DNA from: Marinigracilibium pacificum
GTDB lineage: Bacteria; Bacteroidota; Bacteroidia; Cytophagales; Cyclobacteriaceae
Direction: 5' to 3'
DNA: 64,000 nucleotides
NCBI RefSeq assembly: GCF_012926615.1
Contig: NZ_JABBNU010000004.1
Location: 62,001 to 126,000 of the forward strand
In this document: piece by piece, positions 1 to 64,000 of the stretch
Numbering within the stretch: the stretch's first letter is position 1
How the letters are laid out: each line of letters begins with the position of its first letter
Translations under genes and position numbers: made by a program
Notes under the pieces: model-generated
Database searches by the model: none
Told to the model about the DNA's origin: nothing
What the model saw: only the letters and a program-made list of their open reading frames with translations

Positions 1-1
1 T

Positions 2-2035
2 AAGGAAACTCAGATTATTTGGGGAATTAAAGATTTTGAGCATCGTTTCAAAAGGCAACCCGAGGGTATGTGGCTGGCTGAAACAGCTGTTGACCTGGAG
101 TCTTTGGATCTTATGGCCAAGCATGGTATTAAATATACCCTGTTAGCACCAAGGCAGGCAAAAAGATTTAGGAAAATTGGAGATAAAGAGTGGACTGACG
201 GAATTAACTCTAGAAAGTCTTATATCATAAACCTTCCTTCAGGCAGACAAATGAATTTGTTTTTCTATGATGGAGATAGGTCGCAAGAAATTGCATTTAA
301 AGGCCTTTTATCTGATGGAGAGAAATTCGCTCATCATTTAACAAGTTCTTTTGATGAAACAGATAAAGATAGCCAATTAGTTCATGTGGCAACAGATGGT
401 GAAAGCTATGGACACCATCACAGATATGGAGAAATGGCATTGGCTTACTGCCTAAAAAAAATTGAGTCACTAAAAGAATTTGAGTTAATAAATTACGGTC
501 AATATCTGGAGATTAATCCACCGGTTCATGAGGTCGAAATTCATGAAGATAGCTCCTGGAGTTGTGTTCATGGCATAGAAAGATGGAGAAGTGACTGCGG
601 CTGTAGTACAGGTGGCCGCCCTGAGTGGAATCAAAAATGGAGGGTTGGACTACGGGATTCTCTCAACTGGCTAAGAGATGAGCTTGCAGCATCCTATGAA
701 AAAGAAATGAAAAAGTTTGAAACTGATCCATGGGAGCTTAGGCAAAAATATATAGAAGTTCTTCTTAACAGGTCAAGACCGTCAGTAGATCGGTTTATCA
801 ATAAATATGTCAAGAAGATACCAGAAAATCAGACAGAAAAGACTCATTTGTTAAGGCTATTAGAACTGCAAAGGCAAAGTCTTTTAATGTTTACAAGCTG
901 CGGGTGGTTTTTTGATGAACTATCAGGTATTGAGACCGTTCAAATTCTTCAATATGCTGATCGGGCTATTCAGCTCGCTGAAAGTGAGGCAAACATAAAT
1001 CTTGAAAAGGAATTTGCAAATAAGCTAGAGGCGGCACTAAGTAATATTGAACAGTTTGGTGATGGGAAGAAAATATATAATGAACTGGTCAGAACAGGTA
1101 GGTTAACATTAACAAGTATCGGACTTCATTATGCTGTTAACTCTTTGTTTGCTGATAATCCAGCTATGCTCTCTGTATTAAATTATGACTGTGAAAGCGA
1201 AATATATAAGAGATATGAAGCGGGGATGCAAAGGCTTGCATTGGGTAAAACTAAGGTTGTTAGTAAGGTAACTCAAAGTGAAAAAGTATTTTGGTTTGTA
1301 ATTGTTTATCTCGGGCAACATCAGTTATTAGGTACTTCATCTAATAAGTTTGATGATGAATCTTTTGCCAGGGTTTCAAAAGAAATAAGAGATGAATTTA
1401 ATATTGGTAACATATCCAAAACCATAGATATAATAAGAGCGAACTTTAAATCAAAGAGTTTTAGCTTTTATGATATGTTCAGAGACGAGCAAAACAAACT
1501 TCTGGATACGGTATTACAGGAAAGTATTTCACAGGCCGAATCTTCCTACCGTAGAATCTATGATCGAAATTACAATCTATTAAATGTAATGAAGAATCAT
1601 GGACTGCATATTCCATTAGCTTTAAAAAGGAATATTGAGGGTGTGGTGCAAACAGAACTGAAAAAAATATTCCAAAATGCAAAGCTTGATATGGTTAAAC
1701 TGGAAGGAACTGTTAAGGAGGCCAAAAAGTGGAATGTTACCGTGAATAATGTCATTTTGAATCCATTGGTAAACAACAGACTCATACAGATGTTGAATGA
1801 TTATATTGAACAGCCGGATGATGAAGGGACAATTAAGAATATTAGGAAATCGATAAGGCTTATGCGGTCTATCGGACTAGAAAGTAATTTTAAACAATTA
1901 CAAAACCTGACTTTTAATATGCTTAGAGGATATGATCCATTTATTCACAACAATATGGATCTTATTGAGTCCTTAGCTGAAGAGCTCAATTTAAATCCTG
2001 ATGCAATTAGAGAGAATGTAAAGATAAGAAAATAA
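2..2035 (+). CDS. DUF3536 / GH57-like glycoside hydrolase, 5'-truncated by window edge
   Basis: The reading frame is already open at base 2, so the gene starts before the window; 677 residues are visible. The internal ATG at base 68 lies inside the conserved stretch EGMWLAETAVD and is not a credible start. That stretch, followed by HGIKYTLLAP, is typical of the glycoside hydrolase family 57 fold seen in DUF3536 proteins (about 800 residues), so the catalytic N-terminus is mostly missing here. A Cys-rich segment (about residues 194-203, CVHGIERWRSDCGC) is also characteristic. The family is thought to act on alpha-glucans, but the exact substrate is not established. The next gene downstream, convergent, encodes a glycogen-binding-type domain, which fits alpha-glucan metabolism (inference). 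Confidence 0.85.
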   Translation, partial: KETQIIWGIKDFEHRFKRQPEGMWLAETAVDLESLDLMAKHGIKYTLLAPRQAKRFRKIGDKEWTDGINSRKSYIINLPSGRQMNLFFYDGDRSQEIAFKGLLSDGEKFAHHLTSSFDETDKDSQLVHVATDGESYGHHHRYGEMALAYCLKKIESLKEFELINYGQYLEINPPVHEVEIHEDSSWSCVHGIERWRSDCGCSTGGRPEWNQKWRVGLRDSLNWLRDELAASYEKEMKKFETDPWELRQKYIEVLLNRSRPSVDRFINKYVKKIPENQTEKTHLLRLLELQRQSLLMFTSCGWFFDELSGIETVQILQYADRAIQLAESEANINLEKEFANKLEAALSNIEQFGDGKKIYNELVRTGRLTLTSIGLHYAVNSLFADNPAMLSVLNYDCESEIYKRYEAGMQRLALGKTKVVSKVTQSEKVFWFVIVYLGQHQLLGTSSNKFDDESFARVSKEIRDEFNIGNISKTIDIIRANFKSKSFSFYDMFRDEQNKLLDTVLQESISQAESSYRRIYDRNYNLLNVMKNHGLHIPLALKRNIEGVVQTELKKIFQNAKLDMVKLEGTVKEAKKWNVTVNNVILNPLVNNRLIQMLNDYIEQPDDEGTIKNIRKSIRLMRSIGLESNFKQLQNLTFNMLRGYDPFIHNNMDLIESLAEELNLNPDAIRENVKIRK

Positions 2036-2036
2036 T

Positions 2037-2063
2037 AAAGCCCGGGGTGACCGGGCTTTTTTT
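2037..2063. terminator. Bidirectional intrinsic terminator
   Basis: A perfect 9-bp stem (AAAGCCCGG / CCGGGCTTT, loop GGTGA) is followed by a T-run on the plus strand. It lies between two convergent stop codons and probably serves the DUF3536 gene and possibly the small gene on the minus strand. Confidence 0.85.
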
Positions 2064-2370
2064 AGACAATTACTACAGAATTATCTTCAAATGTCAGATT
2101 GTTTGGAACATACTTGTCAGCTTCAGGATCATTTTCCCATTTTTCGCCGTCAATTAAATATCTGAACTGATATTCTTCACCAGTTTTCAGGCTTGTTACT
2201 AATTTGAATTCTCCGGATTTAAGTTTTTTCATAGGTAGTGCATCTGCATCCCAATCAACAAAATCCGCAACGATGCTTGCTTCTTTTGCTTCTTTACCCA
2301 ATTCTTTTGGGATTAAAAAAGTCACTTTACATTCAGACTTGCTCTTTAAATACTGTTTTTTGATACTCAT
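2062..2370 (-). CDS. Small glycogen-recognition (CBM48/isoamylase early-set) domain protein
   Basis: The 102-residue product is a single immunoglobulin-like domain of the CBM48 / AMPK-beta type: an N-terminal VTFLIPKELGKEAKEASIVADF strand region, then the hallmark segment YQFRYLIDGEKWENDPEADKY and a short last strand. Such stand-alone domains are common in Bacteroidota and are annotated as isoamylase early-set proteins; they bind alpha-glucans or act as scaffolds, with no catalytic residues. It follows coaX on the same strand after a 162-bp gap. Its stop codon touches the terminator shared with the convergent GH57-like gene, which suggests a shared alpha-glucan theme (inference). Confidence 0.8.
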   Translation of the reverse strand: MSIKKQYLKSKSECKVTFLIPKELGKEAKEASIVADFVDWDADALPMKKLKSGEFKLVTSLKTGEEYQFRYLIDGEKWENDPEADKYVPNNLTFEDNSVVIV

Positions 2371-2532
2371 GATGGACTAAATTTTTATTTTAAAGAACAA
2401 CTAATTTTTACTTTTTACTATATTAAAATGTGTTTTATATAGATATGAAGCTGTTTTTTTAATATAAAAACAAAAAAACGGGGGTTATTTTGATAAAAAA
2501 CTAATGATATTGATTATCAATCGTTTACGGTT

Positions 2533-3309
2533 TTACTTTTCGTAAAAATAATGCATCAATCTTAGTCCATCGAGTGTTAAGTTAACATCAACAATATCAA
2601 ATGAATCATTAAGAGGAGTTAATATTGATGATAACCCACCTGTTGCATACACATGGATAGAGGTATCCAGCTCTTGCTTAATCAATGAAATCATTTTCTC
2701 TACTAATCCGGTATAGCCTCCCAATATGCCAGCTTGAATAGCATGAACAGTATTTTTACCAAGGACAGATTTTGGCATTTCAAGCGGGACCTCCGGAAGC
2801 TTTGCCGTATTTTGAGTAAGTGCTTTAATAGCAGTTTTTAATCCTGGAGCAATAGCAACTCCTGCTACACTACCATCATTATTTACTGATGTAAAAGTCA
2901 GAGCTGTACCGAAGTCGACAACAACACATGCTTGCCTTCCAGATCTTATATATGCTGAAAGAGCATTACACATCAAATCAGAACCAATTTCTGTAGGCCG
3001 CTCAGTGGAAATAGGAATTTTATTATATACTTCAGGGCCAATTATCAATGGTGATATTCCAAAAAGTGCTTCCATTGAAGAACTAACTTTGTCAGTAAGA
3101 ATTGGCACAACACTACTTAATGAAATGGATGTGATTTCACTGATTTTTATATCTGACTCCAGTAGCCATTGACGAAATATCATTTGAAAAGCATCAGGAT
3201 TTTTTTCTTTGGAAGATGGTGTTCTCCAAATATGCTCGATTTTGTCATCTCTCCATAGTCCAACGACAATATCTGAATTCCCAATATCTATTGAAAGAAG
3301 TGTTTTCAT
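2533..3309 (-). CDS. coaX: Type III pantothenate kinase
   Basis: This 258-residue protein catalyses the first step of coenzyme A synthesis, ATP-dependent phosphorylation of pantothenate, in the cytoplasm. The ASKHA-fold signatures are visible: phosphate-1 motif DIGNSDIVVGLW at residues 8-19, a TERPTEIGSDLMCNA block, the second phosphate motif VVVDFGTALTFT, and the adenosine-type GGLSSIL near the C-terminus. Length matches the type III family (about 250-260), which unlike type I is not feedback-inhibited by CoA. The start ATG is divergent from the PLP-enzyme gene, 47 bp away, so the two promoters must overlap. Confidence 0.95.
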   Translation of the reverse strand: MKTLLSIDIGNSDIVVGLWRDDKIEHIWRTPSSKEKNPDAFQMIFRQWLLESDIKISEITSISLSSVVPILTDKVSSSMEALFGISPLIIGPEVYNKIPISTERPTEIGSDLMCNALSAYIRSGRQACVVVDFGTALTFTSVNNDGSVAGVAIAPGLKTAIKALTQNTAKLPEVPLEMPKSVLGKNTVHAIQAGILGGYTGLVEKMISLIKQELDTSIHVYATGGLSSILTPLNDSFDIVDVNLTLDGLRLMHYFYEK

Positions 3310-3356
3310 AATTTCCTATGCAAAGAAAGCCAATTTAATATTAATGGACTTAATTT

Positions 3357-4481
3357 ATGGAAAATAAAATGGATATGACTTTTAATTACCCTTCATTATT
3401 AATCAATAAGAATATAGCCATTGGAAATATAAAAGTGATGGCTGAAAAAGCCTCTAGTCTTGGAAAAGATTTGAGACCTCACTTTAAAACTCATCAATCT
3501 GCCGAAATTGGAGAATGGTTCAGAGAATATGGAATTGATAAGATAGCAGTTTCATCTCCACAGATGGCAGCATATTTTGCTGAGCATGGATGGAATGATA
3601 TACTAATTGCTTTTCCGGTAAATATCAGGGAGATTGATCTCATAAATCAACTAGCAAATAAAATTACACTGGGAATATGCATTTCTGATTTGAAGGTGGT
3701 AGAAAAACTGGTAAATGAAATAGTGGCTGAAACTGATATCTGGATTGAACTCGATGTGAAATATTATCGTAGTGGAATTGACTTTTCTGATACTGAAGGC
3801 CTTCAGAATATTGTTAGCAAAATTAAAAAAAATAGTAAGCTTAATTTTAAGGGCTTAATGGTTCACAAAGGTGATCATTACACAACGAATGTAGAACTGC
3901 AGAAACAAAAGCATTTTGAAGCAATTGAGATTATTCAGAATGTGAGGGAGTTTATGGATAAATACTCCGAAAATTATATAGTTTCATATGGAGACACACC
4001 TTCTTGTTCTTCATTTGATAAATTTGATGGTGTTGATGAACTGCGACCAGGAAATTTCGTGTTTTATGATTTTATGCAAGTGTCATTTCAAGCTTGTGAT
4101 TTAAATAATATAGCTGTTTGTTTAAGTTCTCCGGTTGTCGCAACATATGAGGATTCGAGAAAAGTGATAACCTATGGAGGAGCAGTCCATTTAGCAAAGG
4201 ATTTTATTTCTGGTGAACAGGAGTCTTTTGGTAAAGTAGTAAGGCTCAGAAGTGATGGATGGGATACTAAAATAGTCGGGAATGTTGATAAAGTTTCTCA
4301 AGAGCATGGTATTATAACCTGGAATGAAGATGAGGATTTACCACTTCCCGGAGAGGTAGTTGGTATTTTACCAGTTCATTCTTGCCATACAGCTTCAACA
4401 ATGGGATGTTATTATGATTTGAATGGAATAAAAATTAATCGTTTTAATGTTGCTGATCTTGGTCACTATCAAAAAATATAA
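3357..4481 (+). CDS. D-threonine aldolase / D-serine dehydratase-like PLP enzyme
   Basis: A 374-residue fold-type III PLP enzyme. The alanine-racemase-like barrel begins with RPHFKTHQS, where Lys44 should carry PLP. The C-terminal domain has the HxC motif (His341, Cys343 in VHSCHT) that binds the metal in D-serine dehydratase and D-threonine aldolase, so catalysis on a D-3-hydroxy amino acid is likely; the two activities cannot be separated by eye. A second ATG at codon 5 or 7 could be the true start, since no clear ribosome-binding site exists. The TlpA-like gene follows after 42 bp and may be cotranscribed. Confidence 0.85.
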   Translation: MENKMDMTFNYPSLLINKNIAIGNIKVMAEKASSLGKDLRPHFKTHQSAEIGEWFREYGIDKIAVSSPQMAAYFAEHGWNDILIAFPVNIREIDLINQLANKITLGICISDLKVVEKLVNEIVAETDIWIELDVKYYRSGIDFSDTEGLQNIVSKIKKNSKLNFKGLMVHKGDHYTTNVELQKQKHFEAIEIIQNVREFMDKYSENYIVSYGDTPSCSSFDKFDGVDELRPGNFVFYDFMQVSFQACDLNNIAVCLSSPVVATYEDSRKVITYGGAVHLAKDFISGEQESFGKVVRLRSDGWDTKIVGNVDKVSQEHGIITWNEDEDLPLPGEVVGILPVHSCHTASTMGCYYDLNGIKINRFNVADLGHYQKI

Positions 4482-4523
4482 TATATATTTAAGCTGAACC
4501 AATTTTTAAAAACTCTATAAATT

Positions 4524-5675
4524 ATGACTTTTAGGAAAATTTCGTTTATGATTTTTTCTGTTCTGGTACTGGTTTCATGTGGATCTCAGAGTGATGAAGC
4601 TACAGATGAACAGCAAAAGCAAACTCTTGTATTAAATGGTACGGTAAGTAATATTCCTGACAGGGAAATGGTGTATTTGTACTCAAGTGTTACTAAAGAT
4701 AAAGATGTAATTGATTCAGTAATGCTCGACTCAGGCAGGTTTAATTTTGTATTAGACTGGAAGGGGCCTGAGGCTGTCGGATTACAAATAGGTGACCAAA
4801 ATATTAGATTCAACAATATTATTTTAACTCCGGATTCTATTGAAATGGTGATTGATCCTTCAAATAGAAAATCGCCTATTATGGTTAAAGGCTCTGAGTT
4901 AAATGATGAATTTATTTCCATAGCAGAGAAGAGAAAAAATTATAAGGCAGATATTTATGATGCTCTTGTAAAGGAATATTATAGACTGGATAGTCTTGGA
5001 GATAAGGCTAAGCAACAGGAAATTAGTAAGCAGTTAACTGATATTTACTATGAGAGAACTAATCTGGCTAAGCAATATGTAGCTGAGAATCCAAATTCTT
5101 ATCTATCACCATTATTAATCAGAACTGAATTAATGTATGGTAAAAACTATGAGCAATTAGATAGTTTAATGGGATTACTGGGGAAAGATTATGCAGATTC
5201 TAAAGTAATGAAATATCTAAATGCTCGTTTGAGTGATTTGGAACTTGTGAAAAATGGTAATGTTGCACCTGAAATTTCTCAAGCTTCACCAAAAGGAGAT
5301 ACTTTAAAGCTTACAGATTATAGAGGTAAGTATGTGTTAATCGATTTTTGGGCTAGTTGGTGTGGACCTTGCAGGAAAGAAAATCCTTATATGGTTGAAT
5401 TATACAATAAATATAAGGGAGATCAATTTGAGGTTTTCGGAGTTTCTTTAGATAACAATAAAGATGCATGGCTTCAGGCAATTGAAAATGATAAAATTTA
5501 TTGGGAGCACGTTTCTGATCTACAAGGATGGGGAAATGAAGCTGCACAAAAATATGTAGTCAATTCAATTCCACATACTGTATTAATTGGTCCTGATGGA
5601 ACAATTATAGAGTCTGGCCTACGTGGTGAAAGTTTAGATGCTAAACTTGAAGAAATCTTAAATAAAAAAATGTAA
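4524..5675 (+). CDS. TlpA-like thioredoxin-fold lipoprotein (DUF4369 + AhpC/TSA)
   Basis: A 383-residue envelope lipoprotein: signal peptide ending in the lipobox LVSC (Cys about residue 19), then a beta-sandwich DUF4369 domain (about residues 35-135), a helical linker and a C-terminal TlpA/ResA-type thioredoxin domain (about 245-383). The redox motif WASWCGPC has Cys280 and Cys283, and a cis-Pro segment NSIPHTVLIGPDG follows. Known relatives reduce disulfides of extracytoplasmic proteins, for example during cytochrome c maturation; the partner here is unknown. The gene ends 3 bp from the convergent RDD gene with no obvious strong terminator between them. Confidence 0.9.
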   Translation: MTFRKISFMIFSVLVLVSCGSQSDEATDEQQKQTLVLNGTVSNIPDREMVYLYSSVTKDKDVIDSVMLDSGRFNFVLDWKGPEAVGLQIGDQNIRFNNIILTPDSIEMVIDPSNRKSPIMVKGSELNDEFISIAEKRKNYKADIYDALVKEYYRLDSLGDKAKQQEISKQLTDIYYERTNLAKQYVAENPNSYLSPLLIRTELMYGKNYEQLDSLMGLLGKDYADSKVMKYLNARLSDLELVKNGNVAPEISQASPKGDTLKLTDYRGKYVLIDFWASWCGPCRKENPYMVELYNKYKGDQFEVFGVSLDNNKDAWLQAIENDKIYWEHVSDLQGWGNEAAQKYVVNSIPHTVLIGPDGTIIESGLRGESLDAKLEEILNKKM

Positions 5676-5678
5676 TCC

Positions 5679-6416
5679 TTATCTGGTTAAGGAAACATAA
5701 TCATCAATGATTTTTGAAACGAACTCATCTTTATTTCTGAACTTGAGTTCGTTTCTTTTTATTTCAAGCCTTTCTATCAGATCATCTACTATCTCTTTGT
5801 ATAGCTTTTGATTAACTTGATTATCATAATTTTTAGTTCTCTCCTTTACTTCTTTCAGAGCTAATACATACTCATCATTTAGACTAGTAACCTGAGGGAA
5901 CATTGGTTCATAATTAGATCTGTCAGATAATTTCAATATGTCATTTAAAGAAATATCATATTTTGGTATAAGTTTAATTACCGTAGTATTTGCTGCTATA
6001 TCTCCTACTCTTTGAGCAAACTTGGTTGAAGAAATTGAAAGAACTCCAATCGATCCAAAACTAAACATAATATCTATTGGTTTTAAAGCCCATCTGAGAA
6101 AATAATCTCCCCAGGAAGCTTGCTCACCAGTCATTTTTACTACCTGAATTTTCATTATTCTTTTTCCAGGTGTCTGTCCACTCCAGATTATTTCAAAAAA
6201 CAAACTATAAAATACAACTTGCGGCACCAGCATGATTGCTAACAACTCACCAACATAATCAAAAGAAAAAATTCCTCTTATCAATAAAGATTGAATTGCA
6301 ACTCCTATTGCAATTATTACCACATCTAATAAGTAGCTGATTAATCGATACATAACTCCTGCGAGTTCATATCTTATGATTACATTTTGACTTGTATTGA
6401 TTTCTATAGTTTGCAT
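5679..6416 (-). CDS. RDD family integral membrane protein
   Basis: The product is 245 residues from the ATG at 6416; a TTG four codons upstream is less likely. It has the RDD domain: a conserved Arg in YRLISYLLDVVII, the Asp-containing first membrane helix, and a GQTPGKRIMKIQVV loop, followed by a third hydrophobic segment and a soluble, charged C-terminal tail of about 90 residues. RDD proteins are of poorly defined function; some affect ion homeostasis. It is divergent from the SpoIIM-like gene with only 30 bp between start codons. That arrangement is common next to MoxR/DUF58 operons and suggests a shared function. Confidence 0.85.
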   Translation of the reverse strand: MQTIEINTSQNVIIRYELAGVMYRLISYLLDVVIIAIGVAIQSLLIRGIFSFDYVGELLAIMLVPQVVFYSLFFEIIWSGQTPGKRIMKIQVVKMTGEQASWGDYFLRWALKPIDIMFSFGSIGVLSISSTKFAQRVGDIAANTTVIKLIPKYDISLNDILKLSDRSNYEPMFPQVTSLNDEYVLALKEVKERTKNYDNQVNQKLYKEIVDDLIERLEIKRNELKFRNKDEFVSKIIDDYVSLTR

Positions 6417-6446
6417 TTTTATGATCAATTAGTGTATCTTCGACCC

Positions 6447-8279
6447 ATGCGTGAGTCGGAATTTATCAAACAAAATAAAGAAAAGTGGCAGTATTTTGAA
6501 AGGTTATCCAAAACTTCAGGATCAAACCCGGATGAATTTCACAAATTATATATAGAAATTACTGATGACTTAAGTTATTCACGCTCGCATTATCCTAACA
6601 GGATGATAAGAGTATATCTAAATAATATAAGTCAAAGGCTATATCAGAGTCTGAGTAAAAATAAGAAACACGGCTTTAGTAAAATTATAGAGTTTTTCAG
6701 ATATGATTTGCCACGTACCATGTGGAATACCAGAAAAGAATTACTGGCTTCTTTTATAATGTTTACCATATTTTTTGCTGTTGGTGCATTTTCTGCTCAT
6801 TATGAACCTGAATTTGTAACACAAATTTTGGGTTCCCAATATGTTGAAATGACTGAGGAGAACATAGCAGCAGGTGACCCGATGGGGGTTTATAAGGACA
6901 GCAATGAGCTGGAGATGTTTGTTGGAATAGGTTTAAATAACCTGATGGTGGCCGCTAAAACTTATCTCTTTGGTATATTTTCTCTTATAGGCACATTTCT
7001 GATATTGCTTTATAATGGGATAATGGTTGGAGCTTTTCAATACTTTTTTATTCAAAAAGGATTGTTTTGGGAATCTTTCTCGACAATTTGGATACATGGA
7101 ACTATAGAAATAAGCTGTATAATTTTGGCCGGAGCAGCAGGATTGGTACTTGGTAAGGGATGGATGTTTCCCGGAACATATTCAAGACTTCAAGCTTTTC
7201 TGATTCAAGCAAAGCGTTCTATTAAAATTATTCTTGGAACGGCACCCTTTATTGTAATTGCTGCCTTTATTGAAAGCTTTATAACTCGATTTGATGATAT
7301 TCCAATAATTTTCAGGCTAGCATTTATTTTTATATGCTTTGTATTAATGGTTGGATATTTTGTGGTCTATCCATATTGGTTACAAAAACAAAATTTATTG
7401 GGGGAAGAGAAAATCGATATCCCTTTAACGGAGGCACATACTTTTAAATTAAAAAATAAAATAGTACCAGCAGGGAATATTATTACTGAAGCTTTTTTCT
7501 TGCTTCGATCTAATTTTGGGAAACTAATGTTGGTATTTCTTGGGTATATGGTGGTTTCATCTGTTTTAATTCTAATTACAGTTGGTATATATCCGGAATT
7601 TAAGGAGCATATCCTGGATTTTAACATCTATGAACTCAATACACTTTTTTTAAAATTTGAAAACCCAAATCTTTTATGGTTTCTAAGTTTTATTATGATA
7701 TCTGCTTTGTTGGGGTACACTTCCCTCCTACGTGTTTATCAAAGTGTTGACCTAAAGCCAAAAAGAATTCAAATGGCTATTTACCTGGTAATTAGCTTTA
7801 CCATTATTTGTTTGTTATTAAGTCTGAAGGCCGAGTTGATATTAGTATTTTCGGTATTGATAATACCATTATTATTATGTCCTTTATTTGTAATATCTGA
7901 TAATGATGAAAGTAAACCAGGGTTTTTATCTTCTGGAATTATTGTGTTGAAATATTCATTTGGTTCAACACTTTTGATTGGCCTGGGATGGCTGTTTTTT
8001 ACTTTTGTTATATACTATGTTATAGATTTTCTCCTGGGGTCAGGGTCCTTTGTGGAGTATTTGTTAGGTATGCATATTGAGCATCTGGAGTATTATGAAT
8101 TAATAAATTCTATATATTTGTTAAATGTTGACCTTTTTAAAATTTCTGTATCAGTAATATTGATGGTGTTTTTATATCTCCAACAATATTATTCTGTTAA
8201 AGAAATTGCTTATTCAAATGGACTAAAAGAGCGAGTTCATGCTTTAATTAATTCGAATGATGATAGGAAACTGGGGTAG
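6447..8279 (+). CDS. SpoIIM-like (DUF95) multi-spanning membrane protein
   Basis: Start chosen at the ATG in MRESEFIKQNKEKW (6447); a TTG-initiated extension would overlap the divergent RDD gene. The 610-residue protein begins with the helical cytosolic segment typical of stage II sporulation protein M homologues, then the DUF95 membrane domain (about residues 100-260) and a second hydrophobic half with about six more helices. Despite the family name this has nothing to do with sporulation in Bacteroidota. It opens an operon whose following genes overlap it and each other (DUF4129, DUF4350, MoxR, DUF58), so it is probably a membrane part of that complex (inference). Confidence 0.85.
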   Translation: MRESEFIKQNKEKWQYFERLSKTSGSNPDEFHKLYIEITDDLSYSRSHYPNRMIRVYLNNISQRLYQSLSKNKKHGFSKIIEFFRYDLPRTMWNTRKELLASFIMFTIFFAVGAFSAHYEPEFVTQILGSQYVEMTEENIAAGDPMGVYKDSNELEMFVGIGLNNLMVAAKTYLFGIFSLIGTFLILLYNGIMVGAFQYFFIQKGLFWESFSTIWIHGTIEISCIILAGAAGLVLGKGWMFPGTYSRLQAFLIQAKRSIKIILGTAPFIVIAAFIESFITRFDDIPIIFRLAFIFICFVLMVGYFVVYPYWLQKQNLLGEEKIDIPLTEAHTFKLKNKIVPAGNIITEAFFLLRSNFGKLMLVFLGYMVVSSVLILITVGIYPEFKEHILDFNIYELNTLFLKFENPNLLWFLSFIMISALLGYTSLLRVYQSVDLKPKRIQMAIYLVISFTIICLLLSLKAELILVFSVLIIPLLLCPLFVISDNDESKPGFLSSGIIVLKYSFGSTLLIGLGWLFFTFVIYYVIDFLLGSGSFVEYLLGMHIEHLEYYELINSIYLLNVDLFKISVSVILMVFLYLQQYYSVKEIAYSNGLKERVHALINSNDDRKLG

Positions 8280-8952
8280 AATATTTTTTTATTTTGGAAT
8301 TTATTTTTTGAGTCAAATAGGAATTCAAGCACAAGATTCTTTAGTACTTGAAAAAGATAAGCTTGAAGATCTTTCAAAAGATTATCAATATTCTTTTGAT
8401 GAAAAAGAACCTGAAGAGGCTGAGGCACCAAATGACGAGTTAGAATATGAACCTAGAGAATCAGTTAGTTGGTTCAATGGTTCCGGACAGGTAGTAAAGG
8501 CTGCGTTAATAATTATTGCAGCTGGTTTGATAATTGCATTATTGATTTGGCTAATTAATAATAGTTCAAGGTCCAATACTAAAAATAATGTTACTGTTGA
8601 AATTCTTTCTGATGATGAAATCACAGAAAAGACTATGGAGCTTGATTTTCCGCAATTAATACAACAGGCTGAAAATGATGGGAAATACAGATATAGTATC
8701 AGGCTTTACTATCAGTGGCTAATTAGGAAACTTGCTGAAGCCGAAATGATTATTTGGAAGAAGGATAAAACCAACCACCAACTCTTAAATGAAATACCAG
8801 TCAATGAAATTAAGTCAGATTTCAGAAAAATAACATTAGTCTTTGAAAAGTATTGGTATGGTGAGTATCCTATCGATGTAAATACATATTTAAAAGAGAA
8901 AAATAAGTTTAATCTTTTGCTGAATAGTTTAAATGAGAGACAACCTAGTTAA
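8257..8952 (+). CDS. DUF4129 domain membrane protein
   Basis: 231 residues. The start (ATG-ATG) overlaps the end of the SpoIIM-like gene by 23 bp in another frame. A signal peptide ends near IQAQ (residue 25), an acidic extracytoplasmic stretch follows, one membrane helix lies at about 83-101, and the cytoplasmic DUF4129 domain is at about 125-225 with the family pattern YSIRLYYQWLIRKL...KTNHQLL. DUF4129 proteins are constant companions of MoxR and DUF58 proteins; the molecular role is unknown. Coupled translation with both neighbours is likely from the overlaps. Confidence 0.85.
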   Translation: MMIGNWGRIFFYFGIYFLSQIGIQAQDSLVLEKDKLEDLSKDYQYSFDEKEPEEAEAPNDELEYEPRESVSWFNGSGQVVKAALIIIAAGLIIALLIWLINNSSRSNTKNNVTVEILSDDEITEKTMELDFPQLIQQAENDGKYRYSIRLYYQWLIRKLAEAEMIIWKKDKTNHQLLNEIPVNEIKSDFRKITLVFEKYWYGEYPIDVNTYLKEKNKFNLLLNSLNERQPS

Positions 8953-10141
8953 TATCATAATAGTAGTCTTAGTTAGTTTAGTGATATTTCTGATTGGATT
9001 TAGTCTCTTAAATACAAGATATCACTGGAATGAAACATATAGTTGGGAAGGTGAAAACCCTTATGATCTTAAGCTATATAATGAATGGTTAACAACCCTT
9101 AATGATCATAATGTTGAGTATCTCAACTTAAAAAACGCTGAAAAATCCTTTAATGATAGTTCTGCATACCTAATTATAGGGAATTCTATTGCAGAGTCTA
9201 ACAAGCAGTTGCCAAAGTTATTTAATGCAGTAAATAATGGTGCTACGGCAATGATAGCAACATATGAAAATCCTTATGATATTCTAGATTCATTAGAATC
9301 TCATTTTGATAATGAAATTTATTATTATTCTTCAGAATCATTAAAACGATATGAAATATATAATAATAACCTCTCTGAGATTTTTGTAAGATATGATAAT
9401 TATGGTGATCCTCAATTTACCTCTGATTTGAGGTTACTTGAAGATTATGACACAGACTATGTTGATCCTCTATTATTTATAGAATCCTCACCTATAGCAT
9501 TTTCAGTTCAATTCGGTGAAGGGAGGTTTATATTTGTGAGTACTCCCCTGATCTTTACGAATTACTATTTGAGTCAAAAGAAATATAAATCAGTAAAATT
9601 CCTAACTGAAGAGCTAGATGGTAAAACCTTATATCTCGATAGATATTTTACCAACCTTTTCAAAAATGAGGATTATAGTGATGACACAGGTTTAAATGCA
9701 AGTCCGTTAAGCTTTGTGTTATCAAATAATCAACTGTCAGCAGCCTGGTACTTGTTTTTGGTTACTGCATTAATTTATTTATTGTATGTTTCTAAAAGGA
9801 AACAAAGGATTATACCTGTTATTCCTCAGAAAGAAAATCGTACACTAAGCCATATACAATTGGTTGGTGAGTTATACTTTCAGAAAGCTGATTCTTACTT
9901 AATTTATAAAAAGTTGAATAAGGTATTTCTGGAACACATCAGGTCAAAGTATAATTTGAATACATCTAATCTTGATGAGAAGTTTAAGGAAAAACTCTCA
10001 ATGAAATCAGGAGTTGATAAAAATTTGGTCAATAGCATATTTGATTTTATAAATAAATTCGATTACAAAAAATCTGTATCAGACGACGATCTGATGCGAC
10101 TATATAATTTAATACACACTTTTTATAATAAGGAATTGTAG
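8933..10141 (+). CDS. DUF4350 domain membrane protein
   Basis: 402 residues, starting 20 bp inside the DUF4129 gene. An N-terminal membrane helix (about 8-27) precedes a globular DUF4350 region (about 40-215) that resembles the GATase/IFT52-like fold and contains the expected GEGRFIFVSTPLIFTN segment. A second membrane helix (about 270-287, SAAWYLFLVTALIYLLYV) leads into a basic cytosolic tail of about 110 residues. In this gene neighbourhood the protein is thought to be part of a membrane assembly served by the MoxR ATPase; no enzymatic motif is visible. Confidence 0.8.
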   Translation: MRDNLVNIIIVVLVSLVIFLIGFSLLNTRYHWNETYSWEGENPYDLKLYNEWLTTLNDHNVEYLNLKNAEKSFNDSSAYLIIGNSIAESNKQLPKLFNAVNNGATAMIATYENPYDILDSLESHFDNEIYYYSSESLKRYEIYNNNLSEIFVRYDNYGDPQFTSDLRLLEDYDTDYVDPLLFIESSPIAFSVQFGEGRFIFVSTPLIFTNYYLSQKKYKSVKFLTEELDGKTLYLDRYFTNLFKNEDYSDDTGLNASPLSFVLSNNQLSAAWYLFLVTALIYLLYVSKRKQRIIPVIPQKENRTLSHIQLVGELYFQKADSYLIYKKLNKVFLEHIRSKYNLNTSNLDEKFKEKLSMKSGVDKNLVNSIFDFINKFDYKKSVSDDDLMRLYNLIHTFYNKEL

Positions 10142-10144
10142 AAA

Positions 10145-11158
10145 ATGGAAGAGAACAGAATTGAAGAAAATGATCAGGTTACTGGTGAGAACATTGATAA
10201 TAATGATGCGAAATATATTCAGCTAAGTGAAAAAGTTCAACTGTTAAAGAATGAGATTTCAAAATTAGTTGTAGGACAGGACGAACTAGTTGAATTATAT
10301 GTAGTAGCACTTTTCAGTAATGGTCACCTTCTACTTGAAGGATATCCGGGAATTGCAAAAACAATGAGTGCTAAAATGTTGTCAAAGACAATTGATGCCG
10401 AGTTTAGCCGTATTCAGTTCACGCCGGATTTAATGCCGTCAGATGTTATTGGAACATCTATTTTTAATATGGGCAAGTCGGAGTTTGAATTTAAGAAGGG
10501 ACCTCTATTTTCTCAGATAATATTAATTGATGAGATAAACCGTGCTCCGGCAAAAACCCAAGCTGCATTATTCGAAGTAATGGAGGAAAGACAAATTACG
10601 GTAGACGGCCATTCTTATAAAATGGAATTCCCATTTATGGTTTTGGCTACCCAAAACCCTATCGAACAGGAAGGAACATATAAATTACCAGAAGCACAAT
10701 TAGACAGGTTCCTTTTCAAAGTAAACATGACTTATCCTGGTCTTGAGGATGAGATTTCGATATTAAATAAGTTTAAAAATGATTTCAACAAAGAAGCAAA
10801 AACTAAGGTTGAAACAATTTTTAATAAATCCGAAATCAATGAATTTCAAAAGCTGGTTGAAGATGTGCATATCAAGGATCAACTGATAAATTATATTGCA
10901 ACAATTGTTTTTAACACACGAAACCATCATGATTTATATTTAGGAGCTTCTCCAAGAGCCTCTCTGGCAATATTAAAATCAGCTAAAGCTACTGCTGCAC
11001 TTAAAGGTAGAAGCTTTGTAATACCTGAGGATATAATGTATGTGGCACCTTTTGTTTTAAATCACAGAGTAGTATTAACACCTGAAAAGGAATTAGAAGG
11101 AACGGATTCTAAGGAAGTAATTAGAGGAATAGTTGAAGAAATTGAAGTTCCGAGATAA
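10145..11158 (+). CDS. MoxR family AAA+ ATPase
   Basis: 337-residue AAA+ chaperone of the MoxR/RavA clade. Walker A is GYPGIAKT (residues 66-73), Walker B is LIDEINRAPAK (Asp129-Glu130), sensor 1 is in ATQNPIEQEG and the arginine-finger region in LPEAQLDRF. The C-terminal lid has the GASPRAS sensor 2. MoxR ATPases remodel partner proteins, often ones with von Willebrand-like domains such as the DUF58 protein encoded next. It starts 3 bp after the DUF4350 stop codon and its own stop overlaps the DUF58 start (TAATG). Confidence 0.95.
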   Translation: MEENRIEENDQVTGENIDNNDAKYIQLSEKVQLLKNEISKLVVGQDELVELYVVALFSNGHLLLEGYPGIAKTMSAKMLSKTIDAEFSRIQFTPDLMPSDVIGTSIFNMGKSEFEFKKGPLFSQIILIDEINRAPAKTQAALFEVMEERQITVDGHSYKMEFPFMVLATQNPIEQEGTYKLPEAQLDRFLFKVNMTYPGLEDEISILNKFKNDFNKEAKTKVETIFNKSEINEFQKLVEDVHIKDQLINYIATIVFNTRNHHDLYLGASPRASLAILKSAKATAALKGRSFVIPEDIMYVAPFVLNHRVVLTPEKELEGTDSKEVIRGIVEEIEVPR

Positions 11159-12492
11159 TGTCCATTAAGAAGCTATATATAAATCCACCTTTTTATTTAC
11201 TGTTACTTGGTATAACAGGAGTATTCTTTTTGTCCTTTTTTTATCCTGGCATATATCAATATGGGTTTATTCTTTTAGGATTGTTTTTGGTTACCTGTAT
11301 TGTTGATGCCGTGTTATTATTTACATGGTATAAGGATCAATATTTTGAAGGACGAAGATCACATGCAAAAGTGTTTTCTTTAGGAAACAATAATAAAGTA
11401 AGAATTCACCTGATTAAAACTACTGCTAGAAGTATTAGTGGGTATTTTATTGATGAAATCCCGGTAAAATGCCAGGTTAGAGATATTCAATTTCAATTTG
11501 ATTTTGAGGAGAAGGATCATCTTACAAAGTCTTATTCGCTTCATATAGTTGAAAGAGGCAAATATGAATATGGAGATATTCAGCTTTTTGTAAATAGTCC
11601 TTTGAAAATATTTACCAAGCGAATTACCATTTTGCATAGTGAGACAGTTCCTGCCTACCCTTCTGTTCTTGATTTAAAGAAATACAATTTATATTCAATC
11701 CAATCATTGATGATGTATGAAGGGATAAAACGTATTAGAAGGATTGGACAGAGTACTGAGTTTGAGCAGATCAAAGACTATGTTCAGGGAGATGAAATAA
11801 AAAAGATCAATTGGAAGGCTACCGGACGTACCGGTAAACTAAAAGTCAATCATTATGAAGAAGAGAAGTCTCAACAGATTTACTCTATAATAGATACATC
11901 CAGAGCGATGTATATGCCTTTTAATAAGATGTCATTGACTGATTACGCTGTAAATGCATCTTTAATATTATCGAATGCGGCTATTCAAAAAAATGATAAG
12001 GCTGGATTGATGACTTTTTCGGCACATCAAGGTATTGCTGTAAAGTCTGATAAGAACCCTTTACAATTGAAAAGGATCAACGAAGCACTGTATTCCCTTG
12101 AACAAGATACAACAGAGGCAGATTTTGAAATGCTTTATCAAAATGTAAGAAAATTAATAAAGCATCGTAGTATGCTCATGCTGTATACCAATTTTGAAAG
12201 TAAGTATACCATTGAAAGAGTACTGCCTGTATTAAGGAAACTTTCAAAATTACATTTATTGGTTGTGGTGATTTTTGAAAATGAAGAAACTACTAAATAT
12301 GCATCTGAAAGTGCAGAAACACTTAGAGATGTTTATTATAAAGTAGTTGCGGGCGAATTAGCCATGGAAAAGAAGTTAATGATAAAAGAACTTCAAAACC
12401 TGGGGATTCAAACACTTTATACCACCCCACAAAACCTGAGTATCAATACATTAAATAAATACCTTGAAATGAAAGCCAGAGGGCTCATCTAA
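11158..12492 (+). CDS. DUF58 domain protein (vWA-like partner of MoxR)
   Basis: 444 residues. Two hydrophobic helices at the N-terminus (about 10-60) anchor it; a beta-rich region follows, then the DUF58 signature FEQIKDYVQGDEIKKINWKA and a vWA-like domain with SIIDTSRAM in place of the canonical DxSxS metal site. The start codon overlaps the moxR-like stop by one base, so translation is coupled. DUF58 proteins are the usual substrate or adaptor of MoxR ATPases. This is the last gene of the operon; a weak short hairpin (TCCTG / CAGGA) downstream may end transcription. Confidence 0.9.
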   Translation: MSIKKLYINPPFYLLLLGITGVFFLSFFYPGIYQYGFILLGLFLVTCIVDAVLLFTWYKDQYFEGRRSHAKVFSLGNNNKVRIHLIKTTARSISGYFIDEIPVKCQVRDIQFQFDFEEKDHLTKSYSLHIVERGKYEYGDIQLFVNSPLKIFTKRITILHSETVPAYPSVLDLKKYNLYSIQSLMMYEGIKRIRRIGQSTEFEQIKDYVQGDEIKKINWKATGRTGKLKVNHYEEEKSQQIYSIIDTSRAMYMPFNKMSLTDYAVNASLILSNAAIQKNDKAGLMTFSAHQGIAVKSDKNPLQLKRINEALYSLEQDTTEADFEMLYQNVRKLIKHRSMLMLYTNFESKYTIERVLPVLRKLSKLHLLVVVIFENEETTKYASESAETLRDVYYKVVAGELAMEKKLMIKELQNLGIQTLYTTPQNLSINTLNKYLEMKARGLI

Positions 12493-12591
12493 TTTTAGTG
12501 AAAATAAAGGTGGCTTGAAAATGGCAAAAAATGATCCTGTTTCTTATTTTCAGGACAATTTTTTTCGAAAAAAAACTAAAAACCTAAACTG

Positions 12592-14271
12592 ATGCAAGAG
12601 TTAAATTCTTTTTTGGAAATGATTAACAGTTTTGTTGGAGAGGCAGATTGGTTTCTGTTTCTACTTCTTGGAACAGGATTGTTTTTCACTATTTACTTAG
12701 GATTTCCACAAATAAAGTACTTCAGACATGCTATTAATGTCGTAATGGGTAAGTACGACAAAAAAGGTGAAGCTGGAGATGCTTCCCACTTCCAGGCTTT
12801 AACTACAGCATTATCAGGAACAGTCGGAACAGGTAACATTGGAGGGGTAGCCTTAGCACTACATATTGGTGGCCCAGCAGCATTATTCTGGATGCTCGTT
12901 ACTGCTTTTTTTGGTATGACTACTAAATTTGTCGAAGTTACTTTATCACATAAGTACAGAGAAAAGACAGCTGATGGTACAATGGCAGGTGGTCCAATGT
13001 ATTATATGAAACATGCTAATTTTAAATTGTTTAATATAAACTTTAACCCTGTAAGCCGGGTTTTAGCTGTTGTTTTTGCTTTGGCAACGATATTATCTTC
13101 CTTTGGAACAGGTAATATGCCACAAATCAATAATATAGCATCATCAATTAAAACTACATTTGATATTGATCCATTAATTACCGGGTCAATACTAAGTGTT
13201 CTTTTAGCACTAGTAATTATTGGAGGTATCAAAAGAATTGTAAAAGTAACTGAGAAACTAGTTCCTTCGATGGCAATTATTTATTTCATTGGTGCTTTTA
13301 GTGTTATCTTCTATAACTTTGAAAATATACTTCCTTCTTTAGCTTCTATTTTTACGAATGCATTTACAGGTACTGCAGTAACGGGAGGATTCCTTGGTGC
13401 CGGATTTAAGTTTGCTTTTAATAATGGTGTTGCAAGAGGATTATTTTCAAACGAAGCTGGTCAAGGTAGTGCGCCAATTGCTCACGCAGCAGCAAGAACT
13501 GAAGAGCCTGTTTCTGAAGGCATGGTTGCTATTTTGGAACCTTTTATTGATACAATTATTATCTGTACAATTACCGGCCTTGTTCTTTTAACATCAGGTG
13601 CGTGGAACCAAAAGTTCCAGAATGAATTTGATATAACTGATATTGAGGTTATTGATAGAGTAATGGAAGAAAATCCTGAAAACCAGAGAGCAATTTTCCG
13701 TCATCTGGAAGAAAGGGAACTACTTAATCATTACACTGGAGATCTGAAAATTGAAGAAGGTAAATTTGTTGATGATGTTACTGTTATTCATGCGAGATCT
13801 TTTGCTGAAAATGTATTTGTAACCAAGGATGGTGAGCCTTATACCGGAATAATTCCAGCTAATAAAGGAGATCTTTCAGTTCCTGATGGAATTGCAATTA
13901 CCGGAAAGTCTTTGATTCACTCAGCACCATTAACTACTGAAGCTTTTAGATTAGGATTCTTAGGCGACTGGGGTAAATATATTGTATCATTGGGTATGCT
14001 ATTATTCGCATTTTCAACAGCAATTTCCTGGTCTTATTATGGAGATAGAGCTACAACATTCCTTTTTGGCAATAAGTATGTGATTATTTATAGAGTATTC
14101 TATGTAGTTGCTTTCTTTATAGCGGCCTTTGTAGAAGCAAAAATAATCTGGACAATAGCTGGAATCACTATTGCTTTAATGACTCTTCCAAACTTAATCG
14201 GTCTAGCATTATTGCATAAAGAAATGAAATCAACAGTAAATGATTACTGGACGAAATTTAAGAGCAAATAA
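12592..14271 (+). CDS. Sodium:alanine symporter (AGCS family) with large insertion
   Basis: 559-residue inner-membrane amino-acid:cation symporter. The AGCS signature [15 protein letters not shown] lies at about residues 77-91 and the C-terminal [16 protein letters not shown] motif is intact. Family members are usually about 450-480 residues; the extra length is one block of roughly 105 hydrophilic residues (about 338-443) between the helices ending in LLTSGAW and starting at APLTTEAF. The insertion contains an [14 protein letters not shown] helix-like part and a beta-rich part with a glycine/proline turn, and lies in a non-membrane loop. Substrate probably alanine or glycine. A terminator follows 25 bp after the stop. 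Confidence 0.9.
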
Positions 14272-14296
14272 TTAGCCTTAATTAAACCTAAACCTT

Positions 14297-14327
14297 AAAA
14301 GTGGTTCCTTTTTGGTACCACTTTTTA
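14297..14327 (+). terminator. Intrinsic terminator after the AGCS symporter
   Basis: A 12-position stem with one mismatch (AAAAGTGGTTCC / GGTACCACTTTT) has a five-T loop and a following T-run. Confidence 0.8.
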
Positions 14328-14451
14328 TTTTTTCAGATTTCAAGGGTTACATTTTTACAGTAAAAAGTATAAATATTTGAATATTAGTTAGTTTGCAAGT
14401 TGATAAACTACTAGTTTTTTTAGGTGAACAGCTTAAAATCATCGATAAAAA

Positions 14452-14481
14452 TTGACATTTGATTATTTTTGATTTACTTTG
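14452..14481 (+). promoter_or_regulatory. Candidate Bacteroidota promoter for the exported-protein cluster
   Basis: TTG at 14452-14454 and TTACTTTG at 14474-14481 (7 of 8 match to TAnnTTTG) are separated by 19 bases, the same geometry as the tRNA promoters in this window. The ATG is 59 bases downstream of the -7 box. Confidence 0.5.
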
Positions 14482-14539
14482 TAATCCGATTTTTTATAAA
14501 CTGATGACAAATAATTGCTTACATATTGCGAAAATTAAA

Positions 14540-15169
14540 ATGAACCACATGGTCATGCTATGTAGTTTATTTTTATTTCTATTTGTGAGCACCACAGTGT
14601 TTGGTCAACAGTATGCATACATTCCGGCTACGAATGTTTCACTAACAACAAGTGAAGAAATTAATGAAGCCAGAGCTGATCTTCAGTCACTTTTATACCA
14701 TAGAGATAAATATGATTTGGAGATTCAGGTAAGGGAAATCAATCGGGTTAAGGAACTAGGGCTTAATGATGCTGTTGTGACTAACCTAATAGAGACGCTT
14801 GAAAGTTTAATTGCAAAAGAGAGTGTAAACTTACCTGAGAAATCTAGTTCTAAAAATAATTTATCGTTCGTAAAATCGTTCAATAAAGAATTTGCTTTGA
14901 TAATTGATGACATTGCAAAAGCAAAGGATTACGATTCAGCCAATGTAAAGATAAATGAAGCACTATCCTTTTTTGCAGATCAAAATGTGACTGTTTTGGT
15001 TGATTTTGCCTCTGCTGGTGAAGATCCTGTTTACGAAAGACCTCAAACTATTTACGAATTTCTAGAGTATTGTAAGTTTGTAAAGCAGACTAACTTCATA
15101 GTTTCAGATGTGGTCTTGCAGGAAGAAAATAAAATTGAAAGATTAATTCTACGTAAAATTTATCATTAA
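14540..15169 (+). CDS. Exported hypothetical protein
   Basis: 209 residues from the ATG at 14540, chosen because it gives a clean signal peptide (MNHMVMLCSLFLFLFVSTTVFGQ). The mature part is mostly helical at first (residues about 35-85, two charged amphipathic helices), then a compact region ending in TNFIVSDVVLQEENKIERLILRKIYH. I do not recognise the family. It is the first of three exported proteins encoded in a row on this strand, and its C-terminal motif LRKIYH resembles the LLKNIYHE end of the next protein, which may reflect a common interaction module (inference). Confidence 0.65.
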   Translation: MNHMVMLCSLFLFLFVSTTVFGQQYAYIPATNVSLTTSEEINEARADLQSLLYHRDKYDLEIQVREINRVKELGLNDAVVTNLIETLESLIAKESVNLPEKSSSKNNLSFVKSFNKEFALIIDDIAKAKDYDSANVKINEALSFFADQNVTVLVDFASAGEDPVYERPQTIYEFLEYCKFVKQTNFIVSDVVLQEENKIERLILRKIYH

Positions 15170-15225
15170 TCTTTCTTCTGTCTTTTTTCCATCGAATATT
15201 TATTCTTATTTATTCTGTTTTTTTG

Positions 15226-15233
15226 TAGGTTTG
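15226..15233 (+). promoter_or_regulatory. Candidate -7 box TAGGTTTG
   Basis: An exact TAnnTTTG match 106 bases upstream of the next ATG. A good -33 TTG at the expected distance is absent (TTC at 15203-15205), so the call is tentative. Confidence 0.35.
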
Positions 15234-15339
15234 ATACCGGAAGTTTTTATTTTTATAAAACTGTTAAGTACGATTACCTATTATTTTTTTGTATCCGTTT
15301 GAAATCGGATATTTAAGATGTGAAAATTATGTAAGTCGA

Positions 15340-16161
15340 ATGAGGAAGTTATTTTTTTCAATTTTTATCGCTTCAATGCCATTTTTTGTAGTTCAGGCCC
15401 AAGTGGGCAGTGACTTTGCTGACAAAGAAGTGTTAGTGGCTTCAACCAAACAGGTAAACCAGTTTTTTAGAAGGTTTAACCTTGAAGAGGATTGGCAGGG
15501 CAACAGGCTACGAAAAGACGATCCATTATATCGAAATAATGAGCTTAGAAAAAAGACTATTGCTCAATTATTTGATATGAGTAATTCAGGGATAAGCAAT
15601 GATATGAAAAGGCAGTTTATAGAGGATGTTACTAATCCTTCATCTGCTAATTATCTGTATTTCTGGGAAGGTGAATGGTTTGCTGAAGCTCATTGTAAAT
15701 TCATGTATAACGGAAAGGTTGAGGATGCCATTTTATACATGAAACTTGAAGAGGAAAATAAAGGTATTAAATGGGTAATCAGTGATATCTATTTTGAGCC
15801 TTTTTTCAAAATCTTTGACAAAGACCCAAATATTCAGAAGAAATATTTGCACCCTATGAGTCATGAACTTGATTTCATGAATTTAAAGAAAAATTTAAAG
15901 GAAGAAGAGGAACAGGATTTAGCTGGAAACTCTTACAAACCTCATTATTTGACTGTATTTTTCTACGAGTTAAAAAAAGGTAATCTTAAGTTTCTTTATA
16001 CAACACAGACATTTTATCATTTTTTCCAGGTTGATAACTGGTATTTCAAATTAGAAGAATTTAATCGAAGTACATATAACAGTGGATGGCTTATTGCTGA
16101 CTTATTGAAAATTTCAAGATCACAAAAAGACATGCTACTAAAGAATATCTATCATGAATAG
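15340..16161 (+). CDS. Exported hypothetical protein
   Basis: 273 residues from the ATG at 15340 (MRKLFFSIFIASMPFFVVQAQ signal peptide); a TTG further upstream would only add a non-signal extension. The mature protein has a helical N-terminal part and two beta-rich halves, each with the pattern aromatic-W followed by a short strand (YFWEGEWFAEAHCKF and FFQVDNWYFKLEEF), reminiscent of NTF2-like or DUF-type ligand folds, but I cannot name a family. It overlaps the leucine-rich-repeat gene by 8 bp, so the two are translated from one mRNA and probably act together. Confidence 0.65.
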   Translation: MRKLFFSIFIASMPFFVVQAQVGSDFADKEVLVASTKQVNQFFRRFNLEEDWQGNRLRKDDPLYRNNELRKKTIAQLFDMSNSGISNDMKRQFIEDVTNPSSANYLYFWEGEWFAEAHCKFMYNGKVEDAILYMKLEEENKGIKWVISDIYFEPFFKIFDKDPNIQKKYLHPMSHELDFMNLKKNLKEEEEQDLAGNSYKPHYLTVFFYELKKGNLKFLYTTQTFYHFFQVDNWYFKLEEFNRSTYNSGWLIADLLKISRSQKDMLLKNIYHE

Positions 16162-18271
16162 TAGAAATTCAATTATTGTATACCTTTTAATATTTACCTT
16201 GGCATTCACTTCAGGAAGTGTTTATGCCCAAGGAAATATGTCGGTAAAACAACAAAATGAGAACAAGCAGCGTGTTGAAGGGCTTGTTTCATTTTTAGAG
16301 TATTTATTTAATACACTTGGAGGAGATCGCGCAACAGTTCGTGAAAAACAGATTATTACTGATCAAAGTTACCTGAAAGTATTTAAGGATGCTGAGGTAC
16401 AAATTGAGGATGATCTTGATGAAGAAAGAAGCTCTGCTATTAACAAGGATGTTCAAGATTATTTGAAGGATATTGACTTTTTCTTTCAAAAAGTAAATTT
16501 TGAATTACAAATAAAAAATATATCTCTGATCAATTCAAAGAAAGGGCTATATACTTATAAAGTAACATTGGTAAGAAGAATGAATGGTACCAATGTTAAA
16601 GGTGAAAAAGTAAGCTCTGATAAAATCAGATATATTGAGGTTAATCTTGATGAGGCAAAAGATGACTTGAAAGTCGTTAGTATGTACTCTACTGATATTT
16701 CTGAATCTGAGATTAATCAGTGGTGGTCAAAAATTCCGGATGAGTGGAAAATTGTATTTCTTGATGAAGTTGGTAGTGATGCCAAACTAGACTTTAGCCT
16801 TCTGAAAAGAATAGCAAATATTGATAAGATTGATATTTCAAATAATAAAAATATTAAATCTTTAAAGCCATTAGAAACTCTTATTAACCTTAAAGAGATC
16901 AACATGGCTCATACTGAGATTACGTCTCTAAAGGGTATTCAAGATCTTAAATTTATTGAAGTAATCGATATTTCAGACACTGATATTGCTGATATAGATG
17001 AATTAACAGGAATGGAGAACCTTAGGCTAATGTTTGTTCAAAACTCATTGGTTTCAGATCTTACTCCTCTTTCTGCTTCAAAAAATTTACAAAAGATTTA
17101 TTGTGATAATACTCCGATAAGCCCAAAAGCAGCAGAAACATTTCAGAAGTCTGTTCCAAACTGTAAGGTTATTTTTGATAGAGTAAACCTTGCTGAATGG
17201 TGGGGTAATTTATCTATCGAATGGAAAAAGATGTTCTCAAGAATTATTGGAAAAACCAAGATGGAGAGAAATGATCTTTTGAAAATATTGAACCTTCAGG
17301 CTATCAATATCTCTGATGATAAAACAATTACTACATTAGACCCAATCAAAGATTTTAAAGATCTTAAAGAAATTAAGGCGTCTAATACCGGTATTAATAG
17401 CATACAGGCTCTTGCTGATATGCAAAACCTTGAAGTTTTAGATATTAGTTATACTCAGGTTAGTGACCTCTCTCCTATTGCTAATCACAAGAATATTTCA
17501 AAATTGAATTTTGAAAAGACTAGAATCAGTTCACTTGATGTAATTAAGGGATATAAGAAGATTACATATTTGAACTGTGAGGAAACTGATATTCCTGAAA
17601 AGGAAATAGAAGAGTATATTTCGAACAATCCTAAAATTCAGGTAATTTATAAGGCTATTCCGTTTACAATCTGGTGGATTAACTTGTCTCCAGCATGGCA
17701 GTCAGCATTTAAGGATGCACTTAAGATGAATGCCAATGATGTATTAACAGTTGAGCAGCTTCATGATTTGGTTTTTATAAAACAGTTAGATTTATCTAAT
17801 AATCCAAAACTTGAATCCCTTGAGCCATTAACTATTTTTAAGAATCTTAGAAAGTTAAATGTTAGTAATAGTAGAATTTCTTCTCTTGACCCAATAAAGA
17901 GCTTAAACACTTTAGAGTGGGTTGATGCTAGTAAGAATCCTATTTCAACTATCGAGACTCTTGAGTCATTACAAAACCTGAGATATTTTAATATCGAGTT
18001 CACACAGGTTGAAGATGCATCTGTAGTAGCAAATTGGCAGGAACTTAAAGAATTGAAAATTTCTGCAACTTATATAAGGTCTCTTAAGCCAGTCGGTAGA
18101 ATTGTTCATTTAGAAAAAGTCGAATTCTATAACACAGATGTTAAAGACATCGGACCGGTATTAGGATTGAATTATCTTAAAAAACTGGTCTGTTACAATA
18201 CCAAGATATCTAAAAAGGATATAGATACTTTTAGAAATCTTAACGAGGGTTGTGAAGTAGTTTATTACTAA
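16154..18271 (+). CDS. Exported leucine-rich-repeat protein with three repeated modules
   Basis: 705 residues with a signal peptide (cleavage near VYAQ, residue 25). After an N-terminal domain (about 30-185, containing KDVQDYLKDIDFFF) come three homologous modules. Each starts with a WW-x(6-7)-W-x(3)-F motif (Trp pairs at 190-191, 349-350 and 507-508, i.e. 158-159 residues apart). Each continues with several 22-23-residue repeats of the form L.eLkeInas.T.IsSLdpi, as in short bacterial LRRs, and closes with a cap such as CDNTPISPKAAETFQ or CYNTKISKKDIDTFR followed by C.V-Y. LRR solenoids bind proteins or peptides; here the location is periplasm or cell surface. No sorting domain is visible. 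Partner unknown; the two preceding exported proteins are candidates. Confidence 0.85.
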   Translation: MNSRNSIIVYLLIFTLAFTSGSVYAQGNMSVKQQNENKQRVEGLVSFLEYLFNTLGGDRATVREKQIITDQSYLKVFKDAEVQIEDDLDEERSSAINKDVQDYLKDIDFFFQKVNFELQIKNISLINSKKGLYTYKVTLVRRMNGTNVKGEKVSSDKIRYIEVNLDEAKDDLKVVSMYSTDISESEINQWWSKIPDEWKIVFLDEVGSDAKLDFSLLKRIANIDKIDISNNKNIKSLKPLETLINLKEINMAHTEITSLKGIQDLKFIEVIDISDTDIADIDELTGMENLRLMFVQNSLVSDLTPLSASKNLQKIYCDNTPISPKAAETFQKSVPNCKVIFDRVNLAEWWGNLSIEWKKMFSRIIGKTKMERNDLLKILNLQAINISDDKTITTLDPIKDFKDLKEIKASNTGINSIQALADMQNLEVLDISYTQVSDLSPIANHKNISKLNFEKTRISSLDVIKGYKKITYLNCEETDIPEKEIEEYISNNPKIQVIYKAIPFTIWWINLSPAWQSAFKDALKMNANDVLTVEQLHDLVFIKQLDLSNNPKLESLEPLTIFKNLRKLNVSNSRISSLDPIKSLNTLEWVDASKNPISTIETLESLQNLRYFNIEFTQVEDASVVANWQELKELKISATYIRSLKPVGRIVHLEKVEFYNTDVKDIGPVLGLNYLKKLVCYNTKISKKDIDTFRNLNEGCEVVYY

Positions 18272-18295
18272 AATTCAAATCCGATATAAAATATT

Positions 18296-18327
18296 AGCCG
18301 GGATGAAATACATTCCGGCTTTTTTTA
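18296..18327 (+). terminator. Intrinsic terminator after the LRR gene
   Basis: A 10-bp stem (AGCCGGGATG / CATTCCGGCT, one G-T pair, loop AAATA) is followed by seven T. Confidence 0.9.
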
Positions 18328-18389
18328 TTAGATAAAGTGTAACTCTTGAAGTGAAATTAAGGTTAAATGGTTAGTCAGGAAAAAATTTG

Positions 18390-18397
18390 TAATTTTG
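18390..18397 (+). promoter_or_regulatory. Candidate -7 box TAATTTTG of mnmA
   Basis: An exact TAnnTTTG match 20 bases upstream of the GTG start of mnmA, after the LRR terminator. The -33 element is weak (no TTG at the right distance). Confidence 0.5.
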
Positions 18398-18417
18398 TCT
18401 CTTTAATCAAATAAGTT

Positions 18418-19623
18418 GTGAAAAAAAGAGTTGTAGTAGGATTATCAGGCGGAGTTGATTCAAGTGTAGCTGCATTAAAGCTAGTTGAAGAAGGCTACGA
18501 AGTCATTGGGATGTTTATGAAAAATTGGCATGATGAATCAGTAACTATAAGCGACGAATGTCCTTGGGTTGAAGATTCTAATGATGCTCTTATTGTAGCG
18601 CAAAAGCTTGGTATTCCATTTCAAACAATAGATCTGAGTAAAGAGTATAAGACCAGAATTGTTGATTACATGTTTGCAGAGTATGAAGCTGGACGTACTC
18701 CTAACCCTGATGTATTATGCAATCGCGAAATCAAATTTGATATTTTCTTAAATGCAGCATTGAAACTTGGTGCTGACTATGTCGCTACAGGTCATTATTG
18801 TAGAAAAGAAGTAGTTGAAACAGATGGACAAACTCATTATCGACTCCTTGCAGGAAAAGATAATAATAAAGACCAAAGCTATTTCTTATGTCAACTGACC
18901 CAGGAACAATTAAAGTATGCACTTTTTCCTATAGGTGATATTGAAAAACCAGAGGTTAGAAGAATTGCAGCTGAAAATGAACTTGTAACTGCAGAAAAGA
19001 AAGATTCTCAGGGGCTTTGTTTTGTTGGGAAAATCAGATTGCCTGATTTTTTACAACAAAAGTTAATGCCTAAAGAGGGAAACATTATTGAAATTGCCTC
19101 AGACAATAATCAATTTATTCAATATTCTGAATTACTTGGTTCTCTTAACGGATCAATAAGTGAAGATAATTTGAAAGAGTTATCTGAACCATTTTCATAC
19201 TCTGAAGATCAAGGAAAGAAAGTTGGAGAGCATCGTGGAGCCCATTATTTTACAATAGGTCAACGTAAAGGAATGAATGTTGGAGGCACACCTGAGCCTT
19301 TATTTGTTATCGGAACTGATGTTCATACTAATACAATTTATACTGGACAAAGCTCTTCGCACCCAGGCTTACATCGCAAGGCTCTATACATAAAAGAGTC
19401 TGAGGTACATTGGGTTAGGCCTGATTTAGCGTTAAGTCCAGGAGATAATCAAAGGTTTGATGTCAGAATAAGATATCGACAAGATCTACAAGGAGCCACC
19501 ATATATAAAGTGGATTCCGGATTGTATATTTTATTTGATGAATTACAAAAAGGTATAACCCCGGGTCAATTTGCTGCCTGGTATAAAAATGAGGAATTGA
19601 TAGGATCTGGTGTGATTGCTTAA
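18418..19623 (+). CDS. mnmA: tRNA-specific 2-thiouridylase
   Basis: 401 residues. The enzyme activates wobble U34 of tRNA-Lys, -Glu and -Gln with ATP and inserts sulfur to give 2-thiouridine. The PP-loop SGGVDSS lies at residues 10-16; the two catalytic cysteines are Cys101 (in [11 protein letters not shown]) and Cys201 (in SQGLCFVG), and the FTIGQRKG motif and C-terminal OB-like domain are present. The protein is somewhat longer than the usual 360-370 because of an extra segment at about residues 220-260. The start is GTG: an in-frame stop lies two codons upstream, so no ATG is possible. Confidence 0.95.
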
Positions 19624-19705
19624 TAGTTATCTTGGAAATCATTGTGTTCATCGATTATCTGATGTCTTGAGGTCACCAATCAAGCAGTTTGATCATTTAT
19701 ATTAA

Positions 19706-20113
19706 ATGGATTTTTTTATGTTATTTTCTAGATTTTTTAATAAGGCAGAAAAGAAAAAGGAAGCGACTCGAAGTTATATAAAAGGATTATTATCTGTTGC
19801 ATCTGCAGACTCTCATTTGTCATATAGTGAATTGAAGTTTGTTTATAAGACAGCCAGAGAATATGATTTTCCTGTGGAAGAGCTTAAGGAATTAATAAAA
19901 GATAGAAAGAATCAACACTTTGATTATTCTGAAGAGTTCAAATTTGAACATCTTAAAGGAATCATAGCAATGGCCTCAGCCGACGGTAAGATTTCCATAA
20001 AAGAAGTGGCTTATATTAAAAAACTTGCAGTTCAAATGGGCTACAAATCAAATATTGTTGAAGAAATATTTGAAGAATTTATAAATAAAGATTCAGAATT
20101 AGTTTTGATCTAA
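19706..20113 (+). CDS. TerB-like helical protein
   Basis: 135 residues, all helical. Two similar halves carry the pattern (V/I)ASADSHLSYSELKFVYKTA and MASADGKISIKEVAYIKKLA, which is the acidic D-G-x-I-x-x-x-E motif of the TerB / DjlA N-terminal domain fold. Such proteins occur in tellurite-resistance clusters but also alone in Bacteroidota; no ter genes are nearby, so a stress role is not supported by context. The first ATG (19706) or the one four codons later could be used. A strong terminator lies about 50 bp past the stop, inside the convergent hydrolase gene. Confidence 0.7.
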   Translation: MDFFMLFSRFFNKAEKKKEATRSYIKGLLSVASADSHLSYSELKFVYKTAREYDFPVEELKELIKDRKNQHFDYSEEFKFEHLKGIIAMASADGKISIKEVAYIKKLAVQMGYKSNIVEEIFEEFINKDSELVLI

Positions 20114-20116
20114 TAA

Positions 20117-20761
20117 TCAAGATGTTATAATTGTCTTTATAATTGAAGAATTGATCGTGTGTCCCCCCTGATATTTTATAACATCGGGGGTTTTTTTTGT
20201 TAATTCTTGAATGTAATTTTTGATCTTATCTGCATTTTTGCCTGTGATATATTCGTCACTATCACCGTATACAAAAAATACTTTTGATGTCTTTTTAAGT
20301 TTAATAGGTGTAAATATATCATGTGCCGGATTTCCAGCATAGCAAATTAATTTATCCGGTGAAAGACCCAATTCAGATATTATTCTTGTTGCGGTGGCTA
20401 CTCCTTGAGAAAAACCAAGTATTACCAGTTCTTTTATACTGAGATCAATTCCTTTGAATAACATTTCAATAAGTGCTTTGATATAATTTATCTGATTACT
20501 TCGGCCTTCTTCTCTAAATTCTTTTGTTAGCCACGAAGCTCCTACTTTGTCATACTTTTCTCCAAGATAAAAAAGAGATAGTCCTTGAGGAAAAATGAGA
20601 CAATCATCAGTTGTGAAGTGATTAAACTTCTTTGAAAAATAATTAACATTTTGACCGTAGCCATGAAAAATAATCCATATTCGATTGGCAACTTCAGGAG
20701 AAGTGCCAATCTTTAAATATGGAGCTTTAAAGCTGAAATCTATTGAATCTGTTTTATTCAA
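20117..20761 (-). CDS. Alpha/beta hydrolase, phospholipase/carboxylesterase type
   Basis: 214 residues. The oxyanion segment is FHGYGQN, the nucleophile elbow GFSQG (Ser118), followed by Asp168 (in YGDSDEYI) and His201 (in GGHTI), a complete triad of the YpfH/acyl-protein-thioesterase-like family. Substrate is unknown. The start is TTG at 20761; no in-frame ATG occurs before residue 100 and an in-frame stop lies just upstream. It is the third gene after fadI and fadJ (26-bp gap), so a thioesterase or esterase role in lipid catabolism is plausible (inference). Confidence 0.85.
   Translation of the reverse strand: MNKTDSIDFSFKAPYLKIGTSPEVANRIWIIFHGYGQNVNYFSKKFNHFTTDDCLIFPQGLSLFYLGEKYDKVGASWLTKEFREEGRSNQINYIKALIEMLFKGIDLSIKELVILGFSQGVATATRIISELGLSPDKLICYAGNPAHDIFTPIKLKKTSKVFFVYGDSDEYITGKNADKIKNYIQELTKKTPDVIKYQGGHTINSSIIKTIITS
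20163..20198 (+). terminator. Terminator of the TerB-like gene, embedded in the convergent hydrolase gene
   Basis: CCCCC-T-GAT pairs with ATC-GGGGG around a 10-base loop and is followed by eight T on the plus strand. It sits 50 bases past the TerB-like stop codon but within the coding region of the opposite-strand hydrolase. Confidence 0.65.
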
Positions 20762-20787
20762 AGTATATGTTATTTAATAATGTATTC

Positions 20788-22890
20788 TTAATAAATAGAT
20801 TTTCCTTCTTTTGAAAAATTTGTGATGATATCAGCCGGCTTAAATCTATTTCCATATTTTTCTTTTAAAGAATTAAGGTCGTTCACAAGATTTTCCAAAC
20901 CATAATTGTGTGCATACATAAATGGGCCACCTAAAAATGGAGGGAAACCTAATCCAAAGATTGCCCCAATATCTCCCGATTCTGCATCTTTTAATATATT
21001 TTCTTCCAGGCAATAGAACGCTTCATTAACCATTATTAAAAATAGTCGGTCAGAAACCTCCTTGTCAGCGGTTTTATCAAAGCTATGGTTTGTACCAAAG
21101 AGAGATGCTAACTCCGGGTTTAATTCTTTCTTTTTACCCTCATAATTAAAAAATCCTCGTTTGGTTTTCTTTCCCAGCCAACCTTTATCTTCCATTTTTT
21201 GCATAACCGGATGTGCGTCTGCACCTCTGGATTTAAACAATTCACCCAGCGCTCCCCTGTTAATATGGGCTCCAACATCAATACCTATTTCATCAATAAG
21301 TGTAATTGGCCCAACTGGGAAACCTTTTTTCTTCATCACCCTATCTATGCTTTTAGGCTCATATCCTTCTGAAATAGCAACCATTGCTTCATTGAGCATT
21401 GGAGCTAAGATTCTGGTTGTATAAAATCCCGGTCCATCATTTACATCGATACAGACTTTGCCTTGTTTAAGTCCAATATCATAAGCCTGGGCAAGAGCTT
21501 TTTCATTAGTTTGAGAAGTTTTAACTATTTCAAGCAGAGGCATTTTCTCTACTGGTGAGAAGTAATGCATACCTAATACCCTTTCAGGATTTTTGCAAAC
21601 AGAAGCAATTTCAGTTACCGGCAAAGCAGAAGTATTTGTAGCAATTAAAGCATCTTCAGGTAATACCTCACTCCAGTTTTTTAATATTTTTTGTTTTAAT
21701 GATAGATCTTCAAAAACAGCTTCGATTAATGAATCTGATTTTATTGGGTCACCAGATTCAATTAATTGGAGGTCATTAAGTAGTTTTTGATAACTGCTCT
21801 CCGATAGTTGTTTTCTTTTAACCTTAGTCTTTAAATATTCAGAAGTTCTTTCTTTAGCCTTTTTTAATGCTCCATTATTTAGATCCAATAGCGAAACTTT
21901 ATAACCATTATCTACTGATACAGTGGCTATTCCATTTCCCATTAACCCTGCCCCTAAAACAGACAGGTGTTGAGGTGATTTTGAAAGAGCTTCCATGTAT
22001 GGGTTTTTTCTGAAATTATTCATCTGGAAAAACAACCTGATAAGTTGCTTAGCTTCAGGTGAATGCAATAGTTTGGTAAATCCTTCTATTTCTCTTCGTA
22101 TTGCGTCTTCTCTTGATTTACCCGGGTGGTAATCCAGACACTTTAAAATCTCTAATGGAGCCGGATAATTACCTTGAGTTTTAGCTAACACACCTTCTCT
22201 GGCCTTATTGATTACCAGGCTTTTAAAAGGGCCGAAAAGTAAAGCTTTATCTTTTACAGAAAGACTTTTAGTCTTTAACGGGGTGTGTTTTCCATTTGCA
22301 ATATCCTTAACTAATTGAATACCTGCTTTTAATCGGAAGTTTTCGTGAGTATATACATCTGCAAGTCCCATTTTTTTTGCTCGGGATGCGTATAGGTTTT
22401 TTCCTGTAAGGATATATTCAAGAGCATTTGGTAGTCCTATTCGCTTATATAATCTTACAGTTCCACCCAGGCCTGGTAGCAAACCTAATTTTATTTCAGG
22501 AAGTCCCAGTTTAGTTTTGGGAGAATCAGTAATTACCATTCCATGACATGCTAGGGCTAGTTCTGTGCCGCCACCCATACAAGCGCCATGAATAACAGCT
22601 ATAATAGGTTTTTTACTATCCTCTATTCTATTGAAAAGCTTATGGCCGGTCTCTCCTACTTCACGTGTTTCTTGCTCTGACATTTCCAGGAAGCGCTTGA
22701 TATCTGCACCAGCCAGGAAATCCTTTTTTTCACTATAAAATACGGCTCCTATAATTGAATTATCAGTTTCAACTTTATCAAGAAGTGAAACCATGTCATC
22801 CAAATCATCTATGGAAATTGTATTGTATTCGCTATCCTTTTTATTCAATTTTATGATAGCAACATTTTCTTCAACTTGAAGTGTAAACAT
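20788..22890 (-). CDS. fadJ: Multifunctional enoyl-CoA hydratase / 3-hydroxyacyl-CoA dehydrogenase
   Basis: 700 residues catalysing the hydration and NAD-dependent oxidation steps of fatty-acid beta-oxidation. The N-terminal crotonase domain (about 1-190) has the GADIKRFLEM and GGGTELALACHG motifs; the central Rossmann domain begins at VLGAGLMGNGIA (about residue 312) and contains the TNTSALPVTEIA and HYFSPVEKMPLLEIV signatures; the C-terminal 3HCDH domain contains GPGFYTTRILAPMLNEA. It starts 3 bp after fadI, forming the beta-oxidation complex genes in one operon. FadB and FadJ cannot be told apart by eye; fadJ is chosen because its partner thiolase looks FadI-like. Confidence 0.9.
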   Translation of the reverse strand: MFTLQVEENVAIIKLNKKDSEYNTISIDDLDDMVSLLDKVETDNSIIGAVFYSEKKDFLAGADIKRFLEMSEQETREVGETGHKLFNRIEDSKKPIIAVIHGACMGGGTELALACHGMVITDSPKTKLGLPEIKLGLLPGLGGTVRLYKRIGLPNALEYILTGKNLYASRAKKMGLADVYTHENFRLKAGIQLVKDIANGKHTPLKTKSLSVKDKALLFGPFKSLVINKAREGVLAKTQGNYPAPLEILKCLDYHPGKSREDAIRREIEGFTKLLHSPEAKQLIRLFFQMNNFRKNPYMEALSKSPQHLSVLGAGLMGNGIATVSVDNGYKVSLLDLNNGALKKAKERTSEYLKTKVKRKQLSESSYQKLLNDLQLIESGDPIKSDSLIEAVFEDLSLKQKILKNWSEVLPEDALIATNTSALPVTEIASVCKNPERVLGMHYFSPVEKMPLLEIVKTSQTNEKALAQAYDIGLKQGKVCIDVNDGPGFYTTRILAPMLNEAMVAISEGYEPKSIDRVMKKKGFPVGPITLIDEIGIDVGAHINRGALGELFKSRGADAHPVMQKMEDKGWLGKKTKRGFFNYEGKKKELNPELASLFGTNHSFDKTADKEVSDRLFLIMVNEAFYCLEENILKDAESGDIGAIFGLGFPPFLGGPFMYAHNYGLENLVNDLNSLKEKYGNRFKPADIITNFSKEGKSIY

Positions 22891-22893
22891 AAT

Positions 22894-24177
22894 TTAGACC
22901 TTTTCAATTAACATAGCGTGACCATGACCTCCTGCTGCACAAGCAGCTATAACTGCATATTTTTTGTTTTCAAAATGTAGTCTGTTGACTGCAGTATTCA
23001 AAATTCTTGAACCTGTAGCACCAAATGGATGTCCAATACTTAAAGACCCACCCCAAAGGTTAAGCTTGTCCATTGGTATTTCACCAAAGGCCTTATCAAG
23101 TCCAAGTGATTTTTTTCCGAATTCATCACTTTTTAATAGTTTTAAGTTATATAAAACTTGAGCTGCAAAGGCCTCGTGAATCTCAAAAACATCTATATCG
23201 TCAATAGAAAGCCCATTTTTAATTAAAAGCTTTGGAATACTATATGCAGGCCCTAGTAACAACTCCTCACCGGGATTACGAGCCGTAAATACGTGATCAA
23301 TAATTTTTGCTTTTGGTTTTAAATTATATTTTTTCAATCCATCTTTTGAAGCCAAAATACTTACAGCAGCTCCATCAGTTAAGAAAGAGGAATTTCCTGC
23401 TGTTAAAGTGCCGTATTTCCTTTCAAATGCAGGCTTAAGTTTTTGTAATTTATCAAAGGTAGTCCCTTTTCTAATGCCATTATCAAAAGTAACTTCATCA
23501 GAGGCTCCAGGGTAAAATACGCTGGTAACTTCTTTTGTGAGATGTCCTTCCTCCCATGCTTTAGCGGCAAGTTGCTGAGACCTAGCAGCAAATTCATCTT
23601 GCTCCTCTCTACTAATATTGTATAAAGCAGCTGATCTTTCGCAATCCACTCCCATAACAGTACCAGTCGTAAATTCAGCAATATCAGGGATTTCCGGTTT
23701 GAAGTTTGCAGGCCGAAGTTTTAGAAGGAATTTAGTATAGTCAGCAGCAGATTTAAAAGTACGTGTTTCAAATAGCTTTTGTCTCATATCTTTTGGGAAC
23801 TGTATTGGAATGTCCGAAACACTATCGGTACCTCCGGCAAGGGTTAAATCAGCTCTTCCAAGCCTGACAACATCAGCCATGCTTGCGATAGCAGCGTTAG
23901 CACTTATGCAAGCCTGTGAAACAGTATGACAAGGTGTAAACGAAGTAATGCCTCCAGTTAAAGCAGCTTCTCTTGCCACATTTGAAGTTTGAGTTTGATG
24001 AATTACAGTACCCAGACACACCTGCTCAATATCTTTCTCCTCGATATTATTTTTTTGCATTACTGCCTGAATTGCATTTGCACCAAGTTGGTAAGACATA
24101 AGATTTTTATATCCGGTTCCTGCTTTTTGAAAAGGGGTCCGAATTCCATCAACGAAATAAACTTCTTTTATATCCAT
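22894..24177 (-). CDS. fadI: Acetyl-CoA acyltransferase (3-ketoacyl-CoA thiolase)
   Basis: 427 residues from the ATG at 24177 (MDIKEVYFVDGIRTPF); an upstream TTG extension is disfavoured because it would overlap the -7 box. The enzyme cleaves 3-ketoacyl-CoA in the last step of beta-oxidation. Catalytic Cys90 is in HTVSQACISAN, the conserved His in the GGSLSIGHPFGATGSR block, and the second Cys in VIAACAAGGHGHAM. First gene of the operon fadI-fadJ-hydrolase, transcribed away from the TetR gene with a palindromic operator between them. Confidence 0.92.
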   Translation of the reverse strand: MDIKEVYFVDGIRTPFQKAGTGYKNLMSYQLGANAIQAVMQKNNIEEKDIEQVCLGTVIHQTQTSNVAREAALTGGITSFTPCHTVSQACISANAAIASMADVVRLGRADLTLAGGTDSVSDIPIQFPKDMRQKLFETRTFKSAADYTKFLLKLRPANFKPEIPDIAEFTTGTVMGVDCERSAALYNISREEQDEFAARSQQLAAKAWEEGHLTKEVTSVFYPGASDEVTFDNGIRKGTTFDKLQKLKPAFERKYGTLTAGNSSFLTDGAAVSILASKDGLKKYNLKPKAKIIDHVFTARNPGEELLLGPAYSIPKLLIKNGLSIDDIDVFEIHEAFAAQVLYNLKLLKSDEFGKKSLGLDKAFGEIPMDKLNLWGGSLSIGHPFGATGSRILNTAVNRLHFENKKYAVIAACAAGGHGHAMLIEKV

Positions 24178-24198
24178 TCTTAAATAGTTTCTTATACT

Positions 24199-24229
24199 CA
24201 AATCTATAATTTATTTGACAAATTAGAAA
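24199..24229 (-). promoter_or_regulatory. Predicted promoter of the fadI-fadJ operon
   Basis: On the minus strand, TTTC (24226-24229) and an exact TAnnTTTG box, TAGATTTG (24199-24206), are separated by 19 bases. The fadI ATG is 21 bases downstream of the -7 box. Confidence 0.55.
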
Positions 24230-24244
24230 CTTATCCTTATTTTG
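24214..24244 (+). promoter_or_regulatory. Predicted promoter of the TetR regulator
   Basis: TTTG (24214-24217) and TTATTTTG (24237-24244, 7 of 8 match to TAnnTTTG) are 19 bases apart. The operator palindrome overlaps the end of the -7 box and the expected start point. Confidence 0.5.
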
Positions 24245-24257
24245 AACGAGTGTTCAA
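24242..24257. promoter_or_regulatory. Palindromic operator for the TetR-family regulator
   Basis: TTGAACGAGTGTTCAA is a perfect 6-bp inverted repeat with a 4-bp spacer, the usual form of a TetR-family operator. It lies between the regulator (ATG 12 bases away) and the fad operon, covering the regulator's predicted start point and lying 12 bases upstream of the fadI -33 box. This predicts autorepression and control of beta-oxidation. Confidence 0.75.
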
Positions 24258-24269
24258 TTTTTTAAAACT

Positions 24270-24854
24270 ATGGGTAGAAAAAGTATTTCCAGTGATCGGC
24301 GAAAAGAGATTCTTGAAGCTTACAAACTTGTGATCCGTAATGAAGGCATTGAAGGTGCTTCCATAGGTAAGCTAGCTAAATTTTTAAGCATGCCTCCTTC
24401 TTTAATAATGCATTATTTTAGTTCAAAAGATGAATTGATAAAATGTGTCGCCTCCGAAATAATTTCCGATACTTATGATACTTTGATTGAACAAATTGAA
24501 GTTTTACCCAAGACTGATCAGATTGAAAGGATTGTTAATTTTCTTTTCGGAATCGAACTACAGAAACACTTTGATTTATTTTATTATCGATTAGTAAACT
24601 ATTTGGCATTGTCTTCAGAGGATATATCTAATGAAATCTTATTAAAATTTAATCACCTGGTACATAGAATTTCAGAATATATTCAAATGAGTAATGGTAG
24701 TGTACATTTAATTGAACTAAATGAAATGAGTTCATCATTATTAAGTTCTTCATTTGGTTTTATGGAAATTGAAATGCTAAAGAATGATCAATCTTCATTT
24801 TTTAAAAATAGTCGTGTTATTAAAGATTATTGGATTAAGGCTCTTAAAAATTGA
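24270..24854 (+). CDS. TetR/AcrR family regulator, probable beta-oxidation repressor
   Basis: 194 residues. The N-terminal helix-turn-helix is visible (RKEILEAYKLVIRNEG, then ASIGKLAKFLSMPPSLIMHYFSSKDELI) and the rest is the helical ligand domain. Its position, divergent from fadI-fadJ with a palindrome in the shared promoter region, suggests an acyl-CoA- or fatty-acid-responsive repressor like FadR/PsrA-type TetR proteins (inference from context; the ligand cannot be read from sequence). Confidence 0.85.
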   Translation: MGRKSISSDRRKEILEAYKLVIRNEGIEGASIGKLAKFLSMPPSLIMHYFSSKDELIKCVASEIISDTYDTLIEQIEVLPKTDQIERIVNFLFGIELQKHFDLFYYRLVNYLALSSEDISNEILLKFNHLVHRISEYIQMSNGSVHLIELNEMSSSLLSSSFGFMEIEMLKNDQSSFFKNSRVIKDYWIKALKN

Positions 24855-24926
24855 AAGAATTATAGATTAAGCAATATATTCTGCATATCTTAATCCCTTG
24901 CTGCTTTTATTCCGTAAATCAATCTG

Positions 24927-26156
24927 ATGAACAATAACTATCCCATTCCGGAAAATGAAGCTGAAAGATTAAACTTTCTTAAAGAATTGGATATTCTTGA
25001 TACCAAGGAGGAAGAACAGTATAATCGAATTGTTGAATTAGCATCTCAAATTTGTAAGGTACCCATTTCTTTAATTACATTAGTTGATCAGGATAGGCAA
25101 TGGTTTAAAGCAAATAAAGGCCTCACCGTATCTTCAACTTCAAGAGAAGCCGCGTTTTGTTCGCATACGATAATTCAAAATGAAATTCTTATCGTTAATG
25201 ATGCTTTAGCAGATGATAGGTTTAAGAATAACCCCCTTGTCTTAGGATATCCAAATATCAGATTTTACGCAGGGTGGCCATTGATAACTACTAATGGTCT
25301 TGCATTAGGGTCTCTTTGTGTGATAGATAATATTCCCAGAGAATTAACTGATGAACAAGAATTTGCATTAAAAGTGTTATCAGAACAAGTTTTATTACTT
25401 TTTGATAATAGATTAAAGCAGAAGCAGTTAGATCAGAAAATTCATGATCTTGATATTCAGAATAAGAAGTTAACTGAACTTAACCAAATGGGAAATCAAT
25501 TCATATCTTTGATTTCTCATGATTTAAAAAGTCCACTTTCTACAACAAAGTCATTGATTTATCTTTTGAAAAATAACTCAATTGCTGAAGAAGATCTGGA
25601 CAAGTATCTTGACCAAATGGATGTCATGATAGATGGCACTAATCATTTGATAGAAAATTTAGTTTCCTGGGGAAGTAAGCAATTAGAAGGAAGAACAATA
25701 GAAAGTCAATTATTCTCCCCAATTGAATTGATTGAATCTTCATTAGAAATTTTTAAAATAAATTTAACAGCTAAAAATATCCAGCTTAAAAATTCTGTTC
25801 CTTCAGACCTTAGCATTAATTCTGATAAAGATATTCTCTATTTTGTTTTTAGGAATATGATTCATAATGCGATCAAATTTACCGATAATGGTGAGATTAA
25901 TATAACCTATGAAGCGACAGAGGATTACCATGAGTTTATAGTTAAAGATTCAGGAATTGGAATGGATAATGAAACTGTAGATAAATTAAATTCCGGAAAG
26001 ATTTCTAACTCAAACAGAGGAACTAAAGGTGAAAAAGGATCTGGCCTTGGATCATATTTTTGTAAGAAATTTTTGGAAAAATTAAGCGGAAGAATAATAT
26101 TCGAGTCCGTTAAAGGTTATGGTACTAGTGTCAAAATACTTTTACCTAAAAATTAA
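24927..26156 (+). CDS. Soluble GAF-domain sensor histidine kinase
   Basis: 409 residues with no membrane segment: GAF domain (about 20-165, with CKVPISLITLVDQDRQWFKA), HisKA domain with the phospho-acceptor His198 in SLISHDLKSPLS, and an HATPase domain with N box NMIHNAIKFTDNG, G1 DSGIGMD and G2 GSGLGS. This is the common cytoplasmic GAF-HK layout of Bacteroidota. No response regulator lies beside it, so the output partner is encoded elsewhere. The ligand of the GAF domain is unknown. Follows the TetR gene by 72 bp on the same strand. Confidence 0.9.
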   Translation: MNNNYPIPENEAERLNFLKELDILDTKEEEQYNRIVELASQICKVPISLITLVDQDRQWFKANKGLTVSSTSREAAFCSHTIIQNEILIVNDALADDRFKNNPLVLGYPNIRFYAGWPLITTNGLALGSLCVIDNIPRELTDEQEFALKVLSEQVLLLFDNRLKQKQLDQKIHDLDIQNKKLTELNQMGNQFISLISHDLKSPLSTTKSLIYLLKNNSIAEEDLDKYLDQMDVMIDGTNHLIENLVSWGSKQLEGRTIESQLFSPIELIESSLEIFKINLTAKNIQLKNSVPSDLSINSDKDILYFVFRNMIHNAIKFTDNGEINITYEATEDYHEFIVKDSGIGMDNETVDKLNSGKISNSNRGTKGEKGSGLGSYFCKKFLEKLSGRIIFESVKGYGTSVKILLPKN

Positions 26157-26184
26157 TTATTTTTTTTGACTAATTAATTCATTT

Positions 26185-26206
26185 AAAATAGCTAAACAGC
26201 TATTTT
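26185..26206. repeat. Short inverted repeat between kinase and barrel genes
   Basis: AAAATAGCT and AGCTATTTT form a perfect 9-bp stem around AAAC. It may be a weak terminator of the histidine kinase gene, but there is no T-run beyond the stem. Confidence 0.4.
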
Positions 26207-26227
26207 AGTGATTCAATTTTACTTGCT

Positions 26228-27139
26228 ATGGAAATGATACGATTAACTTTTTTTGCAGTATGCATTATACTGCTATCTAATTGTACTGTGCTTGCTCAGG
26301 GTAAATATAAAAATAGAAGCCAGCAAAGACAGTCACAATGGTGGATTGGGTTGAAGGGTGGTGTTAACCTAACCAAAGCATCTCCTGACCAGGAATTTTC
26401 AATAATGTCAAGAGTTTCCGGGGACCCTGATTTAACCGCTCTTAAGAACTATGATAATTATGGTAATTTTAATGGTCAATTTGGTGTAGTTTTTACTTAT
26501 GATAGTCCTTTTGGTCTTGCACTAAGTTTTCAACCTACAGTTCAAAATTATACTTTCAGTTATAGTTATGATTTTGATTGGGTGGATGATACTAACACGG
26601 GAAATACTCTTGATATTAATTATCAGCATGATCATTTTCTCCGTTATTTCGAATTACCTCTTTTTATTAGGTACCAACTTCCACTCGGTCAAACCAATGT
26701 TAAAGGGGCTATAGGTGGCGTTGCTGGAAAAAGAGAGTTTATCCCTTATATTCAAGGAGGTTTTTATTATAGTAAATTAATAGATGCCTTTAAGACAATT
26801 TCAACAACAGGTGTTGATAATGTTACAGGAAATAGTGGTGAGATCCAATATTCTGAAGAGTCTTTTGGAGTTAAAAATCAATTATTAAAAGGTAGCATTG
26901 GCTGGATTGCGGGTGTTGGCGCAGCATATGACATTGGTAATGTCAGAATATCTGCTGAGATAAATTATAAAAATGGGTTAAATAATATTGCTTCATCACA
27001 GAATCGCTTTGCAAATACTGATTCTGCCACTGGTTATTATGATGTATTTGATGATTTTACTCTAAAACACATAGAGTTCAATTTGAATTTATTATTCCCA
27101 CTCAAGTTTATTACAAGTGATTCATTCAATGCACTTTAA
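26228..27139 (+). CDS. PorT-like outer-membrane beta-barrel protein
   Basis: 303 residues with a signal peptide (through VLAQG, about residue 26). The mature part begins with WWIGLKGGVNLTKA, the first strand typical of the outer membrane beta-barrel/PorT family of Bacteroidota, and continues as alternating amphipathic strands (LRYFELPLFIRYQLPLG, FIPYIQGGFYYSKL, GWIAGVGAAYDIG) with a terminal aromatic-rich strand ending HIEFNLNLLFPL. A general surface or structural role is all that can be said. The lipoprotein gene begins 11 bp after it, so the two are probably coexpressed. Confidence 0.8.
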   Translation: MEMIRLTFFAVCIILLSNCTVLAQGKYKNRSQQRQSQWWIGLKGGVNLTKASPDQEFSIMSRVSGDPDLTALKNYDNYGNFNGQFGVVFTYDSPFGLALSFQPTVQNYTFSYSYDFDWVDDTNTGNTLDINYQHDHFLRYFELPLFIRYQLPLGQTNVKGAIGGVAGKREFIPYIQGGFYYSKLIDAFKTISTTGVDNVTGNSGEIQYSEESFGVKNQLLKGSIGWIAGVGAAYDIGNVRISAEINYKNGLNNIASSQNRFANTDSATGYYDVFDDFTLKHIEFNLNLLFPLKFITSDSFNAL

Positions 27140-27149
27140 TTTTTTAGCT

Positions 27150-28382
27150 ATGAAAGTAAGACTATTTTTAATTAATATATTTATTGTATTAGGGCTTTTG
27201 AATTCATCATGTGATATCAAGGAAGATGAATTATCTCCAGATGAAAGCTTTATAAAAGTATATGATGTAAATAATTTTAATCTTGACCTTGAACCTGTTG
27301 ATATTATTCAAGCTCAGGATAGTGGATATATTGTTCTTTCTAAAGATAGAAATGAAATCCCTAACATATTGGAGTTAGATGGTGAAGGCAATATAAAGTC
27401 AATAAGAACGACTTCAGTTGAAGGTGGTGGTTCTTTTACCAAACCAATTGGTGAACTAATGGAAATAGACAATTCGATCTATTTTGTAGGAATGAACACA
27501 AATCAGGAAGCAGTTCTTTTTAAAATTGAAGAAGGTAAAATTGGTACCCGAGAATATTCAAATGTTTATCAACCATTGGCAGTGTCCAAGGGGCCTGGTT
27601 CGGAGATATTGATTGCCGGCTATAGTAGTTTACAGGGAGATGAAATCGTTACGGAGACTAGTACATTTTATGTTATGAATCCTAATTCTTCTGTTCCGAA
27701 ATATTCATATAATTTTAGAACTGAAGATGCCTTTACCGATGATATGATTAACTCATATTTGAATGGAGAAGCAGATTTCCCTTTCTTTACAGGTTATATT
27801 GGTAATGAAACTTCTGCTACTACCTATTTCGTTAATACATTTTATAATTTCAATTTAACAACCTTATTTCTTAACCCTTCCAATGATCCGGACGCACAGA
27901 TAAAAGGTGGAGTAATCGGAGATAAGTATTCTGGTAGTTTATTGTCTATGGTACATTTGGATGGAGATAAATTTGCGACAGCTTATAACCATTTGTCAGA
28001 TTATTATTTGAATTCTGCAAATCAGTTCAATATTAATGGATTTGTATCAGGCTCTGATTCAACTGAAGTTAGAATTCCGGAGATTGATGATCAATCAGAA
28101 GTTATTATTAAGAATGTAGAAATTAATGGTGTTGAAACTTTGATTTATGCTGCTCAAAATAAGCGTAAGCAAGTTGTAATGTATAGCTATGATCCAACAA
28201 CCGGAAATTTCATTGGAAATCTGACGCTTGGTAATCAAAGTCCATATAAGGCTATTGATTTTGAAGTGACAAGTGATGGTGGCATGATAATACTAGCAAA
28301 GACATATGTTGGTCAGGGAAGATTTGGAAGAATTGCCCTATTTAAGCTGACAACAGATCAAATAAGTAACTTAATTCAGTAA
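27150..28382 (+). CDS. Surface lipoprotein with beta-propeller-like repeats
   Basis: 410 residues from the ATG at 27150, which gives a lipoprotein signal peptide (MKVRLFLINIFIVLGLLNSSC; lipid-modified Cys about residue 21). The mature sequence shows recurring segments such as DIIQAQDSGYIVLSK, IDNSIYFVGMN, GSEILIAGYSS and SDGGMIILAKT, the DGGfIiaG-like pattern seen in beta-propeller-like proteins of this phylum. No enzymatic motif is seen. Paired with the beta-barrel gene upstream, it may be the surface part of a two-protein complex (inference). Confidence 0.7.
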   Translation: MKVRLFLINIFIVLGLLNSSCDIKEDELSPDESFIKVYDVNNFNLDLEPVDIIQAQDSGYIVLSKDRNEIPNILELDGEGNIKSIRTTSVEGGGSFTKPIGELMEIDNSIYFVGMNTNQEAVLFKIEEGKIGTREYSNVYQPLAVSKGPGSEILIAGYSSLQGDEIVTETSTFYVMNPNSSVPKYSYNFRTEDAFTDDMINSYLNGEADFPFFTGYIGNETSATTYFVNTFYNFNLTTLFLNPSNDPDAQIKGGVIGDKYSGSLLSMVHLDGDKFATAYNHLSDYYLNSANQFNINGFVSGSDSTEVRIPEIDDQSEVIIKNVEINGVETLIYAAQNKRKQVVMYSYDPTTGNFIGNLTLGNQSPYKAIDFEVTSDGGMIILAKTYVGQGRFGRIALFKLTTDQISNLIQ

Positions 28383-28403
28383 TATTAAATAAATCTGTAA
28401 ATG

Positions 28404-28432
28404 AAAAAGGGAGTTTAAAACTCCCTTTTTTT
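28404..28432. terminator. Bidirectional terminator between convergent genes
   Basis: AAAAAGGGAG and CTCCCTTTTT form a perfect 10-bp stem with loop TTTAAAA, giving T-runs on both strands, between the lipoprotein and DUF1501 genes. Confidence 0.9.
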
Positions 28433-30200
28433 ATTTCTTAATTATCTTTTGTGTCAACTTTTTATCTCCCTGAGTAAGGACTGCCATATAAATACCTGGC
28501 TCAAGCACTGAAAGATCTTTGTCAACCTTAAATGACCCAGCTTTCATTTCTTTATCAATTACCTTCAATACTTCTTGACCATTAATATTATATAGAGTAA
28601 TTGAAGTCAGACCTGTATCATTTACATAAAATTCAAATGTAGCAGTTGAACTTACAGGATTTGGATATACTGTTTTAAATTTAAACCTATTTGAAATGAA
28701 ATTATCATCATCTACGCTAAGTGTCCTTGAACCAATAAGACCTTCAATTTTAAGTAAATTTGAGTCCAATGACGGAAGGATCTGATTTCTTACTTTTGCT
28801 GTATCTACCTCAAACCAGTCTTCTAAAACTGAAGCATAAACCTGACGATAGTCAACCGTAGGAGTAATATTACCTCTACCCTCACCCTCAATATAACTTT
28901 TCTTTATATTTGGATTTTTACCATGGTTGTAAATCGGATGTTCTCCTATTGCCCCATTAATACCAGTTTGATTTTCAGTATTTTCCTGATTGTAAATGCC
29001 ACCATTAACTTTATCTCCACAAATAAACATTGGTGCTGCTTTACCATGGTCTGTTCCGAAACTATAATTAGAGACAGCCCTTCTACCAAACTCAGAAAAA
29101 GTCATACTGATTACCTTATCTCCTAGCCCTTGTCTATTTAAGTCATCATGGAAAGCTCTCATTGCAGATGCTACATGATATAATAATGAAGCATGAAAAC
29201 CTACTGTTGGATCGTATGATTCTACTTGCTCAGCATGTGTGTCAAATCCACCAAGCTTTGCAAGATAAACTCTTGTTTTACAACCGCCTGAAATCAGTCT
29301 AGAGATCATTTTCAATTGACCTGAAAGAGAGTTTTTCATAACAGCACCAGGAGCATTCATATGATATCTCTCAGGGTAAGTGACTGAAGGCGAGTTAGAT
29401 CCAGCTTGATAATACTTTGCAAGTAATGAAGCATATGAATTACTCTGACTTTCAATATCCATGATATATTTCAGTTTATCGCGATATCGGGCACCGGTAA
29501 TTAATGATGGATCCGTACATGTTAAAGGATCAACCCCAACAGAATTAATTAAATTAGCAAATGCTTCAGGGTTACTTAATGCCAGGGCTGTGGGTCCTCC
29601 TACATCAGCAGAATGAAATCCAAGAGAAACTGTTGATCCAATTTCAATACCAAGAGGATCTTGAAAAGCTAAATTATCAAAGTTATCTTCTTCGAATGGA
29701 TAAACTTCATATTGATCATCTAGAAAACGTCCAATCCATCCACCATCTTTTATTACTTCATCAGAGTTTATACCACTTAACCAAATATCCTGACTTCTGA
29801 AGTGAGACTGATTTAGCTGTTCGTAACCAACATTTTGTATGATAGCAAGATTACCTCTGTCATACATGTATTTGAAGTCTAGCAGGTCAGGATGCAATCC
29901 AATTTGAGATTTATTATCAAGTGTATTATCTAGAGGAATAAATGACCTTGCACCTCTGGAAGGAATGGCAATATTTGGTCTTAAATTATAATAATCATCA
30001 TAAAGATCTATTGGGATAAGACTATTGATACCATCATTACCTCCATGAAGCTGAATTAATACCAAAATTCTGTCTTCATTTGTATTTGCTGCAGCTCGAA
30101 GTAATTGATTACTTTCCATTATTTGCATAGGCATTCCATTTAATACGAATGGTGATGCAGATAATACTCCAAGTTGCTTAAGGAAATTTCTTCTTTTCAT
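28431..30200 (-). CDS. DUF1501 protein with Tat-like signal and type IX secretion sorting domain
   Basis: 589 residues. The N-terminus MKRRNFLKQLGVLSAS has a twin-arginine-like motif. The DUF1501 body (sulfatase-like fold, about 40-490) includes LIQLHGGNDGINSLIP, GGFDTHAEQ and MTFSEFGRRAVSNYSFGTDHG. The last 80 residues are a type A sorting domain of the type IX (Por) secretion system: YPNPVSS, then ITLYNINGQEVLKV and GIYMAVLTQGDKKLTQKIIKK. The protein should be exported to the cell surface or medium. DUF1501 and DUF1800 genes nearly always occur together; the joint function is unknown. Second gene of the pair, 10 bp after DUF1800. Confidence 0.9.
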   Translation of the reverse strand: MKRRNFLKQLGVLSASPFVLNGMPMQIMESNQLLRAAANTNEDRILVLIQLHGGNDGINSLIPIDLYDDYYNLRPNIAIPSRGARSFIPLDNTLDNKSQIGLHPDLLDFKYMYDRGNLAIIQNVGYEQLNQSHFRSQDIWLSGINSDEVIKDGGWIGRFLDDQYEVYPFEEDNFDNLAFQDPLGIEIGSTVSLGFHSADVGGPTALALSNPEAFANLINSVGVDPLTCTDPSLITGARYRDKLKYIMDIESQSNSYASLLAKYYQAGSNSPSVTYPERYHMNAPGAVMKNSLSGQLKMISRLISGGCKTRVYLAKLGGFDTHAEQVESYDPTVGFHASLLYHVASAMRAFHDDLNRQGLGDKVISMTFSEFGRRAVSNYSFGTDHGKAAPMFICGDKVNGGIYNQENTENQTGINGAIGEHPIYNHGKNPNIKKSYIEGEGRGNITPTVDYRQVYASVLEDWFEVDTAKVRNQILPSLDSNLLKIEGLIGSRTLSVDDDNFISNRFKFKTVYPNPVSSTATFEFYVNDTGLTSITLYNINGQEVLKVIDKEMKAGSFKVDKDLSVLEPGIYMAVLTQGDKKLTQKIIKK

Positions 30201-30210
30201 AGCTGGCTGA

Positions 30211-31920
30211 TTAGTTTAATTGAAATTCTGGTGTTTGAATTAATGCAGTTATGAGTTTTTCAAGTTGAGTCACAACTGCCACAGGGTCACCTCCTGATTT
30301 ATAGGCATTCCAGTCATTTTGCCACATTGTAGCTCCAGTTGAAAGTCCTCCATATAGAATTTCATTGACGAAATAATCAATTCTTTCAGCACATACACTT
30401 TCAGGAAAAAGAAGGTCAATTAATTGTGTTACCAGTAGTTGCCCGTCACCTGGGTTAGTAATGCCGTTAGCCGGATTTTCAATAAAATCAAGCACATCTA
30501 ATCTGAAAGGTGGATCATCCTCACCTCCGGGATTAAATAAAACGCTTGTGAAATTATATCTGTTTGCCAGATAGTTTGGTGTTATCCAGGATTTATCAAA
30601 TGTCGGAGTTTGGTGATGTGCAGGGTAACCTGCAACTTCAAAAGGTTTATAAAATGGTAAACCTTGTCTCTCAAGAACACCATGAACACCTCTTAGCATA
30701 CTGTCATAAAAACCTTGAAGGTCTGTTTCATATTCAGGTAAACTGATGTTAAATAACTTAAGTGAACCTAGAGTTATTTCAAGTGGAGACTTGATCATAC
30801 CACCTACTATATCTGAATCATCTGAGCTGTTATCAGTATCAAGAAAATAAGTTGATCCAAGTAAAGCTCTTAAAGCAGACTCAATATTATAATCATTATT
30901 AACAAGAACTTGAGCCATAGGCTCAATTATATCTGTCATAATAGTACCCGGGCCATAATTATCATCATCAAAACCTGTGATTTCATGATGAACAAAGTAC
31001 CTGTAAAGCTCTGCACATATAAATTGAGCAGCTCGCGGTGTTCCGTTGACTATCGGCTGGGAAAAAATTAGCTCGATTAAATCATCAAGTTCAGAATACA
31101 TACCATCTGCAGTAACTCCAGTACTGTCAACTATCTCTGCAGGATTAGTAGTAATTGTAGCATTACCATAGATATCGCTGAATGTCTTGTCACCAATAGT
31201 ATGCTGAAAACAAGCGTCACCCCCTCCCCTGATTATACCCATAGGTAATCCGGTATCGGGATCAAGGTTGCTAAACTGATCATCATTGCTATAGCCGGTC
31301 AGAATTTTAGCTGCTGCTTGAATATCTGTTTCTGAATAATATGTGTAGCTGTCTTCTGCATCTTGAGGACCTTTACCAACAGTATACAATTCAAGGAGTT
31401 CTCTGGCGAAATTTTCGTTAACAACCCCATCAATATTTAATCTGCCATCCAGGAATAGAAGCATAGCATTATCCAGGCACATTTTTCTGGATAAATCTTT
31501 AAAACTTCCTGCTGCATAATATCTGAAAAGTTGATTCTGAAAGTATAAAGCTCGTTCGTTTGTGACCTTTTGTTGCGATGTTGTCCAATGTGTATGCCAA
31601 AACCAGACTAATTTCTCTTGTATAGACCGATTACTTTTTAACATTAGGTTCATCTGCCAGGCAAAAAAGTACCTGGTCCGAAGAAATCCTTCACTGTTAG
31701 CGTCTGTAGCACCGGAAGTCATCCATTCTGTTCCTGTTTGAGGATCAATTGGCGGTTCCGGTAATGTCTGGTCAAAATTGAATAATGTATCTAGAGCCTG
31801 AGAAACTGAGAGTCCTGCAAAGAAATTTATATCTTCCCTTGATGGACAAAAAGTAGTTCTACGTAGTAATAACTCGGCTCTCCTTAACCCTAAGGTTCCA
31901 CTAGCTGGTGTTAAAGCCAT
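30211..31920 (-). CDS. DUF1800 domain protein
   Basis: 569 residues. The family core is visible: RAELLLRRTTFCPSREDINFFAGLS near the N-terminus, FWHTHWTTSQQ, a FARELLELYTVGKGP block and the C-terminal ELEKLITALIQTPEFQLN. The start ATG is firm because an in-frame stop lies five codons upstream, so there is no signal peptide, in contrast to the Tat/T9SS signals of its DUF1501 partner. It may travel to the surface bound to the partner or remain in the cytoplasm (inference). First gene of the two-gene operon. Confidence 0.88.
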   Translation of the reverse strand: MALTPASGTLGLRRAELLLRRTTFCPSREDINFFAGLSVSQALDTLFNFDQTLPEPPIDPQTGTEWMTSGATDANSEGFLRTRYFFAWQMNLMLKSNRSIQEKLVWFWHTHWTTSQQKVTNERALYFQNQLFRYYAAGSFKDLSRKMCLDNAMLLFLDGRLNIDGVVNENFARELLELYTVGKGPQDAEDSYTYYSETDIQAAAKILTGYSNDDQFSNLDPDTGLPMGIIRGGGDACFQHTIGDKTFSDIYGNATITTNPAEIVDSTGVTADGMYSELDDLIELIFSQPIVNGTPRAAQFICAELYRYFVHHEITGFDDDNYGPGTIMTDIIEPMAQVLVNNDYNIESALRALLGSTYFLDTDNSSDDSDIVGGMIKSPLEITLGSLKLFNISLPEYETDLQGFYDSMLRGVHGVLERQGLPFYKPFEVAGYPAHHQTPTFDKSWITPNYLANRYNFTSVLFNPGGEDDPPFRLDVLDFIENPANGITNPGDGQLLVTQLIDLLFPESVCAERIDYFVNEILYGGLSTGATMWQNDWNAYKSGGDPVAVVTQLEKLITALIQTPEFQLN

Positions 31921-32033
31921 CTGTTTAGTTAATTATCTTTAAATCGTGCAAGTAAATAAAAATCTAAAATAGTAAAATATTTAAAAATCATCTAACCGTA
32001 ATCGTTCATTTTCTTACATACTTATTTTAGACA

Positions 32034-32069
32034 ATAAAAAAAAGCCATCAACTCACCTGAGTTGATGGC
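32034..32069 (-). terminator. Intrinsic terminator of the beta-barrel gene
   Basis: GCCATCAACTCA and TGAGTTGATGGC form a perfect 12-bp stem with a CC centre; on the minus strand it is followed by a run of eight T. Confidence 0.9.
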
Positions 32070-32091
32070 CCTTTATAATGTAATATTACCT

Positions 32092-32691
32092 TTATCTTGG
32101 TCGCTTATTAAGCTGAAAACCAACGGATAAAGTAAATGTGCTGTTTTTAAAGCTATTATCTGCATACAGGTCTTCAAACTGAAAACCATCATCTATTTCA
32201 GAAATACCCCAATCATACCTGGCTGATAGTTGGAAACGCCCAACCTCTGCTCCAACGCCTGCTACTATAGCCCATTCTGATGATTTCATAAAATCTTCTA
32301 GTGCCTGTTTATCTCCGGTGTCAACTTCTCTTACGCTATTGGTTAAAAAGCTAATTTGTGGTCCGGCTTCAATATATAGAGGTCCAATAACTCCAAATTT
32401 CACCAATACAGGAACTGACAGATAATCAATTTTTATTTCTTCATCCTGGAAGGAAGCTCCTTTGGTATTGTAAAGGATTTCCGGTTGAATAGCAAGCCTT
32501 GAAGATTTTCCAAATCTTAAATAAACTCCTGCCTGATATCCGGTTCGGTTATCAAAGTTTGTTGATGAGTTGATAGTTGCAAAATTCATCCCTCCTTTTA
32601 TACCAATACCTATGTCCTGAGCATTGATTCCCGTAGGCAGGATTATCGCAATAAAAAGAATTAACCTGATTAAATTTGTTGTTGAATTCAT
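32092..32691 (-). CDS. Outer-membrane beta-barrel (porin-family) protein
   Basis: 199 residues from the ATG at 32691 (signal peptide MNSTTNLIRLILFIAIILPTGINAQ); a GTG-initiated extension upstream would bury the signal. The mature part is an eight-strand-type barrel beginning IGIGIKGGMNFATI and including GYQAGVYLRF, YLSVPVLVKFGV, LYIEAGPQISFLT and a last strand FTLSVGFQLNKRPR. It belongs to the outer membrane protein beta-barrel domain group (PorT/OmpW-like); specific function unknown. Monocistronic between a terminator and the acyltransferase end. Confidence 0.8.
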   Translation of the reverse strand: MNSTTNLIRLILFIAIILPTGINAQDIGIGIKGGMNFATINSSTNFDNRTGYQAGVYLRFGKSSRLAIQPEILYNTKGASFQDEEIKIDYLSVPVLVKFGVIGPLYIEAGPQISFLTNSVREVDTGDKQALEDFMKSSEWAIVAGVGAEVGRFQLSARYDWGISEIDDGFQFEDLYADNSFKNSTFTLSVGFQLNKRPR

Positions 32692-32778
32692 TGGATATAT
32701 GATTGATTTCTTAATATAAAACACAACTACTATGCCATAAATTGTATCCTATCTGTTTATAATTGGCTAATTGTTTTA

Positions 32779-33345
32779 TCAGGCCTTTTCAACTAATAAA
32801 TGTCTCATATCCTGTTCTGGGTTTTTCCCCTTTAGATTTCCAAAGAAATCAATAACCTTTTTTCTGTCTTCATCCCATTCAGAAGGCATTATTGGTTCGG
32901 AAATAACAAGTTCTTTATTTCCCCAGTCAAACCCACATAAATAGTAAGGGATGTTTGCTTTTTTAGCGATATGCCAGAATCCTGATTTGATATCTTCAAT
33001 TTTTGATCTAGTACCTTCCGGAGTTATAGCAATTAACAGATCTTCTTCTTTGTCAAAAACTTCAGCAATTGTATCAGTAAGCTTTGTATTACGACTTCTT
33101 ATTACCGGGTATCCTCCCATCCATTTAAAATATCCTCCAAGAGGCCAGACAAAAAGAGAGTCTTTTGCTACAAACCGAGCGTTTAAATCAAGAATTCTTC
33201 GGGCAAAAACACCTACAAAAAAGTCATAATTTGATGTGTGTGGCCCTACTACAATGAGACCTTTTTTTACCTTTTTATCGAAGTTCCCGACGACTTTCCA
33301 TCCCATCAGGTTAAAGAAGATGAACTTATACAGACTTTTTAGCAT
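32779..33345 (-). CDS. Lysophospholipid acyltransferase-like (PlsC family)
   Basis: 188 residues. The acyltransferase motifs are HxxxxD at His36-Asp41 (GPHTSNYD) and PEGTR at 109-113. Length is short compared with PlsC (about 245) and resembles the small 1-acyl-sn-glycerol-3-phosphate acyltransferase-like proteins of Bacteroidota, which may act on glycerolipids or other acyl acceptors. The gene starts one base after the stop of hutU and is the last in a run of four same-strand genes. Confidence 0.85.
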   Translation of the reverse strand: MLKSLYKFIFFNLMGWKVVGNFDKKVKKGLIVVGPHTSNYDFFVGVFARRILDLNARFVAKDSLFVWPLGGYFKWMGGYPVIRSRNTKLTDTIAEVFDKEEDLLIAITPEGTRSKIEDIKSGFWHIAKKANIPYYLCGFDWGNKELVISEPIMPSEWDEDRKKVIDFFGNLKGKNPEQDMRHLLVEKA

Positions 33346-33346
33346 A

Positions 33347-35350
33347 TTAAAACAGGTTATTTAATAATTCGTCATCAGCCTTATTAGGAATGGTGACTTT
33401 TAATTCAGGTTTATTTTTCATAGCCTCTTTGATTGCAAATAGAGCACCATCGTTTCCAGCCCATGCTCTTCTGGAAATTCCATTGTTCACATCGTAAAAT
33501 AACATGGAATTAAGCTTTCGATCAGAGTCTTCAGAACCATCAAGTAGCATTCCAAATCCACCGTTGATAACTTCACCCCAGCCTACTCCACCTCCATTGT
33601 GAATAGAAACCCAAGTAGCTCCTCTGAAGCTATCTCCAATTACATTTTGGATTGCCATGTCTGCAGTAAATCTTGAACCATCATAGATGTTAGAGGTTTC
33701 TCTGAATGGAGAATCTGTTCCTGATACATCGTGGTGATCTCTACCCAATACTACAGGTCCAATTTTTCCTTCCTTGATTGCATCGTTGAAAGCTTTTGCT
33801 ATTGCAATTCTACCAGCTGCATCAGCATATAGTATTCTTGCCTGAGAACCCACCACTAGTTTATTCTCACCTGCTGCCTCAATCCAAACAATATTGTCAT
33901 TTATTTGCATGCTGGTTTCATCAGTAGCATCCTTCTGTTGTTTTTTTAATACTTCTGCAGCTAGCTTATCGGTAAATTCAAGATCTTCGCTTTTTCCAGA
34001 AGTACATACCCATCTAAATGGACCAAAACCATAGTCAAAGCACATTGGACCCATAATGTCCTGGACATACGAAGGGTAAATAAATTCACCATCTTCACGA
34101 ATTATATCAGCACCTGCTCTTGAAGCTTCTAATAGGAAAGCGTTACCATAATCGAAGAAATACATACCTCTATCTGAAAGGATATTTATTGCCTCTATTT
34201 GTCTTTTTAATGATTCCTTAACAGCTTTCTTAAAGCCTTCAGGATCATTTGCCATCATTTCATTTGACTCATCAAAGCTATAACCTACCGGATAGTATCC
34301 TCCAGCCCAAGGATTATGTAATGAAGTTTGATCTGATCCCAGATCTACGTGAATATTTTCTTTAACAATATATTCCCACAAATCTACAATGTTACCCAGG
34401 TAGGCATATGATCGAGTAACTTTATCAGCTCTGTCTTTTTGAACTTTTTGCATTAAGATCCCAAGATCACTTTCAATTTCATCTACCCATCCTTGTTCGT
34501 GACGTTTATATGCCGCTAATGGGTTAACCTCAGCTGTTATCGATACACACCCGGCAATATTTCCAGCCTTAGGTTGAGCTCCGCTCATTCCACCTAATCC
34601 TGAAGTAATAAATAGTTTACCTGCAGGTCCTGAACCTGAAGTGTCGATTTTACGAATAGCATTCATTACCGTAATAGTCGTTCCATGAACAATTCCCTGA
34701 GGGCCAATGTACATGTACGAACCAGCTGTCATTTGACCATATTGAGTGACTCCGAGAGCATTAAACTTCTCCCAGTCATCCTGGCTACTGTAGTTTGGGA
34801 TCATCATTCCATTTGTCACAATAACTCTTGGAGCTTCAGGTGAAGAAGGAAAAAGCCCCATCGGATGCCCTGAGTACATATGCAAAGTCTGGTTGTCCGT
34901 CATTTCGGACAGGTATTTCATTGTTAGCCTGTATTGAGCCCAGTTTTGAAATACGGCGCCATTTCCACCATAAGTTATTAATTCCTGAGGATGCTGGGCA
35001 ACAGCAGGATCCAGATTGTTTTGGATCATCAACATAATAGCAGCTGCCTGTTTTGACTTCGCAGGATAATCTTCTATAGGTCTAGCATACATTTCATAAT
35101 CAGGCATGAATCTATACATATAAATTCTTCCATAATTCTTTAGTTCTTCAGCAAATTCCTTTCCTAAAACTTCGTGATGTTCAGGTGAGAAATATCTTAA
35201 GGCATTTTTTAATGCCAGTTTTTTCTCTCTATCTGAAAGAATATCTTTTCTCACAGGAGCATGACTAAACTTTTCACTTCGTTCCTTTTTAGGAGGAAGT
35301 TGATCGGGGATGCCTAATTGAATTTCATTTTGAAATGTATCTAAACTCAT
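33347..35350 (-). CDS. hutU: Urocanate hydratase
   Basis: 667 residues. The enzyme converts urocanate to imidazolonepropionate in histidine degradation, using tightly bound NAD+ as electrophile. Typical blocks include QELITYGGNGAVFQNWAQYRL, HMYSGHPMGLFPSS, the NAD-binding LFITSGLGGMSGAQPKAG and IMGPMCFDYGFGPFRWVCTSG. It is about 100 residues longer than the Pseudomonas enzyme, as in related Bacteroidota forms. Other hut genes are absent from the window. The start overlaps the end of the patatin gene by 26 bp, so hutU sits within an otherwise lipid-type operon. Confidence 0.93.
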   Translation of the reverse strand: MSLDTFQNEIQLGIPDQLPPKKERSEKFSHAPVRKDILSDREKKLALKNALRYFSPEHHEVLGKEFAEELKNYGRIYMYRFMPDYEMYARPIEDYPAKSKQAAAIMLMIQNNLDPAVAQHPQELITYGGNGAVFQNWAQYRLTMKYLSEMTDNQTLHMYSGHPMGLFPSSPEAPRVIVTNGMMIPNYSSQDDWEKFNALGVTQYGQMTAGSYMYIGPQGIVHGTTITVMNAIRKIDTSGSGPAGKLFITSGLGGMSGAQPKAGNIAGCVSITAEVNPLAAYKRHEQGWVDEIESDLGILMQKVQKDRADKVTRSYAYLGNIVDLWEYIVKENIHVDLGSDQTSLHNPWAGGYYPVGYSFDESNEMMANDPEGFKKAVKESLKRQIEAINILSDRGMYFFDYGNAFLLEASRAGADIIREDGEFIYPSYVQDIMGPMCFDYGFGPFRWVCTSGKSEDLEFTDKLAAEVLKKQQKDATDETSMQINDNIVWIEAAGENKLVVGSQARILYADAAGRIAIAKAFNDAIKEGKIGPVVLGRDHHDVSGTDSPFRETSNIYDGSRFTADMAIQNVIGDSFRGATWVSIHNGGGVGWGEVINGGFGMLLDGSEDSDRKLNSMLFYDVNNGISRRAWAGNDGALFAIKEAMKNKPELKVTIPNKADDELLNNLF

Positions 35351-36113
35351 TGTTATTGGGTAATATTGTTTTAAATTTTTCTAAATGTTGTTTGGTGTAA
35401 TCATATCCTGACTGATAAATATCTCGTGCACTTGAAAAGTCTAATGGCTTTATGTCAGCCATTGGTTCTAATTCAAAATAAACGTCACATTTATTAGTCT
35501 GGGGAAGCACATTTCCATTTACAATTAATAGAAATGTCCTTTCCAAAATATCTTTTATACTGTTTTTTTGTCTCTTCGATAATCTCGGGTTGCAATTTAA
35601 ACCGACAATTTGTTTTTTTCCTGAATTAATTAAAGGAGTTACAGGTAAATTATCTGTTAATCCACCGTCATAACAATTAAAACCATCAATTTTTACAGGA
35701 AGAAATAACCCTGGGATAGACATTGATGCTAGTAGAGAATCAACAATCAAACCTTTATTAATATAGACAGGTTCACCTTTATCAAAGTTTGTGTAGCATA
35801 TCCAGGTTTCATTTTTTAAGTCTTCAATCCTGGTGTCTCCGAAAATTTCGAATAATTTTTGGCCTACAATTTTATGATCAAAGATACCACTTGTTTTCCA
35901 CGCTATTCCGGATAGGTTGTAAATAGAAAATTCAGTAGTCATCTTTATAATTTCATCGGAAGAAATGCCCTTGTTTAATGCACAGGCAATTAAAGCACCA
36001 AAACTGGTGCCCGAGAAAGCTTCAAATGAAATACCTTCTTCATTAAGGGCATCTAGTACTCCCAAATGAGCAATGCCTTTTACTCCGCCTCCTGATAAAC
36101 AAACTGATGGCAC
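35325..36113 (-). CDS. Patatin-like phospholipase
   Basis: 262 residues. The catalytic dyad is clear: oxyanion hole GGGVKG (8-13), nucleophile Ser37 in GTSFG, and Asp149 in the YDGGL motif, as in the RssA/patatin family of bacterial lipid acyl hydrolases. No signal peptide. The start is GTG and overlaps the TAG stop of the upstream metallo-hydrolase gene by one base; the 3' end overlaps hutU by 26 bp, so translation through this operon is strongly coupled. Substrate unknown. Confidence 0.9.
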   Translation of the reverse strand: MPSVCLSGGGVKGIAHLGVLDALNEEGISFEAFSGTSFGALIACALNKGISSDEIIKMTTEFSIYNLSGIAWKTSGIFDHKIVGQKLFEIFGDTRIEDLKNETWICYTNFDKGEPVYINKGLIVDSLLASMSIPGLFLPVKIDGFNCYDGGLTDNLPVTPLINSGKKQIVGLNCNPRLSKRQKNSIKDILERTFLLIVNGNVLPQTNKCDVYFELEPMADIKPLDFSSARDIYQSGYDYTKQHLEKFKTILPNNNEFRYISK

Positions 36114-36946
36114 TAAATTTCGTCTAGTTTAAATGTTTGATCTACTCGAATTCCTTTTTCAGTTCTTTTTAATGTACAGCATTCTACAAAGGGGTCATGC
36201 TCAAGGAATAAAATATAATCGTTGTCCACTGCCTCTTCCAGAAATGCTGATTTTTCCTTGAGAGTTTCTAATGGTCTGACATCATATCCCATAACAAATG
36301 GAATTGGTACATGAGATGATGTCGGGATTAAATCTGCTGTGAATACTATTTTTCGTCCTTTGTAATTCAGTACAGGTAGCATTTGCTTTTCTGTATGTCC
36401 ATCAACAGTTATATAATCAAAGGTAGTAAACGGGTTGTTTTTATCATCAGTAAAATATAACTGACCAGATTCCTGAATTGGTAAAATGTTTTCTTTCAGG
36501 AAAGAAGCTTTTTCCCTCTGATTCGGATTAACAGCCCAATCCCAATGGTTAGAATGTGACCAGTATTTTGCATTTGAAAAGGTTGGGATTAGTTTTTCAT
36601 TATCATATTTAACAGAACCACCACAATGATCAAAATGTAAATGTGTCTGGAAAACATCTGTAATATCACTAAAATCCAGTCCATTATCATTTAAGGATTT
36701 CTTTAGAGAATGGTCGCCATGCAAATAGTAATGAGAAAAGAATTTTTCACTCTGCTTATCGCCTATTCCTGTATCAATCAAAATTAATTTATTATCAGAC
36801 TCTACTAGCAGACACCGCATAGCTAAATCAATCAAGTTATTGTTGTCTGCAGGGTTCGTTTTATTCCAGAGGACTTTTGGAACTACACCAAACATGGCTC
36901 CACCGTCTAATTTAAACATTCCTGAATGGATGACTTTTAGATTCAT
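36113..36946 (-). CDS. MBL-fold metallo-hydrolase
   Basis: 277 residues. The metal-binding motif is THLHFDHCGG (His102, His104, Asp106, His107), with LLIDTGIGD before it and VDGHTEKQMLP and FTADLIPTSSHVP providing the later ligands. The layout matches lactonase-like or YtnP-type metallo-beta-lactamase-fold enzymes; substrate cannot be read off. First gene of the operon metallo-hydrolase, patatin, hutU, acyltransferase. No canonical TAnnTTTG box was found upstream. Confidence 0.85.
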   Translation of the reverse strand: MNLKVIHSGMFKLDGGAMFGVVPKVLWNKTNPADNNNLIDLAMRCLLVESDNKLILIDTGIGDKQSEKFFSHYYLHGDHSLKKSLNDNGLDFSDITDVFQTHLHFDHCGGSVKYDNEKLIPTFSNAKYWSHSNHWDWAVNPNQREKASFLKENILPIQESGQLYFTDDKNNPFTTFDYITVDGHTEKQMLPVLNYKGRKIVFTADLIPTSSHVPIPFVMGYDVRPLETLKEKSAFLEEAVDNDYILFLEHDPFVECCTLKRTEKGIRVDQTFKLDEI

Positions 36947-36995
36947 TTGTTATTGGGTTAATTATAATTATAAATCTATTGAAATATGTGGTAAT

Positions 36996-37025
36996 AAAAA
37001 AGGTCAACATTAGCTGTTGACCTTT
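36996..37025 (-). terminator. Intrinsic terminator of accA
   Basis: AAAGGTCAACA and TGTTGACCTTT form an 11-bp perfect stem with loop TTAGC and a T-run on the minus strand, 19 bases past the accA stop. Confidence 0.9.
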
Positions 37026-37043
37026 ATAAGAACTTAAGTGTTT

Positions 37044-37988
37044 CTATTCGTTATAAACTCCCATGTTTGAGAATTTTTCTATTCGCTGATTTATTCTTTC
37101 GTCTTCAGAAAGTGCTTCAAGCTCAGAGGTTAATTTGGCAATAGTTTTTTTCAAAGTACTAGCCATTTTCTTAAAATCTGTATGAGCTCCTCCCAATGGT
37201 TCTTTGACGATGCCATCAACCATTTTAAATTTCTTCATGTCTTCAGCAGTTAACTTTAAAGCTTCAGCTGCCTGTTCTTTATAATCCCAGCTTCTCCATA
37301 AAATTGAAGAACACGATTCAGGAGATATTACAGAATACCAAGTGTTTTCGAGCATCATTACCCTGTCACCGATACCTATACCTAAAGCACCACCAGAGGC
37401 TCCTTCACCTATTATGAAACACATTACCGGAACTTTCAGCATAAACATTTCTCTGAGGTTTTTGGCAATAGCCTCACCTTGGCCTCTTTCTTCTGCTTCT
37501 ATACCAGGAAATGCACCAGGAGTATCAATGAAAGTAATAATAGGTTTATTAAACTTTTCAGCAAGTTTCATTAACCTTAAAGCCTTTCGATATCCTTCAG
37601 GATTAGCCATTCCAAAATTCCTTGTTTGGCGCTGTTTGGTGTTTCGCCCCTTTTGCTGACCGATCAGCATGTAGGTTTTACCATCGATGGTACCGAAACC
37701 ACCAACCATTGCTTTATCATCAGAAACAGATCTGTCACCATGTAACTCTACAAAGTCATCAGTTAGCTCATAGATATAATCTAAAGTATATGGTCTTTCA
37801 GGATGACGGGAAAGTTGGACTCTTTGCCATCTAGTTAGATTAGCAAATGTTTCCTTTTTAAGATCCTTAATTTTATTTTCCAAAGATTTAATAGTTTCGT
37901 CCATGTTGACACCGCTCTCATTAGCGATCTTGGTCATGTCGGATAATTTAGCCTCTAATTCCGCTATTGGTTTTTCAAAGTCGAGCAT
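37044..37988 (-). CDS. accA: Acetyl-CoA carboxylase carboxyltransferase subunit alpha
   Basis: 314 residues, close to the E. coli length of 319. With AccD it transfers CO2 from carboxybiotin to acetyl-CoA to give malonyl-CoA for fatty-acid synthesis. Visible family blocks: N-terminal coiled coil (about 1-45), [12 protein letters not shown], the crotonase-fold segments [26 protein letters not shown] and [17 protein letters not shown]. Monocistronic, with a promoter box 24 bp upstream and its own terminator. Confidence 0.95.
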
Positions 37989-38011
37989 TTAAGTATTCAA
38001 ATGGTTTAATG

Positions 38012-38019
38012 CAAAGTTA
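38012..38019 (-). promoter_or_regulatory. Predicted -7 box TAACTTTG of accA
   Basis: An exact TAnnTTTG match on the minus strand whose downstream edge is 24 bases from the accA ATG. The -33 region is only a weak match (TTAG). Confidence 0.55.
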
Positions 38020-38129
38020 ATTGATTAAGCTTTTTGAACTAACATTATTTTTTTGTTTTTCTAAAATACTGATAAGCAATTAAATAAAAAATAATTTATA
38101 GGGAATGAATTATTTTTGATAGTTATCTG

Positions 38130-38160
38130 TTGCAAATTAGAATTCATAAATATACCTTTG
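38130..38160 (+). promoter_or_regulatory. Promoter of the first tRNA-Asp gene
   Basis: TTG (38130-38132) and TACCTTTG (38153-38160), an exact TAnnTTTG box, are 20 bases apart. The tRNA starts 35 bases downstream of the box. The second tRNA-Asp gene has the same geometry. Confidence 0.85.
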
Positions 38161-38194
38161 CATCACCTTTTAAGAAAAGGACATTTTAACAGAG

Positions 38195-38268
38195 GGTCTG
38201 GTAGTTCAGTTGGTTAGAATACCTGCCTGTCACGCAGGGGGTCGCGAGTTCGAGTCTCGTCCAGACCG
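38195..38268 (+). tRNA. tRNA-Asp (GTC)
   Basis: A 74-base cloverleaf: acceptor GGTCTGG / CCAGACC, anticodon stem CCTGC / GCAGG around CTGTCAC with anticodon GTC, T-arm GCGAG-TTCGAGT-CTCGT, discriminator G as expected for Asp. CCA is not encoded. The sequence is identical to the second tRNA-Asp 632 bases downstream. Confidence 0.97.
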
Positions 38269-38278
38269 CCTCCTTACT

Positions 38279-38306
38279 AAAGCCACTCATTCGAGTGGCT
38301 TTTTTC
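38279..38306 (+). terminator. Terminator of the first tRNA-Asp
   Basis: AAGCCACTC and GAGTGGCTT form a 9-bp stem with loop ATTC followed by a T-run, immediately after the tRNA. Confidence 0.9.
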
Positions 38307-38330
38307 ATTTTGTACTATTTCCGATACCTA

Positions 38331-38627
38331 ATGAAACAAGTCTATATTCTCTATTCCCCTGGCCTTGATATATATTATAAAGGACAAACATCAGATTTAG
38401 ATGAAAGATTGAAGTATCATAATTCAGGATACGAAACTTCTACATCAAAGGGAGTACCCTGGACATTAGTATGGAGTACTGCCAAAGCAACAAGGCAAGA
38501 AGCTATGTTGTTAGAGAAGAAATTGAAGAATTTATCCTGGGTTCGACTAGAAAAGTTTATGTCAAAATATTCTGAAGGGTTATCAGAATCAATAATTAAA
38601 GATAGGATTATTAGGATTAGCCAATAA
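38331..38627 (+). CDS. GIY-YIG nuclease domain protein
   Basis: 98 residues from the ATG at 38331 (MKQVYILYS); an upstream TTG-type extension would run back through the tRNA terminator. The single domain shows the GIY-YIG elements in the short UPF0213/YhbQ form: VYILYS, then YYKGQTSDLDERLKYHN with the catalytic Arg, and EAMLLEKKLKN with the metal-binding Glu; the second motif reads YKG instead of YIG. Such nucleases are often found right after tRNA genes in Bacteroidota. The gene sits between two identical tRNA-Asp genes, and its 3' end (ATTAGCCAATAACG) recurs in modified form in each unit of the tandem array downstream. Role unknown: DNA repair, or mobility of this tRNA-linked unit (inference). 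Confidence 0.85.
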   Translation: MKQVYILYSPGLDIYYKGQTSDLDERLKYHNSGYETSTSKGVPWTLVWSTAKATRQEAMLLEKKLKNLSWVRLEKFMSKYSEGLSESIIKDRIIRISQ

Positions 38628-38629
38628 CG

Positions 38630-38651
38630 AACAAGCTTTTGGGAGCTTGTT
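38630..38651 (+). repeat. Solo hairpin shared with the tandem array
   Basis: AACAAGCT and AGCTTGTT form an 8-bp stem around TTTGGG, two bases after the GIY-YIG stop. The hairpin and about 15 bases on both sides are the same as hairpin 1 of each 271-bp unit, so this is the likely parent copy. It could also act as the 3' end of the GIY-YIG mRNA, though it has no T-run. Confidence 0.7.
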
Positions 38652-38765
38652 GTCATGGTATGAGCAAATAATGAAAATGATTAAAAATATTTAGCTATAA
38701 GTAAAAGAATATCAATAAGATGGGAATAATGATAAAAAAAACATTGATTTTTTATAAAAACAGTA

Positions 38766-38796
38766 TTGCAAATTAAATTTTGAGTACATACTTTTG
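38766..38796 (+). promoter_or_regulatory. Promoter of the second tRNA-Asp gene
   Basis: TTG (38766-38768) and the exact box TACTTTTG (38789-38796) are 20 bases apart, the same spacing as at the first tRNA-Asp. The following bases GCATCACCTT are also shared by both loci. Confidence 0.85.
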
Positions 38797-38826
38797 CATC
38801 ACCTTCAACGGAAGGAAATAATAGAG

Positions 38827-38900
38827 GGTCTGGTAGTTCAGTTGGTTAGAATACCTGCCTGTCACGCAGGGGGTCGCGAGTTCGAGTCTCGTCCAGACCG
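38827..38900 (+). tRNA. tRNA-Asp (GTC), second copy
   Basis: Identical over its 74 bases to the tRNA-Asp at 38195-38268, including acceptor stem, anticodon GTC and discriminator G. It has its own promoter. The tandem 271-bp array starts directly at its 3' end. Confidence 0.97.
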
Positions 38901-39752
38901 CCTCCTAATAAGAAAGCTGCTCAAATGAGCGGCTTTTTTTATGTCAAAAAATCCTAGTTTTGAAAGCTTTTCTACTTAGCAGGACCATCAAGGCAAATTA
39001 TTTGTGGTTAATCAGTGATTATTATTGTTCGAGCCAATGACGAACAAGCTTTTGGGAGCTTGTTGTCATGGTACTGATAGCCTTTCAGGCTCGTCAGTAT
39101 CTCGTCCAGCCGATGACGAAGAGTATAAACCTCTTGTCACGGTGCTGACGGCTATAGCCAATCAGCAACCGCCTCCTAATAAGAAAGCTGCTCAAATGAG
39201 CGGCTTTTTTTATGTCAAAAAATCCTAGTTTTGAAAGCTTTTCTATTTAGCAGGACCATCAAGGCAAATTATTTGTGGTTAATCAGTGATTTTTATTGTT
39301 CGAGCCAATGACGAACAAGCTTTTGGGAGCTTGTTGTCATGGTACTGATAGCCTTTCAGGCTCGTCAGTATCTCGTCCAGCCGATGACGAAGAGTATATA
39401 CCTCTTGTCACGGTGCTGATGGTTAAAACCAATCAGCAACCGCCTCCTAATAATAAAGCTGCTCATATGAGCGGCTTTTTTTATGTCCAAAAATCCTCGT
39501 TTTGAAAGCTTTTCTACTTAGCAGGACCATCAAGGCAAATTATTTGTGGTTAGTCAGTGATTATTATTGTTCGAGCCAATGACGAACAAGCTTTTGGGAG
39601 CTTGTTGTCATGGTACTGACAGCCTTTCAGGCTCGTCAGTATCTCGTCCAGCCGATGACGAAGAGTATAAAACTCTTGTCACGGTGTTGATGGTTAAAAC
39701 CAATCGGCAACCGCCTCCTAATAAGAAAGCTGCTCAAATGAGCAGCTTTTAA
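38901..39752. repeat. Tandem array of 271-bp units (three plus partial fourth) behind tRNA-Asp
   Basis: The landmark CCTCCTAAT recurs at 38901, 39172, 39443 and 39714, an exact period of 271 bases; units are nearly identical. Order within a unit: terminator hairpin with T-run, a spacer (ATGTCAAAAAATCC... with CAGGACCATCAAGGC), a relic of the GIY-YIG 3' end (GAGCCAATGACG), four hairpins, then ACCGCCTCC. In unit 1 the hairpins are 39038-39068, 39072-39099, 39114-39139 and 39141-39170. Hairpins 1+2 and 3+4 look like two copies of one two-hairpin module. Differences between units keep the stems paired. No spacer diversity, so not CRISPR. No believable protein is encoded. This fills the 873 bases without a gene before 39774. 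Confidence 0.9.
38911..38940 (+). terminator. Terminator of the second tRNA-Asp, repeated in the array
   Basis: AAAGCTGCTC and GAGCGGCTTT (one T-G pair) with loop AAAT and a T-run. Copies occur at +271 and +542; the last copy, at +813, has GAGCAGC, turning the T-G pair into T-A, and lacks the long T-run. Confidence 0.85.
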
Positions 39753-39773
39753 TGAAATTATTTATTTCACGTT

Positions 39774-40514
39774 TTATGCCTCAGGTTCTTTAAGCTTTAA
39801 CTTGTCGTATTTATCAAACTTCATCCAAGAGAAGTTACCAATTCTCCATTCATTTCCATTTTTTTGCCCTGAAACTGATGCAATCAATACTGCTTTTTCA
39901 ACTAAACCTCCATCCTTTTCAACAAGTAAATCAGCAACATAGTAGGCATTGAAAATATTCCCCTGTACATAAATATTCTTAAAGTAAGGTGTTCCCATTT
40001 TAATTTTTAAGCCCTCAATTTCTGCAAGAAATTGCAAATGATCTTTAAAGTTATTTGTATCATGTTTTTTTACTGAAGGAAGGTTTTGGACATTAATTGT
40101 AACCTCATTAGTTGAATGCCTCGGCGTGAAATATTTTAAAACAGAATTAGGGTCTTTTGTTTTGTTTAATTCACTATAGCCTTGGTGCATATTTTTTACC
40201 AACTGTATAATGTATTTTTCGTCTGCTGATAAATTGGCTTCATTATATCCATGTGAATCGTTAGATGAATCACTATCAAGATTTTTATGAATATCTGAAT
40301 CTTGAGGGATTAACATTTGACTTCTCAATTCATCTATTTCACTATTTAACTCACTATTTTGATTTTTTAAGCTATCAATTTGTGTTTTGTAGGCACTTTC
40401 TAAATCTTCTTGAGATCCAGAATCAGAGTCTGTGAAAATAAATATCGAAGCGAATAAAAGTAGTATTATCAATATAATTGACAATATCTTGTACCGGTTG
40501 TCTGAATTTGGCAT
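39774..40514 (-). CDS. Membrane-anchored coiled-coil hypothetical protein
   Basis: 246 residues: a single N-terminal membrane helix (about 9-27), a coiled coil (about 37-67, QIDSLKNQNSELNSEIDELRSQM), a Ser/Asp-rich linker, then a folded C-terminal domain (about 95-246) with alternating strands that resembles an NTF2/SnoaL-like cone (YFTPRH...GTPYFKNIYVQGNIFNAYYVADLLV...GNEWRIGNFSWMKF). Family not recognised. The stop is 22 bases from the last array unit, whose terminator copy lies just downstream on the other strand. Confidence 0.6.
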   Translation of the reverse strand: MPNSDNRYKILSIILIILLLFASIFIFTDSDSGSQEDLESAYKTQIDSLKNQNSELNSEIDELRSQMLIPQDSDIHKNLDSDSSNDSHGYNEANLSADEKYIIQLVKNMHQGYSELNKTKDPNSVLKYFTPRHSTNEVTINVQNLPSVKKHDTNNFKDHLQFLAEIEGLKIKMGTPYFKNIYVQGNIFNAYYVADLLVEKDGGLVEKAVLIASVSGQKNGNEWRIGNFSWMKFDKYDKLKLKEPEA

Positions 40515-40607
40515 AGTATTAGCGATTATGAATTTTTAGAACTTAAACTTTGTATTATATAATTTAAGGATTTAATTGAATATTTATTAGGATAAAAACT
40601 GATTATT

Positions 40608-41327
40608 ATGCTGAAAATCAAAATATTTAAAATTGTCGTACTACTACTATTCCTTTCAACTACTCTAATCGGTCAAACGACTGAATCAAAAATTGTAGTC
40701 ATTGGTTATGGAGATATTGAGGCAACTCCGGATGAAGTAACAGTGAACTTCTTAATTCAATCAAAAAATATGAGTTATAGTGAAACTGTTGATGAATTGA
40801 ATAAAAGAGTTAATACGCTTGTTAAGGATTTGAATAAATCTAAATTCAATGATCAGGACATTAAGACTACTGCTTTTAATATACAGAGGAATATTATTTA
40901 TAACAGGGGAACTCGCATCGATAGTGGGTTTGTTGGAAGTCAGAATTTAAAAGTTACTATCCCGTTTAATCAAGAATCGCTTCTCATATTAATCAATACA
41001 GGTACTAAGTCTGATTCAAATCCGGAATCATCCATTTTCTTTTCTCTTAGCGACCAAAAAAGAAAAGAATTACAGAATAATTTATTAGAGCAGGCTGTTA
41101 ATGATGGTATGTCAAAAGCAGGAGTTATGGCTAAAGCAGCAGGTGTTTCTTTAGGGAATATTCTTGAGATCAAGTATGGGGTTGAAAGTAATAATATCCC
41201 TATGCCTAATCAAATGATGCTTAATGCTAGAGGAGCAATGGAAAGTGATACTAATACTAATCAGATAAATCCTGAGTCAATAAACTTAAAAGAGAAAGTA
41301 TTTATTAGTATTGAAATAAAAAATTAA
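40608..41327 (+). CDS. SIMPL domain (DUF541) exported protein
   Basis: 239 residues with a signal peptide (MLKIKIFKIVVLLLFLSTTLIGQ). The mature part is the SIMPL/DUF541 domain found in BP26 and YggE: VIGYGDIEATPDEVTVNFLIQSK at its start, a DIKTTAFNIQR centre, and AVNDGMSKAGVMAKAAGVSLGNILEI near the C-terminus. YggE-type proteins are periplasmic or outer-membrane associated and linked to oxidative stress in E. coli; BP26 forms channel-like oligomers. Monocistronic, with a terminator about 130 bases downstream. Confidence 0.88.
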   Translation: MLKIKIFKIVVLLLFLSTTLIGQTTESKIVVIGYGDIEATPDEVTVNFLIQSKNMSYSETVDELNKRVNTLVKDLNKSKFNDQDIKTTAFNIQRNIIYNRGTRIDSGFVGSQNLKVTIPFNQESLLILINTGTKSDSNPESSIFFSLSDQKRKELQNNLLEQAVNDGMSKAGVMAKAAGVSLGNILEIKYGVESNNIPMPNQMMLNARGAMESDTNTNQINPESINLKEKVFISIEIKN

Positions 41328-41460
41328 TGATTAATGTTTATCTGAGGAAACAATTGAAATTTGTCCTGCTTAATCATTAGTCTTAATTTCTTATTCGTAT
41401 TGTTAAGATTCAATTAAATCACTAATAATTAAATATTGATCAATTGAAAATTAATACATA

Positions 41461-41505
41461 AAGGCTTTAATTCTTTTAATGGAGAATTTAAAGCCTTTCT
41501 TTTTT
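41461..41505 (+). terminator. Intrinsic terminator
   Basis: AAGGCTTTAATTCT pairs with AGAATTTAAAGCCTT (one bulged T), loop TTTAATGG, then TCTTTTTT. It probably ends SIMPL transcription; the 209-base gap between the two genes holds nothing else recognisable. Confidence 0.8.
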
Positions 41506-41536
41506 GACATGTAATTGATTATTTCAGAATGATTAT

Positions 41537-41848
41537 TTATCTGACCTCTATTTTTACTCCTATTTTCTTTTCTTGTTGATATACTTTTTGTTTTAATGAA
41601 GATCTGAAAGATAGGAATATCTTGAGCAGATTGTAATAATCTTTTCCATTGATATTGTCCAGATCTTTACCAAAAAGCTTTTGAGCAGCATCATTAAGAA
41701 CCACTGCTTTGTCCACTTTAATTACCTCATAATTATTTAGATCCTCCCCCACCACATCGTTAAGAGACTTTAGTTCACCGGACTTTTTATCCTTAAGAAA
41801 CGTTCCTTCAGTTTCTAATTGTTCAGAATAGTTTTTAATTATATTCAT
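41537..41848 (-). CDS. Small hypothetical protein
   Basis: 103 residues, soluble and charged, mixed helix and strand: MNIIKNYSEQLETEG..., a central VIKVDKAVVLNDAAQKLFGKDLDNINGKDYYNLLKIF segment and a Lys-rich C-terminus. No family recognised. It is convergent with the SIMPL gene and has normal codon usage for the window. The start ATG has no good ribosome-binding site, as is usual here. Confidence 0.5.
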   Translation of the reverse strand: MNIIKNYSEQLETEGTFLKDKKSGELKSLNDVVGEDLNNYEVIKVDKAVVLNDAAQKLFGKDLDNINGKDYYNLLKIFLSFRSSLKQKVYQQEKKIGVKIEVR

Positions 41849-42179
41849 TTGGAAGTGTTATTAAAATATGTAGTAATGTTATATGTTAAGTGTGGGATTT
41901 AGAAAGCAGATCATAAATTGATCTATCTGAAGTTACCAATAAATATTGATTTAATTATCAATTGGTTACAATAATTTTAACCATAAATTTATAGTAATTA
42001 TCTATTTCCGCTTATAATAATATCGAATTATACTGTCAACAAAAAAATCAACGTTATTGTTTTGGTTTTTATGAAATAGAAAATCAATCATATATAACCT
42101 TAATATACCATTGGTGTAATTACCATTTTGGTTTGTATAAAGATTAAATATATTAGATAGACACAATAATTTAAATACT
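41849..42179. other. 331-base intergenic region, no feature recognised
   Basis: Very AT-rich spacer between two divergent genes. It should hold both promoters, but no TTG/TAnnTTTG pair stands out. A short inverted repeat GATC-ATAAATT-GATC at about 41910-41924 is probably chance. A 63-codon minus-strand reading frame here is not believed. Confidence 0.5.
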
Positions 42180-44960
42180 ATGATGAAAAACATTCTATCA
42201 ACCTTTGCACTATTATTTATACTTTGTGCGAGTATAAATGCTCAGGAAAAATTACCAATTACTCCTGAGGATATTTCTATTGAATATACCAAATATGTTT
42301 TGGACAATGGTTTAACATTGATTGTTCATGAAGATCATAAAGCACCAATTGTAGCCGTAAACGTATGGTATCATGTAGGAAGTAAAAATGAAAAACCAGG
42401 TAAAAGTGGATTTGCTCACTTGTTTGAGCATTTAATGTTCAATGGTAGTGAAAATTTCAATGATGATTATTTCCAGGTTCTTGAAAGAATTGGTAGTACT
42501 GATTTAAATGGTACAACCAATAATGATAGAACTAATTATTTTCAAAATGTCCCTAAAGGATCATTAGACCAGGTATTATGGTTAGAGTCTGATAGAATGG
42601 GACATTTATTAGGAGCTATAGATCAGGCAAAATTAGATGAGCAACGTGGAGTTGTACAAAATGAAAAAAGACAAGGTGAAAATCAGCCATATGGAAAGCA
42701 ATATGACTTACTTGTAAAAGCAATGTTCCCAAAAGGGCATCCTTATAGCTGGACTGTTATCGGCGAAATGGAAGATTTAAACGCTGCGTCTTTAGAAGAT
42801 GTTCAGGAATGGTTTAAATCATACTATGGAGCGGCTAATGCTACTTTAGTTGTTGCAGGTGATGTCACTCCTGAGGTCGCTTTGAAAAAAGTAACAAAGT
42901 ATTTTGGAAACATTCCTTCCGGTCCTACCCTGGTAGTTCCTGAAGAAAATATCCCAATAAGAGAAACAGATACACGTGAATACTATCAGGACAGAGTAGC
43001 AGAATCAAGAGTTGTTAAAGCGTGGAATACTCCCAAATGGGGAACTAAAGAGGCTGCAAATCTGGAGTTAGCAGCATTGATTTTATCATCAGGAAAAAAC
43101 AGCCGCCTTTATAAAGAGCTTGTTTATAATAAGCAGATAGCTACCCAATCTTTCGCATTTAACTGGGAAAAGGAATTAGTTTCAAATTTTATCGTGCAAG
43201 CTAATGCTAAGCCAGGTGTCGATATTTATGAACTTGAAAAAGAACTTGAGGTCATTCTTGATAAATTTTTGGCTGAAGGACCATCTTCAGATGAGCTTTT
43301 CAGAGTGAAATCAGAATATTTTGCTGATTACCTTAAAGGATTAGAGAGAATTGGAGGTTTTGGTGGTAAGTCTGATATTCTTGCTCAAAACCAGGTTTAT
43401 GGAGATGATCCTTCATACTATAAAACATGGTTAAAATATATTGAAGAAGCATCCATTAAAGAGGTACATGAGACTGCAAAAAAATGGTTAAGTAAAGGAA
43501 GTCATACCATTGTTTGCGAGCCTTTTCCACAGTATTCAGTTACTGGCGAAGAAGCTGATAGAAGTAAATTGCCAGAAGTAACTGAAGTAAGTGCAGTTAA
43601 ATTCCCGGCAATTCAAACTAAGGAGTTAAAGAATGGATTAAAAATCAAGCTAGCCAGACGTGAAGGAGTGCCAACTGTTGTTATGAATATGGTTATTGAT
43701 GCAGGATATGCTTCAGATCAATTTGCAGCACCAGGAACAGCCAAATTAGCGATGAGCATGATGGATGAAGGCACAAAGAATATGTCCTCTCTAGAAATTA
43801 ACGATAAATTGCAAAGATTAGGCGCGTCAATAGGTGCGTATAGTGACCTTGATAATAGCTACATATCTCTAAATACCCTAAAGCCTACTTTAGAAGCCAG
43901 TATGGAAGTTTATGCAGATGTTATATTAAACCCTGCTTTTCCTGAAACTGAGTTGGAAAGATTAAAAAAACAGCAATTGGCAACTATTCAAAGAGAAAAG
44001 ACAACTCCAATCCAGATGGCATTAAGGGTTGTGCCAAAGTACTTATACCCTGAAAATCATGCTTATCATCAACCATTGACTGGTTCGGGTTATGAAGAAA
44101 CAGTTAATGCATTGAAAAGAGATGACATGATTGATTTTTATGATAAGTGGATTCGTCCTAATAATGCTACTCTTGTTGTAGTTGGTGATATTTCAATGGA
44201 TGATCTTGTGGATCTTGTAGAGTCAAATCTGGGTAAATGGAAAAAAGGTAATACACCTGAAAAGACATTAACTGAAGTAAATGTAAATGATAGCAATGTG
44301 TTGTATCTAATGGACAGACCTGAGTCACAGCAATCTGTAATTATTGGAGCAAAGTTAATTCCTGGTTATGGAAAGCTTGATGAGATTGCTACTACTTCAA
44401 TGATGAATGTTTATGGAGGAGAGTTTACTTCAAGACTAAACATGAACCTTCGAGAAGATAAACACTGGGCATATGGAGCTTTTGGCTTTATTCAGGATAG
44501 TAAGGGACAGAGAGCTTTCCTTTCATATGCGCCGGTACAAACCGACAAAACTGCTGAGTCTGTTACGGAAATCAGAAGCGAAATGACAGGTATTTCAGGA
44601 GATAACCCTGTAACTCCTGAGGAACTAGACAAAGTGTTAAATAACTCTATATTGCAATTACCAGGTCAATGGGAAACCAATGGTTCTGTAGCTTCTTCCA
44701 TCGTTGATCAGGTTGTTTATAATCTACCAGAAGATTATTATTCAACTTATAGTGATAAGATTAAAAATGTAAAATTAAATACCGTTAATAATCTCGCTAA
44801 AGAAGTTGTAAATAAAGACCAAATCAACTGGTTTATAGTTGGAGATAAGGAGAAAGTGTTAGAAAACCTGAATAAACTAGGATTTAAGGAAATTGTAGTG
44901 TTAGATCAGGAAGGGAATCCTGTGAAACCAGAAGGAGCTTCTGTTAATTCAAGTAAATAA
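42180..44960 (+). CDS. M16 family zinc protease, two-domain
   Basis: 926 residues with a signal peptide (through ASINAQ, residue 21), so periplasmic. The inverted zinc motif HxxEH is HLFEH (His80, Glu83, His84) with the third ligand Glu in the following DEQRGVVQNEKRQ helix. The two homologous halves are N-terminal active (about 30-460) and C-terminal inactive (about 470-900), the latter lacking HxxEH. This is the pitrilysin-like arrangement of Bacteroidota, degrading short or unfolded peptides. Monocistronic with a strong terminator. Confidence 0.92.
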   Translation: MMKNILSTFALLFILCASINAQEKLPITPEDISIEYTKYVLDNGLTLIVHEDHKAPIVAVNVWYHVGSKNEKPGKSGFAHLFEHLMFNGSENFNDDYFQVLERIGSTDLNGTTNNDRTNYFQNVPKGSLDQVLWLESDRMGHLLGAIDQAKLDEQRGVVQNEKRQGENQPYGKQYDLLVKAMFPKGHPYSWTVIGEMEDLNAASLEDVQEWFKSYYGAANATLVVAGDVTPEVALKKVTKYFGNIPSGPTLVVPEENIPIRETDTREYYQDRVAESRVVKAWNTPKWGTKEAANLELAALILSSGKNSRLYKELVYNKQIATQSFAFNWEKELVSNFIVQANAKPGVDIYELEKELEVILDKFLAEGPSSDELFRVKSEYFADYLKGLERIGGFGGKSDILAQNQVYGDDPSYYKTWLKYIEEASIKEVHETAKKWLSKGSHTIVCEPFPQYSVTGEEADRSKLPEVTEVSAVKFPAIQTKELKNGLKIKLARREGVPTVVMNMVIDAGYASDQFAAPGTAKLAMSMMDEGTKNMSSLEINDKLQRLGASIGAYSDLDNSYISLNTLKPTLEASMEVYADVILNPAFPETELERLKKQQLATIQREKTTPIQMALRVVPKYLYPENHAYHQPLTGSGYEETVNALKRDDMIDFYDKWIRPNNATLVVVGDISMDDLVDLVESNLGKWKKGNTPEKTLTEVNVNDSNVLYLMDRPESQQSVIIGAKLIPGYGKLDEIATTSMMNVYGGEFTSRLNMNLREDKHWAYGAFGFIQDSKGQRAFLSYAPVQTDKTAESVTEIRSEMTGISGDNPVTPEELDKVLNNSILQLPGQWETNGSVASSIVDQVVYNLPEDYYSTYSDKIKNVKLNTVNNLAKEVVNKDQINWFIVGDKEKVLENLNKLGFKEIVVLDQEGNPVKPEGASVNSSK

Positions 44961-44980
44961 CATTCAAATAACATCATAAA

Positions 44981-45010
44981 AAAAGGCGATCCAATTGTGG
45001 ATCGCCTTTT
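44981..45010. terminator. Bidirectional terminator between M16 protease and hemN
   Basis: AAAAGGCGATCC and GGATCGCCTTTT form a perfect 12-bp stem with loop AATTGT, lying between convergent genes; T-runs are part of the stem on both strands. Confidence 0.9.
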
Positions 45011-45033
45011 CATTTAAACTGTATGGTAAAACA

Positions 45034-46398
45034 TTAAATTGTTGAAGAAAACAAATTCATTTCTGGCTTATTTCTATGTAACCGGAGATCAAAAGCCATG
45101 CAAACATTTCTAACAAAAGGCCTTCCTTTTCTGGTTATCATTATACCTTTCTCTGTCAATTTCACTAATTGATCATCAACCATTGGCTTAAGCCTTGATA
45201 ATAAATTCGCGAAATTTAATGTAGTGAAGTCATCCTCAGCCCATTCATGTTTGAAATTACACATCAAATCCAGAATTATCTTTCTGATTGTTAGATCTTC
45301 ACTGCCTAGTAAATGACCTCGCATTATTGGTAATCGATTATTTTCAAGTGCTTCGTAATAATCTTCAAGAGATTTTTCATTTTGAGCAAATCCAGTCCAG
45401 CAGTCTCCGATTGATGATACTCCCAACCCAACCATTACTTTGCTTGTTCCCACAGTATATCCCATGAAGTTTCTAAATAGCTCACCATTTTCCATTGCTT
45501 TGGAAAGCTCGTCTTCCGGTAAGGCAAAATGGTCCATGCCTATTTCAATGTAGCCATATTTTAAAAGTAGCTCTTTTCCGTATTCGTACATTTTACGCTT
45601 AACCTCAGGTGCGGGAAGATCTTCTTCTGTAAATTTTCTTTGTCCGTTTCCTTTGATCCAAGGCACGTGTGCATAGCTGTAAAAGGCTATCCTATCTGGT
45701 TTTAAGATAGAAATTTCTTTTATGGTATTTTCAACATGTTCAACTTTTTGAAATGGCAATCCATAAACGAGGTCTACATTAACTGATTCATATCCAACTT
45801 CTCTTGCCTCTTTGATTGCTCTAACAACATTTTCCAGTGGTTGTATCCTGTTGATTGCTACTTGAACTGTATGATCCAGATCCTGAACACCATAACTTAC
45901 TCTTTTAAATCCAAGCTCATATAATGCTTCCAGGTGCTCTCTGGTTGTATTATTTGGATGACCCTCAAAACTAAACTCATATTTATCTGCCAATTCAACT
46001 GTTTTTAGCCATTCTGAAAGGAATTTATGCAAGTTTAGAGGTGAAAAGAATGTAGGTGTTCCCCCCCCTAAATGTAAAGCGTTAATTTTTGGCTTAGCTT
46101 CAAGAGCATCAAGATATAGGTTCCATTCTTTTGCTAAGGCTTCCAGATAAGGCGATTCAACGCTGTGGTTTTTGGTTATTCTTTTATTACAACCACAAAA
46201 AGTGCATAGTGATTCACAAAAAGGGAGGTGCATATATATGGCATTACCCTCATTGTTTGTTTCTCTAAACTGTTGTTTCAGCCTGCTGATATACTCCTCG
46301 GAATTAAATTTTTCTTCATTCCAGTATGGAACTGTCGGATATGAAGTATATCTCGGCCCTGCTACGTTGTATTTCCTTATTAACTTATTATTCAGCAT
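45034..46398 (-). CDS. hemN: Oxygen-independent coproporphyrinogen III oxidase
   Basis: 454 residues from the ATG at 46398 (MLNNKLIRKYNVAGPRYTSYP); a TTG seven codons upstream is less likely. A radical SAM enzyme that decarboxylates coproporphyrinogen III in heme synthesis. The 4Fe-4S motif is Cys61, Cys65, Cys68 with the extra Cys70 typical of true HemN (CESLCTFCGC). The N-terminal RYTSYPT segment, the GGGTPTFF SAM-binding block and the HemN C-terminal domain are present, which separates it from HemW. The upstream small gene is on the same strand and may be cotranscribed. Confidence 0.93.
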   Translation of the reverse strand: MLNNKLIRKYNVAGPRYTSYPTVPYWNEEKFNSEEYISRLKQQFRETNNEGNAIYMHLPFCESLCTFCGCNKRITKNHSVESPYLEALAKEWNLYLDALEAKPKINALHLGGGTPTFFSPLNLHKFLSEWLKTVELADKYEFSFEGHPNNTTREHLEALYELGFKRVSYGVQDLDHTVQVAINRIQPLENVVRAIKEAREVGYESVNVDLVYGLPFQKVEHVENTIKEISILKPDRIAFYSYAHVPWIKGNGQRKFTEEDLPAPEVKRKMYEYGKELLLKYGYIEIGMDHFALPEDELSKAMENGELFRNFMGYTVGTSKVMVGLGVSSIGDCWTGFAQNEKSLEDYYEALENNRLPIMRGHLLGSEDLTIRKIILDLMCNFKHEWAEDDFTTLNFANLLSRLKPMVDDQLVKLTEKGIMITRKGRPFVRNVCMAFDLRLHRNKPEMNLFSSTI

Positions 46399-46475
46399 TG
46401 ATTTAAAAGTCTTATGCAAACTTATAAACAGTCTTAAATCAATAAACTGAGCTATGTCAGGAGGCTTCCTGATTT

Positions 46476-46808
46476 TTATTGGGCAAGGTGAGAAAAGCGT
46501 TTTCTAGTTTCTATTTTCTTTAATTCCCTTTCAATAACCATTTTTGCTAGAAGCTCTGATTTGGCCATAAGCCCCGGAGCCTCTAATGCTTTTTTAAACT
46601 GATGTTCCGGTACATCGATTCTATATAATAGATTGACAAGGTAATTGGGGTCATTATCGAGGAGTCTTTCAATCTGGTCGGCAAGAATATCCTGTAATTT
46701 ATCCAGCGTGTACTGCTTTCGTAGATTTATTTGTGCAGCATCCATCACCAGGTCTTTTCTTAGCAATCTGGAAAGGTCTTTGATGTCTTTTTGAGAAATT
46801 TCAGCCAT
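46476..46808 (-). CDS. Small conserved-looking helical protein
   Basis: 110 residues from the ATG at 46808 (MAEISQKDIKDL); a start five codons upstream is possible. All helical with the segments LSRLLRKDLVMDAAQINLRKQYTLDKLQDILADQIERLLDNDPNYLVNLLYRIDVPE, and a basic C-terminus. No family recognised with confidence. Located 77 bp upstream of hemN on the same strand, with a small hairpin (TCAGGA / TCCTGA) between. Confidence 0.6.
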   Translation of the reverse strand: MAEISQKDIKDLSRLLRKDLVMDAAQINLRKQYTLDKLQDILADQIERLLDNDPNYLVNLLYRIDVPEHQFKKALEAPGLMAKSELLAKMVIERELKKIETRKRFSHLAQ

Positions 46809-46907
46809 AGTGCAATTTATCAATTATTGTGAAGAATGTTTTCTGATTAGTTGTCAAAATGCTATGTTGGTATTTTTATTAGGCATGAAAGGTATTTACT
46901 CTTAAAT

Positions 46908-47696
46908 ATGTTCAATTCATTTAAAGAGATATTGAAAAGGTCATTGAATTCCAGATCTACCCCATTCAGCAAATCTATGCCTGAATTAGTTAGATTATAT
47001 TTTCTTTCTTACCTGAACAAAAAAAATGAAAAGCCTGTTGTTGTGAAATTCAGGGGGCTAAATGTTGTGAGCCCTAACTATCCTTTATTTATTAACTTGA
47101 TTAATGAGATTTTTTACCAGGAAGTTTATGCAAATGAAATTCAAGTAGATACCCCATTAATAATTGATGCCGGATCTAACATCGGAATTTCTATTTTGTA
47201 TTTTAAGTCCAGATATCCGGATAGCGAGATCATTGGAATAGAGCCCGATCCACAGAATTTTAACATGTTGAAGGAAAATGTTTCTATTAATGGATTCGAA
47301 AATATTAAGTTAATCAATTGTGCCTTAGGTTCATCAAAAGGAGAAACTGTGCTATATAAAGAAGGTGGTAATCCTTACTTGAATCCTAGTATTTTGAAGG
47401 TCTGTGATGTTGATCAAGGAGTCAAAGTTCGGTTAGAGAGTTTAACTGATATAATTTCTAACAGAGATGTCGATTTACTGAAAATGGATATTGAAGGTGC
47501 CGAGATGATTGTATTGAAAGATATAATTATGTCCGGAGCTATCAATAAGGTTAATTCATTTGTTTTGGAAACTCACCCTGATAATGGTGTTTCTAGTGAA
47601 GAAGTTAAATCATTACTAATTAAAAGTGGTTTTGAGGTGTCTGTAAATCCACTAAATAAAAACATTATTAATGCAAAAAGAATATATCTTCCCTAG
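46908..47696 (+). CDS. FkbM family methyltransferase
   Basis: 262 residues from the ATG at 46908 (MFNSFKEILKRSL); an upstream TTG would add 19 weakly coded residues. The SAM-binding core has DAGSNIGISILYFKSRYPDSEIIGIEPDPQNF, then NCALGSSKG and the FkbM motif LLKMDIEGAEMIVL. FkbM enzymes O-methylate sugars or polyketides; in Bacteroidota most modify surface glycans. No glycosyltransferase or glycan locus surrounds it, so the acceptor is unknown. Confidence 0.88.
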   Translation: MFNSFKEILKRSLNSRSTPFSKSMPELVRLYFLSYLNKKNEKPVVVKFRGLNVVSPNYPLFINLINEIFYQEVYANEIQVDTPLIIDAGSNIGISILYFKSRYPDSEIIGIEPDPQNFNMLKENVSINGFENIKLINCALGSSKGETVLYKEGGNPYLNPSILKVCDVDQGVKVRLESLTDIISNRDVDLLKMDIEGAEMIVLKDIIMSGAINKVNSFVLETHPDNGVSSEEVKSLLIKSGFEVSVNPLNKNIINAKRIYLP

Positions 47697-47711
47697 AGCC
47701 GATAATTAATA

Positions 47712-47733
47712 ATATCTGTTTAAAAACAGATAT
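47712..47733. promoter_or_regulatory. Perfect palindrome, candidate operator 1 of the satD-like operon
   Basis: ATATCTGTTT and AAACAGATAT form a perfect 10-bp inverted repeat around AA. It overlaps the 5' end of the predicted -7 box. Confidence 0.7.
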
Positions 47734-47738
47734 ATTTG
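47731..47738 (+). promoter_or_regulatory. Predicted -7 box TATATTTG of the satD-like gene
   Basis: An exact TAnnTTTG match lying between the two palindromes, 53 bases upstream of the ATG. No clear -33 TTG at the expected place, as may occur in regulated promoters. Confidence 0.5.
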
Positions 47739-47741
47739 TTA

Positions 47742-47759
47742 ATCTGCTTATAAACAGAT
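47742..47759. promoter_or_regulatory. Imperfect palindrome, candidate operator 2
   Basis: ATCTGCTTATAAACAGAT repeats the 18-bp core ATCTGTTTAAAAACAGAT of operator 1 exactly 28 bases further on, with identical ATCTG and CAGAT half-site ends. It covers the expected transcription start. Confidence 0.65.
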
Positions 47760-47791
47760 ATATTAGCATTAAATAGCATTCAATTATTATT

Positions 47792-48406
47792 ATGACAGGT
47801 ATAATTACGGGTGATATTATTCAATCAGGGAAAATGCTCGGTGACCCATTATGGATGAATGTTTTGAAAGATGAGCTTCCTGGATTGGCCATTACACCAA
47901 AAGATTGGGATATATTTAGTGGAGATAGTTTTCAGTTGGAGGTAGATCCTTCGGAGGGTATCAAAACTATGTTGGTTATCAAGTCACTATTACTTTTTAA
48001 AGTAGAAGTTGACACCCGATTGGCACTTGGGATTGGATCCAAAACATTTAGTGGAGATTCTATTTCTGAATCAAATGGAGAGGCCTTTATTAACTCAGGC
48101 CGATTGTTAAAGGAGCTGAAAAATGTTTCTATGGCGATAAAAACTCCCTTTGATGATTTTGATGATAGCATTAATCTTATGCTTGAATTAGGTTGTTTGA
48201 CATTTGATAAATGGACACCAAGTAGTGCAGAAGCTGTTTATTATTTTCTATCAGAAAAAGTATCAACTCAAAAAGATCTGGCGAGTATACTCGATATCGG
48301 TCAGGGACGAGTAAGTGAAAGATTAGGAAGAGCCGGTTATGAACAAATTATTAAATTAGATAATTATTATAAAAACACCCTACATCAACAACCAAAACAC
48401 TCATGA
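47792..48406 (+). CDS. SatD-like protein with C-terminal helix-turn-helix
   Basis: 204 residues. The N-terminal region (about 1-140; MTGIITGDIIQSG...FSGDSFQLEV...RLALGIGSK) matches the SatD family, whose biochemical role is unknown. The last 50 residues contain a helix-turn-helix (STQKDLASILDIGQGRVSER), so the protein could bind DNA. Two tandem palindromes flank the -7 box just upstream, which suggests autoregulation (inference). The stop overlaps the start of the DUF3307 gene by four bases, a pairing seen in many Bacteroidota. Confidence 0.8.
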   Translation: MTGIITGDIIQSGKMLGDPLWMNVLKDELPGLAITPKDWDIFSGDSFQLEVDPSEGIKTMLVIKSLLLFKVEVDTRLALGIGSKTFSGDSISESNGEAFINSGRLLKELKNVSMAIKTPFDDFDDSINLMLELGCLTFDKWTPSSAEAVYYFLSEKVSTQKDLASILDIGQGRVSERLGRAGYEQIIKLDNYYKNTLHQQPKHS

Positions 48407-49119
48407 CATTATTACTTTTATTGCTAATCGCCCATTTATTGGGTGATTTTGTCTTTCAACCTGGCTTATGGGCAAAAGATAAACTTAATAGAAAAATTAA
48501 ATCCAAATGGCTCTATTTTCATGTTCTAGTACATGGAGTGTTAGCAGCCTCCATCCTTTTGATTGATTCGAGCTACTGGTGGATTCCTATGGTGATTATA
48601 ATTACTCACTATGGTATTGATTTGTCTAAAGCATATCTGGAAGGGAAAGTTAAACCTCCTATCCTCTTAATAATAGATCAAGTATTACATATTTCTGTAT
48701 TAACTTTAATAGTTAAGCTAACTGGTGTAAATATCAGTATTTCAATTGATTATGATCTTAATTCGGTGTTGCTTTTTCTGATGGTTATCCTAATGGTGAC
48801 TTATATGGGAGCCGTATTTGTTAAGATTACTATTGCTAGTTGGTCTCCATCCTCCTTTTCCGATTCAGATGATTCATTGGTTAATGCTGGGCGTTATATT
48901 GGTATAATGGAAAGATTATTTGTCTTCATTTTCATTATAACAAATCATTGGGAAGGAATTGGTTTTTTACTAGCAGCAAAGTCTGTATTCAGGTTTGGAG
49001 ACCTTAAAGAAGCTAAAGACAGAAAACTTACTGAATATATGTTGATAGGCACTCTGGTAAGCTTTGGGATAGGAATCATCGGAGGTATTAGCTATCTGTA
49101 TTTTATTGATTTGTTATAA
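48403..49119 (+). CDS. DUF3307 integral membrane protein
   Basis: 238 residues with about six to seven membrane helices. The family start LLLLIAHLLGDFVFQPGLWAKDK and the HVLVHGVLAA and THYGIDLSKAYLEGK motifs are present (conserved His and Asp in membrane helices). It overlaps the SatD-like gene by four bases (ATGA) and is surely cotranslated with it. Function unknown; conserved polar residues inside the membrane hint at transport or catalysis (inference). Confidence 0.85.
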   Translation: MTLLLLLLIAHLLGDFVFQPGLWAKDKLNRKIKSKWLYFHVLVHGVLAASILLIDSSYWWIPMVIIITHYGIDLSKAYLEGKVKPPILLIIDQVLHISVLTLIVKLTGVNISISIDYDLNSVLLFLMVILMVTYMGAVFVKITIASWSPSSFSDSDDSLVNAGRYIGIMERLFVFIFIITNHWEGIGFLLAAKSVFRFGDLKEAKDRKLTEYMLIGTLVSFGIGIIGGISYLYFIDLL

Positions 49120-49212
49120 TACAGGTTCTACTATGACATTAATCATCTTCATCTTCAACACTATATTTTACCTTGACGAATAGCAAACTACAGGCTGCAA
49201 GTAAAATTTAAG

Positions 49213-50340
49213 ATGAGATTTATATCTGTTTTTCTGATGTTGATGCTTCCATTTTATATTATATCACAGGATAAACCTGAGTTTGATGGGCAATTATCAG
49301 GATTTTCAAGTTATAGCAAAGATGCAGAAAGGAAATGGCTGATTGGTGGCAGGTATATCCCCGAATTAAACTATAATCATTCATTTGATTCACTAAGTAG
49401 TATAGCTTTTGAGGCTTCAGCTAATATTTACGGCTCAATGAATTTTAATTTCGGAGAGTCTCCTGATTATTATTCCAGAATCAGACCATATCGAATTTGG
49501 GCCAGATACACCAAAGGTAGGTTTGAAATACGGGCGGGATTACAAAAAATTGAATTTGGTTCGGCACAGATGTTAAGACCTCTACAATGGTTTAATGAAA
49601 TTGACCCAAGAGACCCTCTGTCATTGACAAATGGTGTATATGGAGGTTTGATTAGGTATTATTTTAATAACAATATGAATTTGTGGGTTTGGATGCTGAT
49701 TGGTAATGAAAGACGACGAGGGTTTGATGTTACCGGAACAGAGAAAAATGTACCCGAATATGGCGGTAGAATTCAAATCCCTGTTTCTAAAGGTGAAATT
49801 GCTTTGTCATATCATCATAGAAAGGCGAACACGAATAATTTGCTATTACCCGAATTGCCGGATAATTCAGCGGAAAACAGAATTGGTGTAGATGGTAAAT
49901 GGGATGTTGGACCCGGACTTTGGTTTGAAGGTTCAATTTCTCAAATGGATAAAGACCTGGATTTTCTAACAAGCCAGCTATTAGGAACTATTGGTGTAGA
50001 TTACACATTTAGTTTAGGTAGTGGGTTATATATGTCTGTAGAACAGATGTTTATGAACTATGGACAACGCCATTTTGATTATCAGGAGCACTTTGGCATC
50101 ATTGCATTAAACTTAGGGTATCCTCTATCCTATTTTGATCGGTTAAGTTTAATCAGCAGCTATAACTGGAGTAATAATGATGGCACCATATTTTTAAGTT
50201 ATGAGCATCAGTTTAACAAATTAACTACCTACCTGATGTTGTTTTATGCTCCGGAAACTCAGCCGTTTGTTGAAAGCACGGAGTTCATCCAGACATTTTC
50301 AGGTTCCGGAATTCAATTGTTGGTCGTTTTTAATCATTGA
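49213..50340 (+). CDS. Outer-membrane beta-barrel protein of an ABC export operon
   Basis: 375 residues with a signal peptide (through YIISQ, about residue 19). The mature protein is a barrel of roughly 14-16 amphipathic strands with periplasmic turns, e.g. YYSRIRPYRIWARYTKGRFEIRAGLQKIEFG, IALSYHHRK, LWFEGSISQM, GLYMSVEQMFMNYG. The RAGLQKIEFGSAQMLRPLQWF segment recalls DUF1302-like porins. It ends 3 bp before the LolD-like ATPase gene and is therefore the outer-membrane part of a five-gene unit. Confidence 0.75.
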   Translation: MRFISVFLMLMLPFYIISQDKPEFDGQLSGFSSYSKDAERKWLIGGRYIPELNYNHSFDSLSSIAFEASANIYGSMNFNFGESPDYYSRIRPYRIWARYTKGRFEIRAGLQKIEFGSAQMLRPLQWFNEIDPRDPLSLTNGVYGGLIRYYFNNNMNLWVWMLIGNERRRGFDVTGTEKNVPEYGGRIQIPVSKGEIALSYHHRKANTNNLLLPELPDNSAENRIGVDGKWDVGPGLWFEGSISQMDKDLDFLTSQLLGTIGVDYTFSLGSGLYMSVEQMFMNYGQRHFDYQEHFGIIALNLGYPLSYFDRLSLISSYNWSNNDGTIFLSYEHQFNKLTTYLMLFYAPETQPFVESTEFIQTFSGSGIQLLVVFNH

Positions 50341-50343
50341 AAA

Positions 50344-51051
50344 ATGAGTAATAAAAGTATAATATCGCTTGAATCAGTTACAAAAGATTTTGTTGATGGA
50401 GAAACTATATTTCATGCGTTGAAAGGTATAAATCTCCAATTTGACAAAGGTGAATTTAGTGGTTTTGTCGGACCCAGTGGTTCAGGGAAAACAACACTAT
50501 TGAATATCATCGGTTCTCTTGATAGTCCAACTTCCGGAAAAGCAAATGTTTTAGGACAGGATATAGCTTCTTTAAGCCATAAGAAAGCAGCCAGACTAAG
50601 GAATTTTCATATAGGATTTATCTTTCAAGTTTATAATTTGTTTCCTGTTTATACAGTATATGAAAACGTTGAGTTTGCATTATTACTCCAGAAAAGAAGT
50701 GCGCAGGAAAGGAAAAAGCTTGTAATGGAAGCCCTTGATAGTGTTGGATTGGCCAGTATGGCTAACAAGAGCCCGGCCAAATTATCCGGTGGTGAAGGTC
50801 AGAGAGTGGCAATTGCCAGAGCAATGGTTAAAGAGCCGGATATAGTGCTTGCAGATGAACCTACAGCTAATCTGGATGCAAAAAATGCACATTCAATAAT
50901 TCAAACCATGAAAAACCTTAATGAAGAAAAAGGTACCACATTTATTTTTTCTACTCATGATGAAAAGGTAATGAAATACCTTGACAGGATAATTCATCTA
51001 AATGACGGTGTGGTTGAGAATGATGAGGTGATAATTAAACAAATGAAGTAA
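50344..51051 (+). CDS. ABC transporter ATP-binding protein, LolD/MacB type
   Basis: 235 residues with all ATPase motifs: Walker A GPSGSGKTT (43-51), Q-loop in GFIFQVYNLFPVYTVYENV, signature LSGGEGQRVAIARA, Walker B DIVLADEPTANLD and the H-loop in FSTHDEKVM. The sequence belongs to the LolD/MacB/FtsE group that powers FtsX-like permeases for extraction of envelope substrates rather than import. Two such permease genes follow directly (2-bp gap, then 4-bp overlap). Confidence 0.93.
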   Translation: MSNKSIISLESVTKDFVDGETIFHALKGINLQFDKGEFSGFVGPSGSGKTTLLNIIGSLDSPTSGKANVLGQDIASLSHKKAARLRNFHIGFIFQVYNLFPVYTVYENVEFALLLQKRSAQERKKLVMEALDSVGLASMANKSPAKLSGGEGQRVAIARAMVKEPDIVLADEPTANLDAKNAHSIIQTMKNLNEEKGTTFIFSTHDEKVMKYLDRIIHLNDGVVENDEVIIKQMK

Positions 51052-51053
51052 TA

Positions 51054-52223
51054 ATGCGACTGCTCCTGAAAATAGTCTACCGAAATTTAAAAGGTGCCGG
51101 GTTGAGAACCTTTCTGAATGCTTTTGCTCTATCTTTTTCATTCGTCATAATAATTTTCTTTAATGGATTAATTGATGGTTGGAACAGACAAGCCCGAAAG
51201 GATACAATAGAATGGGAATATGGTAATGGTCAGTTACGTCATGCTGATTATGATCCGCTTGATCCTTTTACTTTGGAAAATAGTTTTGGGAGCATTGATA
51301 TTGAGGAAAATCCACATTTAACACCCGTATTATTGAGGCAAGGGACGTTATACCCTAACGGACGAATGACGCCTGTTCTATTATATGGGATTGATAAGGA
51401 TCAAAAAGTTATTAAAATTCCAACACAAAAATTAGCTGCTGATAGTAATGATTTTATTCCGGTAATTATTGGATCAAGAATGGCAAAAAGTACCAATTTG
51501 AAAAAAGGTGACGAGGTTGTTATGCGTTGGCGTGATAAAAATGGTGCATTTGATGCTACTGAAGTAAAAGTAGTAGAAATATTTAATTCAACTGTGCCTA
51601 CAATAGATCAGTCAAAAATATGGTTGTCAATTGATGATTTGAGAAAGCTGACCAGTATCGAAAATAAGGCAACATATTTTATTGCTGATTCTGAATTCAA
51701 CTATAAATCTGACAAGTTTGGAAATGAATGGGAGTTTTATGATCAAAGTAACTTGTTGAATGAGCTGGATCAAATTATCCGTCAAAAGAAAGTTAGTGGT
51801 TTCTTTATGTACATCTTGTTGATGGGAATTGCACTCCTGGCAATTTTCGATACACAGGTACTGTCAGTTTTCAGAAGACAACGTGAAATAGGTTCATATA
51901 TAGCCCTGGGTATGACCAGACAATCAGTAATAGCTTTGTTTACACTTGAAGGTAGTGCTTATAGTATTTTAGCTTTGATTTTAGGAGCTCTTTATGGTGG
52001 TCCTTTATTGTTTTTAATAAGTAGAATTGGAATAGGATATCCTGCTTCTTCACAGGATTTCGGACTTTCTGTAGCCGAAAGAATATACCCGGTTTATGGA
52101 TTTTGGTTAATTATAATCACGATGGTAACAGTATTCATATCATCTACCATTGTCAGCTATTTACCAACAAGACAAATAACCAAAATGGATCCTGTTGCAG
52201 CAATTAAAGGTAAGATACAATGA
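51054..52223 (+). CDS. FtsX/LolC-like ABC permease 1
   Basis: 389 residues: one N-terminal membrane helix (about 20-40), a periplasmic MacB-PCD-like domain (about 45-250) and three C-terminal helices of the FtsX domain with FRRQREIGSYIALGMTRQSVIALFTLEGSAYSI. The layout is that of LolC/LolE and MacB permeases. It forms the transporter with the ATPase upstream and the second permease downstream, whose start overlaps its stop by four bases. Confidence 0.9.
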   Translation: MRLLLKIVYRNLKGAGLRTFLNAFALSFSFVIIIFFNGLIDGWNRQARKDTIEWEYGNGQLRHADYDPLDPFTLENSFGSIDIEENPHLTPVLLRQGTLYPNGRMTPVLLYGIDKDQKVIKIPTQKLAADSNDFIPVIIGSRMAKSTNLKKGDEVVMRWRDKNGAFDATEVKVVEIFNSTVPTIDQSKIWLSIDDLRKLTSIENKATYFIADSEFNYKSDKFGNEWEFYDQSNLLNELDQIIRQKKVSGFFMYILLMGIALLAIFDTQVLSVFRRQREIGSYIALGMTRQSVIALFTLEGSAYSILALILGALYGGPLLFLISRIGIGYPASSQDFGLSVAERIYPVYGFWLIIITMVTVFISSTIVSYLPTRQITKMDPVAAIKGKIQ

Positions 52224-53500
52224 TCAGGTTTATACTAAAAGGGATTATAAGAGATCGCTCAAGAAGCTTGCTGCCAATCATCGTAGTTACCATTGGCGTC
52301 GCCATTACTGTGTTGTTAAGTGGTTATATCAATGGTGTTATGAATGATTTTATCGAGCAGAATGCCAGGTTCGAGACAGGTCATTTAAAAGTGGTTACAC
52401 GGCCTTATCTAGAGAATATTGATCAAATCCCTAATGATCTGGCAATAATGGATTCAGACTCGGTCTTAAAAGCTCTAAAAACGAATTACAAGGATGTAGA
52501 GTGGGTAGAAAGAATAAAATTCGGTGGTTTAATAGATATTCCGGATAGTTCTGGTGAGACCCGGGCACAGGGACCTGCTGCCGGAATGGCAATTAATTTA
52601 ATAAATGAAACAGCTAGTATAAATGGAGATATAGAAAGGTTAAATCTTAAACCTGCGCTTGTTGAAGGTAGATTTCCACAAAATTACGGAGAAGTGCTGC
52701 TATCCAGAGAATTGATGTCAAAAACAGATGTTAAAATTGGCGATCAGGTTACTTTCATTGGGTCTACCATGTTTGGAAGTATGGCGTTGATGAATTATAA
52801 AGTTGTTGGATCAATAAACTTTGGAATTCAGGCTATGGACAGGGGCTTAATAATAATGGATATCGTTGATGCCAGATCATTGCTTGATATGGAGAATGCT
52901 ACAAGTGAGATTCTGGGTTATTTCCATTCAGGGTATTATGATGATGAAAGATCAGAGAAATTGAGTTTGTTATACAATAGCTCAATTGATCCAAACAATG
53001 AATTTGCACCTGTTATTATCCCATTAAAGGATCAAAATGAACTTAGTGGTATGCTCGAATATGTGAATGTTTATACTGTAATTTTTATTAGTATTTTCAT
53101 TTTGGCAATGTCAATAGTTTTATGGAATACAGGGCTGCTTGGAGGATTAAGAAGGTATCGCGAATATGGAATAAGGCTTGCTTTAGGTGAGTCAAAAACC
53201 AAAATATACAAGACAACTATCCTTGAATCCTTAATAATCGGGCTTATTGGTTCAATATCCGGGACATTATTAGGTTTGGCAGGAGTTTGGTATTTGCAGA
53301 CTTATGGGATTGATATTAGTGATATGATGTCAAACAATGCAATGATTATGTCATCAGTAATCAGAGCCAGGGTCTCTTCTTTCCTGTTTGTTATTGGATT
53401 CATACCTGGTGTTATAGCTACTCTTTCGGGAAGTTTATTATCCGGAGTTGGAATATTCAAAAGGCAAACAGCAGATCTTTTTAAAGAACTAGAACTATAA
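52220..53500 (+). CDS. FtsX/LolC-like ABC permease 2
   Basis: 426 residues with the same topology as the preceding permease: N-terminal helix (about 14-35), periplasmic domain, and three C-terminal helices with LRRYREYGIRLALGESKTKIYKTTILESLIIG. The pair would form a heterodimer like LolC-LolE. Start overlaps the previous stop (ATGA). The LolA-like gene follows after 10 bp. Confidence 0.9.
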   Translation: MIRFILKGIIRDRSRSLLPIIVVTIGVAITVLLSGYINGVMNDFIEQNARFETGHLKVVTRPYLENIDQIPNDLAIMDSDSVLKALKTNYKDVEWVERIKFGGLIDIPDSSGETRAQGPAAGMAINLINETASINGDIERLNLKPALVEGRFPQNYGEVLLSRELMSKTDVKIGDQVTFIGSTMFGSMALMNYKVVGSINFGIQAMDRGLIIMDIVDARSLLDMENATSEILGYFHSGYYDDERSEKLSLLYNSSIDPNNEFAPVIIPLKDQNELSGMLEYVNVYTVIFISIFILAMSIVLWNTGLLGGLRRYREYGIRLALGESKTKIYKTTILESLIIGLIGSISGTLLGLAGVWYLQTYGIDISDMMSNNAMIMSSVIRARVSSFLFVIGFIPGVIATLSGSLLSGVGIFKRQTADLFKELEL

Positions 53501-53510
53501 TTTTAATATT

Positions 53511-54248
53511 ATGTACACCATTCTTTTGTTAATCAAATTAATAGTGATTGCAGGTTTTCAAACTAGCAACCCTGATGCTGCTGAAATATTGAAAAAGGTT
53601 GATGAAAACCTTGTTTCTGATAATCGAATTACAACTTCAAGAATGGTAATCAGAGGCAAGAGAACCGAGCGTATTATTGCTGCAAAAAGTTATATAAAAG
53701 GAACAGAGGATACGTATACAGTTTATCTTTCTCCGGAAAGAGAAAAAGGCACGAAGATGTTAAAACTTTCTGATAAATTGTGGATTTACTCTCCTTCTAC
53801 AGATAGAATCATCCAGATATCAGGGCATATGTTAAGGCAGTCAGTTATGGGTTCTGATCTTTCATATGAAGATATGATGGATAATACAAAATTACTTGAT
53901 GCCTACGATCCTAAAATAATTAAGGAAGAGACAATCGATTCAAGGTCTTGTTGGGTTATCGAGTTGATTGCAAAATCCTCAGATGTATCATATCAAAAAC
54001 GTTTGTTATGGGTTGATCAGGAGAAATATATTCCGTTAAAAGAAGAACTTTATGCAAAAGGTGGTCAATTACTTAAGAGAATAACCCTATCGGATATAAG
54101 AGAAGTAGATGGTAGAACATTCCCATTTAAGATGAACTTTAAGGATATGCTTAAAGATGGAGAAGGAACTGATTTTATAATTGATGATTTATCCTTTAAT
54201 AAGGAAATTCCTGAAGAGTATTTTAACAAATCTGTTTTAAAGAAATAA
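53511..54248 (+). CDS. LolA-like outer-membrane lipoprotein-sorting domain protein
   Basis: 245 residues. The N-terminus (MYTILLLIKLIVIAGFQ) is a signal peptide without a lipobox. The body is the LolA/LolB-like half-barrel in its longer form (outer membrane lipoprotein-sorting protein): TSRMVIRGKRTERIIAAKSYIKG, MLKLSDKLWIYSPSTDRIIQISGHM, GSDLSYEDMM and a C-terminal DGRTFPFKMNF. The family binds acyl chains in the periplasm. It closes the operon barrel-ATPase-permease-permease-LolA-like, so it likely receives a lipid or lipoprotein cargo from the transporter (inference). Terminator 6 bp after the stop. Confidence 0.85.
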   Translation: MYTILLLIKLIVIAGFQTSNPDAAEILKKVDENLVSDNRITTSRMVIRGKRTERIIAAKSYIKGTEDTYTVYLSPEREKGTKMLKLSDKLWIYSPSTDRIIQISGHMLRQSVMGSDLSYEDMMDNTKLLDAYDPKIIKEETIDSRSCWVIELIAKSSDVSYQKRLLWVDQEKYIPLKEELYAKGGQLLKRITLSDIREVDGRTFPFKMNFKDMLKDGEGTDFIIDDLSFNKEIPEEYFNKSVLKK

Positions 54249-54254
54249 TAAGTA

Positions 54255-54284
54255 AAAAGCATGAACGGTTACGATCATGCTTTT
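54255..54284 (+). terminator. Terminator of the ABC/LolA-like operon
   Basis: AAAAGCATGA and TCATGCTTTT form a perfect 10-bp stem around a 10-base loop directly after the last gene. Confidence 0.75.
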
Positions 54285-54311
54285 GTGTATAGTGGTGGTA
54301 AAATAATTTAG

Positions 54312-54767
54312 TTATCTTGTCTCTCCTGCACTTCCAAAACGCCATCTAACGTTTAATCCAAACCCTTCTGCATCTAATTCTGTGTCTTCAATAATTTCGA
54401 AGTACGGACGCCAATCTACACCTATAGCAATCGGAATATTATTAAAACGATATTCTAGACCTATTTCTCCAACTGCACCTAATTCAAACGGATCTTCACC
54501 TAAAACTGTATAAGGTCCAAAACCCATATACCAGTTAAACGCCTCACCTCCCAGCGGGCGATAAAATAAATCCCAAATAACATCAATACCTACTCCATCA
54601 CCAAAAGATACGTTGGCGTGAATTCTGTTAAACTCTCCAGATTTAAAAACTGCGTCTAATGCAACATGATTTCTTCTGATCGCACCAAACCTGGCACCTA
54701 TTTCCTGGCATTCAGCATAAAAGGACGTACCTAATACAAATGCTAATCCTATTAGAATTTTTTTCAT
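54312..54767 (-). CDS. Small exported beta-barrel-like protein
   Basis: 151 residues from the ATG at 54767 (MKKILIGLAFVLGTSFYAECQ signal peptide); an alternative upstream start would hide the signal. The mature part is made of short amphipathic strands (GARFGAIRRNHVALDAVF, WYMGFGPYTVLG, GEIGLEYRFNNIPIAIGVDWRPYF, GFGLNVRWRFG), consistent with an eight-strand outer-membrane barrel. The only Cys, at the end of the signal, is not in a lipobox. Function unknown. Confidence 0.7.
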   Translation of the reverse strand: MKKILIGLAFVLGTSFYAECQEIGARFGAIRRNHVALDAVFKSGEFNRIHANVSFGDGVGIDVIWDLFYRPLGGEAFNWYMGFGPYTVLGEDPFELGAVGEIGLEYRFNNIPIAIGVDWRPYFEIIEDTELDAEGFGLNVRWRFGSAGETR

Positions 54768-55079
54768 AACTAAATAACTTTTGTTGAATGTGTAGTGTCT
54801 TATTGTCTTTCCCAACGGAACGTCTATATTAAATATATGAATTATTTGATATTAAACATACATATTTTAATAATAATTATACGTAGGAATTATTTTTTTG
54901 CCCTTTTCTTTAAAAGAACATTATACTAAATAGATTATTGAGGCATTTTGTTTTGAAATATCTTTTCTTTTTTTCAACTCAGAGAAAATTTCAACTTTAT
55001 TAATGATATTCCCCCATTTTGTTAATCTAAATACATTTAGTATATACCTTTAATGAAGTGAATGTACTATAAAAAGGTG

Positions 55080-55937
55080 CTACTTATGCTTAGAACCGTG
55101 TGGAGTTCTTTTAATCATATAGTTTAATGCTGCGTTGTGAGAGTCAATATCTGTTCCAAATGCATTTCGATCTTCTGAATAAACTATTTTGCCATTATCG
55201 TTAATAACTTTTAAACCAACATTAACGTCGTATTCTATGACTGTGCTAGTTGATGAGGTAGTTATTTCTGAACCTTTTTGTTCCCTATCTTTTCGGTCAT
55301 CACTTCTACTGTCTTTGTCTTTATAAGTAGTTACGTTAGAGCCATAAGATCGTGCTCCTTTATTAGTAATGGTTGTTGTTCCATAAGCAACAAATTCAGT
55401 ACCTAAAAGTTCAGCAATTTGTTTAGGTGTTTTGGTTTTTATATTGTTATAATCAATACCATGTTGAGCCAACAAAGCATTTGTTGTCATAGGGTCTTGG
55501 ATTTGGATACCAGAAGTATTTTTCTTGAAAGATGAGGCAGCCTCTGATTGAACAAGATTGCTATACTGTTCAGGATTAATGCCCGGATCATTTGAAATTA
55601 TGTCGAATGGTAATACTGCCAATTTTCCACGTCTGGATTCCGGTGTCGAGGTCGGCCCCATTGCTGCCGTTGTTTGCGAGGTTTGACTGGATTCATTAAA
55701 AACTTGTTCACGACCACTGGCGAAGGCTATTTTGTTTATTTCTGATTTTTTAATTTCATACTCCAAATCTTCGCCTTCAAAAACAAATTTAATTATATCG
55801 CCACTGACTGCAGTGACTTTACCTTTCATTACCTCACCATTTAATTTGTAAACAATATCGTTTTCTGATTGAGCTATTAGAGTGTTTGCCAATAGGATGA
55901 AAATTATCATTAGGATGGCTGAGTTAATATTTTTCAT
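55080..55937 (-). CDS. Exported hypothetical protein with CsgG/LpoB-like region
   Basis: 285 residues with a signal peptide (through NTLIAQ, residue 22). A first small domain (about 25-75) has YKLNGEVMKGKVTAVSGDIIKFVFEG, a beta-rich segment often fused to stress or envelope proteins in this phylum. After a Ser/Thr-rich linker, GKLAVLPFDIISNDPG...AELLGTEFVAYGTTTIT...VGLKVINDNGKIVYSE resembles the CsgG/LpoB/TolB-N fold (a nucleoside-hydrolase-like alpha/beta unit used in envelope assembly). No enzyme motif. The 264 bases between this gene and the next hold no feature I can name. Confidence 0.6.
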   Translation of the reverse strand: MKNINSAILMIIFILLANTLIAQSENDIVYKLNGEVMKGKVTAVSGDIIKFVFEGEDLEYEIKKSEINKIAFASGREQVFNESSQTSQTTAAMGPTSTPESRRGKLAVLPFDIISNDPGINPEQYSNLVQSEAASSFKKNTSGIQIQDPMTTNALLAQHGIDYNNIKTKTPKQIAELLGTEFVAYGTTTITNKGARSYGSNVTTYKDKDSRSDDRKDREQKGSEITTSSTSTVIEYDVNVGLKVINDNGKIVYSEDRNAFGTDIDSHNAALNYMIKRTPHGSKHK

Positions 55938-56085
55938 TTTGGTAAATGTAGATTGGTTTGCTATATAAATTAACTAATTTATTGTCAGTATTTTAACAGA
56001 GTAGTTAATGAAAGTTTATTCAATTGAAATCCAAGATTGAAGAAGTCGTTGGAGATATGAGGGAAAAAGTATTTATTAAGGGTAT

Positions 56086-56121
56086 AAAAAAAAGCCTTAG
56101 AACTAATTTCTAAGGCTTTTT
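56086..56121 (-). terminator. Terminator of tRNA-Arg
   Basis: On the minus strand, AAAAAGCCTTAG and CTAAGGCTTTTT form a 12-bp stem with a 9-base loop and a T-run, directly after the tRNA. Confidence 0.9.
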
Positions 56122-56122
56122 G

Positions 56123-56196
56123 TGATCCCACCAGGACTCGAACCTGGAACCTACTGCTTAGAAGGCAGTTGCTCTATCCAGTTGAGCTATGAGACC
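56123..56196 (-). tRNA. tRNA-Arg (TCT)
   Basis: 74-base cloverleaf on the minus strand: acceptor GGTCTCA / TGGGATC (two G-T pairs), anticodon stem ACTGC / GCAGT around CTTCTAA with anticodon TCT, T-arm CCAGG-TTCGAGT-CCTGG, discriminator A. CCA is not encoded. Confidence 0.96.
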
Positions 56197-56228
56197 TTCC
56201 GTGTTGCGTTTTTCTGTGTTTCGCGGTG

Positions 56229-56259
56229 CAAATATAATCCCTTATTGCATTTAGGCAAA
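56229..56259 (-). promoter_or_regulatory. Promoter of tRNA-Arg
   Basis: On the minus strand TTTG (56256-56259) and the exact box TATATTTG (56229-56236) are separated by 19 bases; the tRNA starts 33 bases downstream. Confidence 0.85.
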
Positions 56260-56333
56260 CCCTTATCAAAAGATTTTTCTAATGTTATTTGCTTCTTTCT
56301 GATTTTCAGTGAAATAAATTTCAAAATATTTTT

Positions 56334-57044
56334 TCAATTTGTCAATTCATGTTCCTTTAAATAGTCTTTTGCAATATTATCCGGGCTATCTTCATGGTTG
56401 TATCGGGTGAACTCTATTTTATAATGCAGTTTATCTTTTTCGATAATTCCAAATCGAAACAAAATTTCCCTTACTCCTTTCATTCCTCCAAAATCACCTA
56501 GGTACCATTGAAATATTCTTGTTGTATATATTTTATTTAAGTTTTCAACTACTCTTGTTTCTGCTCTTAAAAAGTTGATACTGGCATTATCGAGTTTTTC
56601 ATTTAGATCCTCATTTGAATAGGAAGATATCGGTGGGCAACTAATGGCTCCACAGTTTAGCGTAAAGTGTATCCGGTAGTCTACTCTCGAAGGCATAAGT
56701 TGGCCATATTTAATAAATGAAACCGGATTATTAATATAACCTACACCATATTTCATCTTACCTCTTCTTAGTATCTGATGTTCGATCACATCAAGAGATA
56801 GACTTTTCTTATCTATATAAATGGCTTCAACTTTGTAAATTTTGGGTTTTGCTATATCTTTTCTATGTAATAACATGAATGAAGCATTGTAAATATTTAT
56901 CCAGAAGCTGATCTTTTCAGAATCATCATTTAATGAGTTTAGATTAACATTCTTAAGCGAGTGAGTTGCCTGATTAATATTTTGCTGATCATTAGCTATC
57001 ACAGCATCTAAAAGCTTAATACTCAGGTTTACTAAATTATTCAT
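56334..57044 (-). CDS. DUF547 domain protein
   Basis: 236 residues from the ATG at 57044; a longer TTG-type start would overlap the upstream gene by 83 bp. DUF547 signatures: FWINIYNASFMLL near residue 50, HQILRRG, and YRIHFTLNCGAISCPPI with its conserved Cys residues, then VVENLNKIYTTRIFQWYLGDF. The fold is proposed to be a papain-like or transglutaminase-like enzyme but activity is unproven. No signal peptide. It overlaps the 3' end of the hydrolase-OsmC fusion gene by eight bases, so the two are translationally coupled. Confidence 0.85.
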   Translation of the reverse strand: MNNLVNLSIKLLDAVIANDQQNINQATHSLKNVNLNSLNDDSEKISFWINIYNASFMLLHRKDIAKPKIYKVEAIYIDKKSLSLDVIEHQILRRGKMKYGVGYINNPVSFIKYGQLMPSRVDYRIHFTLNCGAISCPPISSYSNEDLNEKLDNASINFLRAETRVVENLNKIYTTRIFQWYLGDFGGMKGVREILFRFGIIEKDKLHYKIEFTRYNHEDSPDNIAKDYLKEHELTN

Positions 57045-58257
57045 TAATAATTTCTGTTTCGATTTTTGATTTGGTAGAAAGCGTTTTATGCACAGGGCAT
57101 TTATCTGCAATTTCACCAAGCCTTCCTATTTGATCCTGATCCAGATTTCCGGTTATTTTGATTTTTCTTTTAAACAAATCAATTTTCGCTCCCTTCTCTT
57201 TGTTATTATCACAATCTTCAGCATGTGTTTTATCGTGCTCTATTTCTACATTGATTTCTTCCAGACTCCAGTCTTTACGGTCGGCATACATTTTTATTGT
57301 CATTGCAGTACATGCCCCTAAAGCAGAAGAAAGTAACCCATACGGAGTCGGGCCAAGGTCATCTCCACCAACATCTTCTGGTTCATCAGCCAGCCATCGA
57401 TGCTTTTTGTCAATGATTTCAGTAGTATAGCCATCTTCGGCATTGAGGCGTATCTGTATATGCTTTTCATCGCCCTTAATAACTTTTTCTTTTGGTGGAA
57501 GATATCTTTTAACCCATGTTCCAATTACATTACCCACATATTGTGAATCCTCATTGTTTGTTAATAGGTGATCAGCCCCATCAAGACTCATAAAGCTTTT
57601 AGGATGATGGGCGGCTTCATATAATTTTCTGGCGTGGTCAATCCCTACAATTTCATCTTGAGGAGAATGAAGAAACAGAAAAGCCTTATTCTTTTGTTTT
57701 TTTAATATAGAATCAAGTCGTTTATCTTGTAGGTCCTGAATAAATTCCTTCCTGATATTAAATGGCCTCCCTCCTATGTTTACCTTAGCATATCCCTGTT
57801 TCATGATTTCATCAATGTTATTTTCAAATAAATGAGACACATGTTCGGGATCAGAAGGAGATCCGATTGTTGCCACAGCTTTTACTTCAGGAATTTTATC
57901 AGCAGCATAGATTACCGCAGCTCCACCAAGAGAATGTCCAATTAATACAGAAGGTGCTTCAAAATTTTCTCTGAGATAATCAGCACCGGCAACCAAATCC
58001 TGAATATTTGTACTAAAATCGGTGTCTTCAAAATTTCCTTTGCTTGATCCGAGCCCGGTGAAATCAATTTGAAGTACACCAAATCCACTGTGAGTCATAG
58101 CTTCCGCAATTTGTTTTACAGCTTTGAAGTTTTTGTTACAGGTAAAACAATGCGCAAAAATAGCAGTATGATAAGTTGCTGAGCCTACTGGCCGGGTAAA
58201 TCGTGCGGCGAGTACATTTCCATCTGCATTTTCAAAGGTTACATATTGTGATTTCAT
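57037..58257 (-). CDS. Bifunctional alpha/beta hydrolase - OsmC family protein
   Basis: 406 residues made of two enzymes. The N-terminal hydrolase (about 1-255) has Ser109 in GHSLGG, Asp201 in HSPQDEIVG and His230 in GADHLL. The C-terminal OsmC domain (about 265-406) has the two peroxidatic cysteines Cys316 (ALGACTAMT) and Cys387 (KCPVHK), as in thiol-dependent peroxidases that reduce organic hydroperoxides. The fusion is a known recurring type and may link ester cleavage to peroxide reduction on lipid-derived substrates (inference). Cytosolic, no signal peptide. Confidence 0.92.
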   Translation of the reverse strand: MKSQYVTFENADGNVLAARFTRPVGSATYHTAIFAHCFTCNKNFKAVKQIAEAMTHSGFGVLQIDFTGLGSSKGNFEDTDFSTNIQDLVAGADYLRENFEAPSVLIGHSLGGAAVIYAADKIPEVKAVATIGSPSDPEHVSHLFENNIDEIMKQGYAKVNIGGRPFNIRKEFIQDLQDKRLDSILKKQKNKAFLFLHSPQDEIVGIDHARKLYEAAHHPKSFMSLDGADHLLTNNEDSQYVGNVIGTWVKRYLPPKEKVIKGDEKHIQIRLNAEDGYTTEIIDKKHRWLADEPEDVGGDDLGPTPYGLLSSALGACTAMTIKMYADRKDWSLEEINVEIEHDKTHAEDCDNNKEKGAKIDLFKRKIKITGNLDQDQIGRLGEIADKCPVHKTLSTKSKIETEIINE

Positions 58258-58444
58258 AAAACCGGGGTTTAAAACAATAAGTTAATTATACAATTATGTC
58301 AAGACACATTTTTCACGATGAAATTTTTCATTTGTCAGAATAAAGACATTACGATTTTTTAATACACAAATAATTTAGATTGCTCGCAGACCTAGCATTA
58401 TTGTTTTATCTTAAAGAAAATTAACCAATACTATATCTTTTCCT

Positions 58445-59308
58445 ATGACAGATGAATGGCGTACTTTGAAGGTTGTTCATAGCGAAAGTTTGAATAAGAC
58501 TATTGTTACCCTGCATAAGTTATCACAATACTTATCTTGGGTTGGAAGTAGTTATATAGAAAAAGCTGATGACTTTAGTCATACTAATCTAGGCTGGGAT
58601 GCAATTAATAGTTCATTGATTGGAAGATGGACTTCTGATGGCGTTAGAATCAGCTTTAATTTTCAAGAATTCAGTTATAAACTAGAAGCTCCATGGCATT
58701 ACTCTATAATCCTACCCGAAGATCAAACTTTTGGAGAGGTAGAAGAATTATTGAGACATTTATTAATTGCCTGCGGACTAACCGGATCGCATTTTCAACC
58801 TTCTGATGATTATCAGCTTCCCTATGAATTTGATTCAGATGAGGAAGTAGAAAGACCAAAAAGCAAATATTTAAGTTATTGGGCAGACTGTAGGTCTAAT
58901 GCAGATCTAATGCTTCATAAACTGGCAGCTGAATATGCCGGATCGAGTGAAGTAAGAGTATGGCCACATCATTTTGATTCAGGCATGGTTATTCCTATTG
59001 AAGTAAAGAATGACAAGACATTAAAGTCAATTGGTGTCGGGTTATCTATTGCAGATGGTTTATCTAATGAGCCTTATTTTTACCTTAATTATTTTTCGAA
59101 AAATGATGAGAAAGGAAGCCTGGTAGATTTAGAAGATTCAGATGCAAGGACAATTAATAAAAAACACTTTAAAGGATATATTTTACCCCTATCCATGATT
59201 GTAAGTTATACAGGATCACAAGCTCAATATGACATTACTATGGATTTTTTAAATCGAGGAATCGATGGAATAATGAGCTATTCAGGTCTTACAAAACAAA
59301 TGGTTTAA
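58445..59308 (+). CDS. Unrecognised soluble protein upstream of egtB
   Basis: 287 residues, no signal or membrane segment. An N-terminal part (MTDEWRTLKVVHSESLNKTIVTLHKLSQYLSWVG...) is helical, followed by a beta region (LIGRWTSDGVRISFNFQEFSYKLEAPWHYSIILP), a variable acidic linker (about 134-150), and a second beta-rich half with the striking EVRVWPHHFDSGMVIPIE motif, which recalls the WPHHFD segment of DUF5996-type proteins (low confidence). The gap to egtB is 18 bp, so the three genes are probably one operon; a role connected with ergothioneine or its products is possible but unproven. Confidence 0.6.
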   Translation: MTDEWRTLKVVHSESLNKTIVTLHKLSQYLSWVGSSYIEKADDFSHTNLGWDAINSSLIGRWTSDGVRISFNFQEFSYKLEAPWHYSIILPEDQTFGEVEELLRHLLIACGLTGSHFQPSDDYQLPYEFDSDEEVERPKSKYLSYWADCRSNADLMLHKLAAEYAGSSEVRVWPHHFDSGMVIPIEVKNDKTLKSIGVGLSIADGLSNEPYFYLNYFSKNDEKGSLVDLEDSDARTINKKHFKGYILPLSMIVSYTGSQAQYDITMDFLNRGIDGIMSYSGLTKQMV

Positions 59309-59326
59309 TAGAATAGTATATATTTT

Positions 59327-60514
59327 ATGCATAGTCAATCAATTATTAATCCGGCCGCTGAAAGCTTATTATCTCTAACCGATCGCTATAATAGTGTAAG
59401 GGAAAAATCTGTTGAATTAAGCAGGCCTTTAAATAAAGAAGATTTTGTTGTTCAACCTGTTGAATTTGTTAGCCCGACCAAATGGCACCTTGCTCATACT
59501 ACCTGGTTTTTTGAAGAATTTTTGCTGGTTCCATTATTAGCTGATTATAAACGTTTTCACCCTGACTTTGCATTCTTATTTAATTCATATTATGAAGCAG
59601 TAGGCGAAAGAATGATCCGGTCTGAACGGGGTAATATTACCAGGCCAGGTGTTGAACTTATTTTTGATTATCGAAAATATGTTGATGACAGAATGCAGGT
59701 CCTACTTAAGAATTTCCCTGATGATAAGGTGGAATTACTTGAAATTGGTCTAAATCATGAACAACAACATCAGGAACTATTATTGACAGATATAAAGTAC
59801 GTTCTTGGCCATAATCCATTATTTCCTCCATATAGTCCTCAGTTTGATGAAAGCGCTCGTTTTTCGAATGGCACCGATTTTATAAAAATTGAAGAAGGAC
59901 TTTATACCATTGGTCATGATGGAAACGGATTTGGTTATGACAATGAGTTTCCTCAGCATAAGGTATTCCTGAATTCATACGAGATTAGTAACAGCCTGGT
60001 AACAAACAGTGAATACCTTGAGTTTATTGATTCTGGAGGCTATGAAAATCATGAATGGTGGTATAGTGATGCCTGGGCATATTTACAGGAATCAGGAATT
60101 AAAAAACCACTCTATTGGCACAAAAAGAATGAAAACTGGTATCGATATTCAATGAAGGGTTTAGAGGTTTTAAATCCTGATGAGCCAGTGACACACGTCA
60201 GCCATTATGAAGCAGCAGCTTTTGCCGAATGGAAAAAAATGAGATTACCGACTGAGTTTGAATGGGAAGTGGCAGCCGATCAATTTGATTGGGGATGGCG
60301 CTGGGAACATACGGGGTCTGCATATCGACCCTACCCTGGGTATAAAAAGGCAGATGGTGCTATTGGAGAGTACAATGGTAAATTCATGATTAACCAAATG
60401 GTCTTAAAAGGTGCTTCAATTGCAACTTCACCCGGACATGCCAGAAAAACATATAGAAACTTTTTTCATCCTGAATTGCAGTGGCAGTTTACAGGTATAA
60501 GATTATGTAAATAA
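59327..60514 (+). CDS. egtB: Ergothioneine biosynthesis iron sulfoxide synthase
   Basis: 395 residues. EgtB joins N-alpha-trimethylhistidine (hercynine) with a thiol substrate (gamma-glutamylcysteine or cysteine) using O2 and nonheme iron. The N-terminal DinB-type domain provides the iron ligands: His54 or His57 in WHLAHTTWFFEEF, and the HX3HXE motif at His144, His148, Glu150. The C-terminal formylglycine-generating-enzyme-like domain runs to FTGIRLCK and includes RLPTEFEWEVAA and WRWEHTGSAYRPYPGY. It is followed 5 bp later by egtD. No egtA, egtC or egtE is in the window, so the thiol donor and lyase are open. Confidence 0.92.
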   Translation: MHSQSIINPAAESLLSLTDRYNSVREKSVELSRPLNKEDFVVQPVEFVSPTKWHLAHTTWFFEEFLLVPLLADYKRFHPDFAFLFNSYYEAVGERMIRSERGNITRPGVELIFDYRKYVDDRMQVLLKNFPDDKVELLEIGLNHEQQHQELLLTDIKYVLGHNPLFPPYSPQFDESARFSNGTDFIKIEEGLYTIGHDGNGFGYDNEFPQHKVFLNSYEISNSLVTNSEYLEFIDSGGYENHEWWYSDAWAYLQESGIKKPLYWHKKNENWYRYSMKGLEVLNPDEPVTHVSHYEAAAFAEWKKMRLPTEFEWEVAADQFDWGWRWEHTGSAYRPYPGYKKADGAIGEYNGKFMINQMVLKGASIATSPGHARKTYRNFFHPELQWQFTGIRLCK

Positions 60515-60519
60515 AACCT

Positions 60520-61485
60520 ATGGAAGCAAAGACTAAAACATATGATAAGGTTCTGGCTAAAGCTGTAATTGATGGATTAAGTCAGAAAAATAAATCACTT
60601 CCAAGCTGGTTATTTTATGATAAAAAGGGAGATAAGCTTTTTCAGCAAATAATGAAAATGCCTGAATATTATCTTACTGAAACTGAACGTTCGATAATTG
60701 AGAAAAACAGGGATAATTTCCTCCATGATTTTGAAGGCAAGGATCATCAGTTTGATTTGATCGAGCTTGGTGCTGGTGATGGAACAAAAACCGAAATTTT
60801 ATTAAAGCATTTTTATGTACAGAACGCGCGTTTCAGATACATTCCTATTGATATATCTCCTGATGTATTGATAGACCTCGAAAATCGCTTAAATAAGCAT
60901 TTACCAGATCTTATTGTAATTCCTAAACCTAAAAGTTTTTATGATGCACTTGATGATCTGGATGATAAAAGCAAGGTCAAACGAGTGTTGCTGTTTATGG
61001 GAGGAAATATTGGCAACTTTACGCTCGATGATGCTACTAATTTTATTCAGGAGTTGAGTAACAGGCTTCGTCCCGAAGATGAGCTATTCGTTGGGTTTGA
61101 TTTGAAAAAGGATCCACGACAAATTCAGGCTGCTTATGATGATTCACAAGGAATAACCAGGGCATTTAACTTGAACCTTCTGGAGAGGTTAAATAATGAA
61201 CTTGAAGCAAATTTTAATTTAAGAGGATTTGAACACTATCCTTATTATAACCCTGAAACAGGAGAAGCCAAAAGTTTCCTTGTAAGCCAAAAAGATCAGG
61301 TTGTTCACTTCAATGCCATTGATAAAAAAGTATCGTTCAAGAAGTGGGAATTAATATATACTGAAATAAGTCAGAAGTATGATCAGGCTATGATTGAGAA
61401 AATGGCTTCTGATACAGGACTAAAGATATTCAGGCAGTATTTTGATAGTAATCAGTATTTTTGCAATGTGATTTTTAAAAAGTAA
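60520..61485 (+). CDS. egtD: L-histidine N-alpha-methyltransferase
   Basis: 321 residues. EgtD methylates histidine three times with SAM to make hercynine, the EgtB substrate. The class I methyltransferase core has motif LIELGAGDGTKTEILL (Gly84, Gly86, Gly88) and FMGGNIGNFTLDDA; the substrate-binding lid includes SYFLVSQKDQ-like residues (FLVSQKDQVVHF). The N-terminal LPSWLFYDKKGDKLFQQI and PEYYLTETE are characteristic of EgtD. Last gene of the set, convergent with the FUSC-type gene 26 bp away. Confidence 0.93.
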   Translation: MEAKTKTYDKVLAKAVIDGLSQKNKSLPSWLFYDKKGDKLFQQIMKMPEYYLTETERSIIEKNRDNFLHDFEGKDHQFDLIELGAGDGTKTEILLKHFYVQNARFRYIPIDISPDVLIDLENRLNKHLPDLIVIPKPKSFYDALDDLDDKSKVKRVLLFMGGNIGNFTLDDATNFIQELSNRLRPEDELFVGFDLKKDPRQIQAAYDDSQGITRAFNLNLLERLNNELEANFNLRGFEHYPYYNPETGEAKSFLVSQKDQVVHFNAIDKKVSFKKWELIYTEISQKYDQAMIEKMASDTGLKIFRQYFDSNQYFCNVIFKK

Positions 61486-61511
61486 ATCTCTTCTTAAACT
61501 GCCCTGATATA

Positions 61512-63704
61512 TTAGGAGATAAATGATGACTTGATTGATTCATTCAGAATAGATAGCCTTTCAATCTGGTCTATTAAGAATCGGGTATGTAGTACTTCCG
61601 GAGCAAGGCTATCCGGCTCAATATTAGTTTCAGGAACTGAGGTTTGAATATTCTTTTCAGCAGTCAATATTTTAATTTCTTTAGTATAATTTAATTCTTC
61701 AATAAGCTTGTCTGCGTGTGGAGATACTAAATCAAGATCGTAAACCTTTTGTTCAAATTGAGTCATATAAACGCCTATTGATGAAGTAGTTATCATGAAC
61801 GAATAATTGTTCATGATTATATTGTAGCTATTCTTTTCTAGTTTCTGCTTTTCTTTAGGATCAGTCATTAACCGATTATAAGATGAAATCAGATTTGCCA
61901 TCTTTACATATGAATCCTTTCTGTATGAACGATACGTGGTTTTATCGATTTTTCCTGTTTTAATAGCTTCAAGTACATATAATGCAAGTTGCTTATTTGA
62001 GGACCAGGCTTCATTGATAAACACAGGGATGCTCTTTTGCTCCCAGAATGGGAAAATCGTTCGTATTGCAATGTAGCACAGAATACCTCCGAATATTGTA
62101 TCAATAACTCTGAATAATATTATTTGTGTATTTAACCTTACTAATACACCAAAGAGAAGTAAAACAAATAAAGTAAAGAACAATGTGGCTTTTACGTAAT
62201 CTTTAGGTAGAAAACTAAAGGCAAAAAAGAATGCTATTGCCATTAGAAATATTCCCAGTAAAGGAGAAATATTTAGGTAAGCTAACGGTAAAACAATTAA
62301 GGCTCCTGCAATTGTTCCATAAATACGTTGACTAAAGCGGTTTTTGGTAATACTATACCCTGGTTTCATAATTACAAGAATGGTAAGTAACACCCAGTTT
62401 GGATTTTGAAAATGAAGAAACCCAGCTAATATATATCCGGTAACAGAAGTGATTGCCATTCTGATTGCAAACCTGAAATAACTTGAATCTAGCGTCAGGT
62501 TTGATATAAATGCATCTTTTGTAAGTTTCCTCGCTGGTATGAAGTTATGCTTACGTGAGGCATCAAAATCCATTTTAACAAGGTTATCCCTGCCAGAGGT
62601 GAGAAAAATTAACCGTTCTATCTTATTTATTTGGTGTTTAAGATAAATGTTGAACCTGTTTATTATTCTAAAATCTTTTACCTCTTCTTTTGATGGATTT
62701 TTATTTTGTTTTAGTTCAGACACTATCTTGTCGAGATAATTCAATTTTTCAAAAACATCAGGTGTTGATACAACTTTGCCTTTTTTCTGACTGACATATT
62801 GAGATAGTTCACGAAGAATCCCGGGTAACTGTGCAATAGTATCTTCAATTGAAACCGTGCCAGGATATTTTTTCTTAATTTCCTGGTAGGTTTGAGGGTT
62901 GAAATGAGTTACTAATGCTAACTCAAACATTTCAATCAACTCAATAAAGATAAATAAGTATAGTTCGTTTTTTCTTTTTGAACCCAGAAGATCCATCCTC
63001 TCCTTTAATATCAAGTCTCTTATTTCATCATATTTTGGATTTAGAGCTGTCTGGAATTGTGCCAGATTATATAATACTTCTTCCTCTTTAAAGCTATCTG
63101 TTGTTAAATATTTAAGTCTCAGGTCAAAATAGTCAGCAGTCAGATTCAATAAATCAGAGATCTTTCTATTTATAAGCACTGGTTTATACAGATAGAAAAC
63201 AATCATTGAATAAGCTACATATAACAGTTCACCGGTTAGCACACCAGATAAGTGTCCTCTCAATGCATCAACTTCAATTCTTGCTGAAAAACTTAAACCT
63301 AACATAATAGACAGGTAACCAGAGAAGGCTAACATAGCCATATTGAAATCAAAGGCCGCTATGTATGCAAGAAGAAAAATAACTATAGCCAGGAATATAT
63401 TTAATAGAACTGTAGAATCTGCTAATAATATAACTGATGAATGTAGAATCAGAGTTAAAATAAAGGCAGTTAAATATATTTTCAGCTTACTGACAAAATT
63501 TGTATTTAAATCAACAGCTGAAATAAATGAACCTCCCAGTAGAACTTGAATTGCTAACTGATTTTCTTTAAAGTAAAATAGCAATAAAACTGGCGTAAAA
63601 ACGCCTATCACAACCCTCAGTGCACTTACCGTTGATTCTGCTCTAAAAAAATCCTTTATTTCCTTTTTTGAAACGCTAAATGTCATCAGTGTTAAATTAG
63701 CCAT
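61512..63704 (-). CDS. FUSC / YccS-like integral membrane protein
   Basis: 730 residues in the arrangement of the YccS/YhfK and aromatic-acid-exporter group: six N-terminal membrane helices (about 25-180), a long cytosolic helical domain (about 185-385), a second six-helix bundle (about 395-545, containing NPNWVLLTILVIMKPGYSITKNRFSQRIYGTIAGAL), and a cytosolic tail. Members are proposed efflux pumps; substrate unknown. The ATG at 63704 is used; the one at codon 7 is also possible. Separated from the preceding gene by a bidirectional terminator. Confidence 0.85.
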   Translation of the reverse strand: MANLTLMTFSVSKKEIKDFFRAESTVSALRVVIGVFTPVLLLFYFKENQLAIQVLLGGSFISAVDLNTNFVSKLKIYLTAFILTLILHSSVILLADSTVLLNIFLAIVIFLLAYIAAFDFNMAMLAFSGYLSIMLGLSFSARIEVDALRGHLSGVLTGELLYVAYSMIVFYLYKPVLINRKISDLLNLTADYFDLRLKYLTTDSFKEEEVLYNLAQFQTALNPKYDEIRDLILKERMDLLGSKRKNELYLFIFIELIEMFELALVTHFNPQTYQEIKKKYPGTVSIEDTIAQLPGILRELSQYVSQKKGKVVSTPDVFEKLNYLDKIVSELKQNKNPSKEEVKDFRIINRFNIYLKHQINKIERLIFLTSGRDNLVKMDFDASRKHNFIPARKLTKDAFISNLTLDSSYFRFAIRMAITSVTGYILAGFLHFQNPNWVLLTILVIMKPGYSITKNRFSQRIYGTIAGALIVLPLAYLNISPLLGIFLMAIAFFFAFSFLPKDYVKATLFFTLFVLLLFGVLVRLNTQIILFRVIDTIFGGILCYIAIRTIFPFWEQKSIPVFINEAWSSNKQLALYVLEAIKTGKIDKTTYRSYRKDSYVKMANLISSYNRLMTDPKEKQKLEKNSYNIIMNNYSFMITTSSIGVYMTQFEQKVYDLDLVSPHADKLIEELNYTKEIKILTAEKNIQTSVPETNIEPDSLAPEVLHTRFLIDQIERLSILNESIKSSFIS

Positions 63705-63730
63705 AAAAATACATAGAACTAATTAATACA

Positions 63731-63762
63731 AAAAAAGCAGGTAAAAGATTACCTGCTTTTTT
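63731..63762. terminator. Terminator after the old yellow enzyme gene
   Basis: AAAAAAGCAGGTAA and TTACCTGCTTTTTT form a perfect stem around AAGA, giving a T-run on the minus strand about 20 bases after the stop at 63782. Confidence 0.85.
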
Positions 63763-63781
63763 GTTTACTAAATTATCAGGG

Positions 63782-64000
<219 letters not shown>

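Follow-up and report, generated by a model that had tools for sequence, protein, structure and literature searches.

What are the units of a tandem array that starts at the end of a tRNA gene, that fold into several hairpins and hold no plausible gene, and how did they multiply? We addressed this question for Marinigracilibium pacificum (Bacteroidota; Cyclobacteriaceae), using a stretch of 64,000 nucleotides of contig NZ_JABBNU010000004.1 (hereafter the window) together with other tRNA loci of the same genome and related loci from other genomes.

The array is made of split tRNA-Asp tails

The array (38897–39750) has a period of 271 bp with 3.2 copies, 96% matches and no indels, and is the only large array found by TRF in the window. 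Two further short tandem repeats lie at 453–492 and 47701–47765 (periods 18 and 28; TRF). The 271-bp array begins where the second of the window's two tRNA-Asp genes ends, and comprises three 271-bp units (38901–39713) and a 37-bp partial unit at 95–97% identity, the pairwise differences among units 1, 2 and 3 being 7, 13 and 12 per 271 positions (Table 1). The initial annotation had thus correctly described an exact-period array of three near-identical units and a partial one, beginning where the tRNA ends. The assembly artefact that it had named as a possible refutation is unlikely because the units differ from one another and because a similar array, whose three 408-bp units are all identical, occurs in a same-genus genome assembled as a single contig.

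Table 1 Features of the tRNA-Asp locus (window positions)
Feature	Position	Strand	Evidence
tRNA-Asp(GTC), first copy	38195–38270	+	ARAGORN; Rfam tRNA 67.9 bits
GIY-YIG nuclease ORF, 98 aa, intact	38331–38627	+	PF01541, E 2.3e-12
Half double hairpin (mainly HP1), spanning the GIY-YIG stop codon and continuing behind it	38621–38670	+	Covariance model R1, E 1.1e-5, G000:C32:100621-100670
tRNA-Asp(GTC), second copy, immediately before the array	38827–38902	+	ARAGORN
Array unit 1: tRNA tail and terminator, ~87-bp stretch, split T-arm with two double hairpins	38901–39171	+	TRF, unit alignment
tRNA-Asp terminator hairpin; recurs per unit at +271 and +542	38913–38945	+	Fold, sequence
Double hairpin A, unit 1 (also 39305–39370, 39576–39641); in the T-loop, between GTTCGAG and TCTCGTCCAG	39034–39099	+	Sequence, fold, alignments
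Double hairpin B, unit 1 (also 39381–39438, 39652–39709); between TCTCGTCCAG and ACCGCCTCC, the acceptor 3′ strand	39110–39167	+	Sequence, fold, alignments
Array unit 2	39172–39442	+	TRF, unit alignment
Array unit 3	39443–39713	+	TRF, unit alignment
Partial unit (37 bp): tRNA-Asp tail and terminator stem	39714–39750	+	Unit alignment

Each unit starts with the 3′ bases of tRNA-Asp followed by the tRNA terminator; the hairpin previously read as the unit's own terminator is present, and is the tRNA-Asp terminator copied along with the tRNA tail. The unit ends with the tRNA-Asp 3′ sequence in three pieces, GTTCGAG (39027–39033), TCTCGTCCAG (39100–39109) and ACCGCCTCC (39168–39176), which when joined give the exact tRNA tail with no base missing or duplicated. 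The two modules separating these pieces, A and B, fold into the same hairpin pair (z-scores −6.2 and −5.5, unit 1 folded as DNA), so that the four further hairpins noted earlier do exist and amount to two copies of one double hairpin. No target duplication is seen in the sequence at the double hairpins of the window units.

Between the terminator and the split tail lie ~87 bp whose first few bases, judged by eye, are those that follow the terminator before the GIY-YIG gene in two relatives; this unit interior holds no recognised nuclease sequence, the shared bases being its sole link to the nuclease form. Open reading frames inside the units are chance frames of 61–69 aa, and the one of three that was scanned has no Pfam match, in agreement with the earlier view that no plausible gene is present. 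A second full copy of the unit is absent from the rest of the genome, yet its parts and plan recur widely, as described below, contrary to the absence of copies elsewhere that had been put forward as a refutation.

A GIY-YIG nuclease gene lies upstream of the array

The first tRNA-Asp gene starts 632 bp upstream of the second, with a GIY-YIG nuclease gene in between, neither of which featured in the initial annotation; the nuclease gene ends ~0.3 kb upstream of the array. Its product resembles Slx1-type structure-specific nucleases and UPF0213 proteins, from which it is set apart by consisting of a single GIY-YIG domain with a short helical tail and by its linkage to tRNA tails. Searches of NCBIfam and PHROGs with this protein gave no match up to E 0.1. 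Across 45 aligned nuclease sequences Y5, G18, R26, H30, E62 and N67 are invariant and Y16 nearly so, all of which we take to be catalytic residues of GIY-YIG enzymes. The gene is under purifying selection, as evidenced by dN/dS values of 0.04–0.27 in the 25 closest pairs listed, which exclude two near-identical pairs and pairs with saturated dS. tRNA isotype labels require 32 changes on the nuclease tree compared with a minimum of 45 in 300 shuffles, a clustering that is confounded by species relatedness and is drawn from a tree with few columns.

Related nuclease genes follow tRNA genes across the Bacteroidota

The window protein has matches in 28 of 59 genomes (its own included) and none in the remaining 31. 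We examined 30 loci from these matches, a set that includes the window itself and some loci from one array: 19 start at most 150 bp after the end of a tRNA on the same strand, five lie 212–493 bp behind a tRNA (L085, L098, L104 and L105 are later array units), and six have no upstream tRNA in the locus, two of them near a contig end. Copies of the tRNA 3′ end occur downstream in 20 of the 24 loci with a tRNA. A scan of 84,980 species genomes, using two peptide patterns that derive from a four-sequence alignment and are blind to tRNAs, returned 72 loci, all titled as Bacteroidota taxa except three MAGs titled Chlorobiota. Sixty-one of these are testable, having a tRNA or enough upstream DNA, while the other 11 are cut by contig ends. 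A position behind a tRNA was found for 48 of the 61 (45 starting no more than 150 bp past a tRNA on the same strand, three as later array units), the chance expectation being well under 1% by our own arithmetic; the other 13 comprise seven with a tRNA 159–431 bp upstream and six without.

The tail of the same tRNA is copied behind the first ORF in 37 of 47 testable loci, compared with 17 of 833 when mismatched tRNAs were exchanged between loci; the copy is missing in the other 10. The left end of the tail match falls exactly on T54 in 19 of the 37 and on positions 53–60 in 31. The naming of arms, and of tRNA positions other than these computed left ends, is presumed. In many of the 29 loci listed the T-stem 5′ strand lies on the far side of the hairpins, which therefore sit within the T-loop, and hairpins in the D-loop were found in the array L187 of the same-genus genome G001 and in a tRNA-Met remnant (L214). 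The junction is G/TT at T54 and in the D-loop cases, these bases being nearly invariant in tRNAs anyway; in the window, module A has the junction GAG/TC and module B lies in the acceptor strand. Insertion places vary, falling at T54 or position 60, in the D-loop and, in the case of module B of the window, in the acceptor strand, and so do not indicate a single exact target.

Tandem repeats combining tRNA sequence with a nuclease gene recur in L094, L171, L138 and L123, with spacings of 361, 379, 364 and 367 bp. Contigs end within or beside GIY-YIG units in L110, L112, L115, L164, L169, L172 and L175–L177, including two contigs of Draconibacterium sediminis, and arrays of this kind may break assemblies. 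Tandem tRNA-Asp genes were also observed, with five copies ~100–114 bp apart in one genome (G012:C1:4347970-4348486) and two or three in several other relatives. A phage or plasmid origin was rejected: a single weak match to a phage (E 3e-5; 41% across 67 residues) and none to a plasmid were obtained, and none of 147 pattern-fitting stretches in viral contigs was confirmed as a relative.

Proposed element and mechanism

A complete element has a unit of ~360–480 bp and consists of a tRNA 3′ part, the terminator, a gene for a GIY-YIG nuclease of ~80–120 aa, a copy of the T-arm (sometimes the D-arm) whose loop is split by the conserved double hairpin, and again a tRNA 3′ part. We posit that the window array probably represents ORF-less tandem copies of such a tRNA-targeted element, which would amplify by nuclease cutting and recombination between tRNA tails. 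The nuclease may cut tRNA-gene DNA, or hairpins extruded from it, near the T-loop, and repair by recombination between the repeated tails would then insert, multiply and even out the units. The real tRNA would stay intact throughout because each unit starts with the full tRNA tail and terminator. The window array would on this account be an ORF-deleted derivative that expanded through unequal recombination of this kind, an intact nuclease gene lying a short way upstream. We infer the cutting and recombination steps. The initial annotation's suggestions of a tRNA-linked structured element and of a recombination-driven array both sit well with this proposal, the latter insofar as recombination took place.

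Turnover of units within the genome and genus

The arrangement is not confined to tRNA-Asp in this genome. The tRNA-Val gene is followed by four GIY-YIG starts 365–479 bp apart with damaged tRNA-Val copies between them, one nuclease copy having an internal stop and the last being truncated. The three longer ORF regions share 92.7–97.2% identity, which is as expected of units that have presumably been homogenised or recently multiplied, and two of the three align to G001 over 252 bp at ~72%. A downstream same-strand copy of at least 20 bases of the tRNA 3′ end is present at 9 of the 30 loci examined among 39 tRNA matches (L016, L017, L019, L022, L025, L028, L033, L034 and L035), some of these copies being joined to remains of double hairpins; the copy at L021 is 13 bases long, and behind L039 stands a second, complete tRNA-Glu gene. 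The two tRNA-Glu genes of L038/L039 (C23:324961-325596) share 80 identical bases, lie ~560 bp apart and have differing downstream regions. No same-strand tRNA lies directly upstream at the other three GIY-YIG loci or the seven Y1 transposase loci of the genome. A GIY-YIG gene that has no tRNA in its locus (L009, C7, ~1100–2400) stands between long similar stretches that appear by eye to be direct repeats, and is possibly another nuclease-linked repeat. A Y1 transposase gene (L180, C23:252913-253128) lies ~0.9 kb from a tRNA-Thr gene whose 3′ end is partly copied downstream.

Copy number differs between species of the genus. The tRNA-Asp site holds 3.1 units in the window genome; in G001 it has a single degenerate stretch resembling a unit together with a GIY-YIG gene that contains a stop, and in G002 an intact GIY-YIG gene with no units. 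Behind tRNA-Val, the window genome has four irregular units (the last truncated), G001 the three identical 408-bp units of L187, and G002 one truncated gene.

Could the array have arisen passively, by ordinary unequal crossing-over once a tail had been copied, with the GIY-YIG gene as a passenger that has an unrelated job? Unequal crossing-over alone could explain the growth of the array, its exact period and its near-identical units, and the five tandem tRNA-Asp copies of G012 occur in a genome with no match to the window nuclease. It leaves unexplained, however, why nuclease, tail of the same tRNA and covarying hairpin co-occur at many isotypes and in many genera, as well as the sharp break at T54, and we regard passive duplication as an unlikely full account. 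Amplification of a nuclease-bearing element at the tRNA tail remains our preferred explanation.

A conserved double hairpin marks the junction

In an alignment of 23 double hairpins, picked by eye and with rows that are not independent, 96.7% of cells are paired, changes on both sides occur in 13 of 17 pairs, and covariation reaches 0.561 compared with 0.159 in shuffled and at most 0.102 in slid alignments. A covariance model built on this alignment detects the double hairpin downstream of the ORF at 51 of 65 loci, and at 32 of the 46 outside the training set. Under the rule applied, the other 14 lack it; one of these, L109 from the same genus, shows a partial half hairpin. This count used the 79 plus-strand matches in 361 kb out of 131 matches in total, leaving out 52 on the minus strand, many of which fall at the same sites because the double hairpin is nearly symmetric; L166, L170 and L173 have minus-strand matches only. 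Fourteen of the 79 fall outside the rule, 13 of them within ~350 bp of a tRNA or GIY-YIG ORF and one (L141) apart, and those overlapping a tRNA end are perhaps chance matches.

Across whole genomes, the hairpin scan gave at least 20 rows in 6 of the 59 genomes, scoring in the R1 and R2 scans the best 99 of 103–2104 candidates per genome (the best 150 in an earlier R1 search). Of these 20 rows, 15 adjoin a tRNA, a tRNA remnant (that of L216 recognised by eye) or a GIY-YIG gene; for the other five, at four places (L206, L207, L217 and L219), the locus contains neither a tRNA nor a GIY-YIG match. A hairpin pair similar to the double hairpin was additionally observed in a tRNA-less locus of G002 (G002:C4:146786-146826; L193, reverse strand, ~1515–1580). 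Weak R1 matches in L186 and L189 of the same genome, with no tRNA in the locus and unlike the double hairpin, were left unused.

The form of the double hairpin recalls REPINs, which consist of two inverted hairpins with a one-base bulge, insert without target duplication and are moved by RAYT (Y1) transposases. Inverted REP pairs mobilised by such transposases and landing in the loops of tRNA remnants would account for the inverted bulged pair lacking a target duplication, for the G/TT junctions of the T54 and D-loop insertions, but not for those of window modules A and B, and for the few double hairpins at sites without a tRNA, and seven Y1 transposase genes are available in the genome. Searches with model R1 up to E 1, however, found nothing in the seven ~3.2-kb loci of these genes, and the copies are few in the whole-genome scans, at least 20 rows in 59 genomes with the best 99 candidates per genome scored. 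They lie mostly at tRNA remnants and are linked to the GIY-YIG gene, behind which the double hairpin recurs at the majority of nuclease loci. Transposase-driven insertion is therefore improbable, and a double hairpin belonging to the nuclease element is favoured.

The same hairpins bear on the multicopy small RNA suggested by the initial annotation, here considered as a structured RNA, and on a related reading, an RNA processing element on the 3′ side of the tRNA. Strong conserved hairpins behind a tRNA gene would fit such a role. Each hairpin set is, however, preceded by a terminator, neither the window nor five related loci match any Rfam family besides tRNA at gathering score, and G-U pairs make up 0 of 219 paired cells in helix 1 and 7 of 159 in helix 2, compared with 66 of 643 in the T- and acceptor stems of 54 tRNAs from the same loci. 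The absence or rarity of G-U pairs points to a double hairpin that is constrained as DNA and not as RNA, and we regard the small RNA as very improbable.

Relation to known systems

The closest published mechanism is the amplification of tRNA-Tyr by SegB, a free-standing GIY-YIG homing endonuclease of phages T4 and T6; a 718-bp repeat of tRNA-Tyr and segB is amplified via nuclease activity and recombination (PMC13096335). Common to both systems are a GIY-YIG gene adjoining a tRNA gene and the tandem amplification of a short segment of tRNA and nuclease (PMC13096335). Tandem repeats of this SegB type are present here (three times 408 bp in L187, as well as L094, L171, L138 and L123), as are the homing-endonuclease traits of a GIY-YIG domain with conserved catalytic residues and a gene beside its putative target (48 of 61 behind a tRNA), the tRNA gene being the presumed target. 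By analogy with SegB, the window element may work like a SegB-type, putatively homing, element. It differs in residing on a bacterial chromosome at many isotypes, in its ~80–120 aa protein, in a unit that closes with a tRNA tail and has the conserved double hairpin set into a tRNA loop, and in that, in the arrays examined, mainly the tRNA 3′ part is repeated.

tRNA-targeted islands form a second point of comparison, in which the element has the complete tRNA on one side and, on the other, a displaced copy of the tRNA 3′ end. The tRNA 3′ direct repeat at the far end (37 of 47 loci) is shared with tyrosine-integrase islands, whereas the tandem units of 0.3–0.5 kb leave no room for an integrase and the junction is marked by the double hairpin; no integrase gene was found inside the element, the examined units of <0.5 kb holding a GIY-YIG ORF or nothing. 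tRNA 3′ ends are the classical sites of integrases, and repeated tails with split T-loops, copied while their loops are broken, could in principle serve as decoys that absorb or block phage and island integration with the nuclease as guard, an idea that we consider highly doubtful.

Other known entities were rejected. A group I intron is inconsistent with the intact leading tRNA and with Rfam matches to tRNA only in the window and five related loci; Rfam gave no rRNA match in the window as required of an rRNA spacer, and CRISPR spacers are absent. An IS or MITE is not indicated by units that lack a transposase-size ORF and target duplications at the double hairpins. The exclusions of CRISPR, IS, MITE and rRNA spacer had already been made in the initial annotation and hold, with the qualification that the units can be regarded as MITE-like, gene-less forms derived from an element that carries a nuclease.

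Implications for tRNA loci of the Bacteroidota

No description of tRNA-linked GIY-YIG arrays in Bacteroidota was present among the literature matches listed, which mostly fall outside preprints and subscription journals. We tentatively suggest, as a possibility that goes beyond the amplification proposed above, that these loci represent an undescribed class of minimal selfish elements, in which a single-domain, Slx1-like GIY-YIG nuclease with a cis-acting DNA double hairpin, set into a loop of a tRNA-gene copy, would home in a structure-directed manner to tRNA genes near the T-loop, the tRNA would be restored by the element's own tail, and ORF-less homogenised arrays would be left behind.

If this is true, many Bacteroidota carry tiny nuclease elements that multiply at essential tRNA genes as safe harbours. 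This would account for repeated tRNA tails and for the small GIY-YIG genes that follow tRNAs, and perhaps for some contig breaks at tRNA loci. Nuclease-driven tRNA amplification as in phage T6 would extend to bacterial chromosomes, and a route from structure-specific nuclease to mobile element would become testable.
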